Assembly: GCA_017858255.1 (NCBI GenBank) | Contig: JAFMBV010000005.1 | Location: 1 to 64,000, forward strand | DNA from: Bacteriovoracaceae bacterium | Lineage (GTDB): Bacteria; Bdellovibrionota; Bacteriovoracia; Bacteriovoracales; Bacteriovoracaceae | Length of the DNA: 64,000 nucleotides | Reading direction: 5' to 3' | Shown here: positions 1-64,000 of the stretch, piece after piece | Layout: every line of letters starts with the position of its first letter | How positions within the stretch are numbered: position 1 is the stretch's first letter | Made by a program: the position numbers and the translations under genes | Notes under the pieces: generated by a model | Databases searched by the model: none | What the model was told of the DNA's origin: nothing | Seen by the model: only the letters and a program-made list of their open reading frames with translations

Positions 1-2
1 TT

Positions 3-413
3 TTTGACACGACGACAGCGCTGCGTTTTCACCCCGGCGAGATTGTTATCAGTTTCTTATTTAAAGGATCTCTTATCCTTCTCTTCTCCCTTGATAAAAA
101 CGCTGTGCTCATCTTTGAAATCATCCTAAATTTTTCGGCGATGTTTAATCACTCTAATTTTTCTTTACCAAAACATATTGAAAAGATTGTTAGAAAGGTT
201 ATTGTCACCCCAGACTTTCATCGCATTCATCACTCTCCAGAGAAGTCTTTTACGAACTCAAACTATGGTTTCTTTTTTAGTTTTTGGGATCGTGTCTTTG
301 GAACGTCAAATAAGAGCGCCGATAATAATAATGACTTTGGCCTCTTTAATGAGCCTTATAGTAGTTCGTCTAACTTGTTAAAGATTATGGCCGCTCCTTT
401 TAAGCGCCATTAG
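3..413 (+). CDS. Sterol desaturase / fatty acid hydroxylase family, C-terminal part (partial)
   Basis: The reading frame is open to the left edge of the window, so this is the last ~136 residues of a longer membrane di-iron oxygenase. Visible family features are TALRFHP near the edge, a hydrophobic stretch (ISFLFKGSLILLFSL), the histidine cluster FHRIHHS, and the closing signature NYGFFFSFWDRVFGT. In this family the clustered histidines bind the di-iron site at the cytoplasmic face of the membrane, and members hydroxylate or desaturate lipids. The substrate cannot be told from this fragment. A GTG at 105 is only an internal codon, because homology continues upstream of it. Confidence 0.85.
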   Translation, partial: FDTTTALRFHPGEIVISFLFKGSLILLFSLDKNAVLIFEIILNFSAMFNHSNFSLPKHIEKIVRKVIVTPDFHRIHHSPEKSFTNSNYGFFFSFWDRVFGTSNKSADNNNDFGLFNEPYSSSSNLLKIMAAPFKRH

Positions 414-483
414 GTCCTAGAAACTTGCACTTATAATTTGCGTCCTTCATAGTATAGTGAGTTACTTTTAAAAGAGAGGGATT

Positions 484-867
484 ATGCTACACGATACTGC
501 GTTACTGTTATCAAGATTACTATTTGGTGGAACAATGCTTTTGGCCCACGGTCTTCCTAAATTAATAGGCTTCTCTCAGAGAATGGGCTCTTTTCCTGAT
601 CCATTGGGTGTTGGTAACTCACTCTCTCTTGGTCTTACTATATTTGCTGAAGTTCTTTGTGCGGGACTATTGGCCCTGGGTCTTTTTAGCCGCTGGGTTT
701 CCGCTCCCCTTGCCATTACTATGGCGGTCGCGGCATTTATTGTTCATGCAGGCGATCCTTGGCAAAAGAAAGAAATGGCCGTTATTTACATGGTTGGTTA
801 CATCATTTGCGGGCTTCTCGGAAGTGGACGCTTTAGCCTCGACTATCTTATTAGAAAGAAAATCTAA
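484..867 (+). CDS. DoxX family membrane protein
   Basis: 127 residues, the usual DoxX length, with four hydrophobic segments. The N-terminal LLLSRLLFGGTMLLAHGLPKL matches the DoxX opening (R-x2-G-x2-hydrophobic-x-HG-x-K), and GLTIFAEVLCAGLLALGLFSRW is the typical second helix. DoxX proteins are small inner-membrane proteins linked to quinone, thiosulfate or redox-stress chemistry; the exact role here is unknown. The start follows an AGAGAGGG ribosome site. A rho-independent terminator lies just downstream, so this is probably a single-gene transcript. Confidence 0.85.
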   Translation: MLHDTALLLSRLLFGGTMLLAHGLPKLIGFSQRMGSFPDPLGVGNSLSLGLTIFAEVLCAGLLALGLFSRWVSAPLAITMAVAAFIVHAGDPWQKKEMAVIYMVGYIICGLLGSGRFSLDYLIRKKI

Positions 868-887
868 CATTTCCTTAAATATTACTT

Positions 888-916
888 TAAAGGCCTCCTA
901 AATGGGGGCTTTTTTA
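888..916 (+). terminator. Rho-independent terminator after the DoxX gene
   Basis: GCCTCC pairs with GGGGGC (one G-T wobble) across the loop TAAAT, followed by six T residues. It lies 25 bases after the DoxX stop and reads on the plus strand. Confidence 0.75.
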
Positions 917-981
917 CAGACTTAGCATCCCGCATGGCCTCAATATGGTAATTAGGTACCTAGAATAAAACAGAGGTACTT

Positions 982-1518
982 ATGAAATTCAAAACAATTC
1001 TTTTGGCCGTAGCAATATCCCTTTCTCTCTACGCTGAAATCGATATAACTCCATACAATCTTTCATCTGCCCAGGTTGAGATCCTTAGAAATATGGAGGC
1101 CAAAAAGAAGTTCAGTGATGAATGGCTCCAAAATTTCGCTATGGCGATGCATAATTCAAACCTTCAAAGAGAGCGTCAGGCCAATACATATATACCGCCT
1201 TATACTCAGCAAGAACTTGAAGATACTATTGTGTGGGCGCGCGGTGGTGCCTTCTCGGCCTTTGCTCAATACGCAGATATGACCTTTGATGGTGAATCCT
1301 ATAGAGAAGACTGTCCAAATGTTGGGCTCTTTCGGTTTGCTCGTGCATCTGGAACTGAATATATACCTGTAGATATTATGAGAGAGGCAATAAACCAGTC
1401 TTTCTACCTTCAGCATATCTTTTCTAGCGATAAGGAAAACTTCAAGAAGAAATTTCTTGAGGAGGCTCAAAAATACGACATGCTTAAATACTTAATTCCA
1501 ATTGCTACTGAAGAATAA
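982..1518 (+). CDS. Secreted protein of unknown function
   Basis: 178 residues starting with a short signal peptide (MKFKTILLAVAISLSLYA) and an AGAGGTACTT ribosome site. The mature part is mixed and mostly helical, with a central WARGGAFSAFAQYADMTFDG segment and one internal cysteine (DCPNVGLF). I do not recognise a family. It is probably periplasmic. Its last 14 bases overlap the end of the convergent small gene on the minus strand. Confidence 0.6.
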   Translation: MKFKTILLAVAISLSLYAEIDITPYNLSSAQVEILRNMEAKKKFSDEWLQNFAMAMHNSNLQRERQANTYIPPYTQQELEDTIVWARGGAFSAFAQYADMTFDGESYREDCPNVGLFRFARASGTEYIPVDIMREAINQSFYLQHIFSSDKENFKKKFLEEAQKYDMLKYLIPIATEE

Positions 1519-1717
1519 TACCTTCTCCATTAAGAAGATCTTTTGCAGCGACTTGTCTGCGATAATCGTTTGACCAATAATCCCCTGCAAAAAGACCTAG
1601 TGGATCTTCTGTAGAAGAGATCGAAAGATTAATTTCTTCTGTCACTTTTTGGTCCATACAGATTTTTTCACTCTGCATTAGATTGTCTAAATTAGATAAT
1701 ATTTCTTTATTTTCCAT
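1505..1717 (-). CDS. Small protein of unknown function (70 aa)
   Basis: A 70-residue soluble, acidic protein starting MENKEILSNLDNL. I chose the ATG at 1717 because GGGGAAGGG lies about 12 bases upstream; an in-frame TTG at 1753 would add 12 residues but has no obvious ribosome site. No motif, signal peptide or membrane segment is visible. It converges on and overlaps the secreted-protein gene by 14 bases. It could be non-coding, but the frame is clean and the composition protein-like. Confidence 0.4.
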   Translation of the reverse strand: MENKEILSNLDNLMQSEKICMDQKVTEEINLSISSTEDPLGLFAGDYWSNDYRRQVAAKDLLNGEGIILQ

Positions 1718-1814
1718 GACAAAACCATACCCTTCCCCATTTGTTCTTTGCAAGCCCCTAGCGCCATAGTTACAAGGAGGCTAATATAATGAAATTATTG
1801 ATTTAGGAGGCTTA

Positions 1815-3578
1815 ATGAACTTTTTTACTGATTCGAGTGAATGGCAGTGGATGTTTGAACATGGAATTGATTGGGACAAGATCCTTCCGCTTTACTACCC
1901 AAGCTATCCCACAGATGACGGTCTTGAATCACCAGAAGAGTTAAAAGGTTATCTAAAAGATATTTTAGGTGGAGTCGGAGACTGGGCCTCAGGTAGCGTT
2001 AAAGAAATTGGCACTCAACTCGATATTGAAGGCGCAGGTATTGTTAAAGATGGTGTCACTCATCGTGGTCCCGCCCTTTCTCGCATGGTTAAAGAAGCAA
2101 AAGACTTACAAATTTTTGGGATCACTCTTCCTCAAGAATATGGTGGAATGGGTCTTCCGAATTCTGTTTACTTGATGTCTCAAAATTTACTGGCTCGTTC
2201 ATGCATGTGTACACCAACTCTTCTTGGCTTTTATACTTCCTTGGGTGAAATGCTTCTTCGCTACTGTCCCTCTGAAGTTTCTGAAGAATATATTCCTCAA
2301 ATTATTAATGGCGAGATTAGTGGTTCTATGAACTTAACTGAGCCGGAGTGCGGCAGTGATCTTTCAGCTATGAAAACGTCTGCGCTTTTACAAGATGATG
2401 GTACTTACCTTCTTAATGGCCAAAAAATCTTTATCACTAATGGTGGTGGTGGCCTGGCCTTTGTTTTAGCAAAAGTAAAAGGCGATCCAGATTCTCTTAA
2501 TGGAATCTCCATGTTCTTCGTTAAACAGAATCATCCAGGAAAAGAGGGCTTAAATTTTACCGTTGAAAAGACGGAAGAAAAAATGGGCATGCACGGCTCT
2601 TTTACTACAGTTATTAATTACGACAACACTATCGGTACTCTTGTTGGAAAACAGGGCGAAGGTTTTAAATATATGCTTCACCTCATGAATGAAGCACGTA
2701 TTCTTGTTGGTATACAGGCCCTAGGTGGAATTGAAGAGTGCCTTGATTACGCAGAAAAATATGCAAAAGAACGTGTGGCATTTGGAAAACCTATTTCTGA
2801 ACTTCCTCTAATGAAGCGAAACCTTGAAGACTTTGGAACAGAGAGAGATGCTATTCGAGCTCTGATAGCCGACACTATGAGTTGGTTTGATATCTATCTT
2901 AAACTAGATAATAAGAAGGTTCATACATTGGATCTAAACCAAGAAGAGGAAAAGCTTTATAAAGAAGCATCCAAATGGACACGTAAGAGAACTCCACTTG
3001 TTAAGTTCTATGGCACCGAGGCCTTTACGGACCTCTCAAAAAAGGCGATCCAGGTGCTTGGTGGCTATGGATTTATTAAGGAATATCCAATAGAGCGCTA
3101 TCACCGCGACAGCTTCGGTCCACTTCTTTATGAAGGCACCAGTCAAATACAAGCATTGATGGCCTTAAAAGATACAATGAAAGAAATGATGGGTGACCCT
3201 AAGAAGTATTTCACGGGTATGTTTTTGAATCATCCCTCTACTGCATTTTTAAATGCTAAGAATGAATGGTCATCTCAATATAAATCGGTTCATTACCGCT
3301 ACAAAAAGAATCTTGTCTCATTAATTATAAGTTGTTTAAAACCTGATGCCTGGAAAGATGTCTTCGATCCTAAAAAATGGCAACAAGAAGAGCGATTTGA
3401 AGAACTAATGATTCACGCTGAAACTATCTGCTGGGCGCTTTGCTACACTGAAACTCTTCGTGTTCTTTGTGACCATGCTAATAAAGACGAATCGAGGGTG
3501 GATCTTTTCAAACGCTATCATCGTTTGGTTGAGCCGAGGCTTGAGGCAATCTACAAAGATTGGGAAATCAGAACTTAA
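1815..3578 (+). CDS. Acyl-CoA dehydrogenase with C-terminal extension
   Basis: 587 residues with a strong AGGAGG site. This FAD enzyme oxidises acyl-CoA at the alpha-beta bond and passes electrons to ETF. Visible in order: an ~80-residue N-terminal extension, the N-terminal domain (PQEYGGMGLP), the family signature LTEPECGSDLSA near residue 173, GQKIFITNGG, the helical domain (QALGGIEECLDYAEKYAKER), and VLGGYGFIKEYPIERYHRD followed by YEGTSQIQ, whose glutamate (~E440) is at the usual catalytic-base position. About 140 residues follow the catalytic domain, more than the ~380-residue family core, as in the long DmdC-like class. The acyl substrate cannot be assigned. It stands alone, not beside ETF or thiolase genes. 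Confidence 0.92.
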   Translation: MNFFTDSSEWQWMFEHGIDWDKILPLYYPSYPTDDGLESPEELKGYLKDILGGVGDWASGSVKEIGTQLDIEGAGIVKDGVTHRGPALSRMVKEAKDLQIFGITLPQEYGGMGLPNSVYLMSQNLLARSCMCTPTLLGFYTSLGEMLLRYCPSEVSEEYIPQIINGEISGSMNLTEPECGSDLSAMKTSALLQDDGTYLLNGQKIFITNGGGGLAFVLAKVKGDPDSLNGISMFFVKQNHPGKEGLNFTVEKTEEKMGMHGSFTTVINYDNTIGTLVGKQGEGFKYMLHLMNEARILVGIQALGGIEECLDYAEKYAKERVAFGKPISELPLMKRNLEDFGTERDAIRALIADTMSWFDIYLKLDNKKVHTLDLNQEEEKLYKEASKWTRKRTPLVKFYGTEAFTDLSKKAIQVLGGYGFIKEYPIERYHRDSFGPLLYEGTSQIQALMALKDTMKEMMGDPKKYFTGMFLNHPSTAFLNAKNEWSSQYKSVHYRYKKNLVSLIISCLKPDAWKDVFDPKKWQQEERFEELMIHAETICWALCYTETLRVLCDHANKDESRVDLFKRYHRLVEPRLEAIYKDWEIRT

Positions 3579-4273
3579 GGGGCCATGAAAATTTGTTCTT
3601 GAGAGCGAACTCGACTAGTTCCTTCACAGGGAAAGAAACGAGAGTTCTTAACAACGAGCCCGAGATAATCACCGGATGACTGCTGATTGGTTAATACTTC
3701 TAAACGCAACATCCGGTTCACCTGAAGAAATTCAGATGAAGGTGTAGGCTTTGCGCCAATATTAATCTCTACTGTGTCATATATGCTACTTGTGAATATA
3801 TACTCATAGTACTCGTTATTAATTTCTTTAAAGTTTAGAGGAGTCTCGCCTTTAAATATTTGAGAACATAACTGGCTCAACTCTCCATTTATATCCGTTT
3901 GCACTTCTCTCATATAAGTAAAATTAACACCTAGTGCTTCATAGCTCATAGGACCATCGATGATTAACTGCCTAAGTGTTGTATTAAGATTTACAGGAGT
4001 CGAGGTTTGATCCTCACAATTTTTAGTTTGATAAGTGAAGTTAAAAGAACTCTCTAACATCTCCGCTAAAAACTTCGTCCTTTTAGATCGAAGGGCATAA
4101 CAAATCCTTAATGCCACTGCCATTTCACTATCATCAAGCGGCGTACCACCCTCTAATAGGTTCTCACTAAAGCCGAGAGACGCCGTCTTTCGGTAAGTTT
4201 TATCAATGCCACACCCACTAAGGAGTGAAATCGTAATAGCGAAAATAGAAATTATAGGTCTTAATATCATCAT
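3575..4273 (-). CDS. Lipoprotein of unknown function
   Basis: 232 residues with a lipoprotein signal: a hydrophobic N-terminus ending LLSGC, so the cysteine near residue 21 would be lipidated. The ribosome site GAGAAG lies just before ATGATG; either Met may start. The mature part contains several further cysteines (ICYAL, KNCEDQ, QLCSQI, FFPCEG) that could form disulfides in the periplasm. No family recognised. Its stop overlaps the acyl-CoA dehydrogenase stop by four bases (convergent), leaving no room for a terminator. Confidence 0.65.
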   Translation of the reverse strand: MMILRPIISIFAITISLLSGCGIDKTYRKTASLGFSENLLEGGTPLDDSEMAVALRICYALRSKRTKFLAEMLESSFNFTYQTKNCEDQTSTPVNLNTTLRQLIIDGPMSYEALGVNFTYMREVQTDINGELSQLCSQIFKGETPLNFKEINNEYYEYIFTSSIYDTVEINIGAKPTPSSEFLQVNRMLRLEVLTNQQSSGDYLGLVVKNSRFFPCEGTSRVRSQEQIFMAP

Positions 4274-4321
4274 ATCTTCTCACTTTATCGACAGATTACG
4301 TCTCTGCCTTTAGGGTAAAGA

Positions 4322-5140
4322 ATGGCAATTTCATCTAATATGAAGACTATTTTGGGTTCTTTAGGCCCTTATACTTTCGTTAAAACCGACGACGGGACTC
4401 AGACTATTTTTAGTCATTATTTCGACGAAACTTGTCACTCTTCCTCTGGAGCAGTTGAAGAGACTCTTCAAAACTATGTTTTTGGCACTGAAGTCCCCTC
4501 ACGCCTTCAGGCCTCTCAAATGGCCCAGCATATCTTTACAATACTAGAGGTAGGTTTTGGAGCGGGGATTGGTTATTCAGCTACTATAGATGCTCTAAAG
4601 AGCAGAAGTATTTCGCCTAAAGGTCTTTCTTTTATTTCTACTGAACTTGATGAAAAACTCGCCTCATTTGCGCTCGAAAACCTTATCAAAGGTCAATATC
4701 TTCAAAGTTTTGAAAAGGTCATTGAAAGCGGTCTGACTTATTTTAAAGGCCTTACTCAAGAAGACCAAATCATGAAAGTTCTCATTGGGGATGCGAGAGT
4801 AACAATTCCCCTATGGAGCACCCCAGGAGAAAAGGTAAATGCCATTTATCAGGATCCTTTTTCACCTAATAAAAACCCTACACTTTGGACAGTCGAATGG
4901 TTTGAAGAACTCAAGTCTGTCAGTGATCTTGATTGTATATTGAGTACCTATTCTTCCACTAAAGGCATTTGGAAGTCTATGTTAGAAGCAGGTTGGAGAG
5001 TTTCAGAGACCAAAGGTTTTGGAAATAAGAAGCTCTCAACGAGGGCATATCTTAATCCATTGAAAGACTCAAGCGCTCAAATTATTAAGTGGTGCCAGGA
5101 TAGCCCTCTTCGGGCCTCAAGGGACCCGGGCCGTACGTAA
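4322..5140 (+). CDS. mnmD: tRNA (5-methylaminomethyl-2-thiouridine)-methyltransferase MnmD-type
   Basis: 272 residues resembling the stand-alone methyltransferase half of MnmC (DUF752/MnmD). It would methylate nm5s2U34 to mnm5s2U34 in the wobble position of certain tRNAs using SAM. Seen: ILEVGFGAGIGYSATIDAL (SAM-binding glycine motif near residue 75), FISTELDEK (acidic end of strand 2), and IYQDPFSPNKNPTLWTVEWF, the diagnostic D-P-F-S-P/W block of this family. No FAD oxidase domain is fused, so nm5U must come from another route. The gene converges with htpX and overlaps its end by 24 bases. Confidence 0.85.
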   Translation: MAISSNMKTILGSLGPYTFVKTDDGTQTIFSHYFDETCHSSSGAVEETLQNYVFGTEVPSRLQASQMAQHIFTILEVGFGAGIGYSATIDALKSRSISPKGLSFISTELDEKLASFALENLIKGQYLQSFEKVIESGLTYFKGLTQEDQIMKVLIGDARVTIPLWSTPGEKVNAIYQDPFSPNKNPTLWTVEWFEELKSVSDLDCILSTYSSTKGIWKSMLEAGWRVSETKGFGNKKLSTRAYLNPLKDSSAQIIKWCQDSPLRASRDPGRT

Positions 5141-6001
5141 AGCGGATATTCTCTTTTCAAGCGGGGGATGGGAGCTAAACAATTCAGTAAATGACCCACG
5201 TGAGCTAATGGACATAACTTCAATGGATTTTTCGTGTCTCTCTGTCTGACCATAGTTTTGTTGAAGTTTCTCTAAGGCCGCAACCATTTTTGCTTTTCCA
5301 ACTAACTGGGCAGAGCCAATATCGGCGCGATATTCTCGCCAACGGCTTACATACATAACAAGGGGCAAGCTTAAAAAACTTAAGGCCATATAAACTACGT
5401 TGTGAATAATGTGATAGAGAAAAAAGTTACCAAAACCCCCTCCTCTTCTGTCATCATCATCCCCTCTCATGGCATTCATAACGATCTGAGTGACTATATA
5501 GGAGAAGAACATTACAAAAGTATTCACAATGCCCTGGACTAGAGTCATAGTGACCATATCCCCATTGGCGATATGGCTGACCTCGTGGGCCAAAACACCA
5601 TCTACCTCATCCTCGTTCATGCTATCAAGAAGACCAGTTGAAACTGCTACTAATGATTTATTACGGCTAGGACCAGTAGCAAAAGCATTGATCTCCGGAG
5701 ACTGATATAAATAGACCTCTGGTGGTTGAGTGAGCCCAGACTTTCTCGCCATGCTATGAACTTTTTGAACAATCGCCGAGCCATTGGCCGCTGGCTGAAG
5801 GCCCATGGTCCGAATCGCCATCCAACGTGACAGCATAAGGGAAACAAAAGCACCGCCCATACCAAGGGCAAAGCACATAATAAAAAGGCCTGTATTTGAG
5901 CCATAACTTACGCCCATATAAGACATGACGACATTAGCGATGATCAATAGAGTCATCGTTACAAGTAAATTAGTCAGGAAGAAGAGAATCCAACGTTTCA
6001 T
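5117..6001 (-). CDS. htpX: Zinc metalloprotease HtpX
   Basis: 294 residues from the ATG at 6001, which has TGGAGG eight bases upstream and gives the classic HtpX N-terminus MKRWILFFLTNLLV; a start 21 bases upstream is unlikely. HtpX is an inner-membrane M48 protease that removes damaged membrane proteins alongside FtsH. Seen: two N-terminal membrane helices, LAHEVSHIANGD with the HExxH zinc ligands H139 and H143 and catalytic E140, two further central helices, and the third-ligand region SRWREYRADIGSAQLVGK. Length and domain order are standard. It is separated by ~200 bases from the divergent channel gene. Confidence 0.95.
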   Translation of the reverse strand: MKRWILFFLTNLLVTMTLLIIANVVMSYMGVSYGSNTGLFIMCFALGMGGAFVSLMLSRWMAIRTMGLQPAANGSAIVQKVHSMARKSGLTQPPEVYLYQSPEINAFATGPSRNKSLVAVSTGLLDSMNEDEVDGVLAHEVSHIANGDMVTMTLVQGIVNTFVMFFSYIVTQIVMNAMRGDDDDRRGGGFGNFFLYHIIHNVVYMALSFLSLPLVMYVSRWREYRADIGSAQLVGKAKMVAALEKLQQNYGQTERHEKSIEVMSISSRGSFTELFSSHPPLEKRISALRTARVP

Positions 6002-6202
6002 ATTTAAGGCCTCCAAAGCCAATCAACTATTTCAATTGTCCATTGTGATCTCTAACCCTAAACAGTCAAGCACCTCTCATCACTTTTGACATTCCCTTGA
6101 CCTTAAAATTAAGAAAAATTATCAATTCCGAGTTTAAAGGAAATTGTTCTAAGAAAACTAGCGAAGATTCCGATACTTAGGCACGATATAAAAGGTAAAA
6201 AA

Positions 6203-7507
6203 ATGCAAAAAGGCCAACTTACAAAAGGTGAAGCGATCTGGCACGGAGTGATATTCTGTGCCATTGTCTTTTCTGGTGCAGAGGGGCCCTGGACTTTTAC
6301 CTTCAATACCCGCATCCAAACATGGCAGGTTGTTGCCGATATTATTATTGCCTGTCTTTTTATAGGAGATTTAGTTTATTCAATTAAATCCTACAAGGCA
6401 CAAAATAAACTTCCGATTTCCCAACAAATCGGAAAAGAGAAATTTATTGTCACAACTATTATTGATGTTTTGGCCTGTATCCCCTTTGATTTCATTTTCT
6501 TTGTTTTTGGTTTTAGTGGTGCCTCTCGAGGCATGAAGCTATTGAGAATGGTTAGGCTTATTCGTGTTGTAAAACTCTTAAATATTATCAACTCACTACC
6601 TTTAATTCCTCGCTGGTTAAAAATCACATTAGTGAGTGTTGGTTCCCTAATCCTGATTCATTGGTTTTCATGCATATGGATTATTATTCATCCTCTTGAG
6701 GCCGGTGCAGATCGCATTACTTATTATATTGAGTGCTTCTATTGGACTGTGACTACCCTAACAACAGTGGGATATGGGGACATTACTCCTAAGACAAATA
6801 TCGGCCGTATTTACACTATGTTTGTGATGTTTTTAGGAGTTGGTGTTTACGGTTTTGTTATCGGTAATATTTCTAGAATATTTGCAGAGTCTGCCCGCTA
6901 CAAGGAACAGACCAGAGAAAAGTTTGCTGAACTCAATACCTTCATGAAGTATTATCATATACCTAATCGCCTACAGTCAGCAGTATTCACTTACTACAAT
7001 CATCTCTATACAAAAAGGCTAAGTGATAACGATACTCAGATTATTTCTGAACTTCCCCAAGCTTTAAAATTCGAATTACAAGTTTATATGAATATGAAAC
7101 TCATCCGTAACCTACCTGTTTTTAAATTTTGTTCTCAAGCGTGTCTAAAAGAAGTCGCTAGTGCTCTAGAGCAAAAATATTATTCACCTGGAGATACTAT
7201 TGTAAGAATTGGTGAACTTGGTGATGAAATGTTTGTTATCGGCCATGGTGTTGTGGAAGTAATTCTAGAAGACGGTTCCGTAGTGGCCCAGCTTCACGAA
7301 GGTCAATTCTTTGGTGAAGCGGCGCTTTTGAAGGAGACCACGAGAAACGCAAACGTAAGGGCACACACCTATACTGACCTCTACCGTCTCTCAAAGGATG
7401 ACTTTATTCAAATAATCGAAAATCATCCCGAGCTGCTAGATAACCTTCAAAATGTTACCGCAAAACGCGCCAGTGACAAGAAGAAGGCCACGAATGTTAA
7501 TGCTTAA
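6203..7507 (+). CDS. Voltage-sensor cation channel with cyclic-nucleotide-binding domain
   Basis: 434 residues. Helices S1-S6 occupy roughly residues 15-230. S4 is basic (RGMKLLRMVRLIRVVKLL), as in voltage sensors. The pore holds TTVGYGD (residues 187-193), the potassium selectivity filter. A C-linker leads to a cNMP-binding domain (residues ~305-425), with GELGDEMFVIGHG and the phosphate-binding cassette FFGEAALLKETTRNANVRA that includes the ligand arginine. This is the HCN/CNG-like architecture seen in some bacteria, and suggests potassium flux gated by voltage and cAMP or cGMP. The next gene starts nine bases after the stop, so the two are likely co-transcribed. Confidence 0.9.
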   Translation: MQKGQLTKGEAIWHGVIFCAIVFSGAEGPWTFTFNTRIQTWQVVADIIIACLFIGDLVYSIKSYKAQNKLPISQQIGKEKFIVTTIIDVLACIPFDFIFFVFGFSGASRGMKLLRMVRLIRVVKLLNIINSLPLIPRWLKITLVSVGSLILIHWFSCIWIIIHPLEAGADRITYYIECFYWTVTTLTTVGYGDITPKTNIGRIYTMFVMFLGVGVYGFVIGNISRIFAESARYKEQTREKFAELNTFMKYYHIPNRLQSAVFTYYNHLYTKRLSDNDTQIISELPQALKFELQVYMNMKLIRNLPVFKFCSQACLKEVASALEQKYYSPGDTIVRIGELGDEMFVIGHGVVEVILEDGSVVAQLHEGQFFGEAALLKETTRNANVRAHTYTDLYRLSKDDFIQIIENHPELLDNLQNVTAKRASDKKKATNVNA

Positions 7508-7515
7508 GGATAATC

Positions 7516-8406
7516 ATGGGAATTCTATACAGGCTAAATAAAGCAGAATATTTCTTCAACCCCCTTCAACTATTAAAAAGAATCTCAGGAAATAATTTAG
7601 GATCTGATTCTTTGAGAATGCCATGGGGAAGAGAGCTTTACTTTCAACCACACGAAGCTATAGGTAATGCCCTAAACACCCTTGGCTATGATGAATTACC
7701 CCTTTGTGAAATTATTTATCGTTGCCAAAAAGAAGCGACAACTTTTCTCGATATTGGCGCCAATGTAGGTTATTTCTCTTCTCTTGCCCTTGCTAGTAAG
7801 AACATCAAAAATATCCACTCTTTTGAACCACATCCAAAGATTTATGAATACTTAGAGAAAAATACCAGTGATGACTCCAGATGCCGTCAATTCTCCTATG
7901 CACTGTCAGAAAAAGAAGGAGAGGCCGAGCTTTTCCTACCAAAAGATTTCGACACCAATGCGGGACTGGCCACTCTAGAGAAAGATGAAAGCTCTAAAGA
8001 CCTAGTTAGCATAAAAGTGAGAACACTCTCCTTACTTGATCACATGAAAGAACAAAATATAAATGTCGGAACCGGTGAAGTCATTGTCGCCAAAATCGAT
8101 ACGGAAGGTCACGAGGCCAGTGTACTTAAAGGCGCCTTACCCATCCTTGGACCTGATAAAACTCAGGTAATTATATTTGAAGAATTTGATAAATATCCAC
8201 AGGCAGAAACATTTAAAATATTAGAATCCGTTGGATATAAAATTTTTAGAATTGAGAGAGGTTTCTGGGGGCCACAACTAAAAGACCCTAATGAAAAAAT
8301 GAAAGGTCATCAATGGGAGCCAACTAACTATATTGCTATAGGTAGTGACTCACCAATTTTACCCAAACTAATGAAGTCTGGGTGGTCTATATTTCAAGAC
8401 TTTTAA
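7516..8406 (+). CDS. FkbM family SAM-dependent methyltransferase
   Basis: 296 residues with AAGGA five bases before the ATG. The FkbM domain spans about residues 65-240: FLDIGANVGYFS (SAM motif I), IHSFEPHPKIYEYLEKN (motif II with the acidic ribose ligand), then KIDTEGHEASVLKGA and VIIFEEF, the usual FkbM blocks. Members O-methylate sugars, polyketides or lipids; the acceptor cannot be predicted. Tight spacing to the channel gene implies one transcript, though I see no functional link. The C-terminal ~60 residues are less typical. Confidence 0.85.
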   Translation: MGILYRLNKAEYFFNPLQLLKRISGNNLGSDSLRMPWGRELYFQPHEAIGNALNTLGYDELPLCEIIYRCQKEATTFLDIGANVGYFSSLALASKNIKNIHSFEPHPKIYEYLEKNTSDDSRCRQFSYALSEKEGEAELFLPKDFDTNAGLATLEKDESSKDLVSIKVRTLSLLDHMKEQNINVGTGEVIVAKIDTEGHEASVLKGALPILGPDKTQVIIFEEFDKYPQAETFKILESVGYKIFRIERGFWGPQLKDPNEKMKGHQWEPTNYIAIGSDSPILPKLMKSGWSIFQDF

Positions 8407-8409
8407 TCA

Positions 8410-8769
8410 TTAGAAAGAAGTATTATCGCCTGGGTAAGTAAGGTTGTTAAATTCTTCGTAATTTAGAACACCATCACCATCTGAATCGATTTCCTCAATA
8501 CTCTCAAGTCCTCTTTGAATAAATTCCATACTATAAGTTCTTTGAGTCGGATCTGATTGCTCACCAACATAGTTTTTACGTAACCAATCTTGTAGGTCTT
8601 TTCCAAAATCATTACGTTGCCATTTGTTGATTGTATGACATGTCATACAATCACCCATTTCAGTTCCCGAAATCTGAGGGTACTTCATCATGAGTGTAGG
8701 TAAGAAATTTGTATTCGCTTGAGAAGAAAGGGCCGTTAAACATACGATTGTTAATATTATCTTTTTCAT
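8410..8769 (-). CDS. Secreted cytochrome-c-like protein with CxxCH and EF-hand
   Basis: 119 residues from the ATG at 8769 (AAAGGA upstream), giving the signal peptide MKKIILTIVCLTALSSQA. The mature protein has one CMTCH heme-attachment motif and, near the C-terminus, a calcium-binding EF-hand loop (DSDGDGVLNYEEF). A single c-type heme in the periplasm with calcium binding is the simple reading. There is no clear distal methionine ligand, although several Met are present before the motif (LMMKYPQ, GTEMGD). An in-frame start 30 bases further upstream is less likely because it delays the signal peptide. Its stop lies three bases after the convergent FkbM stop. Confidence 0.75.
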   Translation of the reverse strand: MKKIILTIVCLTALSSQANTNFLPTLMMKYPQISGTEMGDCMTCHTINKWQRNDFGKDLQDWLRKNYVGEQSDPTQRTYSMEFIQRGLESIEEIDSDGDGVLNYEEFNNLTYPGDNTSF

Positions 8770-8877
8770 ACTATCCTTTGCCAGTAATGGCCTAACCACT
8801 AAAGGTCATTTATTAATGTAAGGTTTATATATGACGGTTTTAGTCACTAAAACTATGACCTATATCAGGAAAAGCAA

Positions 8878-9702
8878 ATGATCCAAGTAAAAAAGTCTAC
8901 TGGGGAAAACCAAGAATTTTCGGAAGAGAAACTTATAACGTCCTTAAGATACACAGGGGCCACAGAGGATCAAATTCAGGACATATGCAAAAGTATTAAG
9001 AGTCAAATTCATGATGGTATTCCAACCAGGGTCATTTATAACTTAGCCTTTAGAAGATTGCGTCAAATATCACGACCTTTATCAGCTTATTACGGGACAA
9101 AGAGGGCCTTGCTTGAGCTTGGCCCAGATGGCTTTATATTTGAAAAGTACCTGGCTAAAATATTAGAGAATATTGGGTTTAAAGCGGTAACCAATATCGT
9201 TGTGCCTGGAAAGTGCGTCAATCATGAGGTCGATGTTATCGCAGAAAACTTGGAAGAAAGAATTCTTATCGAATGTAAATTTCATCGCTCACACGAAAGA
9301 AGTAATGATCTAAAAATCGCCCTCTATATTAAGGCGAGAGCTCTTGATATTTTTGATGGGCCCGACAAGGCCCTCTATGATGATTTCTGGTTGGTTTCTA
9401 ATACAAGCTTTAGTGAGGATGCTATTAGGTATTCTACATGCGCAGGGCTTAGACTTTGGGGTGCAAATTTCCCCCCGCAAAATACCTTACAAGACGTCAT
9501 CAGGGAGAATGGACTTGATCCTGTAACTTGTCTTTCCTCACTAAAGAAAGGAGAAAAGAAAATGCTCATTGAAAGCGATATTTTAATGGCAAAAGAAGTA
9601 AAGAAAAACCCTAATGTCTTAAAAGACATTGGACTTGAAACAACTCGTATAAAAAGGGTTTTAAATGAAATTGAAAATGTAACCCAGGGAAGTCTTAAAT
9701 GA
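8878..9702 (+). CDS. ATP-cone domain fused to PD-(D/E)XK endonuclease domain
   Basis: 274 residues. Residues 1-85 look like an ATP-cone (IQVKKSTGENQEFSEEKLITSLR and the later helices), the nucleotide-sensing module of ribonucleotide reductase and NrdR. Residues ~95-200 resemble an Mrr/REase-type nuclease: FEKYLAKILENIGF, then D119 in HEVDVIAEN and the E132-C-K134 pair in LIECKFH, matching D-(E/Q)xK. A ~70-residue tail follows. The combination suggests a nucleotide-regulated nuclease; target (DNA or RNA) unknown. The stop overlaps the start of the beta-CASP nuclease by four bases (ATGA), so the two are translationally coupled. Confidence 0.75.
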   Translation: MIQVKKSTGENQEFSEEKLITSLRYTGATEDQIQDICKSIKSQIHDGIPTRVIYNLAFRRLRQISRPLSAYYGTKRALLELGPDGFIFEKYLAKILENIGFKAVTNIVVPGKCVNHEVDVIAENLEERILIECKFHRSHERSNDLKIALYIKARALDIFDGPDKALYDDFWLVSNTSFSEDAIRYSTCAGLRLWGANFPPQNTLQDVIRENGLDPVTCLSSLKKGEKKMLIESDILMAKEVKKNPNVLKDIGLETTRIKRVLNEIENVTQGSLK

Positions 9703-11069
9703 ATATTAGTGTTGAATCTTTTGGTGGAGCAGATACCGTTACAGGTTCTTGTCATCTTATTAAAATAGAGCAAGAAAATTATTTAATTGATTCAGGTCTT
9801 TTTCAAGGAGCAGATTTAAAGCTCCATAAGAACATATCAAACCTTCCTTTTGAGATACTATCCATCGAAGCCATTATTCTTACTCACGCCCACCTTGATC
9901 ACTGTGGCCTTTTACCTCTTTATGCCAAAAAAGGTTACTCAAAGCCTATATATGCAACGGAGGCAACTAAAGACCTTGCAGCTATAATCCTTACTGATTC
10001 GGCGAAGATCCAACAAGGAAATGCGAACAGTCACAACAAGAAAACGAACAAAAAATCTCAACACGTAGAACCGCTATATCGACATGCTGATGTTGAGAGA
10101 GTTTTGAATCTCATAAAGGTCGTAGAACCTCACGAAATAAATCATCATAAAAATCTAAAATTTCGTCTCTTTCCCGCCGGTCACATACCAGGCGCCGTTA
10201 GTGCCTCGCTAGAAGTAGCAGACCAAAAGATTCTTTTTAGCGGTGATTTAGGTCGAGATGATGATCAAATCATGAGACCACCTGTGATTGAAGGCGGACA
10301 TGACTGCATCTTTATTGAATCAACTTACGGTGGTCACCAGCATGTATCAGGAGAAGTTGAAAAACTTCTGCCCCAAATGCTCAAACATATAATCAAAACA
10401 GGTTGTGTACTTCTTATCCCAGCATTTACCGTGGCCAGAAGCCAAATGCTTGTTAAGCTCTTTCATGACTTTTTTGAAAAAAACCCACAATTAAAAGTGC
10501 CTATTTTCATGGACTCCCCTATGGGACTAAAAGTTAATAAAGTATTTGAAAAACACCATGAATGGCTGAAACTGACTAAAGAGGAATACAATACAGCATT
10601 TACAGATGTTACCGAGGTAGATGAGAAGTGGGAGGCAGATAAACTAGAAAGTTTCCCTGAGGCCCATATCATCCTTACTTCAAGCGGAATGATGACGGGA
10701 GGGAAAGTTCTTAAGCACTTCTCTCGATTGGCCCTTGATAAAGATAATATCGTTTTCCTACCAGGTTATATGGGTGAGGACACTCTGGGTAACAGACTAG
10801 CATCAGGAGAGCGTGAGTTCTCTTATGAACAAGAAAGTATCAAAGTTAATTGCCAGATTATACAGACTCACCAGCTTTCCGCCCATGCTGATCAAAAGCA
10901 ATTAAGTAAATGGTTAGAGATTGCGGCCAATAGTAAGGAAAGAACTTCTATTTTCCTCATTCATGGTGAGAATGAGGAAAAAGAGAAGTTTATTATTTAT
11001 TTAAATGAGCTAGGCTTTAAAAAAGTAGAGAAAATGAATTATCGCAAAGCTGTTCAGATCTCTGTCTAG
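9699..11069 (+). CDS. Metallo-beta-lactamase/beta-CASP RNA exonuclease (CPSF/YSH1-like)
   Basis: 456 residues. The MBL core contains THAHLDHCG (HxHxDH at H66-H71), the AGHIPGAVSA histidine block and SGDLGRDD, all zinc ligands of the family. The beta-CASP insert follows with IFMDSPMGLKVN, ILTSSGMMTGGKV (motif B region), and the C-terminal RMBL block HQLSAHADQKQL. Known homologues degrade or process RNA in the cytoplasm (CPSF73, bacterial YSH1-type). It overlaps the ATP-cone nuclease gene by four bases and probably acts with it. A hairpin follows the stop. Confidence 0.88.
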   Translation: MNISVESFGGADTVTGSCHLIKIEQENYLIDSGLFQGADLKLHKNISNLPFEILSIEAIILTHAHLDHCGLLPLYAKKGYSKPIYATEATKDLAAIILTDSAKIQQGNANSHNKKTNKKSQHVEPLYRHADVERVLNLIKVVEPHEINHHKNLKFRLFPAGHIPGAVSASLEVADQKILFSGDLGRDDDQIMRPPVIEGGHDCIFIESTYGGHQHVSGEVEKLLPQMLKHIIKTGCVLLIPAFTVARSQMLVKLFHDFFEKNPQLKVPIFMDSPMGLKVNKVFEKHHEWLKLTKEEYNTAFTDVTEVDEKWEADKLESFPEAHIILTSSGMMTGGKVLKHFSRLALDKDNIVFLPGYMGEDTLGNRLASGEREFSYEQESIKVNCQIIQTHQLSAHADQKQLSKWLEIAANSKERTSIFLIHGENEEKEKFIIYLNELGFKKVEKMNYRKAVQISV

Positions 11070-11078
11070 AGTTCTTCA

Positions 11079-11103
11079 AAGGTTTCCTTTTTTAGGAAAC
11101 CTT
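11079..11103. terminator. Possible bidirectional hairpin terminator
   Basis: AAGGTTTCC and GGAAACCTT form a nine-base-pair stem with a T-rich loop between the convergent nuclease and kamA genes. The loop and right arm include the kamA stop codon and its last codons. There is no long T run after the stem, so intrinsic termination may be weak. Confidence 0.45.
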
Positions 11104-12438
11104 ATTAATCGCCTCTTTCACCATGGCTTCACGCATCTTTGGATCCTGCCATCTCTTCTGCGCCTCAGGTGATAACTTATGAATTGGATCATAGTAAGTA
11201 AAAACAGCACCCGGCTTCACGTAAGGCGCTTTCCATACTGATATGCCATTTTCTTCATCATAATATTCATAAGAGGCCACATGGCGCTTTCCGCCTCCAC
11301 CTGGAAGATCACAAACGAAAGTCGGAGTATTAAAGCCTGCAGTAGTTCCACGCACGGCCTTTTCAAGTTCAATAGCTTCTCTTAAGGTTGTCCTGAAATG
11401 TTCACAACCTGGGACCATGTCATGCATATACACATAGTAAGGCTGAATATTCATAAAACCTACTTGGCGGGTAAGCTTAACCATTGAGTCCACAGTATCG
11501 TTTACACCTGCCTGAAGAACGGCCTGATTTCTAACGATGATACCTCGGCTGAATAACCTCTCCATCGCCAATTGATTCCACTTCGTTATCTCTTTTGGTG
11601 AACTAAAGTGAGTATGAATGACAACTTGTTTTCCATAAGAGCGACCAAACTCATGGACTTCTGTAAGGGCCTGCAACCAAGCGTCGTCTGTCAGTATTTT
11701 TTGAGGAAAGATCGCAATACCTTTTGTAGCATAGCGGATTCTCCTGATATGAGGAATTTTAAGTAAGCTCTCGCCAATATATTTTAGCTGGGGAGCAGTC
11801 AGCATGTAACTATCCCCTCCCGAGATAACCACGTCTTCAATCAAGGGGTTTCTTAGAATATATTCAAAGGCATCATCCCACTTCTTTTGATTGGCCCCAT
11901 AGGTTTCCTTTTCCACAGTCTCAGTAGAGCCGCCGATAAGCCTACTTCTTGTACAATAGCTACAATATACAGGGCAAATGGTTGTGGGGAGGAAGAGAAC
12001 CTTATCAGGGTAGCGATGGGTCAGCATCGAAACAGGGGAATCAGTGTCCTCACTTAAACTATCTGATTCGTAATAAGGATGATCATCTAGAAATTGAGAA
12101 CCTAGAGGAAGAAACTGTTTTCTAAGAGGGTCGTCCCAAGGTTTTACCCAATTAATTAAAGCAAAGACATAAGGAGTTATCCTAATATTCATGGGGGTTA
12201 TTTTTTGACCGGCCTCTAAATCGCTCATTAATTCAGGTGTACACAATGGTCCTAGAATTTCTTGTACCTGTTTAATTTTTCGAATAGAGTTTTTTACTTG
12301 CCACTTATGATCTGCAAACTCTTCTCGTTTGACACCAGACCAAGCTGGAATTTTTTTCCAAAACTCATCATCACGAAAGTTTCGATGTTGGAGTTCCGGT
12401 ATCTTAATATCATTTTCAAGTTTATTGGTTTCACTCAT
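11092..12438 (-). CDS. kamA: KamA family radical SAM aminomutase (lysine 2,3-aminomutase-like)
   Basis: 448 residues. The radical-SAM cluster motif is CPVYCSYCTRS near residue 156, and the PLP-lysine motif PGGGGK lies near residue 384, both as in lysine 2,3-aminomutase, which makes beta-lysine from L-lysine. The length fits full KamA rather than the shorter EpmB, and no epmA or efp gene is nearby, so a metabolic or osmolyte role is possible. The adjacent upstream genes include a compatible-solute importer; a shared osmotic role is only an inference. The start has AGAGG upstream, preceded by a palindrome overlapping a likely promoter. Confidence 0.85.
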   Translation of the reverse strand: MSETNKLENDIKIPELQHRNFRDDEFWKKIPAWSGVKREEFADHKWQVKNSIRKIKQVQEILGPLCTPELMSDLEAGQKITPMNIRITPYVFALINWVKPWDDPLRKQFLPLGSQFLDDHPYYESDSLSEDTDSPVSMLTHRYPDKVLFLPTTICPVYCSYCTRSRLIGGSTETVEKETYGANQKKWDDAFEYILRNPLIEDVVISGGDSYMLTAPQLKYIGESLLKIPHIRRIRYATKGIAIFPQKILTDDAWLQALTEVHEFGRSYGKQVVIHTHFSSPKEITKWNQLAMERLFSRGIIVRNQAVLQAGVNDTVDSMVKLTRQVGFMNIQPYYVYMHDMVPGCEHFRTTLREAIELEKAVRGTTAGFNTPTFVCDLPGGGGKRHVASYEYYDEENGISVWKAPYVKPGAVFTYYDPIHKLSPEAQKRWQDPKMREAMVKEAINKVS

Positions 12439-12456
12439 AACATTACCTCTCTACCC

Positions 12457-12485
12457 GGTCATGGGTGTATGACCTTAATATTATA
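12457..12485 (-). promoter_or_regulatory. Promoter -10 box and palindromic operator upstream of kamA
   Basis: On the minus strand TATAAT (12485-12480) is followed by the inverted repeat GGTCAT-ACACCC-ATGACC (12474-12457). A repressor bound there would cover the expected transcription start of kamA. I see no good -35 box. The repeat is perfect over six bases per arm. Confidence 0.4.
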
Positions 12486-12552
12486 CATGTATTACTCACA
12501 AGCTATCCATTTACAGGAAGCCTTTTCCACTTATAAGCACCCGAAATTACAT

Positions 12553-12954
12553 TTATATTGTGCGTATAGTGTAATCTACTGCTGGAAGTGACTCGACAGA
12601 GGAAAATTGGGAAAGAGATGTAAACAAAAGACTGATGAGGCCATCGAGCATCATAGTAATAACGAAGAGCCAAAGAAAGACATGGATTTTTTGCTGAAGA
12701 GGCATATTCCAAAAACGATGATGAATATCCCCTAGGTTTAATTTGAGACTTTTACCGGATTGCCAGCGGAAAAGTTCAATGAAGGGAATGCGAAAATCTA
12801 GGATAACCTGCCCAGGACAATGAAAACAACTTACCCTTAAAGACTTACCAGGTCTTATAGGGACCCGCAGCTTTTGGCCACAGGTCGGACAACTAAATGT
12901 TTTCTTTGTCAGCTTAAGCCATAGAGGCTTGACAGCTTTTTGGACCATATCCAT
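12553..12954 (-). CDS. Zinc-ribbon membrane protein of unknown function
   Basis: 133 residues. The N-terminus carries two cysteine pairs, CPTC and CFHC, about 20 residues apart, a typical zinc ribbon (FSCPTCGQKL). Near residues 90-115 a single membrane helix follows (VFLWLFVITMMLDGLISLLF). The ribbon would face the cytoplasm. No family name can be given. It sits 49 bases downstream of the 147-residue unknown protein and 114 bases upstream of kamA on the same strand. ATG codons at 12954 and 12948 are both possible starts. Confidence 0.55.
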   Translation of the reverse strand: MDMVQKAVKPLWLKLTKKTFSCPTCGQKLRVPIRPGKSLRVSCFHCPGQVILDFRIPFIELFRWQSGKSLKLNLGDIHHRFWNMPLQQKIHVFLWLFVITMMLDGLISLLFTSLSQFSSVESLPAVDYTIRTI

Positions 12955-13003
12955 GGACGGACTCTACCACAATATTTCACGCCTATGAAATACGGTGCGG
13001 CAT

Positions 13004-13447
13004 CTAGGCGCGAAGTGACTTTTCGTTAACGAGAGAAAAGAACTCTCCTCTTTTTAAGCGCTCCTGCTTAAAAATTTGCACCTCAAAGGCCTTTACAATT
13101 GCTTTTATCTTATCTTCTTGTTGGAAGCCATCAATAAGTCCTTGGAGTAAGGCTTGATAATCTAAACTCATCATGGCCACTTTTTTGTGGGCGCGTACAT
13201 TATTAACTTTAAGGCAATAAGACGTTACTTCTGCAAAACCATCAAAGTATCTTTTATATTCTTTAGCACCTAGATCTCCTGCAAGCTCAGACAGTTCCAA
13301 GAACAAATTTAAAATATTACTAAACCCTTCTGGTCCAATGTCATCAAAGCTATCTTGTATTCGAATATTCTCTTCTTTAAGCTTATTGCCAATACGCTCT
13401 AATTCATCCCTAAAATATTTAAGCTCTGCCACTGACATCTGAGACAA
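13004..13447 (-). CDS. Helical cytoplasmic protein of unknown function
   Basis: 147 residues, predicted almost wholly helical with heptad-like charge (AELKYFRDELERIGNKLKEE). The TTG at 13447 has GGGAGG six bases upstream, so it is favoured over the ATG at 13438 (15 bases from the same site). The arrangement of helices recalls a four-helix HPt-type bundle, but no phosphorylatable HxxKG-type motif is evident (only NVRAHKKVAM). No signal peptide. Function unknown. Confidence 0.55.
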   Translation of the reverse strand: MSQMSVAELKYFRDELERIGNKLKEENIRIQDSFDDIGPEGFSNILNLFLELSELAGDLGAKEYKRYFDGFAEVTSYCLKVNNVRAHKKVAMMSLDYQALLQGLIDGFQQEDKIKAIVKAFEVQIFKQERLKRGEFFSLVNEKSLRA

Positions 13448-13565
13448 ACCAAACCTCCCTTTGAATTAATACATTTACAGTAATCGGTTTAGGATAAGAA
13501 AACAGGAGTTAAGTTTTTATTTAGTTTGGGCATAGGTTAGCGAGCAATTTAAGATCAACGCAATT

Positions 13566-15041
13566 TTATCTATTTATGCCTTTAGGAATAATTACCCGAT
13601 CGATTCCTTCAAATAATATATGAAGAAAGCTGGCCAAAAGGGCCGCTGGAATCGCACCTGTTAGAATAATACTATTATTGTTAAGTGAAAGCCCTGTCAC
13701 GATAAGTGAGCCTAAGCCACCTGCCCCAATAAAGGCTGCGAGTGTTGCTGTGCCGACATTTATAATGGCACTCGTCTTTATTCCTGCCATTATATTCACG
13801 CTCGCCAAAGGAAGTTGAATCAAGCGCAACTTCTCCCTCTTAGTCAGTCCCATTAAGTCTGCTGACTCATCGAGAGCAGGATCAATTTGGCTTATACCCG
13901 TATAGGTATTGCGAACAATGGGCAGTAGTCCATAAAGAAAAAGCGCCATATAAGCAGGCTGCGTCCCAATACCAAAAACAGGAATAAGAAAACACAGAAG
14001 TGCTAAAGATGGAATTGTCTGTAGAAGACCAGTACCGATCAAGGAAAATTGTGCTAATAAACGCGACTTCGTCGCCAGTATGCCAAGGGGCACTCCAAAG
14101 AGAATAGAGAAAAAGAGCGCCACAAAAACCAATTTTATGTGTTCTCCAGTTAGGCGAAGAATTTTCTTTAAAGGAATTCCCTGATTTTGCAATGATTCCT
14201 TACCAAGAAAAACAGCGGCAGCTTGATGAAAGCTATATCCTTGTAGTTCAACCAGAGAATTCAGCTCAATCATCATTTTTTCATTTATTTTTCCAAATAG
14301 CTTTTCTTCTAGTGCGGCCCAACTCTTTGGGAACCTTTCTGGAAAATTTTTCTTAGAGAGTAAGGTTGCTAAGTATTGCGAGAAGAAATTTTTATCGTCA
14401 TCTAAAAGAAATAAATTATAGCGCTTAATCTTGGCATCGGTAGAATAGACTTCCATGAGATCGACCTTGCCATTTTTTAAGGCCTCAAAGGCCAATGCGT
14501 GCTCCATGGCAGTAGGATGCTTAAAAGTAAAACCATAATGACGTTCAAGCGCCTTAAGGCCATCCCCCCTTCTAATAAACTCGTGAGTAAATACAGTTTT
14601 TAGATCTGAAAATTCCTTAAGGTCTGAGAGATTTTTTATTTTATATTTTTTAGCACCAGCTTCATTCAGAGCTAAAGCATATGTATTGTTAAAACCAAGT
14701 GAAGAAGACATGAGCATATCGTATTTCTTAAGCAATATTTTTCTGAGCTCATTTTCATCAACAATGAGGGTGTCATTCAAAATAGCTTCTCTAATTGTTC
14801 CAGTGTAGGCCGGATAAATATCAATTTCATCTTCCTTCAAGGCATTAAATATAATCCCAGAGCCTCCAAGACCAAATTTTCGCTCCACCCGAGCCTCTCC
14901 TGTATCCTCAATAATCTGTGACACAAGTTCTGCCAAGATATAACCTTCAGTGAAAACTTTTGAACCAACCTTAACCACTTTTTCTTGGGCAAACGAAGAG
15001 GAACACAGAATTATAATTAAAGAAGAGATTAAAAATTTCAC
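13566..15041 (-). CDS. Osmoprotectant-type ABC importer: substrate-binding protein fused to permease
   Basis: 491 residues. A signal peptide (MKFLISSLIIILCSSSFA) leads a QAT/OpuBC-type binding domain (VKVGSKVFTEGYILAELVSQ, GLGGSGIIFNALKEDEIDIY, PAYTGTI) to about residue 270. A permease domain with six or so helices follows, holding LQTIPSLALLCF and the coupling-loop region LMGLTKREKLRLIQLPLA. This would carry betaine, choline or another quaternary or thio-betaine substrate. Better-known fusions of this class (for example EgtUBC) have the permease first; here the binding domain leads, so after signal processing it would remain attached to the first helix. It overlaps the upstream ATPase gene by four bases. 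Confidence 0.85.
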   Translation of the reverse strand: MKFLISSLIIILCSSSFAQEKVVKVGSKVFTEGYILAELVSQIIEDTGEARVERKFGLGGSGIIFNALKEDEIDIYPAYTGTIREAILNDTLIVDENELRKILLKKYDMLMSSSLGFNNTYALALNEAGAKKYKIKNLSDLKEFSDLKTVFTHEFIRRGDGLKALERHYGFTFKHPTAMEHALAFEALKNGKVDLMEVYSTDAKIKRYNLFLLDDDKNFFSQYLATLLSKKNFPERFPKSWAALEEKLFGKINEKMMIELNSLVELQGYSFHQAAAVFLGKESLQNQGIPLKKILRLTGEHIKLVFVALFFSILFGVPLGILATKSRLLAQFSLIGTGLLQTIPSLALLCFLIPVFGIGTQPAYMALFLYGLLPIVRNTYTGISQIDPALDESADLMGLTKREKLRLIQLPLASVNIMAGIKTSAIINVGTATLAAFIGAGGLGSLIVTGLSLNNNSIILTGAIPAALLASFLHILFEGIDRVIIPKGINR

Positions 15042-15775
15042 AAGCTGATCTCCATAGGAATCTGGGCCCTTAAAAACTCATGAACAAATGGATCCAAAGG
15101 ATTGTGATAAAGTTCCTTAAAACTCGATGTTTGCACCACTCGCCCTTCATTAAGGAGGGTAATTCTATCACCTAGGAATGCAGCTTCTTGAATGTCGTGG
15201 GTAACCATAACGACTGTTTTATCTAGTTCCTTAAAGATGCTACGCAGCTCTCTTTGAAGAGAGGCCCTAACAATTGGATCAAGTGCGCTTAAGGGTTCAT
15301 CCAAGAGTACAATCTCGGGATCTAGTATTAGACCACGCATGAGAGATACTCTCTGTCTTTGACCACCACTAAGTTCGTGAGGAAACTTTTCTAGAAAGGA
15401 GAGGTCCAAATCAACCATCATGGCCAATTTAGAAAGTTTTTTTTGTATTTGTAATTTATCTAGTCCACGCACCTTTGCAGGAAGTAGGATATTATCCTCG
15501 GCGCACAGGTGAGGAAAAAGTCCTCCCTCCTGAGTAATATAGGCCATATGTGTGGTTCTTTCTCGCGCTTCTAAGAGATTTATATTACTTCCTTGAAGAG
15601 AGATCTCACCAGTATCAGGTTCGGTTAAACCGCCAATCATCCTAAGGAGAGTTGTTTTTCCAGAGCCACTAGCGCCTAAGAGAACGTGAATTTCCCCTCT
15701 CTCAATAGTTAAATCAAAATGATTTATCACGGCTTGTCCGTCAAAGGACTTGCTTACACCCTTAATATCGATCAT
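15038..15775 (-). CDS. ABC transporter ATP-binding protein (osmoprotectant type)
   Basis: 245 residues with a full ATPase set: Walker A GASGSGKTT, Q-loop YITQEGG, signature LSGGQRQRV, Walker B IVLLDEPLSALD and switch histidine VTHD. AAGG lies seven bases before the ATG. No C-terminal CBS regulatory pair is present, unlike OpuCA or ProV, so gating by ionic strength through CBS domains is not expected. It is the first gene of the importer operon and overlaps the fused permease by four bases. Confidence 0.9.
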   Translation of the reverse strand: MIDIKGVSKSFDGQAVINHFDLTIERGEIHVLLGASGSGKTTLLRMIGGLTEPDTGEISLQGSNINLLEARERTTHMAYITQEGGLFPHLCAEDNILLPAKVRGLDKLQIQKKLSKLAMMVDLDLSFLEKFPHELSGGQRQRVSLMRGLILDPEIVLLDEPLSALDPIVRASLQRELRSIFKELDKTVVMVTHDIQEAAFLGDRITLLNEGRVVQTSSFKELYHNPLDPFVHEFLRAQIPMEISL

Positions 15776-15866
15776 TATTTGGCCTTATGAAATTTCTTTT
15801 ACCTATTATGACCCATCAGAGTAATTAAAACACTTGAAACGGAAAAAAAATCAGGTTGTAGAAAAC

Positions 15867-15880
15867 TTAACTTGAGTTAA
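15867..15880. promoter_or_regulatory. Palindrome between divergent importer and porin-like genes
   Basis: TTAACT and AGTTAA are perfect inverted arms with a two-base spacer, lying in the 138-base gap between the divergently transcribed ABC importer and porin-like genes. A dimeric repressor or activator site shared by both is a reasonable guess. No clear promoter boxes are visible around it. Confidence 0.3.
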
Positions 15881-15913
15881 CAATAGTAAGACAACTGTTA
15901 GAGCGAGAAGACC

Positions 15914-17029
15914 ATGAGTTCAAATATTAAAAATATTGTATTAGCTGCGACTTGTTCAGTATTAAGCTTACCAGCAACGGCCTATAATTTACTCAAAGAA
16001 ACCGATGTATCTGGTCAGCTTAGTCTTGGTGGAAACTATGTTGATAACAAACAAGTTGAAGCTCGTGTTTTTGGAATAACTGGTTATATAAACCTGAAGA
16101 CAACTCTACCCGCTTCTCTTGAGCTAGACGTGTCTACCGGTGTGACGATGGAGTCAGGCTCTAACAACTCTTTTATTGTTGATGAATATGCCCCACGTAG
16201 ACAGGTACGCCTCAAAAGGGCGTTTATTAAATGGAGTCCGCTTAGTTTCTTTCAATTTAAAGCAGGGGCCATTAATCAGCGTGATTACTTCGCTCCCTTA
16301 CTTTTAACTAGAACAGCTTTTCTTGGCGCACAGGAAGAATTATTTTACAAATTTAGTGAAAATCATAAAATCTTTTTCCGTATGCAACAGGCAATACCAA
16401 ATAACTTAAACCTGACTCAAAGAATTGGGATTGTAGAAGATGGTACGCCGAGCTTTCTTATGGAAACAGTAGGCCTAGACTTTGATGGTGATCTCTTCGC
16501 CTTTTACGCCAATGCGGGCCGCTGGAGCTATGACTCTCTTAGTACGGGAGCTGCATTTCAATCCCAATTCCTAGGAAATAGCGTGAGTGGTGGATCTCAG
16601 CTCAATAGTGATTTCTTATATCGATACTCTGGCTATACTGGATCCTCGGCCATAAGAACCCATTTTAGTGATGATTTTGGCATCAAGTTCTGGGGACAAT
16701 ATCTCTATAACGACAAGGCTCCAGAAACGCGAAACAAGGGATATGCTGTAAAAAGCTCTCTCATTCTTGGTAATTGGCAGCCATCTTTTTTAATGTTTAG
16801 AAATGAGTCTGATTCCTCACCGGCATTTTACAATAGTTCTTTTTTCTCCCATAACAATCATGAAGGTTACAGTGTTGAGTTAAAATACGCAGACCCTTAT
16901 GATAAAAATGACGATAAGGTGACGGCCTTTATCAACTACGTTGATTCTTCACCAATTAAATTCAATGCCTTTCAATCAGACACAAAGAAAGTAAATTTCT
17001 CCATAAAATTTCCATTTGAATTTAATTAA
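15914..17029 (+). CDS. Porin-like outer-membrane protein
   Basis: 371 residues with a signal peptide cut near ATA (VLSLPATA). The mature part is built of alternating hydrophobic/polar strands with many aromatic residues, for example ARVFGITGYINLKTTLPASLE and FRMQQAIPNN, and ends in phenylalanine-containing FPFEFN, consistent with a beta-barrel of 14-16 strands. No named family recognised. It diverges from the osmoprotectant importer, so it may supply that substrate through the outer membrane; this is inference from position only. Confidence 0.65.
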   Translation: MSSNIKNIVLAATCSVLSLPATAYNLLKETDVSGQLSLGGNYVDNKQVEARVFGITGYINLKTTLPASLELDVSTGVTMESGSNNSFIVDEYAPRRQVRLKRAFIKWSPLSFFQFKAGAINQRDYFAPLLLTRTAFLGAQEELFYKFSENHKIFFRMQQAIPNNLNLTQRIGIVEDGTPSFLMETVGLDFDGDLFAFYANAGRWSYDSLSTGAAFQSQFLGNSVSGGSQLNSDFLYRYSGYTGSSAIRTHFSDDFGIKFWGQYLYNDKAPETRNKGYAVKSSLILGNWQPSFLMFRNESDSSPAFYNSSFFSHNNHEGYSVELKYADPYDKNDDKVTAFINYVDSSPIKFNAFQSDTKKVNFSIKFPFEFN

Positions 17030-17087
17030 TTTTATTTTTCGCATACCTCGACTAGGCCTTTGCCTCTAAATCCCTTAAAAAATGCCA

Positions 17088-17114
17088 ATTGCATAATACA
17101 CTGCGTAGTGCAAT
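17088..17114. repeat. Imperfect inverted repeat upstream of the dif-like site
   Basis: ATTGCA and TGCAAT flank an inner CACT-GCGT-AGTG hairpin. The left part also holds CATAA, the inner core of a Xer-arm-like sequence. It may be an accessory site or an unrelated hairpin. It lies 27 bases before the dif-like site. Confidence 0.3.
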
Positions 17115-17141
17115 ATGAATTCAATAACTTACACTACTTTT

Positions 17142-17169
17142 AGTACCCATAATGTAAATTATGGGTCCA
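17142..17169 (+). other. dif: Probable dif-like Xer recombination site
   Basis: Left arm AGTACCCATAA, six-base centre TGTAAA, right arm TTATGGGTCCA. The inner halves CATAA-TGTA-A-TTATG are the conserved core of proteobacterial dif sites, with the standard 11-6-11 spacing. From remembered E. coli dif, about 18 of 28 positions agree. A perfect nine-base inverted repeat (ACCCATAAT / ATTATGGGT, 17145-17166) lies within it. It sits 35 bases upstream of a tyrosine recombinase gene with a complete active site, which supports the reading strongly. It could instead be a promoter operator. Confidence 0.65.
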
Positions 17170-17204
17170 AACACAGACTTTAAACTATTATCCAGGCGAT
17201 CCGG

Positions 17205-18272
17205 ATGTTTTACAAAGGTCCAAGTTCACAAGAGTTCTTCAAAGACTTCATGCTCTATCTTGAGCAGGTGAACCGATCACCTGCGACTCTAGATTCTTAT
17301 GGACGCGACCTAAAACTCTTCATCAACTGGTGTAATATAAACAAATTAACCCAGCTCTCCAAAGTGAGGCCTCAAGATATCTCTAATTATTTTGATTTTT
17401 TGAAATATCCATCATCACTTTCAAAGAGAGATACTTTTTTTTCGGCTCCCTATAATGTCACTCTTTTACAGGCGCCTTTAGCTGTAAATTCTAGAAAACG
17501 ACACTTATCAACAATTAAGAATTTCTACGCTTTCTTAAAGGACAAACACCCAAGAAAACACATTCTTCACTGGGGTTTTCGCCAAGGACCCGTGCTTGAG
17601 AAGCTCCATTCAATTCGCTTGAAAGACGAAGACCTATTGCACACACCACTTCTACGTGAAGTTCACTGGAAAAACATCCTAGAAGTTCCTCTCAAGGGCC
17701 AAGATCGTCTTCTTTTGTACCTTATGTATTGGGGTGGATTGCGTTTAAGTGAGGCCCGCACACTAAGAGTGAATCAATTAAATACTCATACCAATGTCCT
17801 TACCCTTTTTAGAAAAGGTGGCAAGCGACATGAGCTCTTTCTTCAAGATAAAGGTGTTTGCTGTATGCAGTGGGAGAATCTCACTTCAAATTGGCTTCAA
17901 AGTGAAAACTATAAAGATCAAGCTCCCTTTCTCTTTTCTGGAAGAATTCCGGGAAGAGCAATTTCAAGACGCGCTGCCTTTAAAAAAGTGAAGAAAATTT
18001 TCAAAAAGGCAGGAGTTCCTCAAAACCTAAGTCCCCACAGTCTAAGAAAGGCCTGTGCCACCCGCCTATATTACAAAACAAGGGATCTTTTATTTGTCAG
18101 AGACTACCTAGGCCATAGTGATGCCAAAGTTACTCAAACCTACATTGAAACCCAAGGCCTTGCCCTGGAAGTTTTAAATGAGAACACCTCGGAGAATATT
18201 GGCACATCTTCACCGCTAAGTTTAAAATATACAGGAATTAATAAACATTCACAGGAGTCTTATTATAATTAA
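17205..18272 (+). CDS. Tyrosine recombinase (Xer family)
   Basis: 355 residues. The N-terminal SAM-like DNA-binding domain (residues ~5-140) begins QEFFKDFMLYLEQVNRSPAT. The catalytic domain has all active residues: R180 (GLRLSEA), a lysine in the FRKGGKRHE hairpin, H278 and R281 (SPHSLRK), H304 (LGHSD) and nucleophile Y313 (QTYIE). At 355 residues it is longer than XerC/XerD (~300), similar to single-recombinase XerS and XerH, because of extra residues in the N-terminal and linker regions. Placed 35 bases after a dif-like site. Likely role: chromosome-dimer resolution; a mobile-element integrase is the alternative. Confidence 0.85.
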   Translation: MFYKGPSSQEFFKDFMLYLEQVNRSPATLDSYGRDLKLFINWCNINKLTQLSKVRPQDISNYFDFLKYPSSLSKRDTFFSAPYNVTLLQAPLAVNSRKRHLSTIKNFYAFLKDKHPRKHILHWGFRQGPVLEKLHSIRLKDEDLLHTPLLREVHWKNILEVPLKGQDRLLLYLMYWGGLRLSEARTLRVNQLNTHTNVLTLFRKGGKRHELFLQDKGVCCMQWENLTSNWLQSENYKDQAPFLFSGRIPGRAISRRAAFKKVKKIFKKAGVPQNLSPHSLRKACATRLYYKTRDLLFVRDYLGHSDAKVTQTYIETQGLALEVLNENTSENIGTSSPLSLKYTGINKHSQESYYN

Positions 18273-18993
18273 GATCATTCGAATCTCCCTCGCTGCAGTT
18301 CATGTTGTGCTTGTATCAACATTAGGTTTCTTTGGTTGCTTACTTCGGCCTTTTAACCCGGACAACACCTATTATCTAGGTCGGGCCCTCGCCTTTGGAG
18401 TGCTCCCAATAGGAGGCTTGAAGCCTTTTTTTATTGATAGCGATAAGTTTGATAACATCGAAGGACCGGCAGTAATTATATCTAATCACCAGGATAACTT
18501 TGACCTCTTTATTATAGGTGGAATTGTTCCCCATAATACAGTCAGTATGGGGAAAAAAATTATTCGTCTATTTCCCTTTTTTGGCCAAGCTTATTGGCTC
18601 TCAGGTCAAATTCTTATCGATCGGAAAAGAAAGAAAAAGGCCATGGGTACCATGAATCAAGCGGCAAAGCAGATGAAGAATAAAGGCATGAAAGTTTGGA
18701 TCATGCCAGAGGGAACAAGAAGTCGTGGAAAAGGCCTACTTCCTTTTAAAAAAGGGGCTTTTCATTTAGCAGTACAAACAGGTTTCCCCATCATTCCAGT
18801 AGTTATTAGTAGTTATGCTCAACAATTAAATATGAATAGCCTCAGTTACAATCCAGTCGTCGTAAAAGTCTATGACCCTATTAAAATTGAAGGTGAACTC
18901 AATGAAGTAAACGCCCTTAAGGACCATTGTGAAAAAGTTGTAAGAGAAGGTCTTGCTGAAGTTGATAAAATGGTTTTGGAAAAAAGAAAATAA
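18265..18993 (+). CDS. plsC: 1-acyl-sn-glycerol-3-phosphate acyltransferase
   Basis: Acylates lysophosphatidic acid to phosphatidic acid at the inner membrane. Seen: membrane helix at the N-terminus, NHQDNFD (HX4D catalytic motif), FFGQAYWLSGQILIDR, and PEGTRSRGKGLLPFKKGAFH. Alignment with E. coli PlsC from memory extends 14 residues upstream of the first GTG (18307), through IKIIRISLAAVHV. In that region only ATA (18265) or ATT (18262, 18268) can initiate, and AGGAG at 18253-18257 is correctly placed (seven bases from ATA). The GTG has no ribosome site. I therefore place the start at 18265, overlapping the recombinase stop. Transcription is coupled with the gene before and the one after (zero gap). 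Confidence 0.85.
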   Translation: MIKIIRISLAAVHVVLVSTLGFFGCLLRPFNPDNTYYLGRALAFGVLPIGGLKPFFIDSDKFDNIEGPAVIISNHQDNFDLFIIGGIVPHNTVSMGKKIIRLFPFFGQAYWLSGQILIDRKRKKKAMGTMNQAAKQMKNKGMKVWIMPEGTRSRGKGLLPFKKGAFHLAVQTGFPIIPVVISSYAQQLNMNSLSYNPVVVKVYDPIKIEGELNEVNALKDHCEKVVREGLAEVDKMVLEKRK

Positions 18994-21258
18994 ATGGAAA
19001 GAGTCTCACTAAAAAAAATTAAAGATATCCCCTTTTCAGGTCAAACCCTGGAGATGTCCTATGACAATAACATGGTCACTCACTTTAAAGGCGAAGGAGA
19101 TAATGCCTTTGCTTTTTCACTTGGCTATGCCCATGGAAAAGAAAGAGGCTTGCAGGTTGCACTTCTTCAAACAATCATTCGGGGTAAATTAAGTGAATGG
19201 ATAAAAAATGATCCTGAAACAATTGAAACCGATAGGTTCATGTTAAAAATGGGCTTTTATTATCAGGCAAGAAAAGAAGTCATTCACCTTAAAGAAAAGG
19301 ACCGAGAGTTCCTCGAGAGTTATTGTGAAGGGCTTAATAAAAGTAGAAAGGTTAATACTCCATGGGAAGTTAAATTATTTCCCTATCCAAAGAAACCATG
19401 GCAGCCAGCTGACTCGATTGCTTTAATGAAGGTAATGGCCTACCTAGGTCTCGCCCAAACCCAACAAGATTTCGAAAAATTCTTGGCGATGAGCTTGGCA
19501 CAGGGAATATCTCCAACTTACTTTAAAAGTTTATTACCAGGAATTGATCAGGAGGGCCTAGAGGATCTTATATTATGCCTTCAAAAAACAAATTTTGATC
19601 ACTCCCCCATTCCTCAAAATGAATACCTTATGGGCCTGCCCAAGTTAAAAAATTCAAATAATTGGGTTGTGGCGAATAAATTGAGCGAAACCAATACTCC
19701 TCTAATGGCCGCTGATCCACATCTCGAGATAAATCGACTGCCTTCCTTATGGTTTGAGTTTGTTTGGAACCAAAGAGACAACTATAAAACTGGTATAACT
19801 ATGCCAGGGGTCCCAGGTTTCATTATGGGTCGCAATAAGAACCTATCGTTCAGCTTCACTTATGGTTACATGGACACCATCGATTACTTCGTTGAAGAAA
19901 TCAAAGATGGAAAACTAAAGGAAGAAGACAACTGGGTGGGCTTAAGTTGTCGAGAAGAAGTCATTAGTCCTCTAAAGGGACCCAACGATAAAGTCAGGGT
20001 TTACGAAAGTGAAAAAGGACCCTTAGAGGTACCTGAAACATGCATTCTTAATAATAACCTCCTTAAGGATGGTTACTATCTAACTAGGTCATGGAGTGGT
20101 CATACAAGTGGCGGCGCCGAGGCCATCGAGTGCTTAAGGCTTTTAAGTAATTGTAGCAAAACACAAGAGGCCTGTGAGATTGTTAAGAATCTTTTCATGA
20201 GTGCTAACTGGTTATTTGCCGACAATGAAGGAAGTATTGGCTACCAACAGTCTGGCTATCTTCCAGATCGAAGCCACCAAGGCCTCTATCCACAAGCTGG
20301 TTGGGATAGGCAAAAGGCATGGAAAAAAGGCCATAAGAAAGAAAACCTTTTACAAAATTTAAACCCAGAGTGTGGTTATTTAATAACGGCAAACAACGAT
20401 GTATTTAAAGAATTTCTCGGTAAGCAAAATAGTATGAGTATTAATTTACCTCTGGCAGACTACCGTTATCAGCGAATTTTAAAACAGATTCAAAGCAAGG
20501 GGAAAACCTCTGTTGTTAAATGTAAAACTCTACAAAATGATGTTTATAGTGAACAAGCTTCACTCTTTATGGAAGTGCTTAAACCAATTATACCTGATAC
20601 ACCTTCAGGTAGAATTCTTTCCCAATGGGATTTTAAGTACGACAAGGAGAGTAGAGGCGCTTTTCTTTTTGAGAAATTTTTAAGCAATTGCTACGAAGGT
20701 CTTATTGCTCCTGTATGGGGCCCTCAAGCATGGCAAACAATGAGAGCTAATACTACCCTACTGACAGACTATTATGGGCTTTTTGATAGAATTCTTTTAA
20801 ATCCAGAACATCAAGATAGTCTGTGGTTTGACTCTTCAATAAATGATCAGGACATGGATATTGATGTCTTAAAGTTACGAAATGAATTTATTAAAGTTTG
20901 TCTTGATAAAACATTGACTCTTTTTCCCATGGCAAAATGCGAAAAATGGGGTGATGTTAATACCTTTATGTTCTCTCATATACTTTTTGGTAAAAATACA
21001 CCGTCATGGTTTCCATGTAACGAAGGACCACATTTTCTAAAAGGGTGTAGGGCAACTGTCCACCAAGGAAATATTTATCGCGACAGAGGAACACTCTCCA
21101 GTTTTGGCCCTTCATATCGAATGGTTACAGATATGGGAAATAACTGTGTTTTCAGTAGTATACCTGGTGGACCAAGCGACAGAATGTTTAAGAAGTCCTA
21201 CAAAAGCGAAATACCCAACTGGCTTGGTGGGCATTATAAGACACTTCTACCCTATTGA
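18994..21258 (+). CDS. Penicillin acylase family (N-terminal nucleophile) hydrolase
   Basis: 754 residues; the ATG directly follows the plsC stop. The family cleaves amide bonds (penicillins, acyl-homoserine lactones, N-acyl amino acids) after self-processing at an internal Ser. Here the nucleophile is probably S221 in LKNSNNWVVANK, preceded by the alpha-chain region (SLGYAHGKERGLQVALLQ). Downstream AADPHLEINRLPSLWFEF and PGVPGFIMGRNKNLSFSFTYGY are the usual beta-chain blocks. There is no signal peptide, unlike most periplasmic members, so it is probably cytoplasmic or peripheral. Substrate unknown; the plsC neighbour suggests acyl-lipid or N-acyl turnover. Confidence 0.88.
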   Translation: MERVSLKKIKDIPFSGQTLEMSYDNNMVTHFKGEGDNAFAFSLGYAHGKERGLQVALLQTIIRGKLSEWIKNDPETIETDRFMLKMGFYYQARKEVIHLKEKDREFLESYCEGLNKSRKVNTPWEVKLFPYPKKPWQPADSIALMKVMAYLGLAQTQQDFEKFLAMSLAQGISPTYFKSLLPGIDQEGLEDLILCLQKTNFDHSPIPQNEYLMGLPKLKNSNNWVVANKLSETNTPLMAADPHLEINRLPSLWFEFVWNQRDNYKTGITMPGVPGFIMGRNKNLSFSFTYGYMDTIDYFVEEIKDGKLKEEDNWVGLSCREEVISPLKGPNDKVRVYESEKGPLEVPETCILNNNLLKDGYYLTRSWSGHTSGGAEAIECLRLLSNCSKTQEACEIVKNLFMSANWLFADNEGSIGYQQSGYLPDRSHQGLYPQAGWDRQKAWKKGHKKENLLQNLNPECGYLITANNDVFKEFLGKQNSMSINLPLADYRYQRILKQIQSKGKTSVVKCKTLQNDVYSEQASLFMEVLKPIIPDTPSGRILSQWDFKYDKESRGAFLFEKFLSNCYEGLIAPVWGPQAWQTMRANTTLLTDYYGLFDRILLNPEHQDSLWFDSSINDQDMDIDVLKLRNEFIKVCLDKTLTLFPMAKCEKWGDVNTFMFSHILFGKNTPSWFPCNEGPHFLKGCRATVHQGNIYRDRGTLSSFGPSYRMVTDMGNNCVFSSIPGGPSDRMFKKSYKSEIPNWLGGHYKTLLPY

Positions 21259-21321
21259 AGTGAAATTTATTAAGGCAGATAATAGCAGAGAGAGATAAGG
21301 GTCTAAAACGAGGATTTTTTA

Positions 21322-22185
21322 TTGAAAACACTACTAGTTTGTTTATCTTTGCTATATGTAAATTCTATATATTCTCAAAAAAATAAAGATGATTTTACCT
21401 ATGACAAAGATAGTAAATCCATCATCCCCAAATATTTAGGAAAAGTAATTTTGCTAAAAGGCAAAGCGATCGGTCAAAGGGATGGCCAAGATGTTTTATT
21501 AAAAAAGGGCGCGAAGATTTATCCTAATGACACCATTAAAACTCAATCAAAATCCCTTGTAAAAATTGAGATGGTTGATAAGACTTTAATGACCGCAGGG
21601 CCTGATACCACACTGGCCTTTGAAAAGTGGCAATACAAATCCAAGGAAGATAGGAAGGCCACATTCAACCTTATAAGAGGAAAAATGAGGGCCCACTTTA
21701 AAGTAAAGGCCAAAGAAGAAAATTCTCTTAAAATTAAAGTTGGCACTGTTGCCATGGGGGTAAGGGGGACAAGAATTCTCGCTAATATGTATACCCAAGT
21801 CTCAGGTATTCAAGTGTCTCATGTCGCGACACTTAGTGGGAAAACCCAAGTCTACGATAAGTTGACAGATATCACTCTAAACCAAGAAGCAGGCGGCCAG
21901 TACATTTCCTTCTTAAAAAGAGATGGTACTCTTTTAAAAAGCGAGGATAGGCCTTTAAGCAAAAAAGAGATAAAGTACTTAAAATCTGACGATAAAGACC
22001 CCATGAAGTATTTTAGACCATTTATGAAAGAATTTAAGGGCAAAACAATTACTAATCAAGATGGTAATGACCAAGGTTCTAACGAATATGGAAAATCTAC
22101 CCTTCAAAGATCAAAGAAAAATAAAAACTCTTCATGGAAGAAAACATTAAACAAACTCAACGAAAGACTTGAAGAAACTAATTAG
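21322..22185 (+). CDS. FecR-domain secreted protein
   Basis: 287 residues from a TTG (GAGG eight bases upstream). Signal peptide MKTLLVCLSLLYVNSIYS. The FecR-like domain covers residues ~40-190: VILLKGKAIGQRDGQ, GAKIYPNDTIKTQSKSLVKIEM, DKTLMTAGPDTTLAF and MGVRGTRILANM. Such periplasmic beta-rich domains occur in sigma-factor regulators and in surface or peptidoglycan-linked proteins. The C-terminal ~100 residues are lysine-rich and low complexity. No membrane anchor or anti-sigma helix is present, so signalling is not implied. It follows the acylase gene by 63 bases. Confidence 0.75.
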   Translation: MKTLLVCLSLLYVNSIYSQKNKDDFTYDKDSKSIIPKYLGKVILLKGKAIGQRDGQDVLLKKGAKIYPNDTIKTQSKSLVKIEMVDKTLMTAGPDTTLAFEKWQYKSKEDRKATFNLIRGKMRAHFKVKAKEENSLKIKVGTVAMGVRGTRILANMYTQVSGIQVSHVATLSGKTQVYDKLTDITLNQEAGGQYISFLKRDGTLLKSEDRPLSKKEIKYLKSDDKDPMKYFRPFMKEFKGKTITNQDGNDQGSNEYGKSTLQRSKKNKNSSWKKTLNKLNERLEETN

Positions 22186-22196
22186 ACAGTACTTGC

Positions 22197-22210
22197 TCCT
22201 CTATAGAGGA
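22197..22210. repeat. 14-base perfect palindrome
   Basis: TCCTCTA-TAGAGGA is a perfect palindrome between the FecR-protein stop and the following small gene. It could be an operator or a short hairpin; no T run follows, so it is not an intrinsic terminator. Confidence 0.3.
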
Positions 22211-22227
22211 CCTAATAAGATAGATAA

Positions 22228-22482
22228 ATGAGTAGTGAAAAAGAGCTTAAACAGCTAGAGCACAGAAAGAGAAAAGACATTATCAACAAAGTTCTCACCT
22301 TTCTGTCAGATAGCGACGAGTCACTCTATTATATGCCAACAGTAGAGATAGCTGCCGCCATTCAAGAAACCATTGCAAAAGCAACTCTCTTACTCACTGA
22401 AGAAAGAGAAATCGTTAAAAATCTAACTGTTAGAGATATCCAAGTACTTCTCAGTCACCATGATCGTCCAGGTCGCATTTAA
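22228..22482 (+). CDS. Small helical protein of unknown function (84 aa)
   Basis: 84 residues, highly charged and helical (MSSEKELKQLEHRKRKDIINK), with no signal peptide or membrane helix. The ribosome site is weak. It lies between two palindromes and ends 137 bases before the large lipoprotein gene. Likely cytoplasmic. The clean frame and independent spacing support a real gene, but I recognise no family. Confidence 0.5.
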   Translation: MSSEKELKQLEHRKRKDIINKVLTFLSDSDESLYYMPTVEIAAAIQETIAKATLLLTEEREIVKNLTVRDIQVLLSHHDRPGRI

Positions 22483-22498
22483 ATCAAATAGTACAACC

Positions 22499-22515
22499 TG
22501 TCTAAAGTTTAGACA
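22499..22515. promoter_or_regulatory. 17-base palindrome, possible operator
   Basis: TGTCTAAA-G-TTTAGACA, eight-base arms around a single G, about 105 bases upstream of the 1104-residue lipoprotein gene. The symmetry suits a dimeric transcription factor. No T run follows. Confidence 0.4.
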
Positions 22516-22556
22516 CTTATAAACCCCCTTCCCTATTTAAGTCCTTAATATGCCTA

Positions 22557-22608
22557 TCTATTCCATGGCCTAAGTTTTGCAACTTTTAACTACATCACAT
22601 GGAATAGA
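22557..22608 (+). promoter_or_regulatory. Long inverted repeat just before the lipoprotein start
   Basis: TCTATTCCATG (22557-22567) and CATGGAATAGA (22598-22608) are perfect 11-base arms with a 30-base loop. The right arm ends one base before the ribosome site GGGGAG and 11 bases before the ATG at 22620. In the transcript this would form a stem next to the ribosome site and may affect initiation, or act as a protein-binding site in DNA. Confidence 0.4.
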
Positions 22609-22619
22609 CGGGGAGAATT

Positions 22620-25600
22620 ATGGGGAGTACCTTTAATTTCTTAAATTTAAGACAGAATATTTTGGTGTTTTTAAACATCCTGCTATCAGTGTGCCTAATC
22701 TCATGCTCAAGTGATGTTCAAGATAAGTCAGAGCTGGCCTCGACAGCTAGCTTTGATGTAACCGTCGTTACTGCGGCAAAAATCGACGACTTAAGTATTG
22801 GTGGAAACTCCCACTGGTCAGAACTTCCACAAACAAAAAGCATTACTTTCAGAGCATGTTTAAATGACATCACTCTACAAGTACCAGTACAAAACCAAAA
22901 AATTAAAGTTAAAACCCCACTTCAAGAAGTAGAAAGAGAAACAAACTCTGCTGGTTGTTTAAGCTGGAATGATGACTTTGACTTTGCTTACTTTTCTCAA
23001 GAATCACTAATAAAATATCCGGTCCATATTGAAGGTCTTAAAGGCCATGAAGGAAATTACCTCATCAACTTAATGGTTAACCCGTGGGCACAAAGCCTAA
23101 CAGAAGTTGTATATGATGAGCGCTTCGATGAACTACCCCAGGAAAATATTGCAGCTAAAACCTCGCTTAATGAAGAGTCTTTTCTCTTTAAGAATATCAA
23201 TATTAGTTACTTCAATAGTGGCTACGACAGAGATAGCTCAACAGCTTATTATGACTTTAGGCTAAATGCTAACCTAGATATTAGAAGATTAAGTCTCCAA
23301 GGAAATCCACGTTCCTTAAAATTAGAGAAAGGTCATTATCAAGTAAAAATAGCTCTTATTGAAGAAAGAAGTGGTAGCTACCAAAAGCTATCAGAAAGTG
23401 AGATGGAAGTTTTGCCGCAGGCAGGACAGATCCAAGAGAATGTGAAATTTTTCATTGGACGAGGTTATCAGCACCACCCTGATTCACGTTTCTACATGCA
23501 TATATCTATTCATCCAATAGGCCTTCCGCTAACAATCGGTCATAATGAGAATTCTAATCATCAAGGAATTCTTCCCCTGGCCAGCCTTCAAGGAAGTGCA
23601 GAAGGAACCCTAGAGCCTATTAGTAATTACCCAATTGAGTTAGTTTCATCTCCTCTAAAGTCAGAGGTAATATTAGCTTCTGAAGAAGAAAAAAGTGAAA
23701 TGATACCTGGAGAAGATAACCAAGAATCATTTGGAATTAGAATTTCGCGCATGAATGTGTCTTCAGGAGTTTTATTAGCAGATAACCTCCAGGCAACGAC
23801 GGCAAGAATTCGCAGAATGCCCGTTGAGTTATGCTTAGTTGATACGTTATCAGGTCAGGCCAATAATCCACTGCCGCAGACGAAAGTGCGCTTAAAGGCA
23901 TTTCAAAATCAAATTAGTGACTCTGAAGAGAATCGAGAATCCATTACTAATACAGATGGTTGTTTTCAAAGTTTTGTTTACCTAACATATGACTACCTCG
24001 GGTGCGAAAAATTCTATCAAATTGATTATGATATAGAGATCCTTGAGGGTCGCTATGAAGGTCTAACAACTAAAGGCAAGGTCGCAATTAACCCGTTTAA
24101 TAACAGTGATTTATACTACGATTTAAACCAAACAATTCAACCACCACAAATTGAGTGCTTGCCACCAAAACTAGCGATATCAAAGTTTTATTATAAAAAT
24201 GATGGTTTATTAAGAAGTGGCTTTAGATTGAACCAAAACTTAAACCTAACCCTACAAAAGCGTTACAATATTCAATTTGAACCAAAGTTCTACAGAGGAT
24301 CAACTTATCAAGAAGTTGAGAGTCATAAAAACTTATATCAGGGTGAATTCAACGTAAAAGTGGTTGTACTCTCACCTAAGCATTCTGAAGTTAACTACTA
24401 TGCCTTTAATGAGGAAGAATGGGATTATGTTACAAGTGCGCAAAGTGACCTTAAAATCAATTCAAACGGCCTTGTTGCTGGGGACATAAACCTTCCCTTT
24501 CACTTAAGTGAGACTCTCTTTCTAAGCTTTAAGAATATGTTATGGATCGAGGTAACTCCTAAAGAAGGCTTAAACCTCGCCAAAACCCAGATTATGGTGC
24601 CTTTCTTTGCAATGGCCCAAGGTGCAAACTTAAATACATCTTTGGATACAGGACATTTGTCCGATGAACTTAAAAATAAGATCGCCAAAGATCTCCAATT
24701 TAACTTTAAGGTTCCAGGTCATCATGAGCAACTATTCCGCTACGAAAAAAATATGAGTGAAGGGCCACTTGATACTTATCGCCAAGAGATTCAGCGAATT
24801 GGCCAACTTTCGAATGATTCATTTAAGCTTATATCTGGCAATTATGAATCTTTTAATCAACAACCGCCTCTAGGAAAAGCAAACTGGGAAGGGATAGAAG
24901 AAACTATTGTAAATAACTACAAAACTAAAATTACAAGAAATGATTTCAGAACACTTTCTACAAATACAGGTGAAACACCAAAGGGTTATTTAAACCGCTT
25001 CTGTAGGCTTTTCTATGAATTACCAGAGATGAATGAAAGAAAGACTTTGCTCTTAGGTAACCAAGAAAGCGAGCTTGGTGGTCAAAATTTTAAAGATTGT
25101 ATAGATAATCCGGCGAGACATATAGAACTTGTGCCCATGAGCTTTGTAGAAGAACTTTATGGAAAGAAAGAAAAAGTAAATGTTGATGGTATAGATTTTG
25201 ACTATATCGCCCCTCGCTTTAAGTCTGATGAGGAAGGGAAAATTCACCGTGGAAATGCCTTCTTCGCCGCCTACGGAGACCGCTCTAGTATCAACTGGGG
25301 TGAGAGAAAAGCAGAATCAATTGAGAACAGCCTCTCTTATGGTCTAGAGGGACCAAGCATGTTGTTTGTAGGATCCTCTGAAAGAAGGTCAAGAGTAGAG
25401 GAAACTTATAAAGTTAAAAATACCGCAGAAATGAGGGCCGCCTTTAATAGAAATTATACACAACGAGATGTTATCGATCTTACCTATAACTCTTTAACAC
25501 TAGAGTTCACTGTTAAAAAGCGTGATTGTGTTACTCTGCGATCAAAAACAAGAGTGGCCCTTGCTTACAATTTTTGTCGAAACGACTCAACGATGAAACG

Positions 25601-25934
25601 AGTTGAAGAAACATGGTTCTTCATTGGAGACACTAATCTTGAGAGTCATGGAATTATCAGCGATGGTAACTTAAAAGGTGATAGCAATAGAAACCAAGTT
25701 ATTCGTGGACAACAAAATTTTAACATTGTTTGGGATGATTATGAGTCAAAAGATACACTCTTAGTTGTTAGAGAGCTTGGAACAATTACAGTTGGTGATG
25801 CTTTTGAAAAATACATATCAAGAGAAAAAGGGTTAATACCTTTTGAGAACCGCTATGATCAAAGTTTTCCAGGAATGATGTTACCTTATTCTCATAAGCC
25901 TACAAATTCTTGCAACGATTGTCAGGATCCATAA
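22620..25934 (+). CDS. Large lipoprotein with a duplicated beta-sandwich-like domain
   Basis: 1104 residues, GGGGAG before the ATG. Signal ends VCLISC, so Cys ~30 should be lipidated. Two related regions are visible. Repeat 1 (about residues 80-300) holds NSAGCLSW at ~108 and FRLNANLDI at ~214. Repeat 2 (about 400-620) holds NTDGCFQSF at ~443 and FRLNQNLNL at ~534. Each has a cysteine-containing beta module followed by a second strand-rich one. The last ~350 residues differ and are cysteine-containing, ending SCNDCQDP. No enzyme motif found. It likely faces the periplasm or cell surface. The 3' end overlaps the convergent gene by 35 bases. Confidence 0.7.
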   Translation: MGSTFNFLNLRQNILVFLNILLSVCLISCSSDVQDKSELASTASFDVTVVTAAKIDDLSIGGNSHWSELPQTKSITFRACLNDITLQVPVQNQKIKVKTPLQEVERETNSAGCLSWNDDFDFAYFSQESLIKYPVHIEGLKGHEGNYLINLMVNPWAQSLTEVVYDERFDELPQENIAAKTSLNEESFLFKNINISYFNSGYDRDSSTAYYDFRLNANLDIRRLSLQGNPRSLKLEKGHYQVKIALIEERSGSYQKLSESEMEVLPQAGQIQENVKFFIGRGYQHHPDSRFYMHISIHPIGLPLTIGHNENSNHQGILPLASLQGSAEGTLEPISNYPIELVSSPLKSEVILASEEEKSEMIPGEDNQESFGIRISRMNVSSGVLLADNLQATTARIRRMPVELCLVDTLSGQANNPLPQTKVRLKAFQNQISDSEENRESITNTDGCFQSFVYLTYDYLGCEKFYQIDYDIEILEGRYEGLTTKGKVAINPFNNSDLYYDLNQTIQPPQIECLPPKLAISKFYYKNDGLLRSGFRLNQNLNLTLQKRYNIQFEPKFYRGSTYQEVESHKNLYQGEFNVKVVVLSPKHSEVNYYAFNEEEWDYVTSAQSDLKINSNGLVAGDINLPFHLSETLFLSFKNMLWIEVTPKEGLNLAKTQIMVPFFAMAQGANLNTSLDTGHLSDELKNKIAKDLQFNFKVPGHHEQLFRYEKNMSEGPLDTYRQEIQRIGQLSNDSFKLISGNYESFNQQPPLGKANWEGIEETIVNNYKTKITRNDFRTLSTNTGETPKGYLNRFCRLFYELPEMNERKTLLLGNQESELGGQNFKDCIDNPARHIELVPMSFVEELYGKKEKVNVDGIDFDYIAPRFKSDEEGKIHRGNAFFAAYGDRSSINWGERKAESIENSLSYGLEGPSMLFVGSSERRSRVEETYKVKNTAEMRAAFNRNYTQRDVIDLTYNSLTLEFTVKKRDCVTLRSKTRVALAYNFCRNDSTMKRVEETWFFIGDTNLESHGIISDGNLKGDSNRNQVIRGQQNFNIVWDDYESKDTLLVVRELGTITVGDAFEKYISREKGLIPFENRYDQSFPGMMLPYSHKPTNSCNDCQDP

Positions 25935-27114
25935 TAGAGCAACAAGTTTTTAGTTGATCAGGGGAAGACTCAGAAAGAGTTGTCCCCAGTGTTCCAAGGC
26001 ATGAATGAATGGCCTCACAAAAGCTCTTGCCTTCTTCTATGCCTTGAGATGTAAAGATATCAATACCACTTTGTTCTAAATCGGCAGCACTATCTAAAAT
26101 ACTAACAACTTCGGCCGTAGCATTTTGAAGAATTTCACTCTCGTCATCTAAACCTTTATTAAGTTGGTAGAAGTCATATAGCCCTGCGAGACTCACGTAT
26201 ACCATGATGCCTTTTAAGTAATAGGACCTTAAGATGTCATACCTAAGTCTTGTCACTAAATCGCTACTAAAACTCATATCCAGACGTCTCAAAACATTAT
26301 CCGTAAGGCCTTTATCAAGTACCTCATCAGCTAATTCATCAGTTAGTTTTAGCGGTTTAAAGTCTGGTAACCATAAAGGAGGCCAGCCAGCATACATAGG
26401 AAGGTTAAAGATTCCAGTCAAAGCTGCCTTACCCAATTTAGTTTGACGGAACTTCTGTATAAAAGAAGGAGTATTTTTACTTATTCTATAATCAGAGAAA
26501 ACTCTTAACAGTCCTCGAGAAAGAAGATCTTGCTGAACGACTCTTAAGATAATCTCATCTCTCGCCTCACTCCCTTTAAAGAAGTTTTTTAATTTTACCT
26601 CAGGTCCATAGGCCGTCATATAGAGCTCTCGAGTTAGGTTCTCTATCTGCGCTACTTCTAGTCTACCTTTTGCTTGAAACCTTTTAACTATGCCCTCAAG
26701 GGCCGCTTCTTTAAAGCGGTTAAGCTTAAGAGTTGGCATATTCTCTGGTGGCACATAACGATTCCCAATTGCCCTTGTTAGAGCGAGAAGGCTTTCAGGC
26801 GTTTCCTCAATACTAGAGAAGAGATCATCTCCCTCACGAGCGTTATACTCAGTCACAAATTCATCATACTTTTGATAATTGAAACGCTCAGCAGGAAGTC
26901 CAATAAACTTCCTCCAGAAATGTGTCTTCTTTTTTGGATCATTAATAACCTGAATGTCCTTCATTTCCTGATAGCAATTTAGTCTTTCTGAGGAAGGACG
27001 GCGCCATGAAAAAGCACCCTCCATTGAGTCTTGCTGCAACACTTTATGAGTGAAAATGATGCTAAAAAATAGGATAAAACTAAGCCCTTGAATCATCGTT
27101 AAGCTTATCGGCAT
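25900..27114 (-). CDS. Membrane-anchored protein of unknown function
   Basis: 404 residues if translation starts at the ATG at 27114; a GTG at 27174 would add 20. Neither has a clear ribosome site. The first ~30 residues form a membrane anchor or uncleaved signal (MIQGLSFILFFSIIFTH). The mature part is helical with a second short hydrophobic run near residue 340 (GIMVYVSLAGLYDFYQL) and four clustered C-terminal cysteines (FCEAIHSCLG, TCCSI). No family recognised. It converges with the large lipoprotein gene (35-base overlap). Confidence 0.6.
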   Translation of the reverse strand: MPISLTMIQGLSFILFFSIIFTHKVLQQDSMEGAFSWRRPSSERLNCYQEMKDIQVINDPKKKTHFWRKFIGLPAERFNYQKYDEFVTEYNAREGDDLFSSIEETPESLLALTRAIGNRYVPPENMPTLKLNRFKEAALEGIVKRFQAKGRLEVAQIENLTRELYMTAYGPEVKLKNFFKGSEARDEIILRVVQQDLLSRGLLRVFSDYRISKNTPSFIQKFRQTKLGKAALTGIFNLPMYAGWPPLWLPDFKPLKLTDELADEVLDKGLTDNVLRRLDMSFSSDLVTRLRYDILRSYYLKGIMVYVSLAGLYDFYQLNKGLDDESEILQNATAEVVSILDSAADLEQSGIDIFTSQGIEEGKSFCEAIHSCLGTLGTTLSESSPDQLKTCCSIMDPDNRCKNL

Positions 27115-27266
27115 AAAATTAAAAAGAAATGAATGAAATGGAGTTAAGTGTTTAATTTTTAAACGGCAGTGCACGAGAATTCAGCCACTTACCGCTAATA
27201 TATTGGTTTAAATTTGGAACCCTTCTTGCATATTTAATAGGGACAAGTAAACAAAGGCAAAATCAG

Positions 27267-28097
27267 ATGAAAGACACCATTAAGAAGACCCTAATCATGA
27301 CTTCCATTTTTGGACTTATAAATGTTCATGCCAACTTTGAGGGCTGTCGTTTACCAGATCCATTACCTGAGCAAGTCTGCCAACTGATAAAGTCAAAAGA
27401 AACGATTATTTTTAACAAGAAGAAAAATCTTCAGAGCTTAAGAGAAATACAGGGGTTAATACTCCAAGGAAAGAGAATTCAAACCAAATTAGAAAATGGT
27501 CAGACAGGAGAATTATCCGAAGACGATTTACTCATTAACGAATTGGCCCTTATTATCGAAAATGATGAACAGGCCGTAGAACCTGCAAATCGCTTAAACG
27601 GCAGGTTAATGGACCCTGAAAATAGCTTTGAGTTGATAAAAGTTGAAGAGCAAATTAATGATGAAATAGGCTCCATAAATGATAGCGATAACACTCAACT
27701 ACGCCGTGGTATTGGCTCAATTGGTGGCCTTATTATCTCATCTATCACCATCTCCGTAATGAACAAATCAACAAAGGGTCAAGCATTTAAGCGTAGGCTT
27801 ATGGCGCAGTTATTTCCAAGTGAAAAGAAGATAATGAGATGGACTCTTAATGCGGCCTTAATAGTATCTTTGGCCTTAGGGTTCTTTGCTGCTTTTAAAA
27901 TGTTTGAAAACTACAAAGAAAAAGTAACACTAAAGAAAATGATAGAAATTCTTAGCACTATTAAAGATCAGGCAGATAATATGGCCACATTAAAAGAAGA
28001 GCTAGATGAGCTAGAATCCTGTTACTGGCTTCAAGTTGATCAGTTGCTCGACAGCAATCTTGCAGCAGAAAGTCCGACTGGTTTACAGTGTCTTTAA
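27267..28097 (+). CDS. Secreted/membrane protein of unknown function
   Basis: 276 residues. N-terminal signal (MTSIFGLINVHA), a charged helical region to about residue 150, then two hydrophobic segments (IGSIGGLIISSITISVM and NAALIVSLALGFFAAFKMF) and a coiled-coil-like tail (LKKMIEILSTIKDQADNMATLKEELDELESC). Four cysteines occur near the ends. Likely anchored in the inner membrane with a helical periplasmic part. Diverges from the gene at 25900-27114. Confidence 0.6.
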   Translation: MKDTIKKTLIMTSIFGLINVHANFEGCRLPDPLPEQVCQLIKSKETIIFNKKKNLQSLREIQGLILQGKRIQTKLENGQTGELSEDDLLINELALIIENDEQAVEPANRLNGRLMDPENSFELIKVEEQINDEIGSINDSDNTQLRRGIGSIGGLIISSITISVMNKSTKGQAFKRRLMAQLFPSEKKIMRWTLNAALIVSLALGFFAAFKMFENYKEKVTLKKMIEILSTIKDQADNMATLKEELDELESCYWLQVDQLLDSNLAAESPTGLQCL

Positions 28098-28170
28098 AGT
28101 GAATCTGGCCCTTTGAATAGCCCCTCTAATCAGCTAATATTGTGTAATATTACTGATACAAGGAGCTTTG

Positions 28171-28824
28171 ATGAAGGGTCTCATCATTCTCATTTCCCTT
28201 ATTTCTAGCCATTACATTTTTGCCAATACTTGGTATCAAAAACTCAAGTGGCCTACTGATCGAGTTCAAGATCAAGTTAAGCTCCTTCCCTTTGGTCAGG
28301 AGTTTAAACTCAATTACTTCTTAGAACGTCTTCAAGTTGAAGAGAATATCAATATTCAGTTCTATCTCATTCCCTCTTTGGAAGGGAAATCAATTGAAGA
28401 GAAGACACAAGAGATTCTTGCAAACCAAAAGAATACCGGCCAAAGAGGCCTTTTATTTCTTCTGTCCCTAAGCGATAGACAATTTAAAATCGCTCCCAAC
28501 TCGGCGATGACACTAGAATTATCAGAAGAAGAAGTTAATCATTTGGTTCAAGTGACCATACCATCCTTAAGCCAAAGGGAATATTCAAGTGCAATCCAGA
28601 ATTATCTACAAAGTCTTCTCTTTTTTCTGAATAAGGATAATAAGTATAAAGTCCCAGATTTAACTCTTAACAAGAATTACAACTGGCAAAACTTTTTATT
28701 CTTTATTGTCTGCGGCATTCTAATATTTATGTTGGGTCATAAGTTACGTAAATCACCTAAGGTCATAGATAAAAGCGTGGGCCTAGTTAAACACAAAGGA
28801 AACCACAGAGGTTTATTTTGGTAA
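28171..28824 (+). CDS. TPM-domain membrane protein (first of a pair)
   Basis: 217 residues; AGGAG is five bases before the ATG at 28171, better than the TTG three bases earlier. Signal peptide (LIILISLISSHYIFA), then a TPM-type fold (residues ~35-150): LKLNYFLERLQVEENINIQFYLIP, GQRGLLFLLSLSDRQFKIAPN, SQREYSSAIQNYLQSL. A C-terminal helix (FLFFIVCGILIFMLGHKL) anchors it, and a short basic tail follows. TPM (YgcG) proteins are periplasmic and of debated function, often beside LemA; no lemA is visible here. Overlaps the next gene by seven bases. Confidence 0.75.
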   Translation: MKGLIILISLISSHYIFANTWYQKLKWPTDRVQDQVKLLPFGQEFKLNYFLERLQVEENINIQFYLIPSLEGKSIEEKTQEILANQKNTGQRGLLFLLSLSDRQFKIAPNSAMTLELSEEEVNHLVQVTIPSLSQREYSSAIQNYLQSLLFFLNKDNKYKVPDLTLNKNYNWQNFLFFIVCGILIFMLGHKLRKSPKVIDKSVGLVKHKGNHRGLFW

Positions 28825-29453
28825 TTGAAAACAATAAGAATGAAATGAACAATATAACGGCGACCTATGTACTGGTAAAACAAAGTGATCTCTATCCTGC
28901 TAGTCATTTTAGGAGTGGTCTTTTCTTTACTGCCTTGGTGATAATGACTCTCTATTTTATACCAATCAATTGGGAGGATCCTATATGGATGCTCTATTTC
29001 GAGGTTGGTGCATTTTTCTTTGGCTATTTATTTGCTTACAACAGGAAGGTTAAAAGATTTTTCACTTTTAAAAGTGAAATGAAAGAAGAGGTATACCAAA
29101 AGGCCCTAGAGACTATGGCCGACTATGGACTTCTCGGAAAGTCCCACTACATTTTTCTTTTTGCCTCACAAGTAGAAAAAAGACTTGAATGTATCTACTC
29201 ACCAGAGATTGAGGAGCTCATTTCTGAAAAAGATATCGAAAGGTCACTGGCAAATGCAAAAAGTTTGCTTAAAAACCAAAAATACAAAGAAGCTATGGAG
29301 CAAGGAATAAGTAGCATAATGGATTTACTACCTAAAATCGAAAGAACGGAAATCCTGCCTCTTGCACAAGTGACGACTGGATCGAAAAACCTAATTGATT
29401 TAAAGGACGATAAAGCAAACCCTGAAGCTGAGAATCAAATAAGCGAGGAGTGA
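28818..29453 (+). CDS. TPM-domain membrane protein (second of a pair)
   Basis: 211 residues from a TTG with GAGG at correct spacing. Two membrane helices (residues ~34-75: FFTALVIMTLYFIPI and YFEVGAFFFGYLFAY) precede a soluble region (YQKALETMADYGLLGKSHYIFLFASQVEKRLECIYSPE) that matches the C-type TPM protein usually paired with YgcG. TPM residues lie at ~95-175. A short acidic tail ends the protein. It overlaps the preceding gene by seven bases, and its last 122 bases are antisense to the coding end of the gene on the other strand. Confidence 0.75.
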   Translation: MVIENNKNEMNNITATYVLVKQSDLYPASHFRSGLFFTALVIMTLYFIPINWEDPIWMLYFEVGAFFFGYLFAYNRKVKRFFTFKSEMKEEVYQKALETMADYGLLGKSHYIFLFASQVEKRLECIYSPEIEELISEKDIERSLANAKSLLKNQKYKEAMEQGISSIMDLLPKIERTEILPLAQVTTGSKNLIDLKDDKANPEAENQISEE

Positions 29454-30129
29454 TATCTCGAGGCTCATCTGAATTGTGATACAAGACCAAATCAGGCAGC
29501 CCTTCCCTACTAACTTCTTGCACCTCTAGCCAAGAAACTCCACGACAAAAACTACAACGAACGTCGTAGCGAATCCTCTCCAGCAATGGCGCTTTTAGAT
29601 AAATATTCTCCATATAAAAGTTGACTGCTTCGAAGATAAGGATGTTCTTTTCTAGGCCATCGGTGATTTCAAAATCAAAACTAATAGAAGTCAGACCACT
29701 TGCTCTATAAAAACCCTTGTTACCTGAAAGGTTGAAATCAAGATTTTTAATCTTTTCAAGAGAGGTTTCTTTCAACCCCTGGCCAACCTGTATAAGTATA
29801 AAGGTTTGAACCACTTCATCATTAGATAAAATCCTCAACTCATCTATAAGTTTTAATCCGTTATTAGAAACAGTTGAACTTGCGCAAAAAAGAAATTCCC
29901 TAGGAGTTCGATTAAATGTTTCTTCGGTATAAGAAGAACAACCATTTTGTAGATTCGTCCGAACAGTACTGCTTTGAAAAATCGCGAGATACCTTCTCAT
30001 ATTAGAGTGTAATAGACGAAGAATCTCTCGTGATTTAGGATAGGAGGATATCGTCTCCCCTGCAGAGAGGGGTGAAAGTCCCATAATACTAAACACTAAT
30101 AGAATGGAGAAAACTCTAAGACAGGCCAT
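29332..30129 (-). CDS. Secreted protein of unknown function
   Basis: 265 residues with a signal peptide (MACLRVFSILLVFSIMGLSPLSAG). Mixed alpha/beta with four or so cysteines (NGCSSY, LFCASS, VRCSFCRG). No family recognised. Last gene of a three-gene secreted-protein operon; its start shares one base with the stop of the previous gene (TAATG). Its C-terminal 40 codons overlap in antisense with the TPM protein gene by 122 bases, which is unusually long for two real genes; both frames look protein-like. Confidence 0.65.
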   Translation of the reverse strand: MACLRVFSILLVFSIMGLSPLSAGETISSYPKSREILRLLHSNMRRYLAIFQSSTVRTNLQNGCSSYTEETFNRTPREFLFCASSTVSNNGLKLIDELRILSNDEVVQTFILIQVGQGLKETSLEKIKNLDFNLSGNKGFYRASGLTSISFDFEITDGLEKNILIFEAVNFYMENIYLKAPLLERIRYDVRCSFCRGVSWLEVQEVSREGLPDLVLYHNSDEPRDITPRLFDSQLQGLLYRPLNQLGFSIQSSLVQEAGFPFFRF

Positions 30130-31160
30130 TATTCAATTGGTCTTCTATCTGTAATCAGGCCATTTTCAACCGCTTCGATAAGCTTTCTAAAATAAACCTC
30201 AACAAGATTGATATTTGTACTGTTTAGAATTCTATTAAGATTAAGGCGTAACTCATTGATGAAACGCTGGGTTTGTCCGCCTGTATTTACAAACTCTGTT
30301 GGTGGAAACCAATAAAGGTGAAAATTTACAAAGGTCTTCACAAAACCAAGTCCCCTAGTGATTGCCCAAAAACTAAAGTATTGGACAAAGGTATTTTGGC
30401 TAAGGAGAGTCTCTCGTGAACTTAAATACATTGGATTATTAGGTGCAGATTTTTTTATCAGCACCTTGAATGAAAAGGTATTGTGATTGATCGTTTCAGC
30501 ACTATTAAAGTAAGGAGCGTAGTTATACTTATAGTCGTATCCCTTGAATGTATAAGTGACCCGGGTTTCTTCCGGAAGAAATTGATAATGCACACTCAGA
30601 AACTCTTGGTCGCGAATACTGAAACTATAGAGTGCGCTATTCTTTGCTTCGTTTAGCCATCGCCCTGAAAGAGTAAATAGGTTTTCCCCTTTATCATTTT
30701 GCAATTGATAGAAGTACCTCTCCCACTCTTTCTTCAGTTTAAAAGACAATTTGGCACGAGAAAACTCATTAAAAGATAACGCCGTCTGATTTGGTCCTAC
30801 TCTAAGAAACCTTTCGACGAGGTTTAGAGTCTCCCCACATCCATGATAGCGGAAAACATCAAGACCTTCTTTCCCCTTGGCCCTGAAGAAATATTCAATT
30901 CTCGTTAATACGCTATCTGCTTCCCAGTCTCTAAAAAGACAATTCACTTTTTCATGGGAAGAATATTCAACTAAATTATTAGATGTACGAGCACGGTAAT
31001 TTTTCTTAAGGTCCTCTATTTTGGTTTTCAAGGGACTTCTGAACTCTGAAACCAAATCATCAATAGTATACAAGGCCGCAGGCAAGGGCAGACCATTAGC
31101 AAACGATGAAACATTTGCGAAAATTACAATAATAAGTAGCAGTCTATTCAAAGAATACAT
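30129..31160 (-). CDS. Secreted protein of unknown function
   Basis: 343 residues, signal peptide MYSLNRLLLIIVIFANVSSFANG. The mature part is rich in aromatic beta-like stretches (KGYDYKYNYAPYF, FVQYFSFWAITRGLGF, FHLYWFPP) and polar helices near both ends. Three cysteines occur. No family recognised; a periplasmic or outer-membrane-associated role is likely. Overlaps the upstream gene by 17 bases and the downstream gene by one. Confidence 0.65.
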   Translation of the reverse strand: MYSLNRLLLIIVIFANVSSFANGLPLPAALYTIDDLVSEFRSPLKTKIEDLKKNYRARTSNNLVEYSSHEKVNCLFRDWEADSVLTRIEYFFRAKGKEGLDVFRYHGCGETLNLVERFLRVGPNQTALSFNEFSRAKLSFKLKKEWERYFYQLQNDKGENLFTLSGRWLNEAKNSALYSFSIRDQEFLSVHYQFLPEETRVTYTFKGYDYKYNYAPYFNSAETINHNTFSFKVLIKKSAPNNPMYLSSRETLLSQNTFVQYFSFWAITRGLGFVKTFVNFHLYWFPPTEFVNTGGQTQRFINELRLNLNRILNSTNINLVEVYFRKLIEAVENGLITDRRPIE

Positions 31161-32553
31161 TTCTATCCGGGTCGTAATAGAGAGTCTTCTTTACTTTCTC
31201 TCTGGAGCCATGAATGGCCAACTCGATCTTTAGCTTCACTTTAGCTTTGGTCATATAACGAGGAGAAAGTGAGTCGAGCTTAAACCCGCTAAGCATAAGA
31301 TTTTCAACCGATCTCATCTTTTTCATTTTAAGACCGCCACCTTTAATTTCAACTTGTATGGTCTTTTTTACGATGTCTTTTGCCGCAAGTTTTTCATCAA
31401 GTTTGAAACCAATTACACTATCACCATTACTTAAACGATAAGCATAGGGTGTTAATGATGAGAGGACTTGTGAAACTGAACCTTTACTATTTGGCATGCG
31501 ATCAATCATTGAATCTGGAAATTTTCTAAAAAGACTAAGGCGACTAAACCTTGTCATTTCATTCCTGTAATTATCAAAGGTCATTGTTTTTGCACGAGTA
31601 ACAACCATTAACTTATTAAAAACTTTTGAACGCTCTCGACCAAAGCTAAATAAACCCCAAGAGTTGTCCCTTGTTACAACCGATGTGTTTGAACTTACAA
31701 CCATCGTAGAGATACCTTCATAGAGATATAGCTGAGGATTACTTACTTTCAAGATGGTCACACGGTCTTTTGAATCACCCTCTTCTGACGGGTTTAAAAC
31801 GCCATAATTAAAGGAATAGTCCTTAACCAAAACAAGATTAGAGTCGCCGGCATTGATACTTACAGCACCATTAAGCGTAAGACCGGCCTTTTCATCTTTA
31901 ACAACCCCAGCAGTTGGGCTGACATAAATATTTGTTGTTCTTTCATAATTAATATTGGCGAGGTTTGGAATCAATTGAACAACTCGTGTCACTCTAGACG
32001 TCTCTTTACGTCCAACTGATGTCCCCAGAACCGCTGACAATAAACGACTTGAAACAGTGAGTGAAAGATCTAGGACCCCACCTTCGTTAATAATATCCCA
32101 TGCCGGAGCATCCCCAGAATCACTTGTTGCACTACCGATGGAAGCATCAATGTGACTTAAACCCTCATCACTTAAAGAGAAGATTTCTGTCGTAAGCTGA
32201 ACAAGATGACTTGGCACACCAGCTTCAAGGACATCTAGTAATGGCAAAAGACCTTCAAAGCGATCTCTTAATTCTTCACTATAAAACCAAAAGCTCAATA
32301 CACTAGTACTTTCAATCGTGACATAACCTTCAGAAGGAAGAAGAACATCTCCTGGCTTTAAAACGGCTTTAACCCTTGAGGCCAGTGTTCTCGCCGAAAG
32401 ATTTTGGGCAATATAAGTACAACGCATGAGTTGTTCTTGGCATTCAATTTTTCCAGGAGTTCTCTCAAAAACTTCCCCAGTCGGTCCAATTCCACCCTGA
32501 GCAAATAGCGATGTATTGAGTAAAAGGACCAAAGTCAAAATGAATGCTTTCAT
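31144..32553 (-). CDS. Secreted protein of unknown function, first of a three-gene operon
   Basis: 469 residues from the ATG at 32553, which has GAGGAG five bases upstream and begins the signal peptide MKAFILTLVLLLNTSLFA; a longer frame upstream is unlikely. The mature N-terminus begins QGGIGPTGE, very like QGGMGPAKA of the protein at 52498-54357. The remainder is strand-rich, serine/threonine-rich (VTVSSRLLSAVLGTS, RTTNIYVSPTAG). No catalytic motif seen. Followed by two further secreted-protein genes with short overlaps. Confidence 0.65.
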   Translation of the reverse strand: MKAFILTLVLLLNTSLFAQGGIGPTGEVFERTPGKIECQEQLMRCTYIAQNLSARTLASRVKAVLKPGDVLLPSEGYVTIESTSVLSFWFYSEELRDRFEGLLPLLDVLEAGVPSHLVQLTTEIFSLSDEGLSHIDASIGSATSDSGDAPAWDIINEGGVLDLSLTVSSRLLSAVLGTSVGRKETSRVTRVVQLIPNLANINYERTTNIYVSPTAGVVKDEKAGLTLNGAVSINAGDSNLVLVKDYSFNYGVLNPSEEGDSKDRVTILKVSNPQLYLYEGISTMVVSSNTSVVTRDNSWGLFSFGRERSKVFNKLMVVTRAKTMTFDNYRNEMTRFSRLSLFRKFPDSMIDRMPNSKGSVSQVLSSLTPYAYRLSNGDSVIGFKLDEKLAAKDIVKKTIQVEIKGGGLKMKKMRSVENLMLSGFKLDSLSPRYMTKAKVKLKIELAIHGSREKVKKTLYYDPDRNVFFE

Positions 32554-32744
32554 ATATTCTCCTCTAAATGTCAGATGTTTTGACTCAAGAATCCTACGAC
32601 AAGGTATTAGATTTGTCATATTGGAACATGATGAAATAGTTAACATAGACGCAGCCGGTCAACCCCCTAACTCAATGAAATAACTATGTTATTATATTTA
32701 AGAATGTTAACCATAACCAAAAACTGACACACCTAAGGACATAA

Positions 32745-33056
32745 ATGGAGAAGAAGTACCAAACATTTAAAGAGTTCTACCCTTTTTACCTATCCGAACA
32801 CTCCCATCCCATAAACCGACTTTTCCATTTTGTTGGAACAAGTATCGCTCTAACCTTATTGATTAGTGGCGCTTTTTTCAAAATGTGGATATTTGGGCTT
32901 TTAGCAATAGTTTCAGGATATGCTTTCGCTTGGATAGGTCATTTTATTATAGAGAAAAATAGGCCTGCGACATTCACCTATCCCCTCTATAGCTTCGCTG
33001 GGGATTGGAAAATGTTTTATGAAATACTTACTCTTCAAAGAGGCCTAAAAGATTAA
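32745..33056 (+). CDS. Mpo1/DUF962-like membrane protein
   Basis: 103 residues, the usual length of the Mpo1 (YGL010w) family. Features: FYLSEHSHPINRLFHFVGTS with conserved histidines (H-x2-P-x-N-R-x-x-H), two or three membrane helices, and the second histidine block IGHFIIEKNRPATFTYP. Yeast Mpo1 is a 2-hydroxy-fatty-acid dioxygenase with metal bound by these histidines; a role in fatty-acid alpha-oxidation is possible. AAGGA precedes the ATG. Overlaps the convergent folA stop by four bases. Confidence 0.8.
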   Translation: MEKKYQTFKEFYPFYLSEHSHPINRLFHFVGTSIALTLLISGAFFKMWIFGLLAIVSGYAFAWIGHFIIEKNRPATFTYPLYSFAGDWKMFYEILTLQRGLKD

Positions 33057-33541
33057 ATCCTTTCAAGCTTTACAAGGCGCCAGGCCAGAGACTTATCTGT
33101 TGCAGGGTATTCACGAGACTCTACTTCTTTCCAATCTTTAATATTAAACTCCGGGAAGTAAGCATCGGCCTTCCCCGTATACTCAACAAAGCTTAAGTAC
33201 ATGACATCTACAAAATCTAAAGTTTGTTTATAAACGTCTGCACCACCAGCAATAAAAAGTTCATCTTCACCCGACTCTCTCGCAAGAAGAAACCCTTCAT
33301 CTAATGAATGGATAGTTGTGCATTCTGACCGCTCATAAGATTGATCTCTAGTCAGAATGAGCGTTTTCCTTCCAGGCAGGGGCTTACCGATGGATTCGAA
33401 GGTCTTTCTACCCATCAAAAGGGTATGCCCCATTGTCGTTTTTTTAAAGTGGAGAAAATCCTCTTTAATATGCCAAAGCATTTGATTATCTTTTCCTAAT
33501 TCCCGCCCATTACCTAGGGCCGCAATAAGAGAGACTTTCAA
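33053..33541 (-). CDS. folA: Dihydrofolate reductase
   Basis: 162 residues, standard length. Catalyses NADPH-dependent reduction of dihydrofolate, needed after thymidylate synthase. Seen: [29 protein letters not shown] (substrate site with the W-H-I-K-E-D block, catalytic Glu/Asp), [16 protein letters not shown] (NADPH motif) and [15 protein letters not shown]. It lies directly downstream of thyA with a four-base overlap, the common thyA-folA operon. Confidence 0.95.
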
Positions 33542-34332
33542 ACAGCAACCTCACCCTTGATGTGAGGATGAGCAATATAATTAATAAGCTCAAAATCCTC
33601 AAATTTAAAATCAAGAAGATCCTTAACCTCAGGGTTAAGTTTCATCTGGGGTAACGGATGTGGCTTTCTCTTAATTTGAGTTGCCGCTTGATCTAAATGG
33701 TTAAGATAAAGGTGAGCATCACCCATTGTATGAACAAACTTCCCTGGCTTAAGACCACAAACATGGGCCAGCATCATAGTTAAAAGGGCATAGCTTGCAA
33801 TATTAAAAGGAACTCCTAGGAAAATATCTGCTGAGCGCTGGTAAAGCTGACAGCTTAAACGATTATCTTTAGAAACATGAAATTGCATTAAAGTGTGGCA
33901 AGGAGGAAGGGCCATATCTTTAATATCTGCCGGGTTCCAGGCTGAAACGATATGACGACGACTATGAGGATTCGTTTTTAAATTATCAACAAGCTCAGCA
34001 ATTTGATCAATGATTTGCTCTTTTGCTTCCCAGCGACGCCATTGCTTACCATAGACAGGACCTAGGTCACCGTTCTCATCGGCCCAATCATCCCAAATTC
34101 TAACTTTATTTTCTTTTAGATACGAAATATTTGTATCACCTTTTAAAAACCATAGAAGTTCATGAATGATGGAGCGTAAATGGAGTTTCTTAGTCGTTAC
34201 AAGAGGAAAGCCCTCTTCAAGATCATAATGGGCCTGGTAACCAAAAACAGATAAGGTTCCCACTCCCGTGCGATCCATATTTTCCTCGCCATTTTTGAGG
34301 ACGTGTTTCATTAAATCAAGGTATTGCTTCAT
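33538..34332 (-). CDS. thyA: Thymidylate synthase
   Basis: 264 residues from the ATG at 34332 (GGAG five bases upstream); this is exactly the E. coli ThyA length. Makes dTMP from dUMP with methylene-tetrahydrofolate. Seen: [12 protein letters not shown], the catalytic-cysteine block [26 protein letters not shown], and a C-terminus ending IKGEVAV. The product dihydrofolate is recycled by the overlapping folA gene. Confidence 0.96.
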
Positions 34333-34446
34333 ATTGTCTCCAAAAGCCAATGATTTTTAAAAAAATGTAAGCGTATGTTCTGTGTGTGTCTTTATAATTG
34401 TACAGGCCAAGGGGATTTGTAAAAGGACTTTTTTGGTAATATTTTC

Positions 34447-35181
34447 TTACGGCCGACCGTCCACTAGACGATCAAAAGATGTTTTATCCCACTGCATAAT
34501 TTGCAATAGCTCTTGTAACATCGGTTTAAGGCCAGGTCTTAGTTTAACTCTGTGAGTCTGAGAGCGATTTTCCAAGGCCCTTAAAAACTTTATAGGCCAA
34601 GATTTTTGATAAAAATTAATGACCCAATGAGGAATTGACCCCCTAGGGTCAATAAATGCTGTTAACTCAATATAGGTTTTATCTTTAGATACTGGCCGAA
34701 AACCAATACTAGAATAACCCACAAAAGCTTCAATGGTCCTTTCTGGAACAGGAGCTCCTGGAAATGGCATCGACTTACTCACGACGAAGAGAAGCTTACG
34801 GTCTTTATCCAATTTAAGTTCGTTATGAAGAATGAGTCGACGATCATAAATTGGCCACGGCATATCAGTGAGGGAAAAGGTTATCGCGATTCTAGGGTTA
34901 ACATCTTTTAGAGTAACTTTTTGAAGCAGATCTGGAGTCCAATCTTCTGAACCATCAACTTTCCTTAGATTTTCCATAATATAATCTACAGGAGCATTGA
35001 TAACGCCCTCAATTCTAAGAGGAAGTATTGAAGTATTGGCTTTCTTACGCAGGTAGATTGTAAAGCCATCTTGGACTGCTTCTTTTACCCAATGGCCATC
35101 GTCACCATTTGAAGATTCTGCTGATAGACTAAGAGTCGTTATTAAAAATGAGAATATTACGAAGCTAATTCTTTTTAACAT
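34447..35181 (-). CDS. Secreted START-domain lipid-binding protein
   Basis: 244 residues with a signal peptide (ISFVIFSFLITTLSLSA). A START/SRPBCC-like domain covers most of the rest: DGFTIYLRKK, LPLRIEGVINAPVDYIMENL, TFSLTDMPWPIYDRRLI and AFIDPRGSIPHWVINFYQKSWPIKFL. Such domains bind a lipid or hydrophobic ligand in a cavity. Here it would act in the periplasm, perhaps in lipid transport; ligand unknown. It diverges from the muramidase-like gene at 35246. Confidence 0.8.
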   Translation of the reverse strand: MLKRISFVIFSFLITTLSLSAESSNGDDGHWVKEAVQDGFTIYLRKKANTSILPLRIEGVINAPVDYIMENLRKVDGSEDWTPDLLQKVTLKDVNPRIAITFSLTDMPWPIYDRRLILHNELKLDKDRKLLFVVSKSMPFPGAPVPERTIEAFVGYSSIGFRPVSKDKTYIELTAFIDPRGSIPHWVINFYQKSWPIKFLRALENRSQTHRVKLRPGLKPMLQELLQIMQWDKTSFDRLVDGRP

Positions 35182-35245
35182 GGAAGCATTATAATAGAAT
35201 ATTGGCTTTCATGCTTTGAAAGAAATAAAAAAAAGGTAAATAAAT

Positions 35246-36439
35246 ATGGCAAATAGCGTCAGAAGCGGTCTGGAAGTGCTTTTAGAAGACAAAGCCCTTC
35301 AAAAAAAGATGTCAGGTAGACTCGGTTTCCTTGGGCATTCCTGTGCTGTAACAGATCACCTTGACTTAGGTCTTGAAGCTCTCCTTAAAACTTTTGGCAA
35401 GAGACTCGTTAAGGCCTTCGGGCCCCAACACGGTTTTGTTACAGACGTTCAAGACAATATGATTGAGTCAAAAGACTATATTCACCCTTATTTTAACATT
35501 CCTATTCATAGCCTTTATGGCGAAACACGCTTCCCAACAGATGAAATGCTTGAAGGTATCGATACTTTAATCGTCGATCTACAAGACGTTGGAACGCGCG
35601 TTTATACCTACATTACAACCCTGGCATTAGTGATGGAGAGGTGTGAGGCAAAGAATATAAAAGTTGTCGTTCTAGATCGTCCAAATCCAGTTGGGGGTGA
35701 AATAATCGAAGGTCCAGTTCTTCAGGATCAATGGCGCTCATTTGTTGGTCATCACCCGATACCCCAAAGACATGGGTTAACAATGGGAGAGGTGGCAAAA
35801 CTCCAACAAAAGCTCTTTACACCCAATTGTGAGCTCGAAATTATTCAAATGGAGAATTGGAAAAGAAGCTATTTTTGGAAAGATTTAAATCGTCACTGGA
35901 TTAATCCTTCGCCAAACCTTCCCACCATGGAATCTGCCATAACATTTTGTGGCACAGTATTGTACGAAGGAACAAATATTAGCGAAGGGCGCGGGACCAC
36001 AAGATCCTTGGAAGTTTTAGGTGCTCCAGGAATCGAACCTTTTAGTTTTAGGGATCGTCTTTTAGATAAATTAAAAGAAACAGATTTATCTGGATTTACG
36101 ATTAGACCGCTTCAGTTTCATCCAATGTTTCAAAAGCATAGCGATAAAACTTGCGGTGGTATTCATATTCATCCAACCCAACCAGATATTTTCAAGTCAT
36201 GGCGCTTAGGGGCCTTCCTTTTAAAGTGCTTTTATGAAGAAGAGGCTTTTCAGTTTAAGTGGAATGATCATCCCTATGAATATGAAACAAGTTCACTGGC
36301 CATAAACTATATAAATGGCAGTGAGGATTTAAAAAACTGGGTTGAAAATAGTGGCTCTTACGACGATCTTATAAAAATAGATCAACAAGGCCATAGTGAG
36401 TATAAAAACTTGAGAGAAGACATTTTAATTTATCGCTAA
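35246..36439 (+). CDS. NamZ/DUF1343-like exo-beta-N-acetylmuramidase
   Basis: 397 residues. The DUF1343 blocks are clear: GFLGHSCAV, AFGPQHGF, DLQDVGTRVYTYITTL, LDRPNPVGG, NPSPNLPTMESAITFCGTVLYEGTNISEGRGTTR (only portions quoted) and HIHPTQPDIF. NamZ (Bacillus) cleaves terminal MurNAc from peptidoglycan fragments. There is no signal peptide, so this copy should act in the cytoplasm on imported or internal muropeptides, which would suit cell-wall recycling or use of prey wall. No other recycling gene is beside it. Confidence 0.85.
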   Translation: MANSVRSGLEVLLEDKALQKKMSGRLGFLGHSCAVTDHLDLGLEALLKTFGKRLVKAFGPQHGFVTDVQDNMIESKDYIHPYFNIPIHSLYGETRFPTDEMLEGIDTLIVDLQDVGTRVYTYITTLALVMERCEAKNIKVVVLDRPNPVGGEIIEGPVLQDQWRSFVGHHPIPQRHGLTMGEVAKLQQKLFTPNCELEIIQMENWKRSYFWKDLNRHWINPSPNLPTMESAITFCGTVLYEGTNISEGRGTTRSLEVLGAPGIEPFSFRDRLLDKLKETDLSGFTIRPLQFHPMFQKHSDKTCGGIHIHPTQPDIFKSWRLGAFLLKCFYEEEAFQFKWNDHPYEYETSSLAINYINGSEDLKNWVENSGSYDDLIKIDQQGHSEYKNLREDILIYR

Positions 36440-36486
36440 TAAAATTTAAAAAAAAGAATTTAAGGCAAGAAGTTAATTAAGGGAAA

Positions 36487-36693
36487 ATGATGACATTAGA
36501 AGAAGCAATTAATTTATTAAAAAATGCTGTTAAGGACTCGCACCTCAATAATCAAAAACATATCGATCTGACCTTGGTCGATGCAAGCGTTAGATCAGAG
36601 TACGAGAAGGCGATGATGGTTTGTCGCTCACAAGTAGCTCAAGGTCTTATCAGTGATGATGATCTTAATGCGCGGCTCGGTCTTACTTCATGA
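36487..36693 (+). CDS. Small protein of unknown function (68 aa)
   Basis: 68 residues, AAGGG upstream of ATGATG. Soluble and helical (LEEAINLLKNAVKDSHLNNQ), no motif. Overlaps the next gene by four bases, so it is likely translated and coupled to it. Short N-terminal and C-terminal helices flank a charged middle. Family unknown. Confidence 0.55.
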   Translation: MMTLEEAINLLKNAVKDSHLNNQKHIDLTLVDASVRSEYEKAMMVCRSQVAQGLISDDDLNARLGLTS

Positions 36694-37490
36694 TTAAAGG
36701 TCTTCTCGTAGCACTCGTCCTGCCGCTTCTCTCAGGAATATCCGTAGCTAATGACGATATATCTCGCTGGGATACTCGTTATGAAGCCTTTGCTCGCTCC
36801 AACCCTATCGGCGCCTATGCGAGGGCCGAGTTCGGCTACAGCATTCCATTATGGGGTGAATACGATCTAAAAAAACCACTTTATGGATTTGTACGCCCTA
36901 TGGCACGTTTTCAGACAAGCGGCTTAGTTAACAATGCCATGGTAGGACTTGAATTTAATCCCATCTCTTTTTTGTCTTTCTTCGCTGCCAAAAGTTATAT
37001 GAGACGCGATTTAAAGAAATTGGATAATTTTGATTGTGAAGATATCACCTGTAAGTCTAGCGATATTAGAAGAAATATTTGGGGTTTTAAGTTTGCCTTA
37101 AAATTTGCGAATGTCTTTATGCTCAACCGTTTTCAGTGGCACACGACTTCAGTTGAGCAGAATCAGAAACTAGGTTTTGCAGATGAACAAGGCACACTAA
37201 TTGGTAGTGGAAGTAAGGATAAGTTATTTCAATCGGTCCACGTTCTTGGATACGACATAAATAAGACCCATGGATTTGGGGCACTTCACAAAAGAAATTT
37301 TACGAAAAATAGTCGTCAAGATTCGGCCATGACAGTTGCCCTCTACAAGTACGTTTATTGGGATAAGTCTCAAGTTGATTGGAATATCCTAAGTGGACCC
37401 GGTGTATTTCATACCCGTCAAGGCACTAAACACCCGATGTTATTCTTTCTCCTTCAATACCGACCTCAAAAAGGCTGGACACTCTTCTAG
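36690..37490 (+). CDS. Outer-membrane-type secreted protein
   Basis: 266 residues with signal peptide IKGLLVALVLPLLSGISVA. The mature part is strand-rich with aromatic girdle residues (RAEFGYSIPLWGEYDL, FVRPMARFQTSG, RRNIWGFKFALKFA) and ends WTLF, consistent with a small barrel of 8-12 strands. Two cysteines (DCEDITC) could form a loop disulfide. Four-base overlap with the small gene upstream. Family unknown. Confidence 0.6.
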   Translation: MIKGLLVALVLPLLSGISVANDDISRWDTRYEAFARSNPIGAYARAEFGYSIPLWGEYDLKKPLYGFVRPMARFQTSGLVNNAMVGLEFNPISFLSFFAAKSYMRRDLKKLDNFDCEDITCKSSDIRRNIWGFKFALKFANVFMLNRFQWHTTSVEQNQKLGFADEQGTLIGSGSKDKLFQSVHVLGYDINKTHGFGALHKRNFTKNSRQDSAMTVALYKYVYWDKSQVDWNILSGPGVFHTRQGTKHPMLFFLLQYRPQKGWTLF

Positions 37491-37542
37491 TAAGGTCCCT
37501 AGCCGCCGCGCACTAATCGCCCTAATTTAATCTCATTAATCA

Positions 37543-38310
37543 ATGACGAAGATCATCTTTTTTAATACATTTGTGAGCATGACAAATGTGCTTCGAAACA
37601 TTCTCCTCTTACTTAACTTCATTATCTTGATCGGGTGTGGAGCAAAAGAGAGTATCGAGCCTTTCACCAAGGCCATCACAACAGCAGAAAGTCAGGGCAA
37701 AGACCCTGAACTAAATATCGTTAGTGGTGGGTTTACCTTTGATGATATTTCCATAAATAATCCTGTCGGTAAAATACCTATTCCAATATTAGGAACCTTT
37801 GTTCAAAACCTCGCCAACGTTTTTGCCGATGTTTTTGTCTTGTTAAACAATGATTGGGAGGTCGACCAAGATGCCCAATTTATTGATATACCAAGTATTG
37901 ATAGTGAATACATCAATTCTATTCAGGTAAGAAATCTTGAATTTAAGATTGTGCCCAACTCTGATGAAAATATTAGTGAATCAACAAAGGCCGGCCGCAG
38001 GGCCCGCCTAGATTTCATTGAAAAAATTGATATATATATTGCGAATGATGAAATGCTGGCCCGTGGAGAATCAACTCTATTAGCGCGCTATCGCTACAAT
38101 AAGAACCAGCTCAAAGATTGTCTGTACGAATGTATCAAGCTAACAATTCAAAAAGATGGTGAAGGCCTCAATCCGAATATTGTTCCCTTGCTAAACAACG
38201 CTTCAAAACTTTATATATTTCCAAAAGTAGAAATTAACAGTATCCCGAAGGCAAAATTTCGTATTCGTGGAAAGATTGATTTTAGGCTTAAGTTTAAATT
38301 GCCTTTCTAA
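37543..38310 (+). CDS. Lipoprotein of unknown function
   Basis: 255 residues from ATG 37543, or 243 from ATG 37579, which gives a cleaner lipoprotein signal (MTNVLRNILLLLNFIILIGC). Neither start has a good ribosome site. Lipidation would be on the cysteine of IGCGAKES. The mature part is strand-rich (FKIVPNSDENI, RIRGKIDFRLKFKLPF) and recalls LEA14/Tic22-like small beta proteins, without a firm match. Its stop abuts the flagellin stop on the other strand with no gap. Confidence 0.6.
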   Translation: MTKIIFFNTFVSMTNVLRNILLLLNFIILIGCGAKESIEPFTKAITTAESQGKDPELNIVSGGFTFDDISINNPVGKIPIPILGTFVQNLANVFADVFVLLNNDWEVDQDAQFIDIPSIDSEYINSIQVRNLEFKIVPNSDENISESTKAGRRARLDFIEKIDIYIANDEMLARGESTLLARYRYNKNQLKDCLYECIKLTIQKDGEGLNPNIVPLLNNASKLYIFPKVEINSIPKAKFRIRGKIDFRLKFKLPF

Positions 38311-39144
38311 TTAACCTATTAGCTTTAAGGCGGCCCGAGTAAAGGTCATTCCCTCAGCTAGTGACTTCATACCGGCACTTTTAAGGATTTGAGATGAGGC
38401 AAGATTAGCTGAAGCTTCAGCAACATCAACATCTTCAATTTTTGATTTAGTCTCTTCATGATTAATAATATTAGTATCAAGGTTATTAACAGCATATTGC
38501 ATGCGGCTTTGAATTGAGCCAAGATAGGCCCTCTGGCCACTGATACTATTAATCGCCTCATCAAGTGAATTAAGGTTATCAAGAGCATCGGCCTTACTCT
38601 CTATCCCAGTGCTTCCAATTCCTAAACTACTGGAACTGGTATAATTGCCCTCAGTATCAAATTCAATTACATTTTCTTCGCCTTTATAAGATCCAACTTG
38701 AAAACGAAGAATACCCTGACCATCACCATTGATTACATTCGTTCCATTAAAGGAGGTGCTTTCGGCAATTCTATCAATTTCTGTGACAAGGCTTTGGTAT
38801 TCCTTATTAATGTGGCCTCGCTCTGGTTCGCCAAGGGTATCACTTGCTGATTGAACAGATAGCTCTCTTAACCTAACGAGAATATTGGATATTTCATTTA
38901 GCCCACCTTCTGCTGTTTGAACGAAGCTAATGCCATCGTTTGCATTTCTTTGGGCCTGTTTTTGTGAACGAACAAAACCATCTAGTTTTTTTGCATGGGC
39001 AATTCCCGCGCTATCATCCGCTGCCTTTTCAATCCTCTTACCACTTGAGAGCTGCCTTAAGGAGCGCGCCTCACTTTCGGAAGACTTCCTTAGGTTTGAC
39101 ATCAGTGTATTCAATGTAGAGTTTGGGGCGACTCTTACCGCCAT
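38311..39144 (-). CDS. fliC: Flagellin
   Basis: 277 residues from the ATG at 39144, nine bases from AGGAG; the ATG at 39150 is three bases from it. Only the D0-D1 core is present: N-terminal SNLRKSSESEARSLRQLSSGKRIEKAADDSAGIAHAK (read in parts) and C-terminal ASANLASSQILKSAG with a short variable middle. It is secreted through the flagellar export system to form the filament. A sigma28-type promoter lies about 45 bases upstream. The gene is alone here; other flagellar genes are not in the window. The end sequence LTFTRAALKLIG differs from the usual LLLQ ending. Confidence 0.93.
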   Translation of the reverse strand: MAVRVAPNSTLNTLMSNLRKSSESEARSLRQLSSGKRIEKAADDSAGIAHAKKLDGFVRSQKQAQRNANDGISFVQTAEGGLNEISNILVRLRELSVQSASDTLGEPERGHINKEYQSLVTEIDRIAESTSFNGTNVINGDGQGILRFQVGSYKGEENVIEFDTEGNYTSSSSLGIGSTGIESKADALDNLNSLDEAINSISGQRAYLGSIQSRMQYAVNNLDTNIINHEETKSKIEDVDVAEASANLASSQILKSAGMKSLAEGMTFTRAALKLIG

Positions 39145-39193
39145 ACTCATAATCTCCTTAACTAAGCCCCTATAATTACGGACCTTATAATCC

Positions 39194-39220
39194 TCATCGG
39201 AAAAAACCACTATTTCTTGA
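39194..39220 (-). promoter_or_regulatory. Sigma28 (FliA)-type promoter for flagellin
   Basis: On the minus strand TCAAGAAA, then 11 bases, then TCCGATGA. The FliA consensus is TAAAGTTT, 11 bases, GCCGATAA, so spacing is exact and the CCGAT core matches. The start of transcription is expected near 39187, giving a 40-base leader with AAGGAG before the flagellin start. Confidence 0.6.
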
Positions 39221-39293
39221 GTATTTTAGTTTACAAGAAAGCACCTGTATCTTTTGTCCTTTAATTGAATCAAATTTGCTTTAAAATAGGCCA

Positions 39294-40238
39294 ATGAAAC
39301 AATTAAATGCAATTTACCGCAAGCGCTGGCAAGAAAATCGTTTTTACTTAGAAGAAAAGGGTCTTAGGGCCTTTCCCCTTCATGAGGATCGCAAAATTCC
39401 CCGTAGAGACCCCATGGCCATACTTTTTCGTATTTTTGCCTGGGCACTCCGGCTTACCCCTTTTTATAAATGGGGTTTAAAAAATGCTCAAAAAATTTCC
39501 CCAATAGAAAACCGCTTAACTTCTTCAAAAATAGGAAAAGGCTCTATACGAATCCTTCACTTGAGTGATCTTCATTTAGACGAATGCCCTGTATCTCAAG
39601 AAGACATACTTTGGGCCATAAAAGAGAGTGGCCCCTATGACTTCGCCTGCATAACAGGTGATCTTTCTACGGGATGGCCAATAGATGAAATCACAAAGAA
39701 TAAAGTGAGGGAGATTATAAAGGCATTAAAACCAAAATATAAAACCTTCTTTATTCTTGGTAACCACGATTCTGGTCACATCGTTCCCTATTTAGAAAAC
39801 CAAGGCGTAGAAGTCCTGACAAATCAAATTGCCACCTTCCCTAAAGACGGCATACTCCCTTGCCCCATTGAGTTTGTTGGCACCGATGATCCCCACTATT
39901 TTTACCAAAAAGATGCTTTAAGGATTTTACAAGAAGGTAAGAGAGAAAGTTTTAGGGTTGGCCTTATCCACACTCCGGAACTTTATAAAGAAGCTCAACA
40001 AAGCGGAATTGATCTCTATCTATGTGGACACACTCATGGGGGCCAAATTGCTTTACCTGGTGGCATTCCTGTAATTAGAAGAGTCTATCGTGGAAAAAGA
40101 TTTGCGAAAGGTCCTTGGCGATATTCAGGTATGCTAGGTTACACCTCTAGTGGTGTAGGGACATCTTCTATGCCAATTCGCTTTTTTACTAAAGCAGAAG
40201 TGATCGTCCATGAAGTTGTACCTAGGGGCGAAGGTTAA
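39294..40238 (+). CDS. Metallophosphoesterase (calcineurin-like)
   Basis: 314 residues. Metal-binding blocks in order: LHLSDLHLDE, ITGDLSTG, LGNHDSGH, GLIHTPEL and CGHTHGGQI, all in the right order for the YkuE/YaeI class of membrane-associated phosphoesterases. A hydrophobic stretch (residues ~40-60: AILFRIFAWALRLTPFYKWG) precedes the domain and could associate with membrane. Some relatives hydrolyse UDP-diacylglucosamine or phospholipids; the substrate is not determined here. Overlaps the convergent regulator gene by four bases. Confidence 0.85.
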   Translation: MKQLNAIYRKRWQENRFYLEEKGLRAFPLHEDRKIPRRDPMAILFRIFAWALRLTPFYKWGLKNAQKISPIENRLTSSKIGKGSIRILHLSDLHLDECPVSQEDILWAIKESGPYDFACITGDLSTGWPIDEITKNKVREIIKALKPKYKTFFILGNHDSGHIVPYLENQGVEVLTNQIATFPKDGILPCPIEFVGTDDPHYFYQKDALRILQEGKRESFRVGLIHTPELYKEAQQSGIDLYLCGHTHGGQIALPGGIPVIRRVYRGKRFAKGPWRYSGMLGYTSSGVGTSSMPIRFFTKAEVIVHEVVPRGEG

Positions 40239-40636
40239 GCCGCCACTGCATCTCTAGCAATCTGCCTATCTATTTTAAACCTTTTAAAAGCTGTCCATGT
40301 CGCTTTGGCCAAGCGAGAAGAAATTTCTTTCTTATCTAAGAAACAGCAGCAAACAGAATCAAGATCTTTAATCAACTGCTCGTCATGGCGCACTTGAAGC
40401 ATAACCACGGGCATACGATGACCTATAGCTTTACTTAAAAGGACACCGTCATTATCTGGCATAGTGATATCAGTGACCAGGACTTGAAAGTTTTCCTGTT
40501 CTAATAATTTTAGAGCATCATCTTTGTTTTTGGCACAAGTTGTAGTGAAGCCTTGTTCATTTAAAATTGTGCTCATTTTCTCCAAAAGCGTTAAATCCTC
40601 ATCAACTAGCAAAACGTGCAACCTAAGGACATCCAT
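40235..40636 (-). CDS. Stand-alone response-regulator receiver protein, atypical
   Basis: 133 residues, receiver domain only. Acidic pair D12/E13/D14 in LLVDEDL, phosphoacceptor D56 in VTDITMPDNDG, and K102 in FLDKKE are all present. The conserved Ser/Thr after beta-4 is missing: VVML is followed by Q instead of T (VVMLQVRHD). The C-terminus adds a short helix but no output domain. A CCC run precedes the lysine. Likely acts by protein contact in a phosphorelay or chemotaxis-like route; no kinase is adjacent. Confidence 0.8.
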   Translation of the reverse strand: MDVLRLHVLLVDEDLTLLEKMSTILNEQGFTTTCAKNKDDALKLLEQENFQVLVTDITMPDNDGVLLSKAIGHRMPVVMLQVRHDEQLIKDLDSVCCCFLDKKEISSRLAKATWTAFKRFKIDRQIARDAVAA

Positions 40637-40666
40637 AACTTCCCTCGCAAACTAAGGTGGGTCTTT

Positions 40667-40688
40667 TATGAGTTGTTTATTACTCATA
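40667..40688. repeat. Inverted repeat upstream of the regulator gene
   Basis: TATGAGT and ACTCATA form seven-base arms with an eight-base T-rich loop, 31 bases before the regulator start on the minus strand. Possible operator or leader hairpin. Confidence 0.25.
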
Positions 40689-40884
40689 GGTTTATTATCA
40701 ATGGAACATTGAACAAATCTCAGGAAAGGACTAAGTATTTAAGAAACTACAATTATTTTGGGGGGTTATATTAAAAACTGAAAATAGATGAAATCATTAA
40801 AAGTAGGCTGATTCTTAAAAAACACCTATAAAATATGGCAAAACGGCTGGTTTAAGCGACTACTAGTTTATTTGAATATTGAGA

Positions 40885-41094
40885 CTAAAGACGCCTAAAG
40901 TCTGCCTCAACAATATCTTCACTTTTGCTCTTTTGCCCTGCTTGACGATAACCATTATTAGATTGGGCATTGTTTTGAAAGGCATCTTCTTTCATACCTT
41001 TCACTTGCGTTGCCCCTCTAAAAAAAGAGCGGACGAACAAGAAAAGAAAATAGAAGAACAATCCTTTAAGGATAAATTGGATAACCATACGCAT
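40885..41094 (-). CDS. Small single-helix membrane protein
   Basis: 69 residues: one membrane helix near the N-terminus (FILKGLFFYFLFLFVRSFF), then a polar low-complexity region, ending EDIVEADFRRL. The closing D-I-V-x-A-D-F pattern is seen in small bacterial membrane proteins of unknown role. ATG codons at 41094 and 41088 are both possible, with TAGGG upstream. The opposite-strand frame over the same bases is less protein-like. Confidence 0.55.
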   Translation of the reverse strand: MRMVIQFILKGLFFYFLFLFVRSFFRGATQVKGMKEDAFQNNAQSNNGYRQAGQKSKSEDIVEADFRRL

Positions 41095-41281
41095 ACCCTA
41101 CCTTAAGTTGATGAAGCTTTAAAGTTAGCAGGTCCTTTTTGACATAGAATTGACCTTTTATTGGGTAATGGCCACGTAATTTCAAGTTATTGCCCCTAGT
41201 CTATAGCATCTAGTTTTGCTAGGATGCCCTGTAATAAAAGAAGAGCAAAATATAGCGTAAGTTCCAGAGAGGTTAGCTGCC

Positions 41282-42877
41282 ATGAGTAAAAATAATCAAA
41301 CCACTATTAATCTCGTCCATTGGGCCGATATGACGGCCGATCGTATTATTAGACAGCTTGGAGACAAGGACTCTTACACTGTTGCCAGTGGGATTACCCC
41401 ATCTGGAACAGTACATTTTGGTAATTTTAGAGAAGTCATCACCGTAGACTTCGTTGCTCGCGCTTTAAGAAATCGAGGCAAAGAAGTACGGTTTATTTTC
41501 AGTTGGGATGATTACGATACATTTAGAAAAATACCAAAGAATATGCCCAAGCAAGAAGAACTAGAAAAATTCATGTTCCAACCCATAGTTGATACTCCTG
41601 ACCCTTACGGTGAGAGAGAATCATACGCCGCCCTTCATGAAAAAAACTTTGAGTCTCAACTCGCGAAAGTTGGAATAAAAGTAGAGAACCTCTATCAGGC
41701 CAAGAAGTATCGCGCCGGTGAATATAAACAAGGTATAGAGAAGGCCTTAAACGAAACAGAGACTATTAAGAAAATACTTAATCAATTTAGAAAAGAACCA
41801 TTAACAGATGATTGGTTACCAGTGTCTGTATATTGTGAAAAATGCAACACTGATAACAAAATAACACAGAAGAAATGGGACGGCACTCACCTAACTTATC
41901 ATTGCGAAAACTGTAGTCACGATGGATCAGAACTATTGAGTGAGACGAGTCGCCTTAAGCTTCCTTGGCGCATCGATTGGCCGATGAGATGGGCACATGA
42001 AAAAGTAGACTTTGAGCCAGGTGGTAAAGACCATTCAAGCCAAGGCGGTTCTTTTAGTACTGCTAAAGACATTGTTAAGGTCTTTGATTGGCAAGCTCCG
42101 ATATACCTCCAGTACGACTTCGTATCAATTAAAGGTGGCGGAGGGAAAATGAGTTCCTCTAGTGGTGAGGTCGTAACAGTTAACGATGTCCTAAATATCT
42201 ATGAGCCTGAAATGGTAAGATGGATATTTGCTAGTTATAAATCAAATGTAGACTTTGCCGTAAGCTTTGATCTCGACGTCGTAAAAACTTATGAAGATTT
42301 TGACCGACAAGAACGCCTTACATTTGGGGTAGATGAGGGAAATGAGAAGAAAGTGGCCATGGCAAAAAGAGTCTACGAACTCTCTCAAATAGAGGCCATG
42401 CCCGAAAAAATGCCCTTTCAACCCAGCTTTCGTCACCTTACCAATGTTCTTCAAATACATGATGGAAATATCGAAAAAGCGAGAGAGTATTATCAAGATC
42501 AAATAGAGAATGAGCGCGACGAAAGACGCTTTAAAGAGAGAGCAAATTGCGCACTCAACTGGCTAGAGAACTTCGCCCCTGTTGACTTTAAATTTTCCAT
42601 CAATAAAGAAGCTCCAAAAGTAGATTTAGAAGAATCCGGAAGAAGCTATCTCCAAGAAGTAAGTAAGATGCTTGATGGCCATGGAGATTTCTCTAGCGAT
42701 GAAGAACTACATGAAAAACTCTACGAAATTATGCATTCATTTGAGCTTAAGCCTGGGGATATCTTCCCTCTTTGCTATAACATACTTATCAACAAGCCAA
42801 AGGGACCAAAACTCGCGGGGTTTATGAGAACAATCGGGCTGAAAAAAGTAAATGAACTTATCAGAGGTGTTCTTTAG
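41282..42877 (+). CDS. lysS: Lysyl-tRNA synthetase, class I
   Basis: 531 residues. Attaches lysine to tRNA-Lys. Class I signatures: the HIGH-type motif in TPSGTVHFGNFREV, a zinc-ribbon with CEKC...CENC (residues ~180-215), and the KMSKS-type loop GGGKMSSSSGEVV. The C-terminal helical domain covers the last ~170 residues. Most bacteria use class II LysRS; class I is typical of archaea, spirochaetes, alphaproteobacteria and scattered others. It is followed by pepP with a two-base gap, so one operon. Confidence 0.93.
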   Translation: MSKNNQTTINLVHWADMTADRIIRQLGDKDSYTVASGITPSGTVHFGNFREVITVDFVARALRNRGKEVRFIFSWDDYDTFRKIPKNMPKQEELEKFMFQPIVDTPDPYGERESYAALHEKNFESQLAKVGIKVENLYQAKKYRAGEYKQGIEKALNETETIKKILNQFRKEPLTDDWLPVSVYCEKCNTDNKITQKKWDGTHLTYHCENCSHDGSELLSETSRLKLPWRIDWPMRWAHEKVDFEPGGKDHSSQGGSFSTAKDIVKVFDWQAPIYLQYDFVSIKGGGGKMSSSSGEVVTVNDVLNIYEPEMVRWIFASYKSNVDFAVSFDLDVVKTYEDFDRQERLTFGVDEGNEKKVAMAKRVYELSQIEAMPEKMPFQPSFRHLTNVLQIHDGNIEKAREYYQDQIENERDERRFKERANCALNWLENFAPVDFKFSINKEAPKVDLEESGRSYLQEVSKMLDGHGDFSSDEELHEKLYEIMHSFELKPGDIFPLCYNILINKPKGPKLAGFMRTIGLKKVNELIRGVL

Positions 42878-42879
42878 AA

Positions 42880-44235
42880 ATGGAAGAGACAAACTTTATA
42901 AAGAGGCAAAACAATCTATTAAGCGCTATCGAAGAAGGTATCGTGATTATTCCAGGCGCTGGCTTAAGACAAAAAAGCCATGACACTGAATTTCCTTTTC
43001 GACAAAATAGTGATTTTAAATACTTCACAGGATTTAACGAGCCTGATGCCACTTTAGTTTTAAAAAAATCTAAGGAAGGCGCAGTCGAGAGTCATTTATT
43101 TTTACAGGAAAAAAATCCTGAAATGGAAATGTGGACGGGTATAAGGCTTGGTTCAGAAAAGGCACCTGAAGTTCTTCCTGTAGATCATGCCTATCCTAAC
43201 CATGAATTTTCAAAACGACTCCCAGAATTATTTAGAAATCACCAAAACCTCTACTATAATTTCTTTAACCAAGATCTTCAAAAGAGCGTAACCAAGACGC
43301 TGCAATCTCTTGGTGGAAAAAGAAAAGAAAAATTCCATAGTCCCTTGCACTGGCACCATCTTTCACCTCTTATCGGAATGTTGAGACTGAGGAAAGATAA
43401 AAATGAAATCCTTGCGATGAAACAAGCGGCTAATTTAACTAATATAGGTCACAGGGCCGCCATGGCCTTGGCCAAGCCAGGTGTAAACGAAAAAGAAATT
43501 GATCAACTCCTTAACTACCTTTTCTCACAAGAAAATGGTGAGGGCACAGCATACGACTCCATTGTTGCTGGGGGTAAGAATGCACTAATACTTCACTATA
43601 TTAATAATAATCAAATATTGAATGACGGTGACTTGGTCCTCATCGATGCAGGTGCTCAGGTCAATACTTATGCTGGTGACGTGACTAGAACTTTTCCAGT
43701 AAATGGTAAATATACCCAAGCGCAAAAAGATCTTTACCAAGTTGTACTGGATTCCCAAAAATTAGCGATGGGCCATATGAAAATTGGTGCGACTTTAAAG
43801 GAAATTCATACAAGTACATGTCAGGCACTTTTAAAATCTATGATGGATGCCCAGATATTAAAGGGAAGCTTTGATGAGTTATGGGAAAAGGACGCTTACC
43901 GCGCCTACTATCCCCATGGAACTGGACATTGGCTTGGCCTTGATGTTCATGATCAATCTCCTTATCTAGATGATGATCTAAATGAGATAACTCTTGATGA
44001 GGGTATGGTATTTACATGTGAGCCTGGACTTTATTTTCCAGAAGGTGATTCTAATATACCCAAAGAATGGCAAGGAATGGGCATTCGTATTGAAGATGAT
44101 ATTCTTATTACCCAATCAGGTCCTGAGAATCTCACGCGTTCAATTCCAAAAGAAGTTAAAGAAGTGGAGGATGCATGCAACGAAGATATAAGATCCATCT
44201 TGGAAAAACTCTCTTCACCCTCATTACTCTCCTAA
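42880..44235 (+). CDS. pepP: Xaa-Pro aminopeptidase (aminopeptidase P)
   Basis: 451 residues. N-terminal creatinase-like domain (residues ~1-165: AGLRQKSHDTEFPFRQNSDFKYFTGFNEPDA) and M24B pita-bread domain with metal ligands in LIDAGAQVNTYAGDVTRTF (two Asp), HGTGHWLGLDVHD (His) and CEPGLYFP and GIRIEDDI (two Glu). Cleaves N-terminal residues before proline. Cytoplasmic; no signal peptide. Its last 61 bases overlap the following gene. Confidence 0.93.
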   Translation: MEETNFIKRQNNLLSAIEEGIVIIPGAGLRQKSHDTEFPFRQNSDFKYFTGFNEPDATLVLKKSKEGAVESHLFLQEKNPEMEMWTGIRLGSEKAPEVLPVDHAYPNHEFSKRLPELFRNHQNLYYNFFNQDLQKSVTKTLQSLGGKRKEKFHSPLHWHHLSPLIGMLRLRKDKNEILAMKQAANLTNIGHRAAMALAKPGVNEKEIDQLLNYLFSQENGEGTAYDSIVAGGKNALILHYINNNQILNDGDLVLIDAGAQVNTYAGDVTRTFPVNGKYTQAQKDLYQVVLDSQKLAMGHMKIGATLKEIHTSTCQALLKSMMDAQILKGSFDELWEKDAYRAYYPHGTGHWLGLDVHDQSPYLDDDLNEITLDEGMVFTCEPGLYFPEGDSNIPKEWQGMGIRIEDDILITQSGPENLTRSIPKEVKEVEDACNEDIRSILEKLSSPSLLS

Positions 44236-44660
44236 CGGTCTCTCCAATGGCCCAGGAATATATCTTTGAGCACAATGACTGTGTTCTTCGCTATAAAACC
44301 TATGACAATTCTGAAGAAGAATTACTAAAGATGTCCATTGATCTTCTAAAAGAGCGTAAATACAAAGCTAAGAAGATGATCGATAATAAGAGACTATTAG
44401 CGGGCGAACTTTATTTTGATCTAGAAGTCACTCGTCCAAGAAAGAATATATTCACTGCTTGCATAGTAAATGTAGCGATTCGAAAAGCAAAAGGGTCCTT
44501 ACCAACATCAAGAGATGAAACAATTTTTAGAAAATCAATTAGAAGAAGAGTTCCTCGCATCACCTTTAGTGGTGGAGAGCGTTGTCGTTTGGCCGTAAAA
44601 GACGCCTTTGTTCATATTCCTACATGTAAAAATATTGGATATGCGGGTGAAAAGAAATAG
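44175..44660 (+). CDS. Small secreted protein of unknown function
   Basis: 161 residues starting inside pepP (61-base overlap). The GGAGG at 44166 with correct spacing supports the start at 44175. N-terminal signal-like helix (LFTLITLLTVSPMAQ), then a basic strand-rich domain with four cysteines (DCVLRY, TACIVN, ERCRLA, PTCKN) that could form two disulfides. Basic C-terminal half. No family recognised. Confidence 0.6.
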   Translation: MQRRYKIHLGKTLFTLITLLTVSPMAQEYIFEHNDCVLRYKTYDNSEEELLKMSIDLLKERKYKAKKMIDNKRLLAGELYFDLEVTRPRKNIFTACIVNVAIRKAKGSLPTSRDETIFRKSIRRRVPRITFSGGERCRLAVKDAFVHIPTCKNIGYAGEKK

Positions 44661-44700
44661 TTGGTGATTTTTTTTTAAAGTGTCTTGATTAGTATCTTGA

Positions 44701-45675
44701 TTAATATCTGCGATTTTCAAGATATTTCAGAATGAACAAAAGAGGCTTTGATTTTTTCTCGAGTATATCTTCACTTACAATGCCACGTAATTCACTTTTC
44801 AATATCTCTAATAATTCACGACATTTATCTAAGTGACCTTTCGCCTTTAGCTGAACAATCGAAAGGGCCTCATCCAGTCCTTCTTCATTGAATAAAGGCA
44901 CAATGTCTTCACCGGAATGAAACTTCGTTTTAATATCAGGGTGAAGTTTTAACCATTCAAATAAGACGGCGTTAATTTGGCCATTTTTCAAATCTAAGAG
45001 TCCATCTTTTCGGCCATCACCACTAAAATCAAGCGTGTCATCAAGAAGTTGAAAGGCAACTCCTAAGTTCTGACCAAATTGGCGCGAATATTCAATTAAT
45101 TCACCATTTAAGTTTTTAACTAGTGCAGGAGAAACAGCACACCAACTCATGACGGACGCTGTCTTCATTAGTGCTATCTCATTGAGATTTTCTTCTGAGT
45201 AGGCCCGGCTTAATACCAAGTCTGACTGAAGCCACTCACCTTGTGACAGTAGCTCAATAACCTTGGCCATCTCTTCAACTAGCCTTAGGTCACCAACACG
45301 ACAAAGGTCACCAATGACAGCGGCCAACAGGTAGTCCCCTGCCAAGACGGCCTTCTTGTTCGAGGCCTGAATATTTATACTAGGCTCTCCTCTTCTTTTC
45401 GTTGCCTCATCAATAACATCATCATGAGCAAGAGAAGCGGCATGAACCATTTCAATAGACTTGGCACATCTATCTAGCTTTTCAAGAGGTAAGTCGAAAA
45501 AATCGGCAAATAGGTAGGTTAGAAGAGGTCTGAGTCTTTTTCCACCCATCAAAACGGATTGTTGTAACAACTCATTGATCGCCTCTTGGGCATGTACAGA
45601 GGGAATATTGAGCTCGATTGCCTTTAATCGGCTCAATACGCTAGGAGGAATTTGTTTGATAAATTCAATATTCAC
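44701..45675 (-). CDS. Long-chain polyprenyl diphosphate synthase
   Basis: About 324 residues from the GTG at 45675 (AAGG five bases upstream); a TTG at 45699 would add eight residues without a ribosome site. Adds isoprenyl units to farnesyl diphosphate. Seen: GGKRLRPLLTYL, first aspartate motif HDDVIDEA, and second LLDDTLDFSGDGRKDG. Chain length unknown; the octaprenyl or heptaprenyl type is likely because it diverges from the menaquinone operon, whose MenA needs such a tail. Confidence 0.9.
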   Translation of the reverse strand: MNIEFIKQIPPSVLSRLKAIELNIPSVHAQEAINELLQQSVLMGGKRLRPLLTYLFADFFDLPLEKLDRCAKSIEMVHAASLAHDDVIDEATKRRGEPSINIQASNKKAVLAGDYLLAAVIGDLCRVGDLRLVEEMAKVIELLSQGEWLQSDLVLSRAYSEENLNEIALMKTASVMSWCAVSPALVKNLNGELIEYSRQFGQNLGVAFQLLDDTLDFSGDGRKDGLLDLKNGQINAVLFEWLKLHPDIKTKFHSGEDIVPLFNEEGLDEALSIVQLKAKGHLDKCRELLEILKSELRGIVSEDILEKKSKPLLFILKYLENRRY

Positions 45676-45871
45676 TATGACCTTATACACTTTAGACAAT
45701 AAGGATTTATCATCGCTCTAATATACTGTAAATACATTCTAGTTCAGCCATTTTGAAAAGTAATTGGACAAGGGTCAGACACAGTGAAGCAATTAACACT
45801 GTCTAGTCTTCCTCCTTCTCCAAATACCTTATATTTGATAGGTAAGAATATAAATTAAAAACAAGGAAAAC

Positions 45872-46594
45872 ATGCAAAACACATCTGAAAACCAACTCAG
45901 TGAGAGAAAGAAAGAAAGCTACAAGATATTTGATGATATTGCAGGAACCTATGACCCTCTGAATCGTTTTCTTAGTTTCGGCATAGATGTTTATTGGCGT
46001 AACCGCATGAAAAATGAGCTCCCTAAAAAAAGTGATCTTACTATTCTTGATCTCGCGACAGGAACAGCGGACGTCCCCCTCATTTTAATAAAGAACAAGA
46101 ATGTAAGCCGTATTCGTGGACTAGATATGTCTAAAAATATGATTGCAATCGGTAAGGAAAAAATTAAAGCAAAGAACCTTCAAGAAAAAATCACTTTAGA
46201 TATTGGTGATGGCTGCAACCTTCCCGAAGAAAATGATTCATGGGACGTAACCACAGTCAGTTTTGGGATTAGAAATTTTCCCGATTGCCTCAAAGGCCTA
46301 CAAGAGATGCACCGTATATTAAAACCCGGTGGACAAGTAATGGTGATGGAATTCTCCCTTCCCGCAAATGCATTTATTCGTGCGTTCTACTTGTTTTACT
46401 TTAGAAAGGTTCTGCCTTTTATTGGAAACCTATTTAGTGGGCATGGAGATGCCTATAGTTATTTAAATAAAACAGTGGAAGACTTTCCTTATGGAAAGGA
46501 GTTTTTAAATCTTATGGATAAGGCCAACTTTCGCAATACTCGTGCCATCACCCTAACATTTGGAATAGCGACCCTCTATATTGGAGAAAAGTGA
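45872..46594 (+). CDS. ubiE: Demethylmenaquinone methyltransferase
   Basis: 240 residues. Final step of menaquinone synthesis, methylating the ring with SAM. Seen: IFDDIAGTYDPLNRFLSFGIDVYWR (family opening), LDLATGTADVPL (SAM motif I), and FGIRNFPDCLKGLQEMHRILKPGG. AAGGAA precedes the ATG. First of five closely packed men genes (menF overlaps its stop by four bases). ubiE/menG distinction depends on whether ubiquinone is made; no ubi-specific genes are seen here. Confidence 0.93.
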   Translation: MQNTSENQLSERKKESYKIFDDIAGTYDPLNRFLSFGIDVYWRNRMKNELPKKSDLTILDLATGTADVPLILIKNKNVSRIRGLDMSKNMIAIGKEKIKAKNLQEKITLDIGDGCNLPEENDSWDVTTVSFGIRNFPDCLKGLQEMHRILKPGGQVMVMEFSLPANAFIRAFYLFYFRKVLPFIGNLFSGHGDAYSYLNKTVEDFPYGKEFLNLMDKANFRNTRAITLTFGIATLYIGEK

Positions 46595-47838
46595 TAAGAG
46601 ACTTAACTTTCCCATTTAATAAACGCGAGGCTCACAGCTCAGAAATGAACGGGTCGAGGGAGAGCTATACGTTTAATTGGTCTGGTGACCTAAAGACTAT
46701 TTTACCTTACCTAAAAGACGACCCTTACTATTGGGAAAGTAAAGAAGGTCATCAATACTTAGGTCTAGCTAAAATCACTAATCACTTACCTGATCCATTA
46801 AAAGACGAGGCTCTCTTCTACTTTTATTCACAGGATTTCGAAGGCAAAAATAGTGAACAAATAGTTTGTGAATGCCAGATCAAAAAGATTGGCAATCAAC
46901 TCAAGATCTCAATAAGCAAAGAAAAGTCTTGGGCCGATTACTTTGATTTTAATAAGACCCATCAAGAACCCATTCCCCTAAGCAACTTCATAGAGTCCCC
47001 CATTTACAACACCTGGGAAGATCGAGTGCATATGGCCTTAAGATATATTGAGAGTGGATACTTTTCAAAGGTTGTTCTTGCTAGAAAGCTTACCACGGAC
47101 TTAAAAGACAACTGTCCTTATCACTATTTTCATCTCCTTTCACAAAATCAAAAAAATACCTTTAAGGTAACTTTTCCCAATAAATCAAACGCTATTTTTC
47201 AATCCTTTACCCCTGAATCACTCTTAAAGATTAAGGATAATACACTTTACCTTGAGGCCATTGCTGGTACGCGACCACTAGGAAATATCAGTTCCCAAAA
47301 TTCAAAGTGGAGAGAAGAGCTCTTAACAAGTGATAAGGAACAGAGAGAACATCAAGCGGTAGTGAACCTTATTGTTGAGACTGCAAACCCTTTGGGAGTG
47401 GTAAGAAAAGGAAATCTTGAAGTTCTTGAACTAAAAGGACTTCAACATCTAAAGACACCTATTACCGTAGAGTTAAAAAGTTGGGATATTCAATCTCTTA
47501 ATAAACTTATTCAAACACTTCACCCTACTCCAGCTGTTTGCGGCACACCAACAGACAAGGCCTTTGAATTTATTAAAATGAATGAAGCTGCGAGAGGCCA
47601 TTATGCTGGACTATTTGGTGTCATCACCGCTGAATATGTTGAGTTGGCCGTACTCATTCGTAGCCTACTTATAACCGGAAACCATCTAGAGGCATATGCA
47701 GGTGCGGGTATTGTCGATGGCTCACAGGCCATCTCGGAATGGCAAGAAACCTCCAACAAACTCAAATCATTTTTAAATACCGACAATGAAGTTGATCTAT
47801 TTGATGCTAGGAGATTAGATTCTTGTGAAATATCATAA
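46591..47838 (+). CDS. menF: Isochorismate synthase
   Basis: 415 residues, GTG start overlapping the ubiE stop (GTGA). Chorismate-binding fold: YFSKVVLARK, AIAGTRPLG, HLKTPITVELK, PTPAVCGTP and FIKMNEAARGHYAGLFG. Converts chorismate to isochorismate, the first committed step. The C-terminal LEAYAGAGIVDGSQ is typical. Overlaps menD by 14 bases, so translation is coupled. Confidence 0.9.
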   Translation: MIRDLTFPFNKREAHSSEMNGSRESYTFNWSGDLKTILPYLKDDPYYWESKEGHQYLGLAKITNHLPDPLKDEALFYFYSQDFEGKNSEQIVCECQIKKIGNQLKISISKEKSWADYFDFNKTHQEPIPLSNFIESPIYNTWEDRVHMALRYIESGYFSKVVLARKLTTDLKDNCPYHYFHLLSQNQKNTFKVTFPNKSNAIFQSFTPESLLKIKDNTLYLEAIAGTRPLGNISSQNSKWREELLTSDKEQREHQAVVNLIVETANPLGVVRKGNLEVLELKGLQHLKTPITVELKSWDIQSLNKLIQTLHPTPAVCGTPTDKAFEFIKMNEAARGHYAGLFGVITAEYVELAVLIRSLLITGNHLEAYAGAGIVDGSQAISEWQETSNKLKSFLNTDNEVDLFDARRLDSCEIS

Positions 47839-49609
47839 TTATGCTCAAATTTGGTCGGCCATCATAATTGATCAATTTATCAAGGCCGGTGTTAGAGACT
47901 TCTTTTGCTGTCCAGGCATGAGAAATGCGCCTTTATTGCGGGCCATACACTTACACCCACAAGCAAAGGCTTACTTTGGCTTTGATGAAAGAGCACAATC
48001 ATACCGGGCGTTGGGCTTCATTAAATCTTCCTTTAGACCTGCGGCCTTAGTCTGTACCTCAGGAACTGCGGTTGCGAACTTTTTACCCGCGACAATCGAA
48101 GCACAAAAAACTCACGTTCCTCTCATTATAATATCTGCCGATAGGCCAGGTGAACTAAATGCAACTGACGCTAATCAGACGATTAACCAAATCGAAGTTT
48201 TAAGAGATTATTGTAAAAATTTTTGGTCTGTATCTGAACCTCAAGCAACTTTTCCGCCAAGAGCACTCGCAGGAAAAGTAAGTTATCTTCTTCATGAGGC
48301 GATAAAGTCTCCAGCAGGCCCCTTGCATATGAATGTACCTTTAAGAGAGCCTCTTGATGATACAGACGCACCCATAGATTCAGAATGGCTGATAGAAGCG
48401 AAGCATTTAATCGAGATGGACAAGAACTCCCTTGAATTCCCACAAACCAGTAAGTCTCTCCCAGCTAGTGCTTTTGAGAACTTAACTGAAAAAATCATAC
48501 AGGCCAAACGCCCCCTCATTGTTTTTGGCCCCCTTCATGAATTAGGACCCTATGATAAAAGTAGTGTAACAAAATTTATTAGCAGTTACGGTGCGAATTT
48601 TAGTTGTGACATCACTTCGGGCCTTAAGTATTTATACGGTGCTGATGATGGCCTCTTGCCTACTTTCGATCACCCCGAAGTTTTAAAAGTTTTAGAAGAA
48701 CAATCCCCTGATTTGATTGTTCACTTTGGTCATCGGCTCACCAGTAAACATTACTATCCTTTGACCCAAAAATTATTAAAGAATAAAGTCACTAAAGATA
48801 TTATTCTCGTCTCTTCTGGAAACTATCACGAAGACCCTGGCTTTTCATTTACAGAGCGTTGGGACATCTCACCCAATCTCGTCCTTGATGAATTGTCACA
48901 ATCTCTCTCTCAATCATCAAATAAAGATAAAGCGGGTTCACTAAGAAATAAAATTAACTGGAATGAGCTGATCAAAACCAAACGCACAATCATTGAAGAA
49001 TCTCCGATTTCTTATCCTTTTATTACTAAAAGAGCAGTCGATTCTCTAACTAATGCAAAACTTGCCTTTATTGGAAACTCAACCTTCGTGAGAAGCTTTG
49101 ATTCCTACGCTGGTACCTATGGTGGAGAAACCAAGTGGCAGACAATCACAAACAGAGGCGCCAGTGGCATTGAAGGTCATTTATCGATGTGTACAGGCAT
49201 TCAAGATGCTATGCCCGGACAAGCTACCGTGGCCTTCATCGGTGATGTTAGCTTTATTCATGATATGAATGCACTGCTCGTTTTAAAAGAGACGTATACA
49301 GAAAAGGACTGCCCTCTGCTCGTTGTCATTGCCAATAATAAAGGTGGGGGTATTTTTAATCTTCTCCCAATTGGTCAACAAAACCAAAAGGATAGTTACT
49401 TACCCCTGTTAACAACTCCCCATAATATTGAGATGACCTCATTGATTAAGGCCACAGGCCTTCCTGCGACTAAGGTCTCAACAAAAGAAGAATATCAAGT
49501 TGAACTAGATAAGTGGAATAAAAACCCTACGCTACTTTTTCTTGAAATTTTATTCAATGATAAAGACAATGTTGAAGTATATAAAAAGTTAAGAACGGTG
49601 AAATTATAA
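47825..49609 (+). CDS. menD: SEPHCHC synthase (MenD)
   Basis: 594 residues, GTG start. ThDP enzyme joining isochorismate and 2-oxoglutarate. Seen: VRDFFCCPGMRNAPLL (MenD R/N block), LVCTSGTAVANFLPATIEA, and the ThDP motif FIGDVSFIHDMNALLVL with NNKGGGIFN. AGGAG is 12 bases upstream of the start. Overlaps menF by 14 bases, followed at zero gap by menA. Confidence 0.93.
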   Translation: MKYHNYAQIWSAIIIDQFIKAGVRDFFCCPGMRNAPLLRAIHLHPQAKAYFGFDERAQSYRALGFIKSSFRPAALVCTSGTAVANFLPATIEAQKTHVPLIIISADRPGELNATDANQTINQIEVLRDYCKNFWSVSEPQATFPPRALAGKVSYLLHEAIKSPAGPLHMNVPLREPLDDTDAPIDSEWLIEAKHLIEMDKNSLEFPQTSKSLPASAFENLTEKIIQAKRPLIVFGPLHELGPYDKSSVTKFISSYGANFSCDITSGLKYLYGADDGLLPTFDHPEVLKVLEEQSPDLIVHFGHRLTSKHYYPLTQKLLKNKVTKDIILVSSGNYHEDPGFSFTERWDISPNLVLDELSQSLSQSSNKDKAGSLRNKINWNELIKTKRTIIEESPISYPFITKRAVDSLTNAKLAFIGNSTFVRSFDSYAGTYGGETKWQTITNRGASGIEGHLSMCTGIQDAMPGQATVAFIGDVSFIHDMNALLVLKETYTEKDCPLLVVIANNKGGGIFNLLPIGQQNQKDSYLPLLTTPHNIEMTSLIKATGLPATKVSTKEEYQVELDKWNKNPTLLFLEILFNDKDNVEVYKKLRTVKL

Positions 49610-50500
49610 ATGACTAAATATGGTAACCCTTGGATCCTAGCGGCCAGACCAAAAACATTACCTGCTGGAGCAGGCCCTGTTCTCATTGGGATTGCTCTTT
49701 CTTATAGATGGGAGTCATTTGATCTTTTAGCGGCCGTACTTACTCTCATATGCGCTCTCCTTCTTCAGGTCTCTTCCAATCTAATAAATGACTATTATGA
49801 TGGAGTTAGTGGACTTGATAACGAAGAACGTTTAGGACCGCCAAGAGCAGTTTCTTTAGGATTACTACCTGCCAATAGAGTAAAAAAGGGCTTTCAATTA
49901 ACCCTTGGTCTATCTCTTCTCTTAGGCACCTACCTTATGTTTCAAGGGGGCTGGCCGATCATTATCATTGGACTGTCCTCCCTCTTTTTTGCATGGGCCT
50001 ATACTGGAGGTCCATTTCCTCTTTCATATTTTGGATTAGGTGAGCTCGCAGCGTTTCTATTTTTCGGGCCGATTGCTGTTTATGGAACCTGGTTCTTACA
50101 AACTAAACAATTAGTGCCTCCTAATAATGTTATTTTTATGGGCTGTGGGGTTGGTCTCATTTCATCGGCCCTAATGGGCGTCAATAATTTAAGAGATATT
50201 TCAGGAGACAAGAGTCAGGGAAAAACCACCATAGCGACAATTCTTGGTGCCCAAGGAATGAGAAAACTAATCGTTTTATTTTTAATCTCCAGTCAATTGA
50301 TGGGCTTAATCACAGTATCCTTTTATTCGCCACTGGCGTGCCTTATTGGGATAATTCCAATGGCCTTATTTTACCGCACTTGGTGGCAAATACTTGGGTC
50401 GACCCACGGAAAAGATCTCAATACAACGCTGGCAAATGTGGGTAAATACCTTTTTTCCTATTCTCTCACCTATAGCGCCATTATTTATTTTGCTCATTAG
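49610..50500 (+). CDS. menA: 1,4-dihydroxy-2-naphthoate polyprenyltransferase
   Basis: 296 residues starting immediately after the menD stop. UbiA-superfamily membrane enzyme with eight or so helices. Asp-rich prenyl-PP sites: NLINDYYDGVSGLDNEE and NNLRDISGDKSQGKTT. Attaches the polyprenyl tail to DHNA in the inner membrane, using product of the synthase encoded divergently at 44701-45675. PARPKTLPAGAGPV at the N-terminus is typical of MenA. Confidence 0.92.
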   Translation: MTKYGNPWILAARPKTLPAGAGPVLIGIALSYRWESFDLLAAVLTLICALLLQVSSNLINDYYDGVSGLDNEERLGPPRAVSLGLLPANRVKKGFQLTLGLSLLLGTYLMFQGGWPIIIIGLSSLFFAWAYTGGPFPLSYFGLGELAAFLFFGPIAVYGTWFLQTKQLVPPNNVIFMGCGVGLISSALMGVNNLRDISGDKSQGKTTIATILGAQGMRKLIVLFLISSQLMGLITVSFYSPLACLIGIIPMALFYRTWWQILGSTHGKDLNTTLANVGKYLFSYSLTYSAIIYFAH

Positions 50501-50506
50501 GAACTT

Positions 50507-51388
50507 GTGAAATTAATTGAAAAAACTTATTACCAAGCACTCCTTCCTTTTGTTCAAAAGGTTGGCGGTAATGATGTTGCGACTAAGAATGGCGTTCTCT
50601 ACAGAGGCATTTACCAAGAAAAAGAGTTCTCTTGTGACTTAAGTCCTTTTCCAGGTTTTAGCCAAACTTCACTGGAAGAATGCACCAGAGCTTTTGAAGA
50701 TGTGTTCCAAGGAAATAGAAATGAACTTCCAAAAAACCATCATAACCCCCATATAGACTTTGCTTGCTATCAAATACTCGACCAAGTTAGGCACTCTCCC
50801 ACAACGATTGAACCTTATATTAATCTCGTCACAACTTTATCATCCCTTAAACAGGTCATTAATTCGGCAAACGAGAATTCGTGTATCAAAGTTAAATTAG
50901 GACCTAGTGAAGAAGAGCAAAGCTTCTTTCTCGAGGCCATAAAAGAAATCAACAAAGAGCTTTCCTTTAGAATTGATGGCAATTGTAGATGGAGCGTCAA
51001 AACACTTGAAAACTTTTGGCAAAAGTTTAAGTCTTTTAATAATGAAGGTCTTATAGACTATTTTGAAGAGCCTTTAGAAGATTTTCAAAGCTACCAAAAG
51101 TTATCTCAAGATATTCCCTATGCCCATGAAGAATATTTAAGTGATTATTTGAAACACCCAAATAGAGCATGCGCAATTGTTATTAAACCCTCTCAGCTTG
51201 GCACCTGGTCTTGGACACAAGTATTGAATAACTATGGCCTAAGAGTAATCATTAGCTCAGCATATGAGACCTGGCCGGGACTAATCGCCCTTAAAAGACT
51301 TTGCTTAATGAGCCCAAATGAATTCCATGGCTTAGGAGCTTATATAAATAATGAAGAGATCAAACCAATAAAAACAATCAAGTTCTAG
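50507..51388 (+). CDS. menC: o-Succinylbenzoate synthase
   Basis: 293 residues, GTG start with AGGAAC upstream. Enolase-superfamily dehydratase. Metal and catalytic residues: KVKLG (Lys pair), RIDGN (Asp), FEEPL (Glu), EEYL (third acidic) and VIKPS (second Lys). Short relative to some MenC (~320-370) but ordered correctly. Last gene of the men operon; the next plus-strand feature is a short peptide frame and a terminator. Confidence 0.85.
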   Translation: MKLIEKTYYQALLPFVQKVGGNDVATKNGVLYRGIYQEKEFSCDLSPFPGFSQTSLEECTRAFEDVFQGNRNELPKNHHNPHIDFACYQILDQVRHSPTTIEPYINLVTTLSSLKQVINSANENSCIKVKLGPSEEEQSFFLEAIKEINKELSFRIDGNCRWSVKTLENFWQKFKSFNNEGLIDYFEEPLEDFQSYQKLSQDIPYAHEEYLSDYLKHPNRACAIVIKPSQLGTWSWTQVLNNYGLRVIISSAYETWPGLIALKRLCLMSPNEFHGLGAYINNEEIKPIKTIKF

Positions 51389-51444
51389 CTAATACCAACC
51401 GAATAAATGAGATTAAAAATATTTACTAGATAGGTTTGGTCTTT

Positions 51445-51495
51445 ATGATGAAATTTGTAGTCGCCCTAACAATTCTTCTAATCATCGTTTTCTAA
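51445..51495 (+). CDS. Possible 16-residue hydrophobic peptide
   Basis: The frame MMKFVVALTILLIIVF lies between menC and a strong terminator, starting after TAGGTTTGG. It is one membrane-helix-sized peptide with a positive N-terminus, like bacterial small membrane proteins. Too short for statistical support; it may be chance. Confidence 0.3.
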   Translation: MMKFVVALTILLIIVF

Positions 51496-51531
51496 TAAAA
51501 AAAGGCCCTCAAAGTAAGGGCCTTATCTTTT
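51495..51531. terminator. Bidirectional rho-independent terminator
   Basis: AAGGCCCT and AGGGCCTT form an eight-base stem with the loop CAAAGTA, with A-rich sequence before and T-rich after. It ends the men operon and, read in reverse, the minus-strand secreted-protein gene at 51550-52293. Confidence 0.85.
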
Positions 51532-51549
51532 AATAAATATAGGTTCTAT

Positions 51550-52293
51550 TTAGAATTTTACTATTTCGCCATTGCCAGCAACATGAAATGACTCAGAACT
51601 TTGAATATCTCTTAATACAGAAGAGGCTTGGTAGTTTATACGAACAGTAGCTGCGGCCATTGGGTCTTCCATGGAACCACGATTCGAAATTGTTTCAAGC
51701 TCACTTGAAGCATTAAATTCAAAGCCCCAAGATACTGCAACATTTGAAGCCTTAACTGTAAGCCCAGTTATGTACTCTCCTTTTCCTTGATAGCGACCTG
51801 AATGCTGAAAATAAACGGTGTAATTAAAAGAGATAACATTCATACCTAAGAGATTTGTATACTCAATACGATATTTTCTTGAAGTAGGTGCACTCCAGCC
51901 AGACATTGAATTAAATGCAGTAGTAGGATTTTCATTGTTAGGGAGAACACTAACTGGTTTTGAAAAGCTAAGGTTAGTAACTGGTTTGCCTTTTTTAACG
52001 ATTTCCCAAATTTTAGTACCTAGAGCAATAAGTTTCTCAATGCTCATTATGACAGTACCGAGATCTTTGGATTGCTTAAATTCACTTTCAACAAGAAAGT
52101 CGTCAGATGAAATTTCAGTGACCTTAATAGACTCAATTTTAAAGTAAGGGTCGTCTCTAAATGGCGTATCGAATTTATTCGCCTCAATTTGTTTTTCAAT
52201 TTCTTTAAATTCAATAAAGCGAGAATTTTCAGCGCTTACGCTCCATGTAAGAGTTGTTAAGGCCAAAATGATCAATGCTACTTTGTTTTTCAT
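51550..52293 (-). CDS. Secreted protein of unknown function
   Basis: 247 residues; AGGGGAAAATT before the ATG; signal peptide VALIILALTTLTWSVSA. The mature part is strand-rich: YRIEYTNLLGMNVISFNYTVYF, GKGEYITGLTVKASNVAVSWGFEF. No cysteines in the mature part, no motif. Periplasmic or outer-membrane-associated. Shares the bidirectional terminator with the men operon. Confidence 0.65.
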   Translation of the reverse strand: MKNKVALIILALTTLTWSVSAENSRFIEFKEIEKQIEANKFDTPFRDDPYFKIESIKVTEISSDDFLVESEFKQSKDLGTVIMSIEKLIALGTKIWEIVKKGKPVTNLSFSKPVSVLPNNENPTTAFNSMSGWSAPTSRKYRIEYTNLLGMNVISFNYTVYFQHSGRYQGKGEYITGLTVKASNVAVSWGFEFNASSELETISNRGSMEDPMAAATVRINYQASSVLRDIQSSESFHVAGNGEIVKF

Positions 52294-52497
52294 AATTTTC
52301 CCCTGCCAAAGAATTACTTATTCATTGATAGGTTTCATATTAGCGAGCGTCAACTTAAAAGGACTGTCTTTTAAAGGTCTAACTAATTCCTAACATTAGT
52401 AAAACTTATAATGATTAGTCTAATTTATTGAAATCACGGACTCTAAAACACTTACTTGGCCTATATCGTGGGATAACAAAGGGTGCTATAACGCATT

Positions 52498-54357
52498 ATG
52501 CAAAACACTGTTAGAACCAAGATATTTCAATACCTTAGACAGCTAATTGTGCTTATCTTTATAGGCATAAACTCAACTTTAGGCGCCCAAGGTGGCATGG
52601 GCCCGGCAAAGGCAATATCTGGTGGATTATCTCGCCTTCTTGAAGGGCTAACGAGCATAAACATTGAGAGTACGACCCTTGGAATCGACAAAGGGATAAT
52701 TGCAGGCGCCATCCTAGGGATTGGGAGAAAGGTAGAGAGAAACCCCTTTCCTACAAGCGTAAATGATCAATACCTAGTAAAAGATCGCATGAGACTGGGC
52801 TATGAACTCGGTGCTGGCTTCGTCGTTGGTGGTGTGGTCTCTTACGTTCAAGAATGGACACTCGTCTACCCTGTTCCGACATCCCTGAAAGGAACCCTTA
52901 GTCGTAAATTCTTACTCGACCTCTTCTTACCTCTCACTGTTAAAAAAATTCAAGAGTCCACCCTACCTCAAGACTATGCCCTGATTCGAGAGAGTTATTT
53001 TGAAGGCAAGGGCCGCCTTAAGGCCGGTGGAATTACAACTCTTGGAATTGGAAACCAGTTTACCTATGGCAAAGTTTTTCTAAATGGCCTAGTTACAAGA
53101 AAGTATAAAAATGGTGACCTAAAAGTAATGAGAGAGTATTCGCGCTTTAGTAGGTTTTTCCATGAGCTTTGGATGAACCTTGTGCTATTCGACCTTCCAG
53201 TGTTTGATGCCTACAAAGAGAAAGGCAAAGTTGTCAGAAATTACATCACCCTAAAAAATCAAGAGATCACCCCAGCTTTAAAAGATAAATTATTTCATGC
53301 TTTATTTACTGGGTTAAATGAAGATCAACTAAATAAATTATTTGAAAATGAAACCGTAAACAGAAGAGTAGAAAGTGAGTTTAAAGAAAACTATGCAGGT
53401 CTCAATTTCTTTGGCCTCTTTAATAAAGAAACATTCCACAGAGAAGACTACATAACTGATACTCACTATCAAAGAGATGATAGCGGCCTTCAAATAACCA
53501 AGACACAAGAGAATTGGTATCAGTACCATGACCGCCACTATCACGATTGGACCACTGGTGTGGAAAGTGAAGTCTATCGCTCTGATGTATCTCTATCTGG
53601 TAAAACGATAAAAAGTCGTGGTGGTAAGGTTTCTAATATTGAAAACCCTCAACTAACACTCAAACTTATAGTCAGAGATGATCAAACAACCCAACGCGAA
53701 TACCAGGACATCTACTTACCCATGTTTGAAAGTCTAAGACCGAGAACAATGGAATACTTGCCTAAAAATATACTCGAGCTACAAAGCGCACCGGAAGCAA
53801 TTTTCACGCTAGAGGCCAGACTAAATTCTTCTTTGCTCGATAAGTTAAGGAATACCAAAATAAATGACTGGTACATGGCCCTAGAACAAGTGACAGGTAG
53901 ACCTAAAGTATATTGGAAAAGGGCCGCAGAGAATGGTTACCAAAATAGAGATAGGCAAAGGTTACGCCAGGCCAGACTGCCCTTAAGGGAAATACACCTC
54001 GCTAAGAAACTAAGGACAATAGAGAGGTATCTTAACAAAGCTCGCAAATTAAAAAGTAAAGATCCTGTAGTATCCCTCCGCTATGTGGTCTGGACTTTGA
54101 GAAAGATGTTTGGAGTAGGAAAAGGTGCTTGGGACATACGTCTATTAGAAATATTAAGAAAGGTAATTGGAGAGGATTTTTTGGTTGGTGCTAACTTAAC
54201 TATATTTGAGAGTGGAAATGAAGAAAAGATGGATTTCATAACAACTTACCAAGTTAGAAATGAGCAAATAGAAAAGTCGGATCAGGTTAAATATAATTTT
54301 CTCTTAGTTGATCCCTCAGAAATTTTCTTCTTCTTTGAGAAAATACCCGACTTATAA
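52498..54357 (+). CDS. Large secreted protein of unknown function
   Basis: 619 residues. Signal (LIVLIFIGINSTLGA), mature start QGGMGPAKA. The N-terminal half contains glycine-rich strands (AGAILGIGRK, GAGFVVGGVVSY), then long charged strands and helices with many tyrosines (WYQYHDRHYHDWTTG). The last ~150 residues are basic. Its mature N-terminus resembles that of the protein at 31144-32553. Ribosome site weak. 66 bases upstream of lexA, with no terminator seen between. Confidence 0.6.
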   Translation: MQNTVRTKIFQYLRQLIVLIFIGINSTLGAQGGMGPAKAISGGLSRLLEGLTSINIESTTLGIDKGIIAGAILGIGRKVERNPFPTSVNDQYLVKDRMRLGYELGAGFVVGGVVSYVQEWTLVYPVPTSLKGTLSRKFLLDLFLPLTVKKIQESTLPQDYALIRESYFEGKGRLKAGGITTLGIGNQFTYGKVFLNGLVTRKYKNGDLKVMREYSRFSRFFHELWMNLVLFDLPVFDAYKEKGKVVRNYITLKNQEITPALKDKLFHALFTGLNEDQLNKLFENETVNRRVESEFKENYAGLNFFGLFNKETFHREDYITDTHYQRDDSGLQITKTQENWYQYHDRHYHDWTTGVESEVYRSDVSLSGKTIKSRGGKVSNIENPQLTLKLIVRDDQTTQREYQDIYLPMFESLRPRTMEYLPKNILELQSAPEAIFTLEARLNSSLLDKLRNTKINDWYMALEQVTGRPKVYWKRAAENGYQNRDRQRLRQARLPLREIHLAKKLRTIERYLNKARKLKSKDPVVSLRYVVWTLRKMFGVGKGAWDIRLLEILRKVIGEDFLVGANLTIFESGNEEKMDFITTYQVRNEQIEKSDQVKYNFLLVDPSEIFFFFEKIPDL

Positions 54358-54389
54358 TAGAATAAAAAAATTAAAACAGAGAGAAAGAC

Positions 54390-54417
54390 TTGACTTACGC
54401 AAAACTTACGCGATAAT
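54390..54417 (+). promoter_or_regulatory. lexA promoter with direct-repeat operator in the spacer
   Basis: TTGACT (54390-54395), 16-base spacer, GATAAT (54412-54417). CTTACGC occurs twice (54394-54400 and 54405-54411), 11 bases apart centre to centre, filling the spacer. This is the natural place for LexA autoregulation. The Bdellovibrio LexA box reported in the literature is TTACN3GTAA, which is not present here; a direct repeat would be different. Confidence 0.65.
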
Positions 54418-54423
54418 GAATTC

Positions 54424-55080
54424 ATGGGTCTAACTAAAAAACAACACGAAGTATTCCAATATATCAAAAGCTATACCAAGAAGAAGGGATATGCTCCTAC
54501 ACAAAGAGAGATTAAGGATCACTTTCAATTAAAGTCTTATGGTTCTGTTCAAAGATACCTAAAGTACTTAAAAGATGCCGGTATGCTGGCCAATGACTGG
54601 AATTCAAAGCGAGGCTTAACTCTGCTTGAGCCAGATAAAGACTCTGCATCGTCCAAAAAGCTAAACAAGCATTCCAGTAATATAGAGAGTAACGAGTTTG
54701 AAATTCCCCTCCTAGGTGATGTGGCAGCAGGAAACCCAATTGAAGCAATCGAAAACCCAACTGAACATATCAGTGTTCCCCTCAACCTCCTTAAGAGAGG
54801 AGGCCAGCACTTTGCTCTAAGGGTTAACGGCGAATCCATGATTGACGACGGTATTCTCGATGGTGACCTTGCTATAATCCAGGCGCAAAGTTCTGCCAAT
54901 ACAGGTCAAACAATTGTGGCCGTTATTGATGGAGAAGCAACTCTTAAAAAGTTCTATAAAAAGAAAGGAATGGTTGAGCTTCATCCAGCAAATTCAACAA
55001 TGACACCTATTCTTGTAAATGATCAGCAGGATCTCAAGATAGTCGGAAGATTGGTCGGCCTTCTTAGAGTTTACCCTTAA
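54424..55080 (+). CDS. lexA: LexA repressor (SOS regulator)
   Basis: 218 residues. N-terminal winged helix (GYAPTQREIKDHFQLKSYGSVQRYLKYL), Ala-Gly cleavage site in LLGDVAAGNPIEA, catalytic Ser in VNGESMIDDG and Lys in GEATLKKF. On DNA damage RecA triggers self-cleavage. The -10 box ends six bases before the ATG and no ribosome site is present, so the message is probably leaderless. First gene of an operon with dinB and menE. Confidence 0.95.
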   Translation: MGLTKKQHEVFQYIKSYTKKKGYAPTQREIKDHFQLKSYGSVQRYLKYLKDAGMLANDWNSKRGLTLLEPDKDSASSKKLNKHSSNIESNEFEIPLLGDVAAGNPIEAIENPTEHISVPLNLLKRGGQHFALRVNGESMIDDGILDGDLAIIQAQSSANTGQTIVAVIDGEATLKKFYKKKGMVELHPANSTMTPILVNDQQDLKIVGRLVGLLRVYP

Positions 55081-55088
55081 CAATACCT

Positions 55089-56252
55089 ATGGGCGCTTTT
55101 CAACTCCCTTCACAAATAACACAGAAGAATCAAAAAATAATTCATGTCGATATGGACTGCTTTTTTGCAGCAGTAGAAATGCTCGACAACCCTGAACTGA
55201 AAGATAAGGCGGTCGCAGTTGGAGGATCCCCTAATGGGCGAGGTGTCTTATGCACGGCGAATTATGAGGCGAGAAAATTTGGGATTCGTTCGGCCATGAG
55301 CTCTGTTGAGGCACTAAAGAAGTGTCCCCATTTGATTTTCATAAGGCCAAGGAGCTCGCGATACAAAGAGATTAGTGACCAAATTAAAGAAATCTTTCAC
55401 ACCTATACTGATAAGGTTGAACCACTCTCTTTAGATGAAGCCTTCTTAGATGTAACCAATTCCTCTGACTGCCAAGGATCTGCGACGCTTATTGCAGAAA
55501 AAATTAAAAATGATATTTTTCAAAAAACAGGATTAACAGCTAGTGCAGGTGTTGCCCCAAATAAGTTTTTAGCTAAGGTGGCCAGCGACTGGAAAAAGCC
55601 TAATGGTCTATTTGTTATAAATCCCCATGAGACCGCTCAATTTGCTAAAGAGCTTCCCATTGGTCTCGTTCCTGGAATTGGTAAAGTAACTGAGAAGAAG
55701 TGCCACTCATTGGGACTGAGAACACTTGGTGACGTCCATCATTACCCCTACTCTTGGCTAGAATCACATTTTGGGAAATTTGCTGGATCTTTATACTCAA
55801 AGAGCTTTGGTATTGATAATAGGACGGTTGGCTCAAATGGTTCACGAAAAAGTCTAGGTTGTGAAGAGACTTATCATAGTGACCTAATGTCTTATTCCGA
55901 AATTGAAGACCGTCTGCCCTTTTTGGCCGAAGAACTAAGTTTTAGGACTAATCATTATTTCAATAAAAATCCAGATGGCCCACGACCAATTAAAATTTAT
56001 GTAAAAGTTAAGACCAATGAATTTAACCTCCATACCTATGAAAAGCTATTGCGCCATATCCCACTCAAATTGGACAATGAGAGGGACTTAATAGAAACGT
56101 CAAAGGTCCTATTAGACAATTTTCACAATATGTTTCAAGACTTGTATAATAAGATAGATTCTCCCCCATTGAGATTACTTGGAGTTGGATTTAGGATTGC
56201 TGCCAACCCACATCAGGAAATTGAACGGATGGGCCAATTGCGCCTTCTTTAA
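55089..56252 (+). CDS. dinB: DNA polymerase IV (DinB)
   Basis: 387 residues. Y-family translesion polymerase. VDMDCFFAAVEM (catalytic Asp and steric-gate Phe), YKEISDQIKEI, PLSLDEAFLDVT (catalytic Asp-Glu), and KFLAKVASDWKKPNG. The C-terminal end lacks an obvious QLxLF-type beta-clamp motif; the last residues read MGQLRLL, which may serve. Eight bases after lexA, so SOS-induced. Confidence 0.93.
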   Translation: MGAFQLPSQITQKNQKIIHVDMDCFFAAVEMLDNPELKDKAVAVGGSPNGRGVLCTANYEARKFGIRSAMSSVEALKKCPHLIFIRPRSSRYKEISDQIKEIFHTYTDKVEPLSLDEAFLDVTNSSDCQGSATLIAEKIKNDIFQKTGLTASAGVAPNKFLAKVASDWKKPNGLFVINPHETAQFAKELPIGLVPGIGKVTEKKCHSLGLRTLGDVHHYPYSWLESHFGKFAGSLYSKSFGIDNRTVGSNGSRKSLGCEETYHSDLMSYSEIEDRLPFLAEELSFRTNHYFNKNPDGPRPIKIYVKVKTNEFNLHTYEKLLRHIPLKLDNERDLIETSKVLLDNFHNMFQDLYNKIDSPPLRLLGVGFRIAANPHQEIERMGQLRLL

Positions 56253-56258
56253 AAGAAT

Positions 56259-57578
56259 ATGAATTTAAACTTACCTCCACTTGAATTGCATGAAATACTT
56301 AAGAAAACTCTTGAGTGTTCTAACCTTACCCATAACTCAATGACTTCAAGTCCATTACCTATAGGACTTAAAGGAAATTCTTGTTTCCTGGAGGCCCCCG
56401 CTTCGTCCGAACAAGAAGACTTAGCAACATTTCTCTACCGACTTATTCAATTAAGAGAAAATAAAGTTAGGGTCATTCCCTTTAATAAGAATTTTATAAA
56501 AATAGAGGATTTGTCGTCGTTATTTCCGAATGGATTTATTTGGGAAAATCAAGACAATCAAGCAAATCAAGCAAAAGCAGAACTTGTAGCCCCTACAATA
56601 GGAGTTGTTTTTAAAGATGCAGGGTTTGCATTTTTTAGCTCCGGCTCAAGTGGTAAACCAAAATTAATTTTTCATAAAGAAGAATCACTTATTCAATCGG
56701 CTTTTCTCTCAGGCGAACTATTATCCCTCCCAGAAAAGGACGGGCGTATTATAAGCTCTCTCCCCTTGAACCATGTTGGTGGTTTTCTCAATATTTTAAG
56801 AAGCGGATTATTCTCTCGTTCTTTTGAGCTTAGAGATGCTCAAAACCTTTTTGAAAATTTAAACAATACTGACGTTGTAGTCGGGGTACCAGCGCAAATA
56901 AAATACCTCCCTAAGATTAAGGAATTAACATTCTATGCTGGTGGAGACAAAGTTACGAAAGAGCAGTGGCAGAAAGCATGTGACCAAGGTATTAATCTTA
57001 TAGCAACATATGGTCAAACCGAAAGTGGTGGAGCTATCTTATATCAACTAGAGGCCGATGGTAATATACAGCTATATAAAGATATTTTGATAAAAGTAAG
57101 CAGCAATGGCACTTTAAGCTACAAAACTAACCGACTGGCCATTGGTCAACTCTCCAACGGCCAAACCTCAAAATTTAACTCAAAGGAATTCTTCGAAACA
57201 ACAGATCTGATTGAGTTAAAGCCAAATAATTTTATTCGATTTTTAGGTAGAAAGGACTTAAATTTTCAATGTGGAGGTGAAATGATCTCTCCATCACAGA
57301 TTGAAAATCGCATAATAGACACTTTGAAAAAACTTAAGATATCAAATTTTGTTGTCAAGGTTATTGGTATTCCAGATGAAAGATTGGGAAAGGTTCCTGT
57401 GGCCTTTTTTGAATCTGAGGATAACTTTGACCTTGAAAATATCGCCGCCCTTCTCGCACCACTAGAGCAGGGTCCAGCAAAACTACGTTACCTAAGCATT
57501 ATTCCCAGATCGACCGGCATTAAACCAAGCCAAGGGGACTATAATATGGCCTTCAAACAAATCAATTTCCCCCTCTAA
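56259..57578 (+). CDS. menE: o-Succinylbenzoate-CoA ligase
   Basis: 439 residues, shorter than most acyl-CoA ligases, as is common in MenE. AMP-binding: SSGSSGKPKLIFHKE (P-loop), TYGQTESGGA, DLIELKPNNFIRFLGRKD. Activates OSB for MenB. The N-terminal lid is reduced. Lies six bases after dinB, thus in the SOS operon, separated from the other men genes by about 5 kb. Confidence 0.85.
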   Translation: MNLNLPPLELHEILKKTLECSNLTHNSMTSSPLPIGLKGNSCFLEAPASSEQEDLATFLYRLIQLRENKVRVIPFNKNFIKIEDLSSLFPNGFIWENQDNQANQAKAELVAPTIGVVFKDAGFAFFSSGSSGKPKLIFHKEESLIQSAFLSGELLSLPEKDGRIISSLPLNHVGGFLNILRSGLFSRSFELRDAQNLFENLNNTDVVVGVPAQIKYLPKIKELTFYAGGDKVTKEQWQKACDQGINLIATYGQTESGGAILYQLEADGNIQLYKDILIKVSSNGTLSYKTNRLAIGQLSNGQTSKFNSKEFFETTDLIELKPNNFIRFLGRKDLNFQCGGEMISPSQIENRIIDTLKKLKISNFVVKVIGIPDERLGKVPVAFFESEDNFDLENIAALLAPLEQGPAKLRYLSIIPRSTGIKPSQGDYNMAFKQINFPL

Positions 57579-57830
57579 CACCTAGAATATAAACGAAGTG
57601 CCACCCTTTATTGTCGCTCAAGTTTCTCCATACTCAAAAACCAAAGGATCATAAGTATTTGGAATTATTTAATTACTCCTTTTATAAGGCCTTTTTCTTT
57701 AGGGAAGACCATCTACACCCCTTACCGGGCCTATAATTTAAGAAGTTCAAGGGTTTGGGTCGATAAGATTATTAAATGTATTTATGACCTGATTATTTTT
57801 AAAAATTTTAAGAGGAATTCGGAGACTCTT

Positions 57831-59891
57831 ATGAAGAACACAACGAAATTAAACTGGCTATTCAAGTTAACTCTACACACCCTAGTGTGTTGGTCTCTTA
57901 CCATATGGCAGATCACCCCCCAAGTTATGGCGGCAGATGACGTCTTATCCAGTGGTGCAACAACAGTTAACCCACAGTCCGGAACTACTTCAACATCTTC
58001 AGGTGGCCTTGTGCAAACAACTCCAGATGAATCTACCGGTAGTGGTGTAACTAAAGTCGAGGGTAGTGATTTAAAGGCCGCGAGTAGATTCTTCTTTAGT
58101 AACCTTGCCTTATTCTTTGCAGGTTTCATGGGCCCAACACTAGTTAAGCAGTGTCCAAACTCATGGTCGGTAAGGGTTTTTGCGGTCTCTGCTGCTCTAT
58201 ATGTGGCAAATGAGATTGGCCTATTTACGCGCTTTAATAGTGCCATTAAAAAAGAGATGGTCGCCTATCTTGGTAGAGGAGACGAAGACCGTCAAATCCA
58301 ATCACTAGAGTCTGCGGCCAATCAAACAAGAAAGGCAAAAGAAGCCGCTAAAAGAAGGGCGTTGATTGCAAATATTGCAGCTGCTGGCTTTGGAGTATCC
58401 GCCGCAATTGCCATGGCCGAAGCCGCACAGGTTTGGAATATGACTCCGGACTGTACACCGATGGCGAGTCGTTCAATACAGCAAAACCGAGGGATCCCCT
58501 TAAGAATGTATTCAAATACAGCACCAATTTACAATACCCAAAGGCTTCAAATTCCCATGGCATTTACTGACAATAGCTTCAGCGAATTAATGGGACCTCA
58601 AAATGATTCCATTAAGGTAATTACTGGAAAAACTTTAAAAAAAGATGGGCTTCTGTCTAAATTTCTAAACACGATTATACCCAGCACTTATGCACAAGAG
58701 AAAGTTGGTTCGAGTAAAGATGCCAAAATTGAAAAAAGTAAGAGTGGCGAAGAAACCATTATCGTTAACTCCGTTGGGGCAAAACTAGCGGCAACAGGTC
58801 TAGGTGTTGTCGGTGGTTTGGCAGTCATGAACATGCAAAGTACAGGCCTAGGGAATGTCTTTAAAAAGATAGTAGAAACCAAATACGCAAGACCTGTTGG
58901 ATTTAGTATTTTCTCTGTAGTGGCGCTTGGAGCATCTAAAGAGTCGGCTGACTCAGCTAATCTCCTTGAAAAAAGAGCGAAAGAATATGACAAACTGGCT
59001 GATAGTCTAAGACAAAGAGTTGATCAAAGCATCGATACCCAAACGGGAGATGGAGAATTTATCAACCAAACAGTTCAAGAATTCGATAACAGCAATTCTG
59101 GTGGTATCGGAAATAATGAAATGTGCTTTACTGGAGGAGCTGCAAGTGGTCTAACTGCTGATACAAACTGTAGCTGTAAATCTTCAAATACATGTGCAGG
59201 ACCTCAAGTTCCAAGTACGACTTCTCTGCCATCATTTACTGGATCAACATTACTAGCAGATAATATCAATGGTCTCAAAGGGGCTTCAGCAGATCTATTT
59301 GCTGGACGTTTAAAAAGTGCGACTACAAAAGGTCAATCACTTACTAACGGAGCCGCAAAAATCACAAGATTAAGAGATGCCCTTAAAAAGAAAATCAATG
59401 AGGATCGTCTCAAAGCAGGATCAAAGCCTATTGACTTTGAATCTGCCGAAAAACAAATCGCTGGTACAATGGAGAGACAAGTAGAGAGTGCTTTTAATAA
59501 CCTCTCCCCTAGAGAGCAACAAGCTCTATCTCGTCTTGGCTCAGGCTTTGGAACGGGTGCTGATGGCGATGATAAGGACAAAAAGAAGGAAGAGCTTGCA
59601 GAAAGTGGTAGTAGTGGTAAATCAAAAGTTATTGCTGCTGATATCAATCCAAATGCTGGCAAAGCTTCAAATAAAACGGCCGATGGTGCTGTTTGGGATT
59701 TTAACTTTGAAGATGATGCGGCCAAAGGTGCAGCTGAGCAAGCAGCGATTGCAGCGGCACTTGCAGAAGATGAAGTTGATGATTACAAAATAGAAGGTGA
59801 TATTAACGACGATCGAAACAAGAACCTTTTCAATATTATCACTCGTCGTTATTTAAAGTCTGTTTATCCTGTTATATTTGAAGAGCAATGA
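57831..59891 (+). CDS. Large membrane protein of unknown function
   Basis: 686 residues, GGAG before the ATG. N-terminal signal or helix, then a Ser/Thr/Gly-rich linker, four or five hydrophobic segments (FFFSNLALFFAGFMGPTLV, RVFAVSAALYVANEIGLF, IANIAAAGFGVSAAIAMAEA, LAATGLGVVGGLAVM, GFSIFSVVALGA), then a soluble C-terminal ~300 residues with cysteine pairs (CSCKSSNTC) and acidic low-complexity regions. Residues ~250-270 hold a periplasmic loop. No family recognised. A strong terminator follows. Confidence 0.65.
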   Translation: MKNTTKLNWLFKLTLHTLVCWSLTIWQITPQVMAADDVLSSGATTVNPQSGTTSTSSGGLVQTTPDESTGSGVTKVEGSDLKAASRFFFSNLALFFAGFMGPTLVKQCPNSWSVRVFAVSAALYVANEIGLFTRFNSAIKKEMVAYLGRGDEDRQIQSLESAANQTRKAKEAAKRRALIANIAAAGFGVSAAIAMAEAAQVWNMTPDCTPMASRSIQQNRGIPLRMYSNTAPIYNTQRLQIPMAFTDNSFSELMGPQNDSIKVITGKTLKKDGLLSKFLNTIIPSTYAQEKVGSSKDAKIEKSKSGEETIIVNSVGAKLAATGLGVVGGLAVMNMQSTGLGNVFKKIVETKYARPVGFSIFSVVALGASKESADSANLLEKRAKEYDKLADSLRQRVDQSIDTQTGDGEFINQTVQEFDNSNSGGIGNNEMCFTGGAASGLTADTNCSCKSSNTCAGPQVPSTTSLPSFTGSTLLADNINGLKGASADLFAGRLKSATTKGQSLTNGAAKITRLRDALKKKINEDRLKAGSKPIDFESAEKQIAGTMERQVESAFNNLSPREQQALSRLGSGFGTGADGDDKDKKKEELAESGSSGKSKVIAADINPNAGKASNKTADGAVWDFNFEDDAAKGAAEQAAIAAALAEDEVDDYKIEGDINDDRNKNLFNIITRRYLKSVYPVIFEEQ

Positions 59892-59911
59892 AAGTGAAAT
59901 AAAAGCACAAG

Positions 59912-59942
59912 AAAAAGCCCTCTTTATTAGAGGGCTTTTTTT
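59912..59942. terminator. Bidirectional rho-independent terminator
   Basis: AAAAAGCCCTCT and AGAGGGCTTTTT form a 12-base stem with loop TTATT; T and A tracts flank it. Serves both the large membrane-protein gene and the convergent gene at 59944-60726. Confidence 0.9.
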
Positions 59943-59943
59943 A

Positions 59944-60726
59944 TTATGAATCTTTTTTCTTAGTCTTCTTTTTCTTTTTCTTCTTAGCACCAGGCTTCTT
60001 TCTCATTTTGGTCAGAGCAAAAACGGCTCCGCCAGCTATAAGAGCATAAATTAGATAATCAGTAGTACTGCTACCATCACCACCTGAGCCTTTTTTCTTT
60101 TGAGAACCAATTCCATAAAGATTATTATCTGTAGGAATAATCGGAGCATCTAATAGATCTCCACTTCCTTCACCAGCAAGCTTAAAGTCAGTTGGTTTAA
60201 TATTCTTCTGACGAAATACTTTTAACGTTTGAATAATCTTCTCAAAGAGATCTTGATAAGATTCATAGTGATCTTTAGCAACAGAGAAGGTTACAGCGAT
60301 CCCAAGGTCTTCCTTAACCGTTGCCATATAACGAGTGTAAAAGCCTGGTACTTCAGAGGCCATATGAAGGGAATCAACCCAGGCCTGATCATTAATACGA
60401 TTCATTTTCGTGTATTTGGCCTCAGATACTTGGGTCTTTCCACCAGGAAGCGTGAAGGTCTTAGCTTTCTTTAGGTAGGCTTGGTATTGAGCAAGATCAT
60501 CTTGACCACCACGAATCTTTGCGGCAAGAATAATTATCGCTTCTTTTTTACGATCTTTATTAGTACTTTGACATACCCATTCGGTACCCTCGAGAGCACA
60601 TTCCCAACCAGGTGGCAGCTCGAACTCACAATATTGAGAGGTGAACCTTTTCGCCTGAAGTGGCACCATCAAAAGGAATACCAATAAAGGCAAAATGATT
60701 CGGTGAACGCCTTTAACAAAGACCAT
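59944..60726 (-). CDS. Secreted/anchored protein with lysine-rich tail
   Basis: 260 residues. Signal peptide (IILPLLVFLLMVPLQA), a PsbP/DcrB-like region (residues ~28-165: FELPPGWECALEG, AIIILAAKI, FSVAKDHYESYQDLFEKIIQTLKVF), a Gly/Ser linker, a membrane helix (DYLIYALIAGGAVFALTKM) and a final lysine block (KKKKKKKTKKKDS). The topology places the basic tail in the cytoplasm. TAGGG precedes the ATG. Function unknown. Confidence 0.65.
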   Translation of the reverse strand: MVFVKGVHRIILPLLVFLLMVPLQAKRFTSQYCEFELPPGWECALEGTEWVCQSTNKDRKKEAIIILAAKIRGGQDDLAQYQAYLKKAKTFTLPGGKTQVSEAKYTKMNRINDQAWVDSLHMASEVPGFYTRYMATVKEDLGIAVTFSVAKDHYESYQDLFEKIIQTLKVFRQKNIKPTDFKLAGEGSGDLLDAPIIPTDNNLYGIGSQKKKGSGGDGSSTTDYLIYALIAGGAVFALTKMRKKPGAKKKKKKKTKKKDS

Positions 60727-60802
60727 AATTTCCCTACCTATATAAATTAGCGATTAAATCTATTTTAGCTTACGTGTCAAAAGATACAAGACAGAAATTG
60801 AT

Positions 60803-61996
60803 TTATTGGGCCCTCGCTACAAATCCCTTCCTGACTCTTTTACTCGTATAAAATTTTATGACCTTCAAAATTGATTTCTGAAGACCCACTTCAAAAGCAA
60901 CCGCTGTGGCAACAAGCTCATTGCCACCAAAGAAGTCTGTTTGATAAATATCAAACTGCATACCTTTTTCGACATCTTGTGAGAGGCCCTGATCGATACG
61001 AATAAACTTACCACGCGGGCTAACTTTAAGGACAATACCTTCAATTTGATATTCTTTAAATTTTTCTTTCTTCTTTTTAGTAACGCTAGTTCCTTGAGAA
61101 GAGGCCTTAAGTAGAGACACGCTAAACTCAGTACCCTTGTCCGTACTGATACCACTCATGCGAGAGGCCATCTGAAAACCAATTCGCCAGCTACTAAAAG
61201 CATAATAAATGGCGGCCTTTGGGGCCATCCACTGGCGATTGATCGAATTATAGAGAGCACTAGGTCCACGCCCCTGAGGCTTCTTGGATAGTGGTGTATC
61301 ACTAAACTCATCTGCACCTAAGGAGTAAACTCCTTCGACACCCAATAACAACGCGAAACTATCCCAAGTCCAAACAGTATTAACATCATAGGGTACCTCA
61401 GCGGAAAGGTCGTTTCCGGGCTGCTGATAACCCCCTGAAGCGTTCAGATAGTGATCCTTGGCCCTCATATAAGACAGAGAGACTCCACCGTAATAACTCG
61501 ATCCACTATCCCCTAGAAGAATTTCGTCTGCAGGGATCTCGGTAGCGGTGTCGTATATTGTGTTTTGATAGGATGACTGGCGCATTTGTAGATCAAATGA
61601 GTAGGTTAATCTAGTTGACGACTTTTGAGAATATTTTATACCAAAGAAATAACTCTCTAATCCTGAATTAGTAGCAGACTGAGAAACTGAGCCCACCGTG
61701 TACTCGGCGCCCACTTGGCGAAAGCGAATACCTCCATTCATCTCAAGATTTGGGCCAAAACCATAACGAAGAATTAGGTCACTCTCCATCTGAGTGTAGC
61801 TATCATTCTCAGCAAGTGAAAACTCCGTCCCTTCAGAATCAAAATTACCTGTTGTCTGAAAAATGCGTCCCACAACCTCATACTCAAAAGCTTTCTCCCC
61901 AATACTCACTGCCATCGGTCGATAAAGCTGTTTATACTTGCTTGCAAATGCATTATTAAGAAATAAGAATGCCAGTAAAATCAAGATTTTATTCAA
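60803..61996 (-). CDS. Outer-membrane barrel with FlgT-like C-terminal domain
   Basis: 397 residues, TTG start with AAGGAG upstream. Signal MNKILILLAFLFLNNAFA. Residues ~25-300 read as barrel strands (LILRYGFGPNLEMNGGIRF, YFFGIKYSQKSSTRLTYSFDL). The last ~85 residues (EGIVLKVSPRGKFIRIDQGLS...GMQFDIYQTDFFGG) resemble the FlgT C-terminal beta domain found in flagellar and envelope proteins. Function unknown; a link to flagella is only a guess. Confidence 0.6.
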   Translation of the reverse strand: MNKILILLAFLFLNNAFASKYKQLYRPMAVSIGEKAFEYEVVGRIFQTTGNFDSEGTEFSLAENDSYTQMESDLILRYGFGPNLEMNGGIRFRQVGAEYTVGSVSQSATNSGLESYFFGIKYSQKSSTRLTYSFDLQMRQSSYQNTIYDTATEIPADEILLGDSGSSYYGGVSLSYMRAKDHYLNASGGYQQPGNDLSAEVPYDVNTVWTWDSFALLLGVEGVYSLGADEFSDTPLSKKPQGRGPSALYNSINRQWMAPKAAIYYAFSSWRIGFQMASRMSGISTDKGTEFSVSLLKASSQGTSVTKKKKEKFKEYQIEGIVLKVSPRGKFIRIDQGLSQDVEKGMQFDIYQTDFFGGNELVATAVAFEVGLQKSILKVIKFYTSKRVRKGFVARAQ

Positions 61997-62022
61997 AAAG
62001 GTTATCTCCTTAAAATTAACCT

Positions 62023-62667
62023 TTATAGATTAACAGGAGATTTGATTAATGAGAAATCACTTTCTTCACTGGTAAATTCTTGTGGTTGGCCAGGAAAGGT
62101 GAAAAGAACTTTTCGTGGTATCCACTGACTAGGAGTTTTTTCAAAAACAGTCAGGTCACGGGCCGTTAATTTAAAAGGACTTGTAAACTCAAGGCGCGCC
62201 TTATCTACGGCAAGACTTAAGAGCTCCATATCTGTAAATCGTCCAATAGGTAAGAACGTCTGGAGATCATTGCCAATACTGCGACCAAGATTCTTATGCT
62301 TATTAAAGACTCCACCAAAATCTTTTATGCTCTCTTGCAAGGTTTCCTGACAATAGAAGAGATCAACAGGTATGGAGGGTTTTAAAAAGAGAAGCCCTTT
62401 CCTACCGGCTTGAAAATCAAAGCCATTAAAATCAACTTCCACCGCCTCATCCAATAGTCCTAGATGATCTTCTAAGTCTTCCGCCAAATCATCTAAGAAA
62501 TGATTAACTCCTTGAGAAGTATATTGCTCAAGACGAAAAGGTGGCATCAGGGTCATTTGTAATAAGTGGGAACGAGTGTACTTCTCGTCAAATCTCCGAC
62601 GAAAAGAATCAATCTTTTTAAATTGAAGGAAACTTTGATTGAACGTTAATCCTATAAAGAGTTGCAT
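62023..62667 (-). CDS. Protein of unknown function, weakly LigT/2H-like
   Basis: 214 residues, CAGGAG upstream. The start MQLFIGLTFNQSFLQF and HLLQMTLMPPF recall the first 2H phosphoesterase block (HxT), but the second His-x-Thr is replaced by QTFLPIGRF, so catalysis as a 2H enzyme is unlikely. Mixed alpha/beta, no signal peptide. The call is tentative. Confidence 0.5.
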   Translation of the reverse strand: MQLFIGLTFNQSFLQFKKIDSFRRRFDEKYTRSHLLQMTLMPPFRLEQYTSQGVNHFLDDLAEDLEDHLGLLDEAVEVDFNGFDFQAGRKGLLFLKPSIPVDLFYCQETLQESIKDFGGVFNKHKNLGRSIGNDLQTFLPIGRFTDMELLSLAVDKARLEFTSPFKLTARDLTVFEKTPSQWIPRKVLFTFPGQPQEFTSEESDFSLIKSPVNL

Positions 62668-62797
62668 GGGGTAGACTCCTGAAAAGGCCCGTGCTGCTCA
62701 TCATTCCGTGATGAACCTCGCCTATATAGGGTAAGTCTCACCCAAATTTTTGACAAGGATAATCCGACATATTTGAAAAAAATAGTGTTATTTTTAT

Positions 62798-63973
62798 TTA
62801 AGAGGCCATTTTCTTATGTATTTCTAGATAGTTGGATTCATCTAAATTGGATACGTCTTTATTAAACGGTAGGGTTATTTGAGATACCCAATGACCATTT
62901 TCAATATAAAAATGAAAACTCCCCCCTTGTTCTTTGCAAAGAGTCTCGATCGATTCAAGCCCCACACCATGGCCAATAAAGTTGTCCTTTGTCGTACCAC
63001 TGATAAGATATTCCAAGCTCTTGCCTAGGTCATATCCCACTGGCTTTTCTTTATAGACATCATTTTTGAGAGTAAGAGTAAAATCATCTACTCTTCCATC
63101 AAAAATAAACTCAACTCTCTTAGAGCCTGCCTCAGCACAATTCTTAACTAAGTTTGTCAGTATGCGATGATAGGGTGCAAAGGCCACACAAGGGTTAAAC
63201 GATTCACCTTCCGCAAGTGTTCCCTTATAGGTAAAAAAGCTATCCACTTGAGACTCTGGTAAAAAGGAATGCACTAAGTTTACCGTCATATTTTTTAAAA
63301 AACTAAAAGACTTCCACTCCCAATCATTTGAAGTATTGCGATGGTTAAGCCCAAAGTGATCCTGTACTAGTGTTTGCAATGCTTGGAGTTCTGCACTTAG
63401 ACTAATCGTTTCCTCATAAGTAAGTCCTTTCTCCTTTAGAAGACGATAGCGAAGCATAAGACCCATACCATGAGTATGATTGATAATATCGTGAAAGAAG
63501 TAGCGCTCTCTGTTTAAAGGATGAACATCAAATGCATCACCATTTTCAGATTGGTTTTTTAAGTTTTTATTTTTAATTATACGAAATAAAGTTTTACGAG
63601 AGAGCCTTAGCCATTCCATGTTGGCCAAATAGATCGTCCCCATCTGCCAAAGACAAAAACTCACTAAAATCGCCATGCTTATGGGCATGTCTGAGCGAAG
63701 CTCGGGATGAGACATTGTTAAAAACAAACTAAGGGCCATAACTCCAATTATCCCAAAGGCCTTTTTAACTTTTTGTTGTCCGGTACTAAAGCAATCACTT
63801 TGAACGGCAAACAAGGCAGCCACAATAGGAAGAGTGGCCATAAAGAGAACCAGCTGACTCTTAAGTTCCAAGGCCATACTTAAGTTTAGAAAATACTGAA
63901 ATAGAAAAAAGCTTGTTAGAAAATAACTTAGATTAAGCGTGTTTAAAAAGGGGCGAGAATAAACTGCAGTCAT
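62798..63973 (-). CDS. Membrane sensor histidine kinase
   Basis: 391 residues from the ATG at 63973 (a TTG at 63982 has no ribosome site). N-terminal 130 residues hold four or five helices. Phosphoacceptor-type FHDIINHTHGMG (residues ~165-177), then HATPase domain with N-box TNLVKNCAEAG, and G-box GHGVGLESIETLCKEQGGSF. D-box partly divergent. No response regulator follows within the window edge. Confidence 0.8.
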   Translation of the reverse strand: MTAVYSRPFLNTLNLSYFLTSFFLFQYFLNLSMALELKSQLVLFMATLPIVAALFAVQSDCFSTGQQKVKKAFGIIGVMALSLFLTMSHPELRSDMPISMAILVSFCLWQMGTIYLANMEWLRLSRKTLFRIIKNKNLKNQSENGDAFDVHPLNRERYFFHDIINHTHGMGLMLRYRLLKEKGLTYEETISLSAELQALQTLVQDHFGLNHRNTSNDWEWKSFSFLKNMTVNLVHSFLPESQVDSFFTYKGTLAEGESFNPCVAFAPYHRILTNLVKNCAEAGSKRVEFIFDGRVDDFTLTLKNDVYKEKPVGYDLGKSLEYLISGTTKDNFIGHGVGLESIETLCKEQGGSFHFYIENGHWVSQITLPFNKDVSNLDESNYLEIHKKMAS

Positions 63974-64000
63974 TATTGTCAAACAGGAAAAAGAAGTCGT

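Follow-up and report, generated by a model that had tools for sequence, protein, structure and literature searches.

In the 64,000-nucleotide stretch of a Bacteriovoracaceae genome analyzed here (the window), a dif-like site stands 35 bp before the ATG of a gene for a Xer-like tyrosine recombinase, and the question is whether the two are the dimer-resolution system of the chromosome, an additional one, or something else. An earlier note, made from the letters alone, had seen in them a linked pair with the layout of XerS/difSL and XerH/difH, and had also considered a terminus marker or an element that uses dif. Its placement of the 28-mer and of the 355-residue recombinase was borne out (Table 1). 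We used Xer1/site1 as working labels for the pair in the window and Xer2/dif2 and Xer3/site3 for two other pairs; genomes carry G numbers, with G000 being the source genome of the window.

Table 1. Positions of the Xer genes, their sites and the neighboring features (window positions unless a contig or locus is named)
Feature	Position	Strand	Remarks
Conserved upstream neighbor gene	15914..17029	+	No Pfam family; adjoins the acyltransferase gene in same-genus relatives without xer1
Conserved element, consensus ~TTTCATATACTTA	17116..17132	+	10-25 bp upstream of site1; putative function
site1, AGTACCCATAA-TGTAAA-TTATGGGTCCA	17142..17169	+	11-6-11 dif-like site of 28 bp; 9/11 arm positions complementary
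xer1, Xer-like tyrosine recombinase	17205..18272	+	355 aa; PF00589 7.4e-26, PF02899 3.2e-11
1-Acylglycerol-3-phosphate acyltransferase gene	18307..18993	+	PF01553; conserved downstream neighbor of xer1 in most genera
Penicillin-amidase-family gene	18994..21258	+	PF01804; syntenic marker of the locus
dif2 of the source genome, ACCCCCGATAATTACCATTATAGGGGGT	G000 contig C181:6293-6320 (locus L254:1501-1528)		Contig ends about 80 bp away; outside the window
Xer3 paralogue gene	L150:7016-7978 (G000 contig C172)	-	Private adjacent palindromic site
site3, ATAAGGGATAA-N6-TTATCCCTTAT	L150:8072-8099 (G000 contig C172)		Perfect 11-6-11 palindrome; 85-88 bp upstream of the Xer3 gene

Xer1 has the SAM-like N-domain and the R-K-H-R-H-Y catalytic domain that define Xer tyrosine recombinases in the broad sense. 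All six catalytic residues read by the earlier note were found (R180, K204, H278, R281, H304 and Y313), and because they are invariant in 34 of 34 aligned relatives, the enzyme appears to have been kept active. Xer1 scored well below the cut-offs of four subfamily models: the NCBIfam models gave 121.9 bits for XerD (cut-off 329.6), 114.3 for XerC (cut-off 335.2) and 81.4 for XerS (PRK05084, cut-off 267), and the archaeal XerA model gave 109 (cut-off 220). In the tree, Xer1 formed one clade on a long stem with support of 100, to which neither Xer2 nor the XerC/XerD-like proteins found elsewhere in the phylum belong. Structure prediction gave a model (mean pLDDT 82.5) that matched the folds of XerH, XerA and IntI4. 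By E-value the best matches were XerA and IntI4, and the TM-score against XerH on difH (5jjv), 0.64, was the top value among the Xer structures matched. The description of Xer1 as a single Xer-type recombinase did not hold, as 12 PF00589 genes, including several that are Xer-like, are present in the source genome.

Site1 has the general character of a chromosomal dif, being within the usual 28-31 bp, low in GC and intergenic, with dyad-symmetric arms. The CATAA...TTATG core emphasized in the earlier note is present, but the bare pattern with its six-base center is nothing special, occurring 8 times in the genome vs. 7 for the reversed control, which is chance level. The search for further copies that the note had proposed found the 22-bp palindrome of site1 (ACCCATAATGTAAATTATGGGT) only once in the 4.08-Mb genome at up to three mismatches, with no control matches. 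Across the family, the site is conserved upstream of xer1 far more often than chance would allow: an 11-6-11 site matching site1 lies just upstream of the gene at 31 of the 39 loci examined (family consensus nnnnC-n-TATAA-TATAAA-TTATA-n-Gnnnn), and a site score of at least 14 was reached at 20/39 xer1 loci vs. 3/358 control stretches. The pairing of recombinase and site therefore stands. At the xer1 loci of two Xer1 subclades, G012/G014/G146 and G025/G031, no such site was found. The outer arms vary between genera with their complementarity kept, and changes on both sides numbered 46 vs. 21.7 +/- 3.3 after shuffling and at most 13 in slid controls. Such covariation suggests that one type of subunit binds the left and the right half alike, which is more in keeping with a single recombinase than with XerC and XerD acting as a pair. 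In G008 (L093:10170 and L093:11278), xer1 has a second site1-like palindrome with a different center (TATAATCTAGATTATA) on its downstream side.

Alignment of 30 distinct sites with their flanks revealed the conserved element upstream of site1, which is similar to a site1 arm, to a -35 box, or to both; as a -35 box it would precede the TATAAT/CATAAT in the left arm by 18 bp. It contains TTGACT at this distance from the left-arm TATAAT in several genomes, and -35-like matches of at least five were found at 6 loci vs. 0.6 expected. Judged from these motifs, an overlap of site1 with the xer1 promoter is probable, or else the presence of a third half-site. Such an overlap would make autoregulation likely, with Xer1 probably controlling its own gene by binding site1, although the TATAAT and the upstream element might owe their conservation to transcription, as a promoter, and the conserved center may likewise serve it.

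Orthologues of xer1 are present as one copy per genome in 53/129 family genomes and 27/48 genera. Comparison of the neighborhood among relatives, also proposed in the earlier note, showed the same locus in many genera, in the order site, xer1, acyltransferase gene, often with the penicillin amidase gene and a KamA-type gene near. The acyltransferase gene stays beside xer1 in most genera, and no functional link is evident. In three genomes of the same genus (G004, G005, and G006), the flanking genes are kept and both xer1 and site1 are missing at the locus, and G011 and G018 have the same flanking block without gene and site. Gene and site are therefore present or absent together, for the most part at one fixed position. 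With xer1 not found in 5/7 genomes of its own genus and about half of the better genomes of the family, the module is dispensable; it is chromosomal and vertically inherited, and probably ancestral. The proposal of a mobile element using dif was rejected, given the single copy per genome, the mostly syntenic locus and the absence of visible element genes.

The 64-kb window has no clear GC-skew switch at 17.1 kb, and the source genome is in 207 contigs. In the near-complete chromosome of G008, the GC skew changes sign at about 1.7 Mb, opposite the contig start. A gene-strand-corrected change-point analysis placed the switch at 1.723 Mb in G008, 215 kb in G016, 222 kb in G013 and 187 kb in G020 (interval 176-190), which puts site1 at 36, 35, 34, and 23 kb from it, respectively (range about 22-36). 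This is near enough for a dif, with site1 lying within about 36 kb of the terminus in these four relatives, which represent four genera; site1 as the switch itself was disfavored in all of them (log-likelihood drop of 4 to 26). The idea that site1 is the terminus marker was not supported: another site, dif2, lies closer. Because the locus is largely syntenic, the four distances are not independent observations, and the nearness of site1 to the terminus may be only the conserved synteny of one locus.

The other site, dif2, was found by a symmetry-filtered comparison of intergenic 28-mers in the skew-mapped stretches. It is a palindromic 28-bp site, ACCCC-N2-ATAA-N6-TTAT-N2-GGGGT, represented by ACCCCATATAATTACCATTATATGGGGT in G008 and by close forms in G016 and G013, and its distance from the skew switch in these three genomes is 6-9 kb, compared with 34-36 kb for site1. 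Its pattern occurs without mismatch in 15 family genomes including the source genome, and the reversed control is not found in the family. It shares with site1 the ATAA-N6-TTAT core and the 11-6-11 layout, and its symmetric arms differ from those of site1 outside the core. In seven genomes where xer1 was not found (G002, G004, G005, G006, G011, G018, and G028), dif2 is kept, and its presence is unrelated to that of xer1 (p = 1). It follows instead one Xer2 clade, occurring with 12/13 members vs. 0/9 others (Fisher p = 2e-5, relatedness not corrected for). Nearly every family genome has genes of the Xer2 type; in six genomes their distance from dif2 is 1-36 kb, with the G020 site a candidate only. 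No consistent adjacent site was seen upstream of Xer2 genes, the exceptions being a perfect palindrome in G012 and the G020 candidate 1 kb away. The gene at window position 484 has a homologue that is separated from dif2 by 250 bp in G006 and by about 3 kb in G005, so the dif2 of the source species should lie shortly before position 1 of the window, about 17-20 kb away from site1. This dif2 is the probable main chromosomal dif of the source species, served by Xer2. A xerC/xerD pair with a better dif elsewhere, named in the earlier note as counter-evidence to its own reading, is largely what dif2 provides, although Xer2 is not a canonical XerC/XerD pair. Further dif2-like 28-mers with other centers occur in genomes that already have dif2 (G005:C140:6611, G022:C101:157394), perhaps marking another replicon or an integrated element.

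A third pair was recognized in the source genome. Site3 is upstream of the Xer3 gene in G000, G001, and G004, and with one mismatch in G005; since contig C172 carries isocitrate dehydrogenase, it is probably chromosomal. Separately, the center CTTCCA is common to palindromes with quite different arms, namely L115 upstream of xer2 (G012), G020:C3:181595 and L267:1096 (G003), which stand near genes of the Xer2/Xer3 clade. In these sites the arm specificity looks to be changing, with the center kept.

Considering the separate and better-placed dif2 with its Xer2, Xer1/site1 looks like an accessory rather than the main system, and we regard it, with somewhat better than even confidence, as a single-recombinase module, most likely an accessory second resolution site in the terminus region. 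In the model that we propose, a single protein, Xer1, would recognize the left and the right 11-bp arm of the near-palindromic site beside its gene; four Xer1 subunits would bring together two site1 copies carried by sister chromosomes or by a chromosome dimer, with Tyr313 carrying out strand exchange where the arms meet the 6-bp center, as in XerH/difH or XerS/difSL. The module would lie inside the terminus region, 17-32 kb from dif2 as the probable main dif served by Xer2, and would act as a second resolution site. Binding of Xer1 at site1, which overlaps the promoter-like element, may also control xer1. Binding, cleavage, dimer resolution and autoregulation by Xer1 are predicted activities. 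Tentatively, and with distinctly less confidence, one may see Xer1/site1 and Xer2/dif2 as two parallel single-recombinase dimer-resolution systems in one terminus, with a third Xer/site pair elsewhere, so that Xer specificities would have multiplied and one could replace another.

A rival view of the locus, that of the earlier note, is that site1 is the dif of the chromosome and Xer1 its sole dimer-resolution recombinase. The modular layout and the proximity to the terminus favor it, as does a profile of seven known dif sequences, a guide only, against which site1 scored highest within the 400 kb of G008 that were examined (25 bits; the runner-up had 15.4). The distance of 22-36 kb is no bar either, as the functional dif of L. 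pneumophila lies 35-43 kb from the skew switch (PMC9765430). All of this is outweighed by dif2, which is present in the source genome too, is nearer to the switch in G008, G016, and G013, persists without xer1 and tracks the Xer2 clade, and by the Xer2-like genes of nearly every family genome, so we consider the view very unlikely.

That site1 is solely an operator or promoter, with Xer1 repressing its own gene and recombining elsewhere or together with Xer2 at dif2, would account for the TATAAT within the left arm, the promoter-like element upstream and their conserved spacing. It would leave aside the 11-6-11 layout and core shared with dif2, and the existence of a private site beside the third Xer gene as well; moreover, because the symmetric arms of dif2 are unlike those of site1 and dif2 is kept without xer1, Xer1 is not an obligate partner at dif2. 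We hold this explanation to be unlikely. A domesticated or decaying integrase beside an old attachment site, with no present role, seems quite unlikely as well: its patchy retention with repeated absence, the PHROG integrase profiles that match Xer1, and the mobility genes near about a quarter of proteobacterial dif sites (PMC2731167) would suit such an origin, yet the active site is invariant across many genera, the arms of the site co-vary, and the gene is single-copy at a mostly syntenic locus without element genes.

The accessory module that we favor resembles several known systems without belonging to them. Like XerH/difH of epsilon-proteobacteria, it has a recombinase of similar length by a near-palindromic site near the terminus (PMC2731167), but the identity is 17% on the structural alignment, and XerH bacteria have a single Xer, whereas here another Xer and dif coexist. 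In XerS/difSL of streptococci and lactococci, a 356-aa recombinase lies directly beside its site as one module (PMC5357621); difSL, however, is 31 bp long with an 11-bp center, in contrast to the 28 bp and 6-bp center of site1. XerL/dif of Legionellales shares the single recombinase, the dyad-symmetric arms and a comparable distance from the skew switch in L. pneumophila, but loss of xerL or of its dif impairs growth, and no second system of this type has been described there, whereas site1 appears accessory and adjoins its gene (PMC9765430). With XerCD/dif, site1 has in common the 11-6-11 layout and CATAA/TTATG core, and an FtsK that includes the gamma domain was found in the source genome and in 53/58 genomes searched; site1 differs in its symmetric arms, which lack the outer part of the XerD arm (TTATGTTAAAT), and Xer1 in its scores below the XerC and XerD cut-offs. 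Xer1/site1 likely works like XerS/difSL, XerH/difH and XerL/dif. It shares the immediate adjacency of gene and site with the XerS and XerH modules, but Xer1 is not the only Xer in the genome and site1 is not a retained resolution site, being absent together with xer1 at the locus in G004-G006, G011, and G018 where dif2 is kept, and it is therefore not a member of these systems.

To our knowledge, only a few lineages have Xer systems with a single recombinase, and no second recombinase of the kind accompanies those that have been described. In the literature searched, we found no paper describing dif sites or their recombinases in Bacteriovoracaceae, and the present analysis provides candidates of both for these predatory bacteria. 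In the present case, two or more private Xer/site pairs seem to be maintained around the terminus of one chromosome. Furthermore, the loss of gene and site is visible in close relatives, which offers a natural setting for how dimer-resolution systems get replaced and how new site specificities arise.
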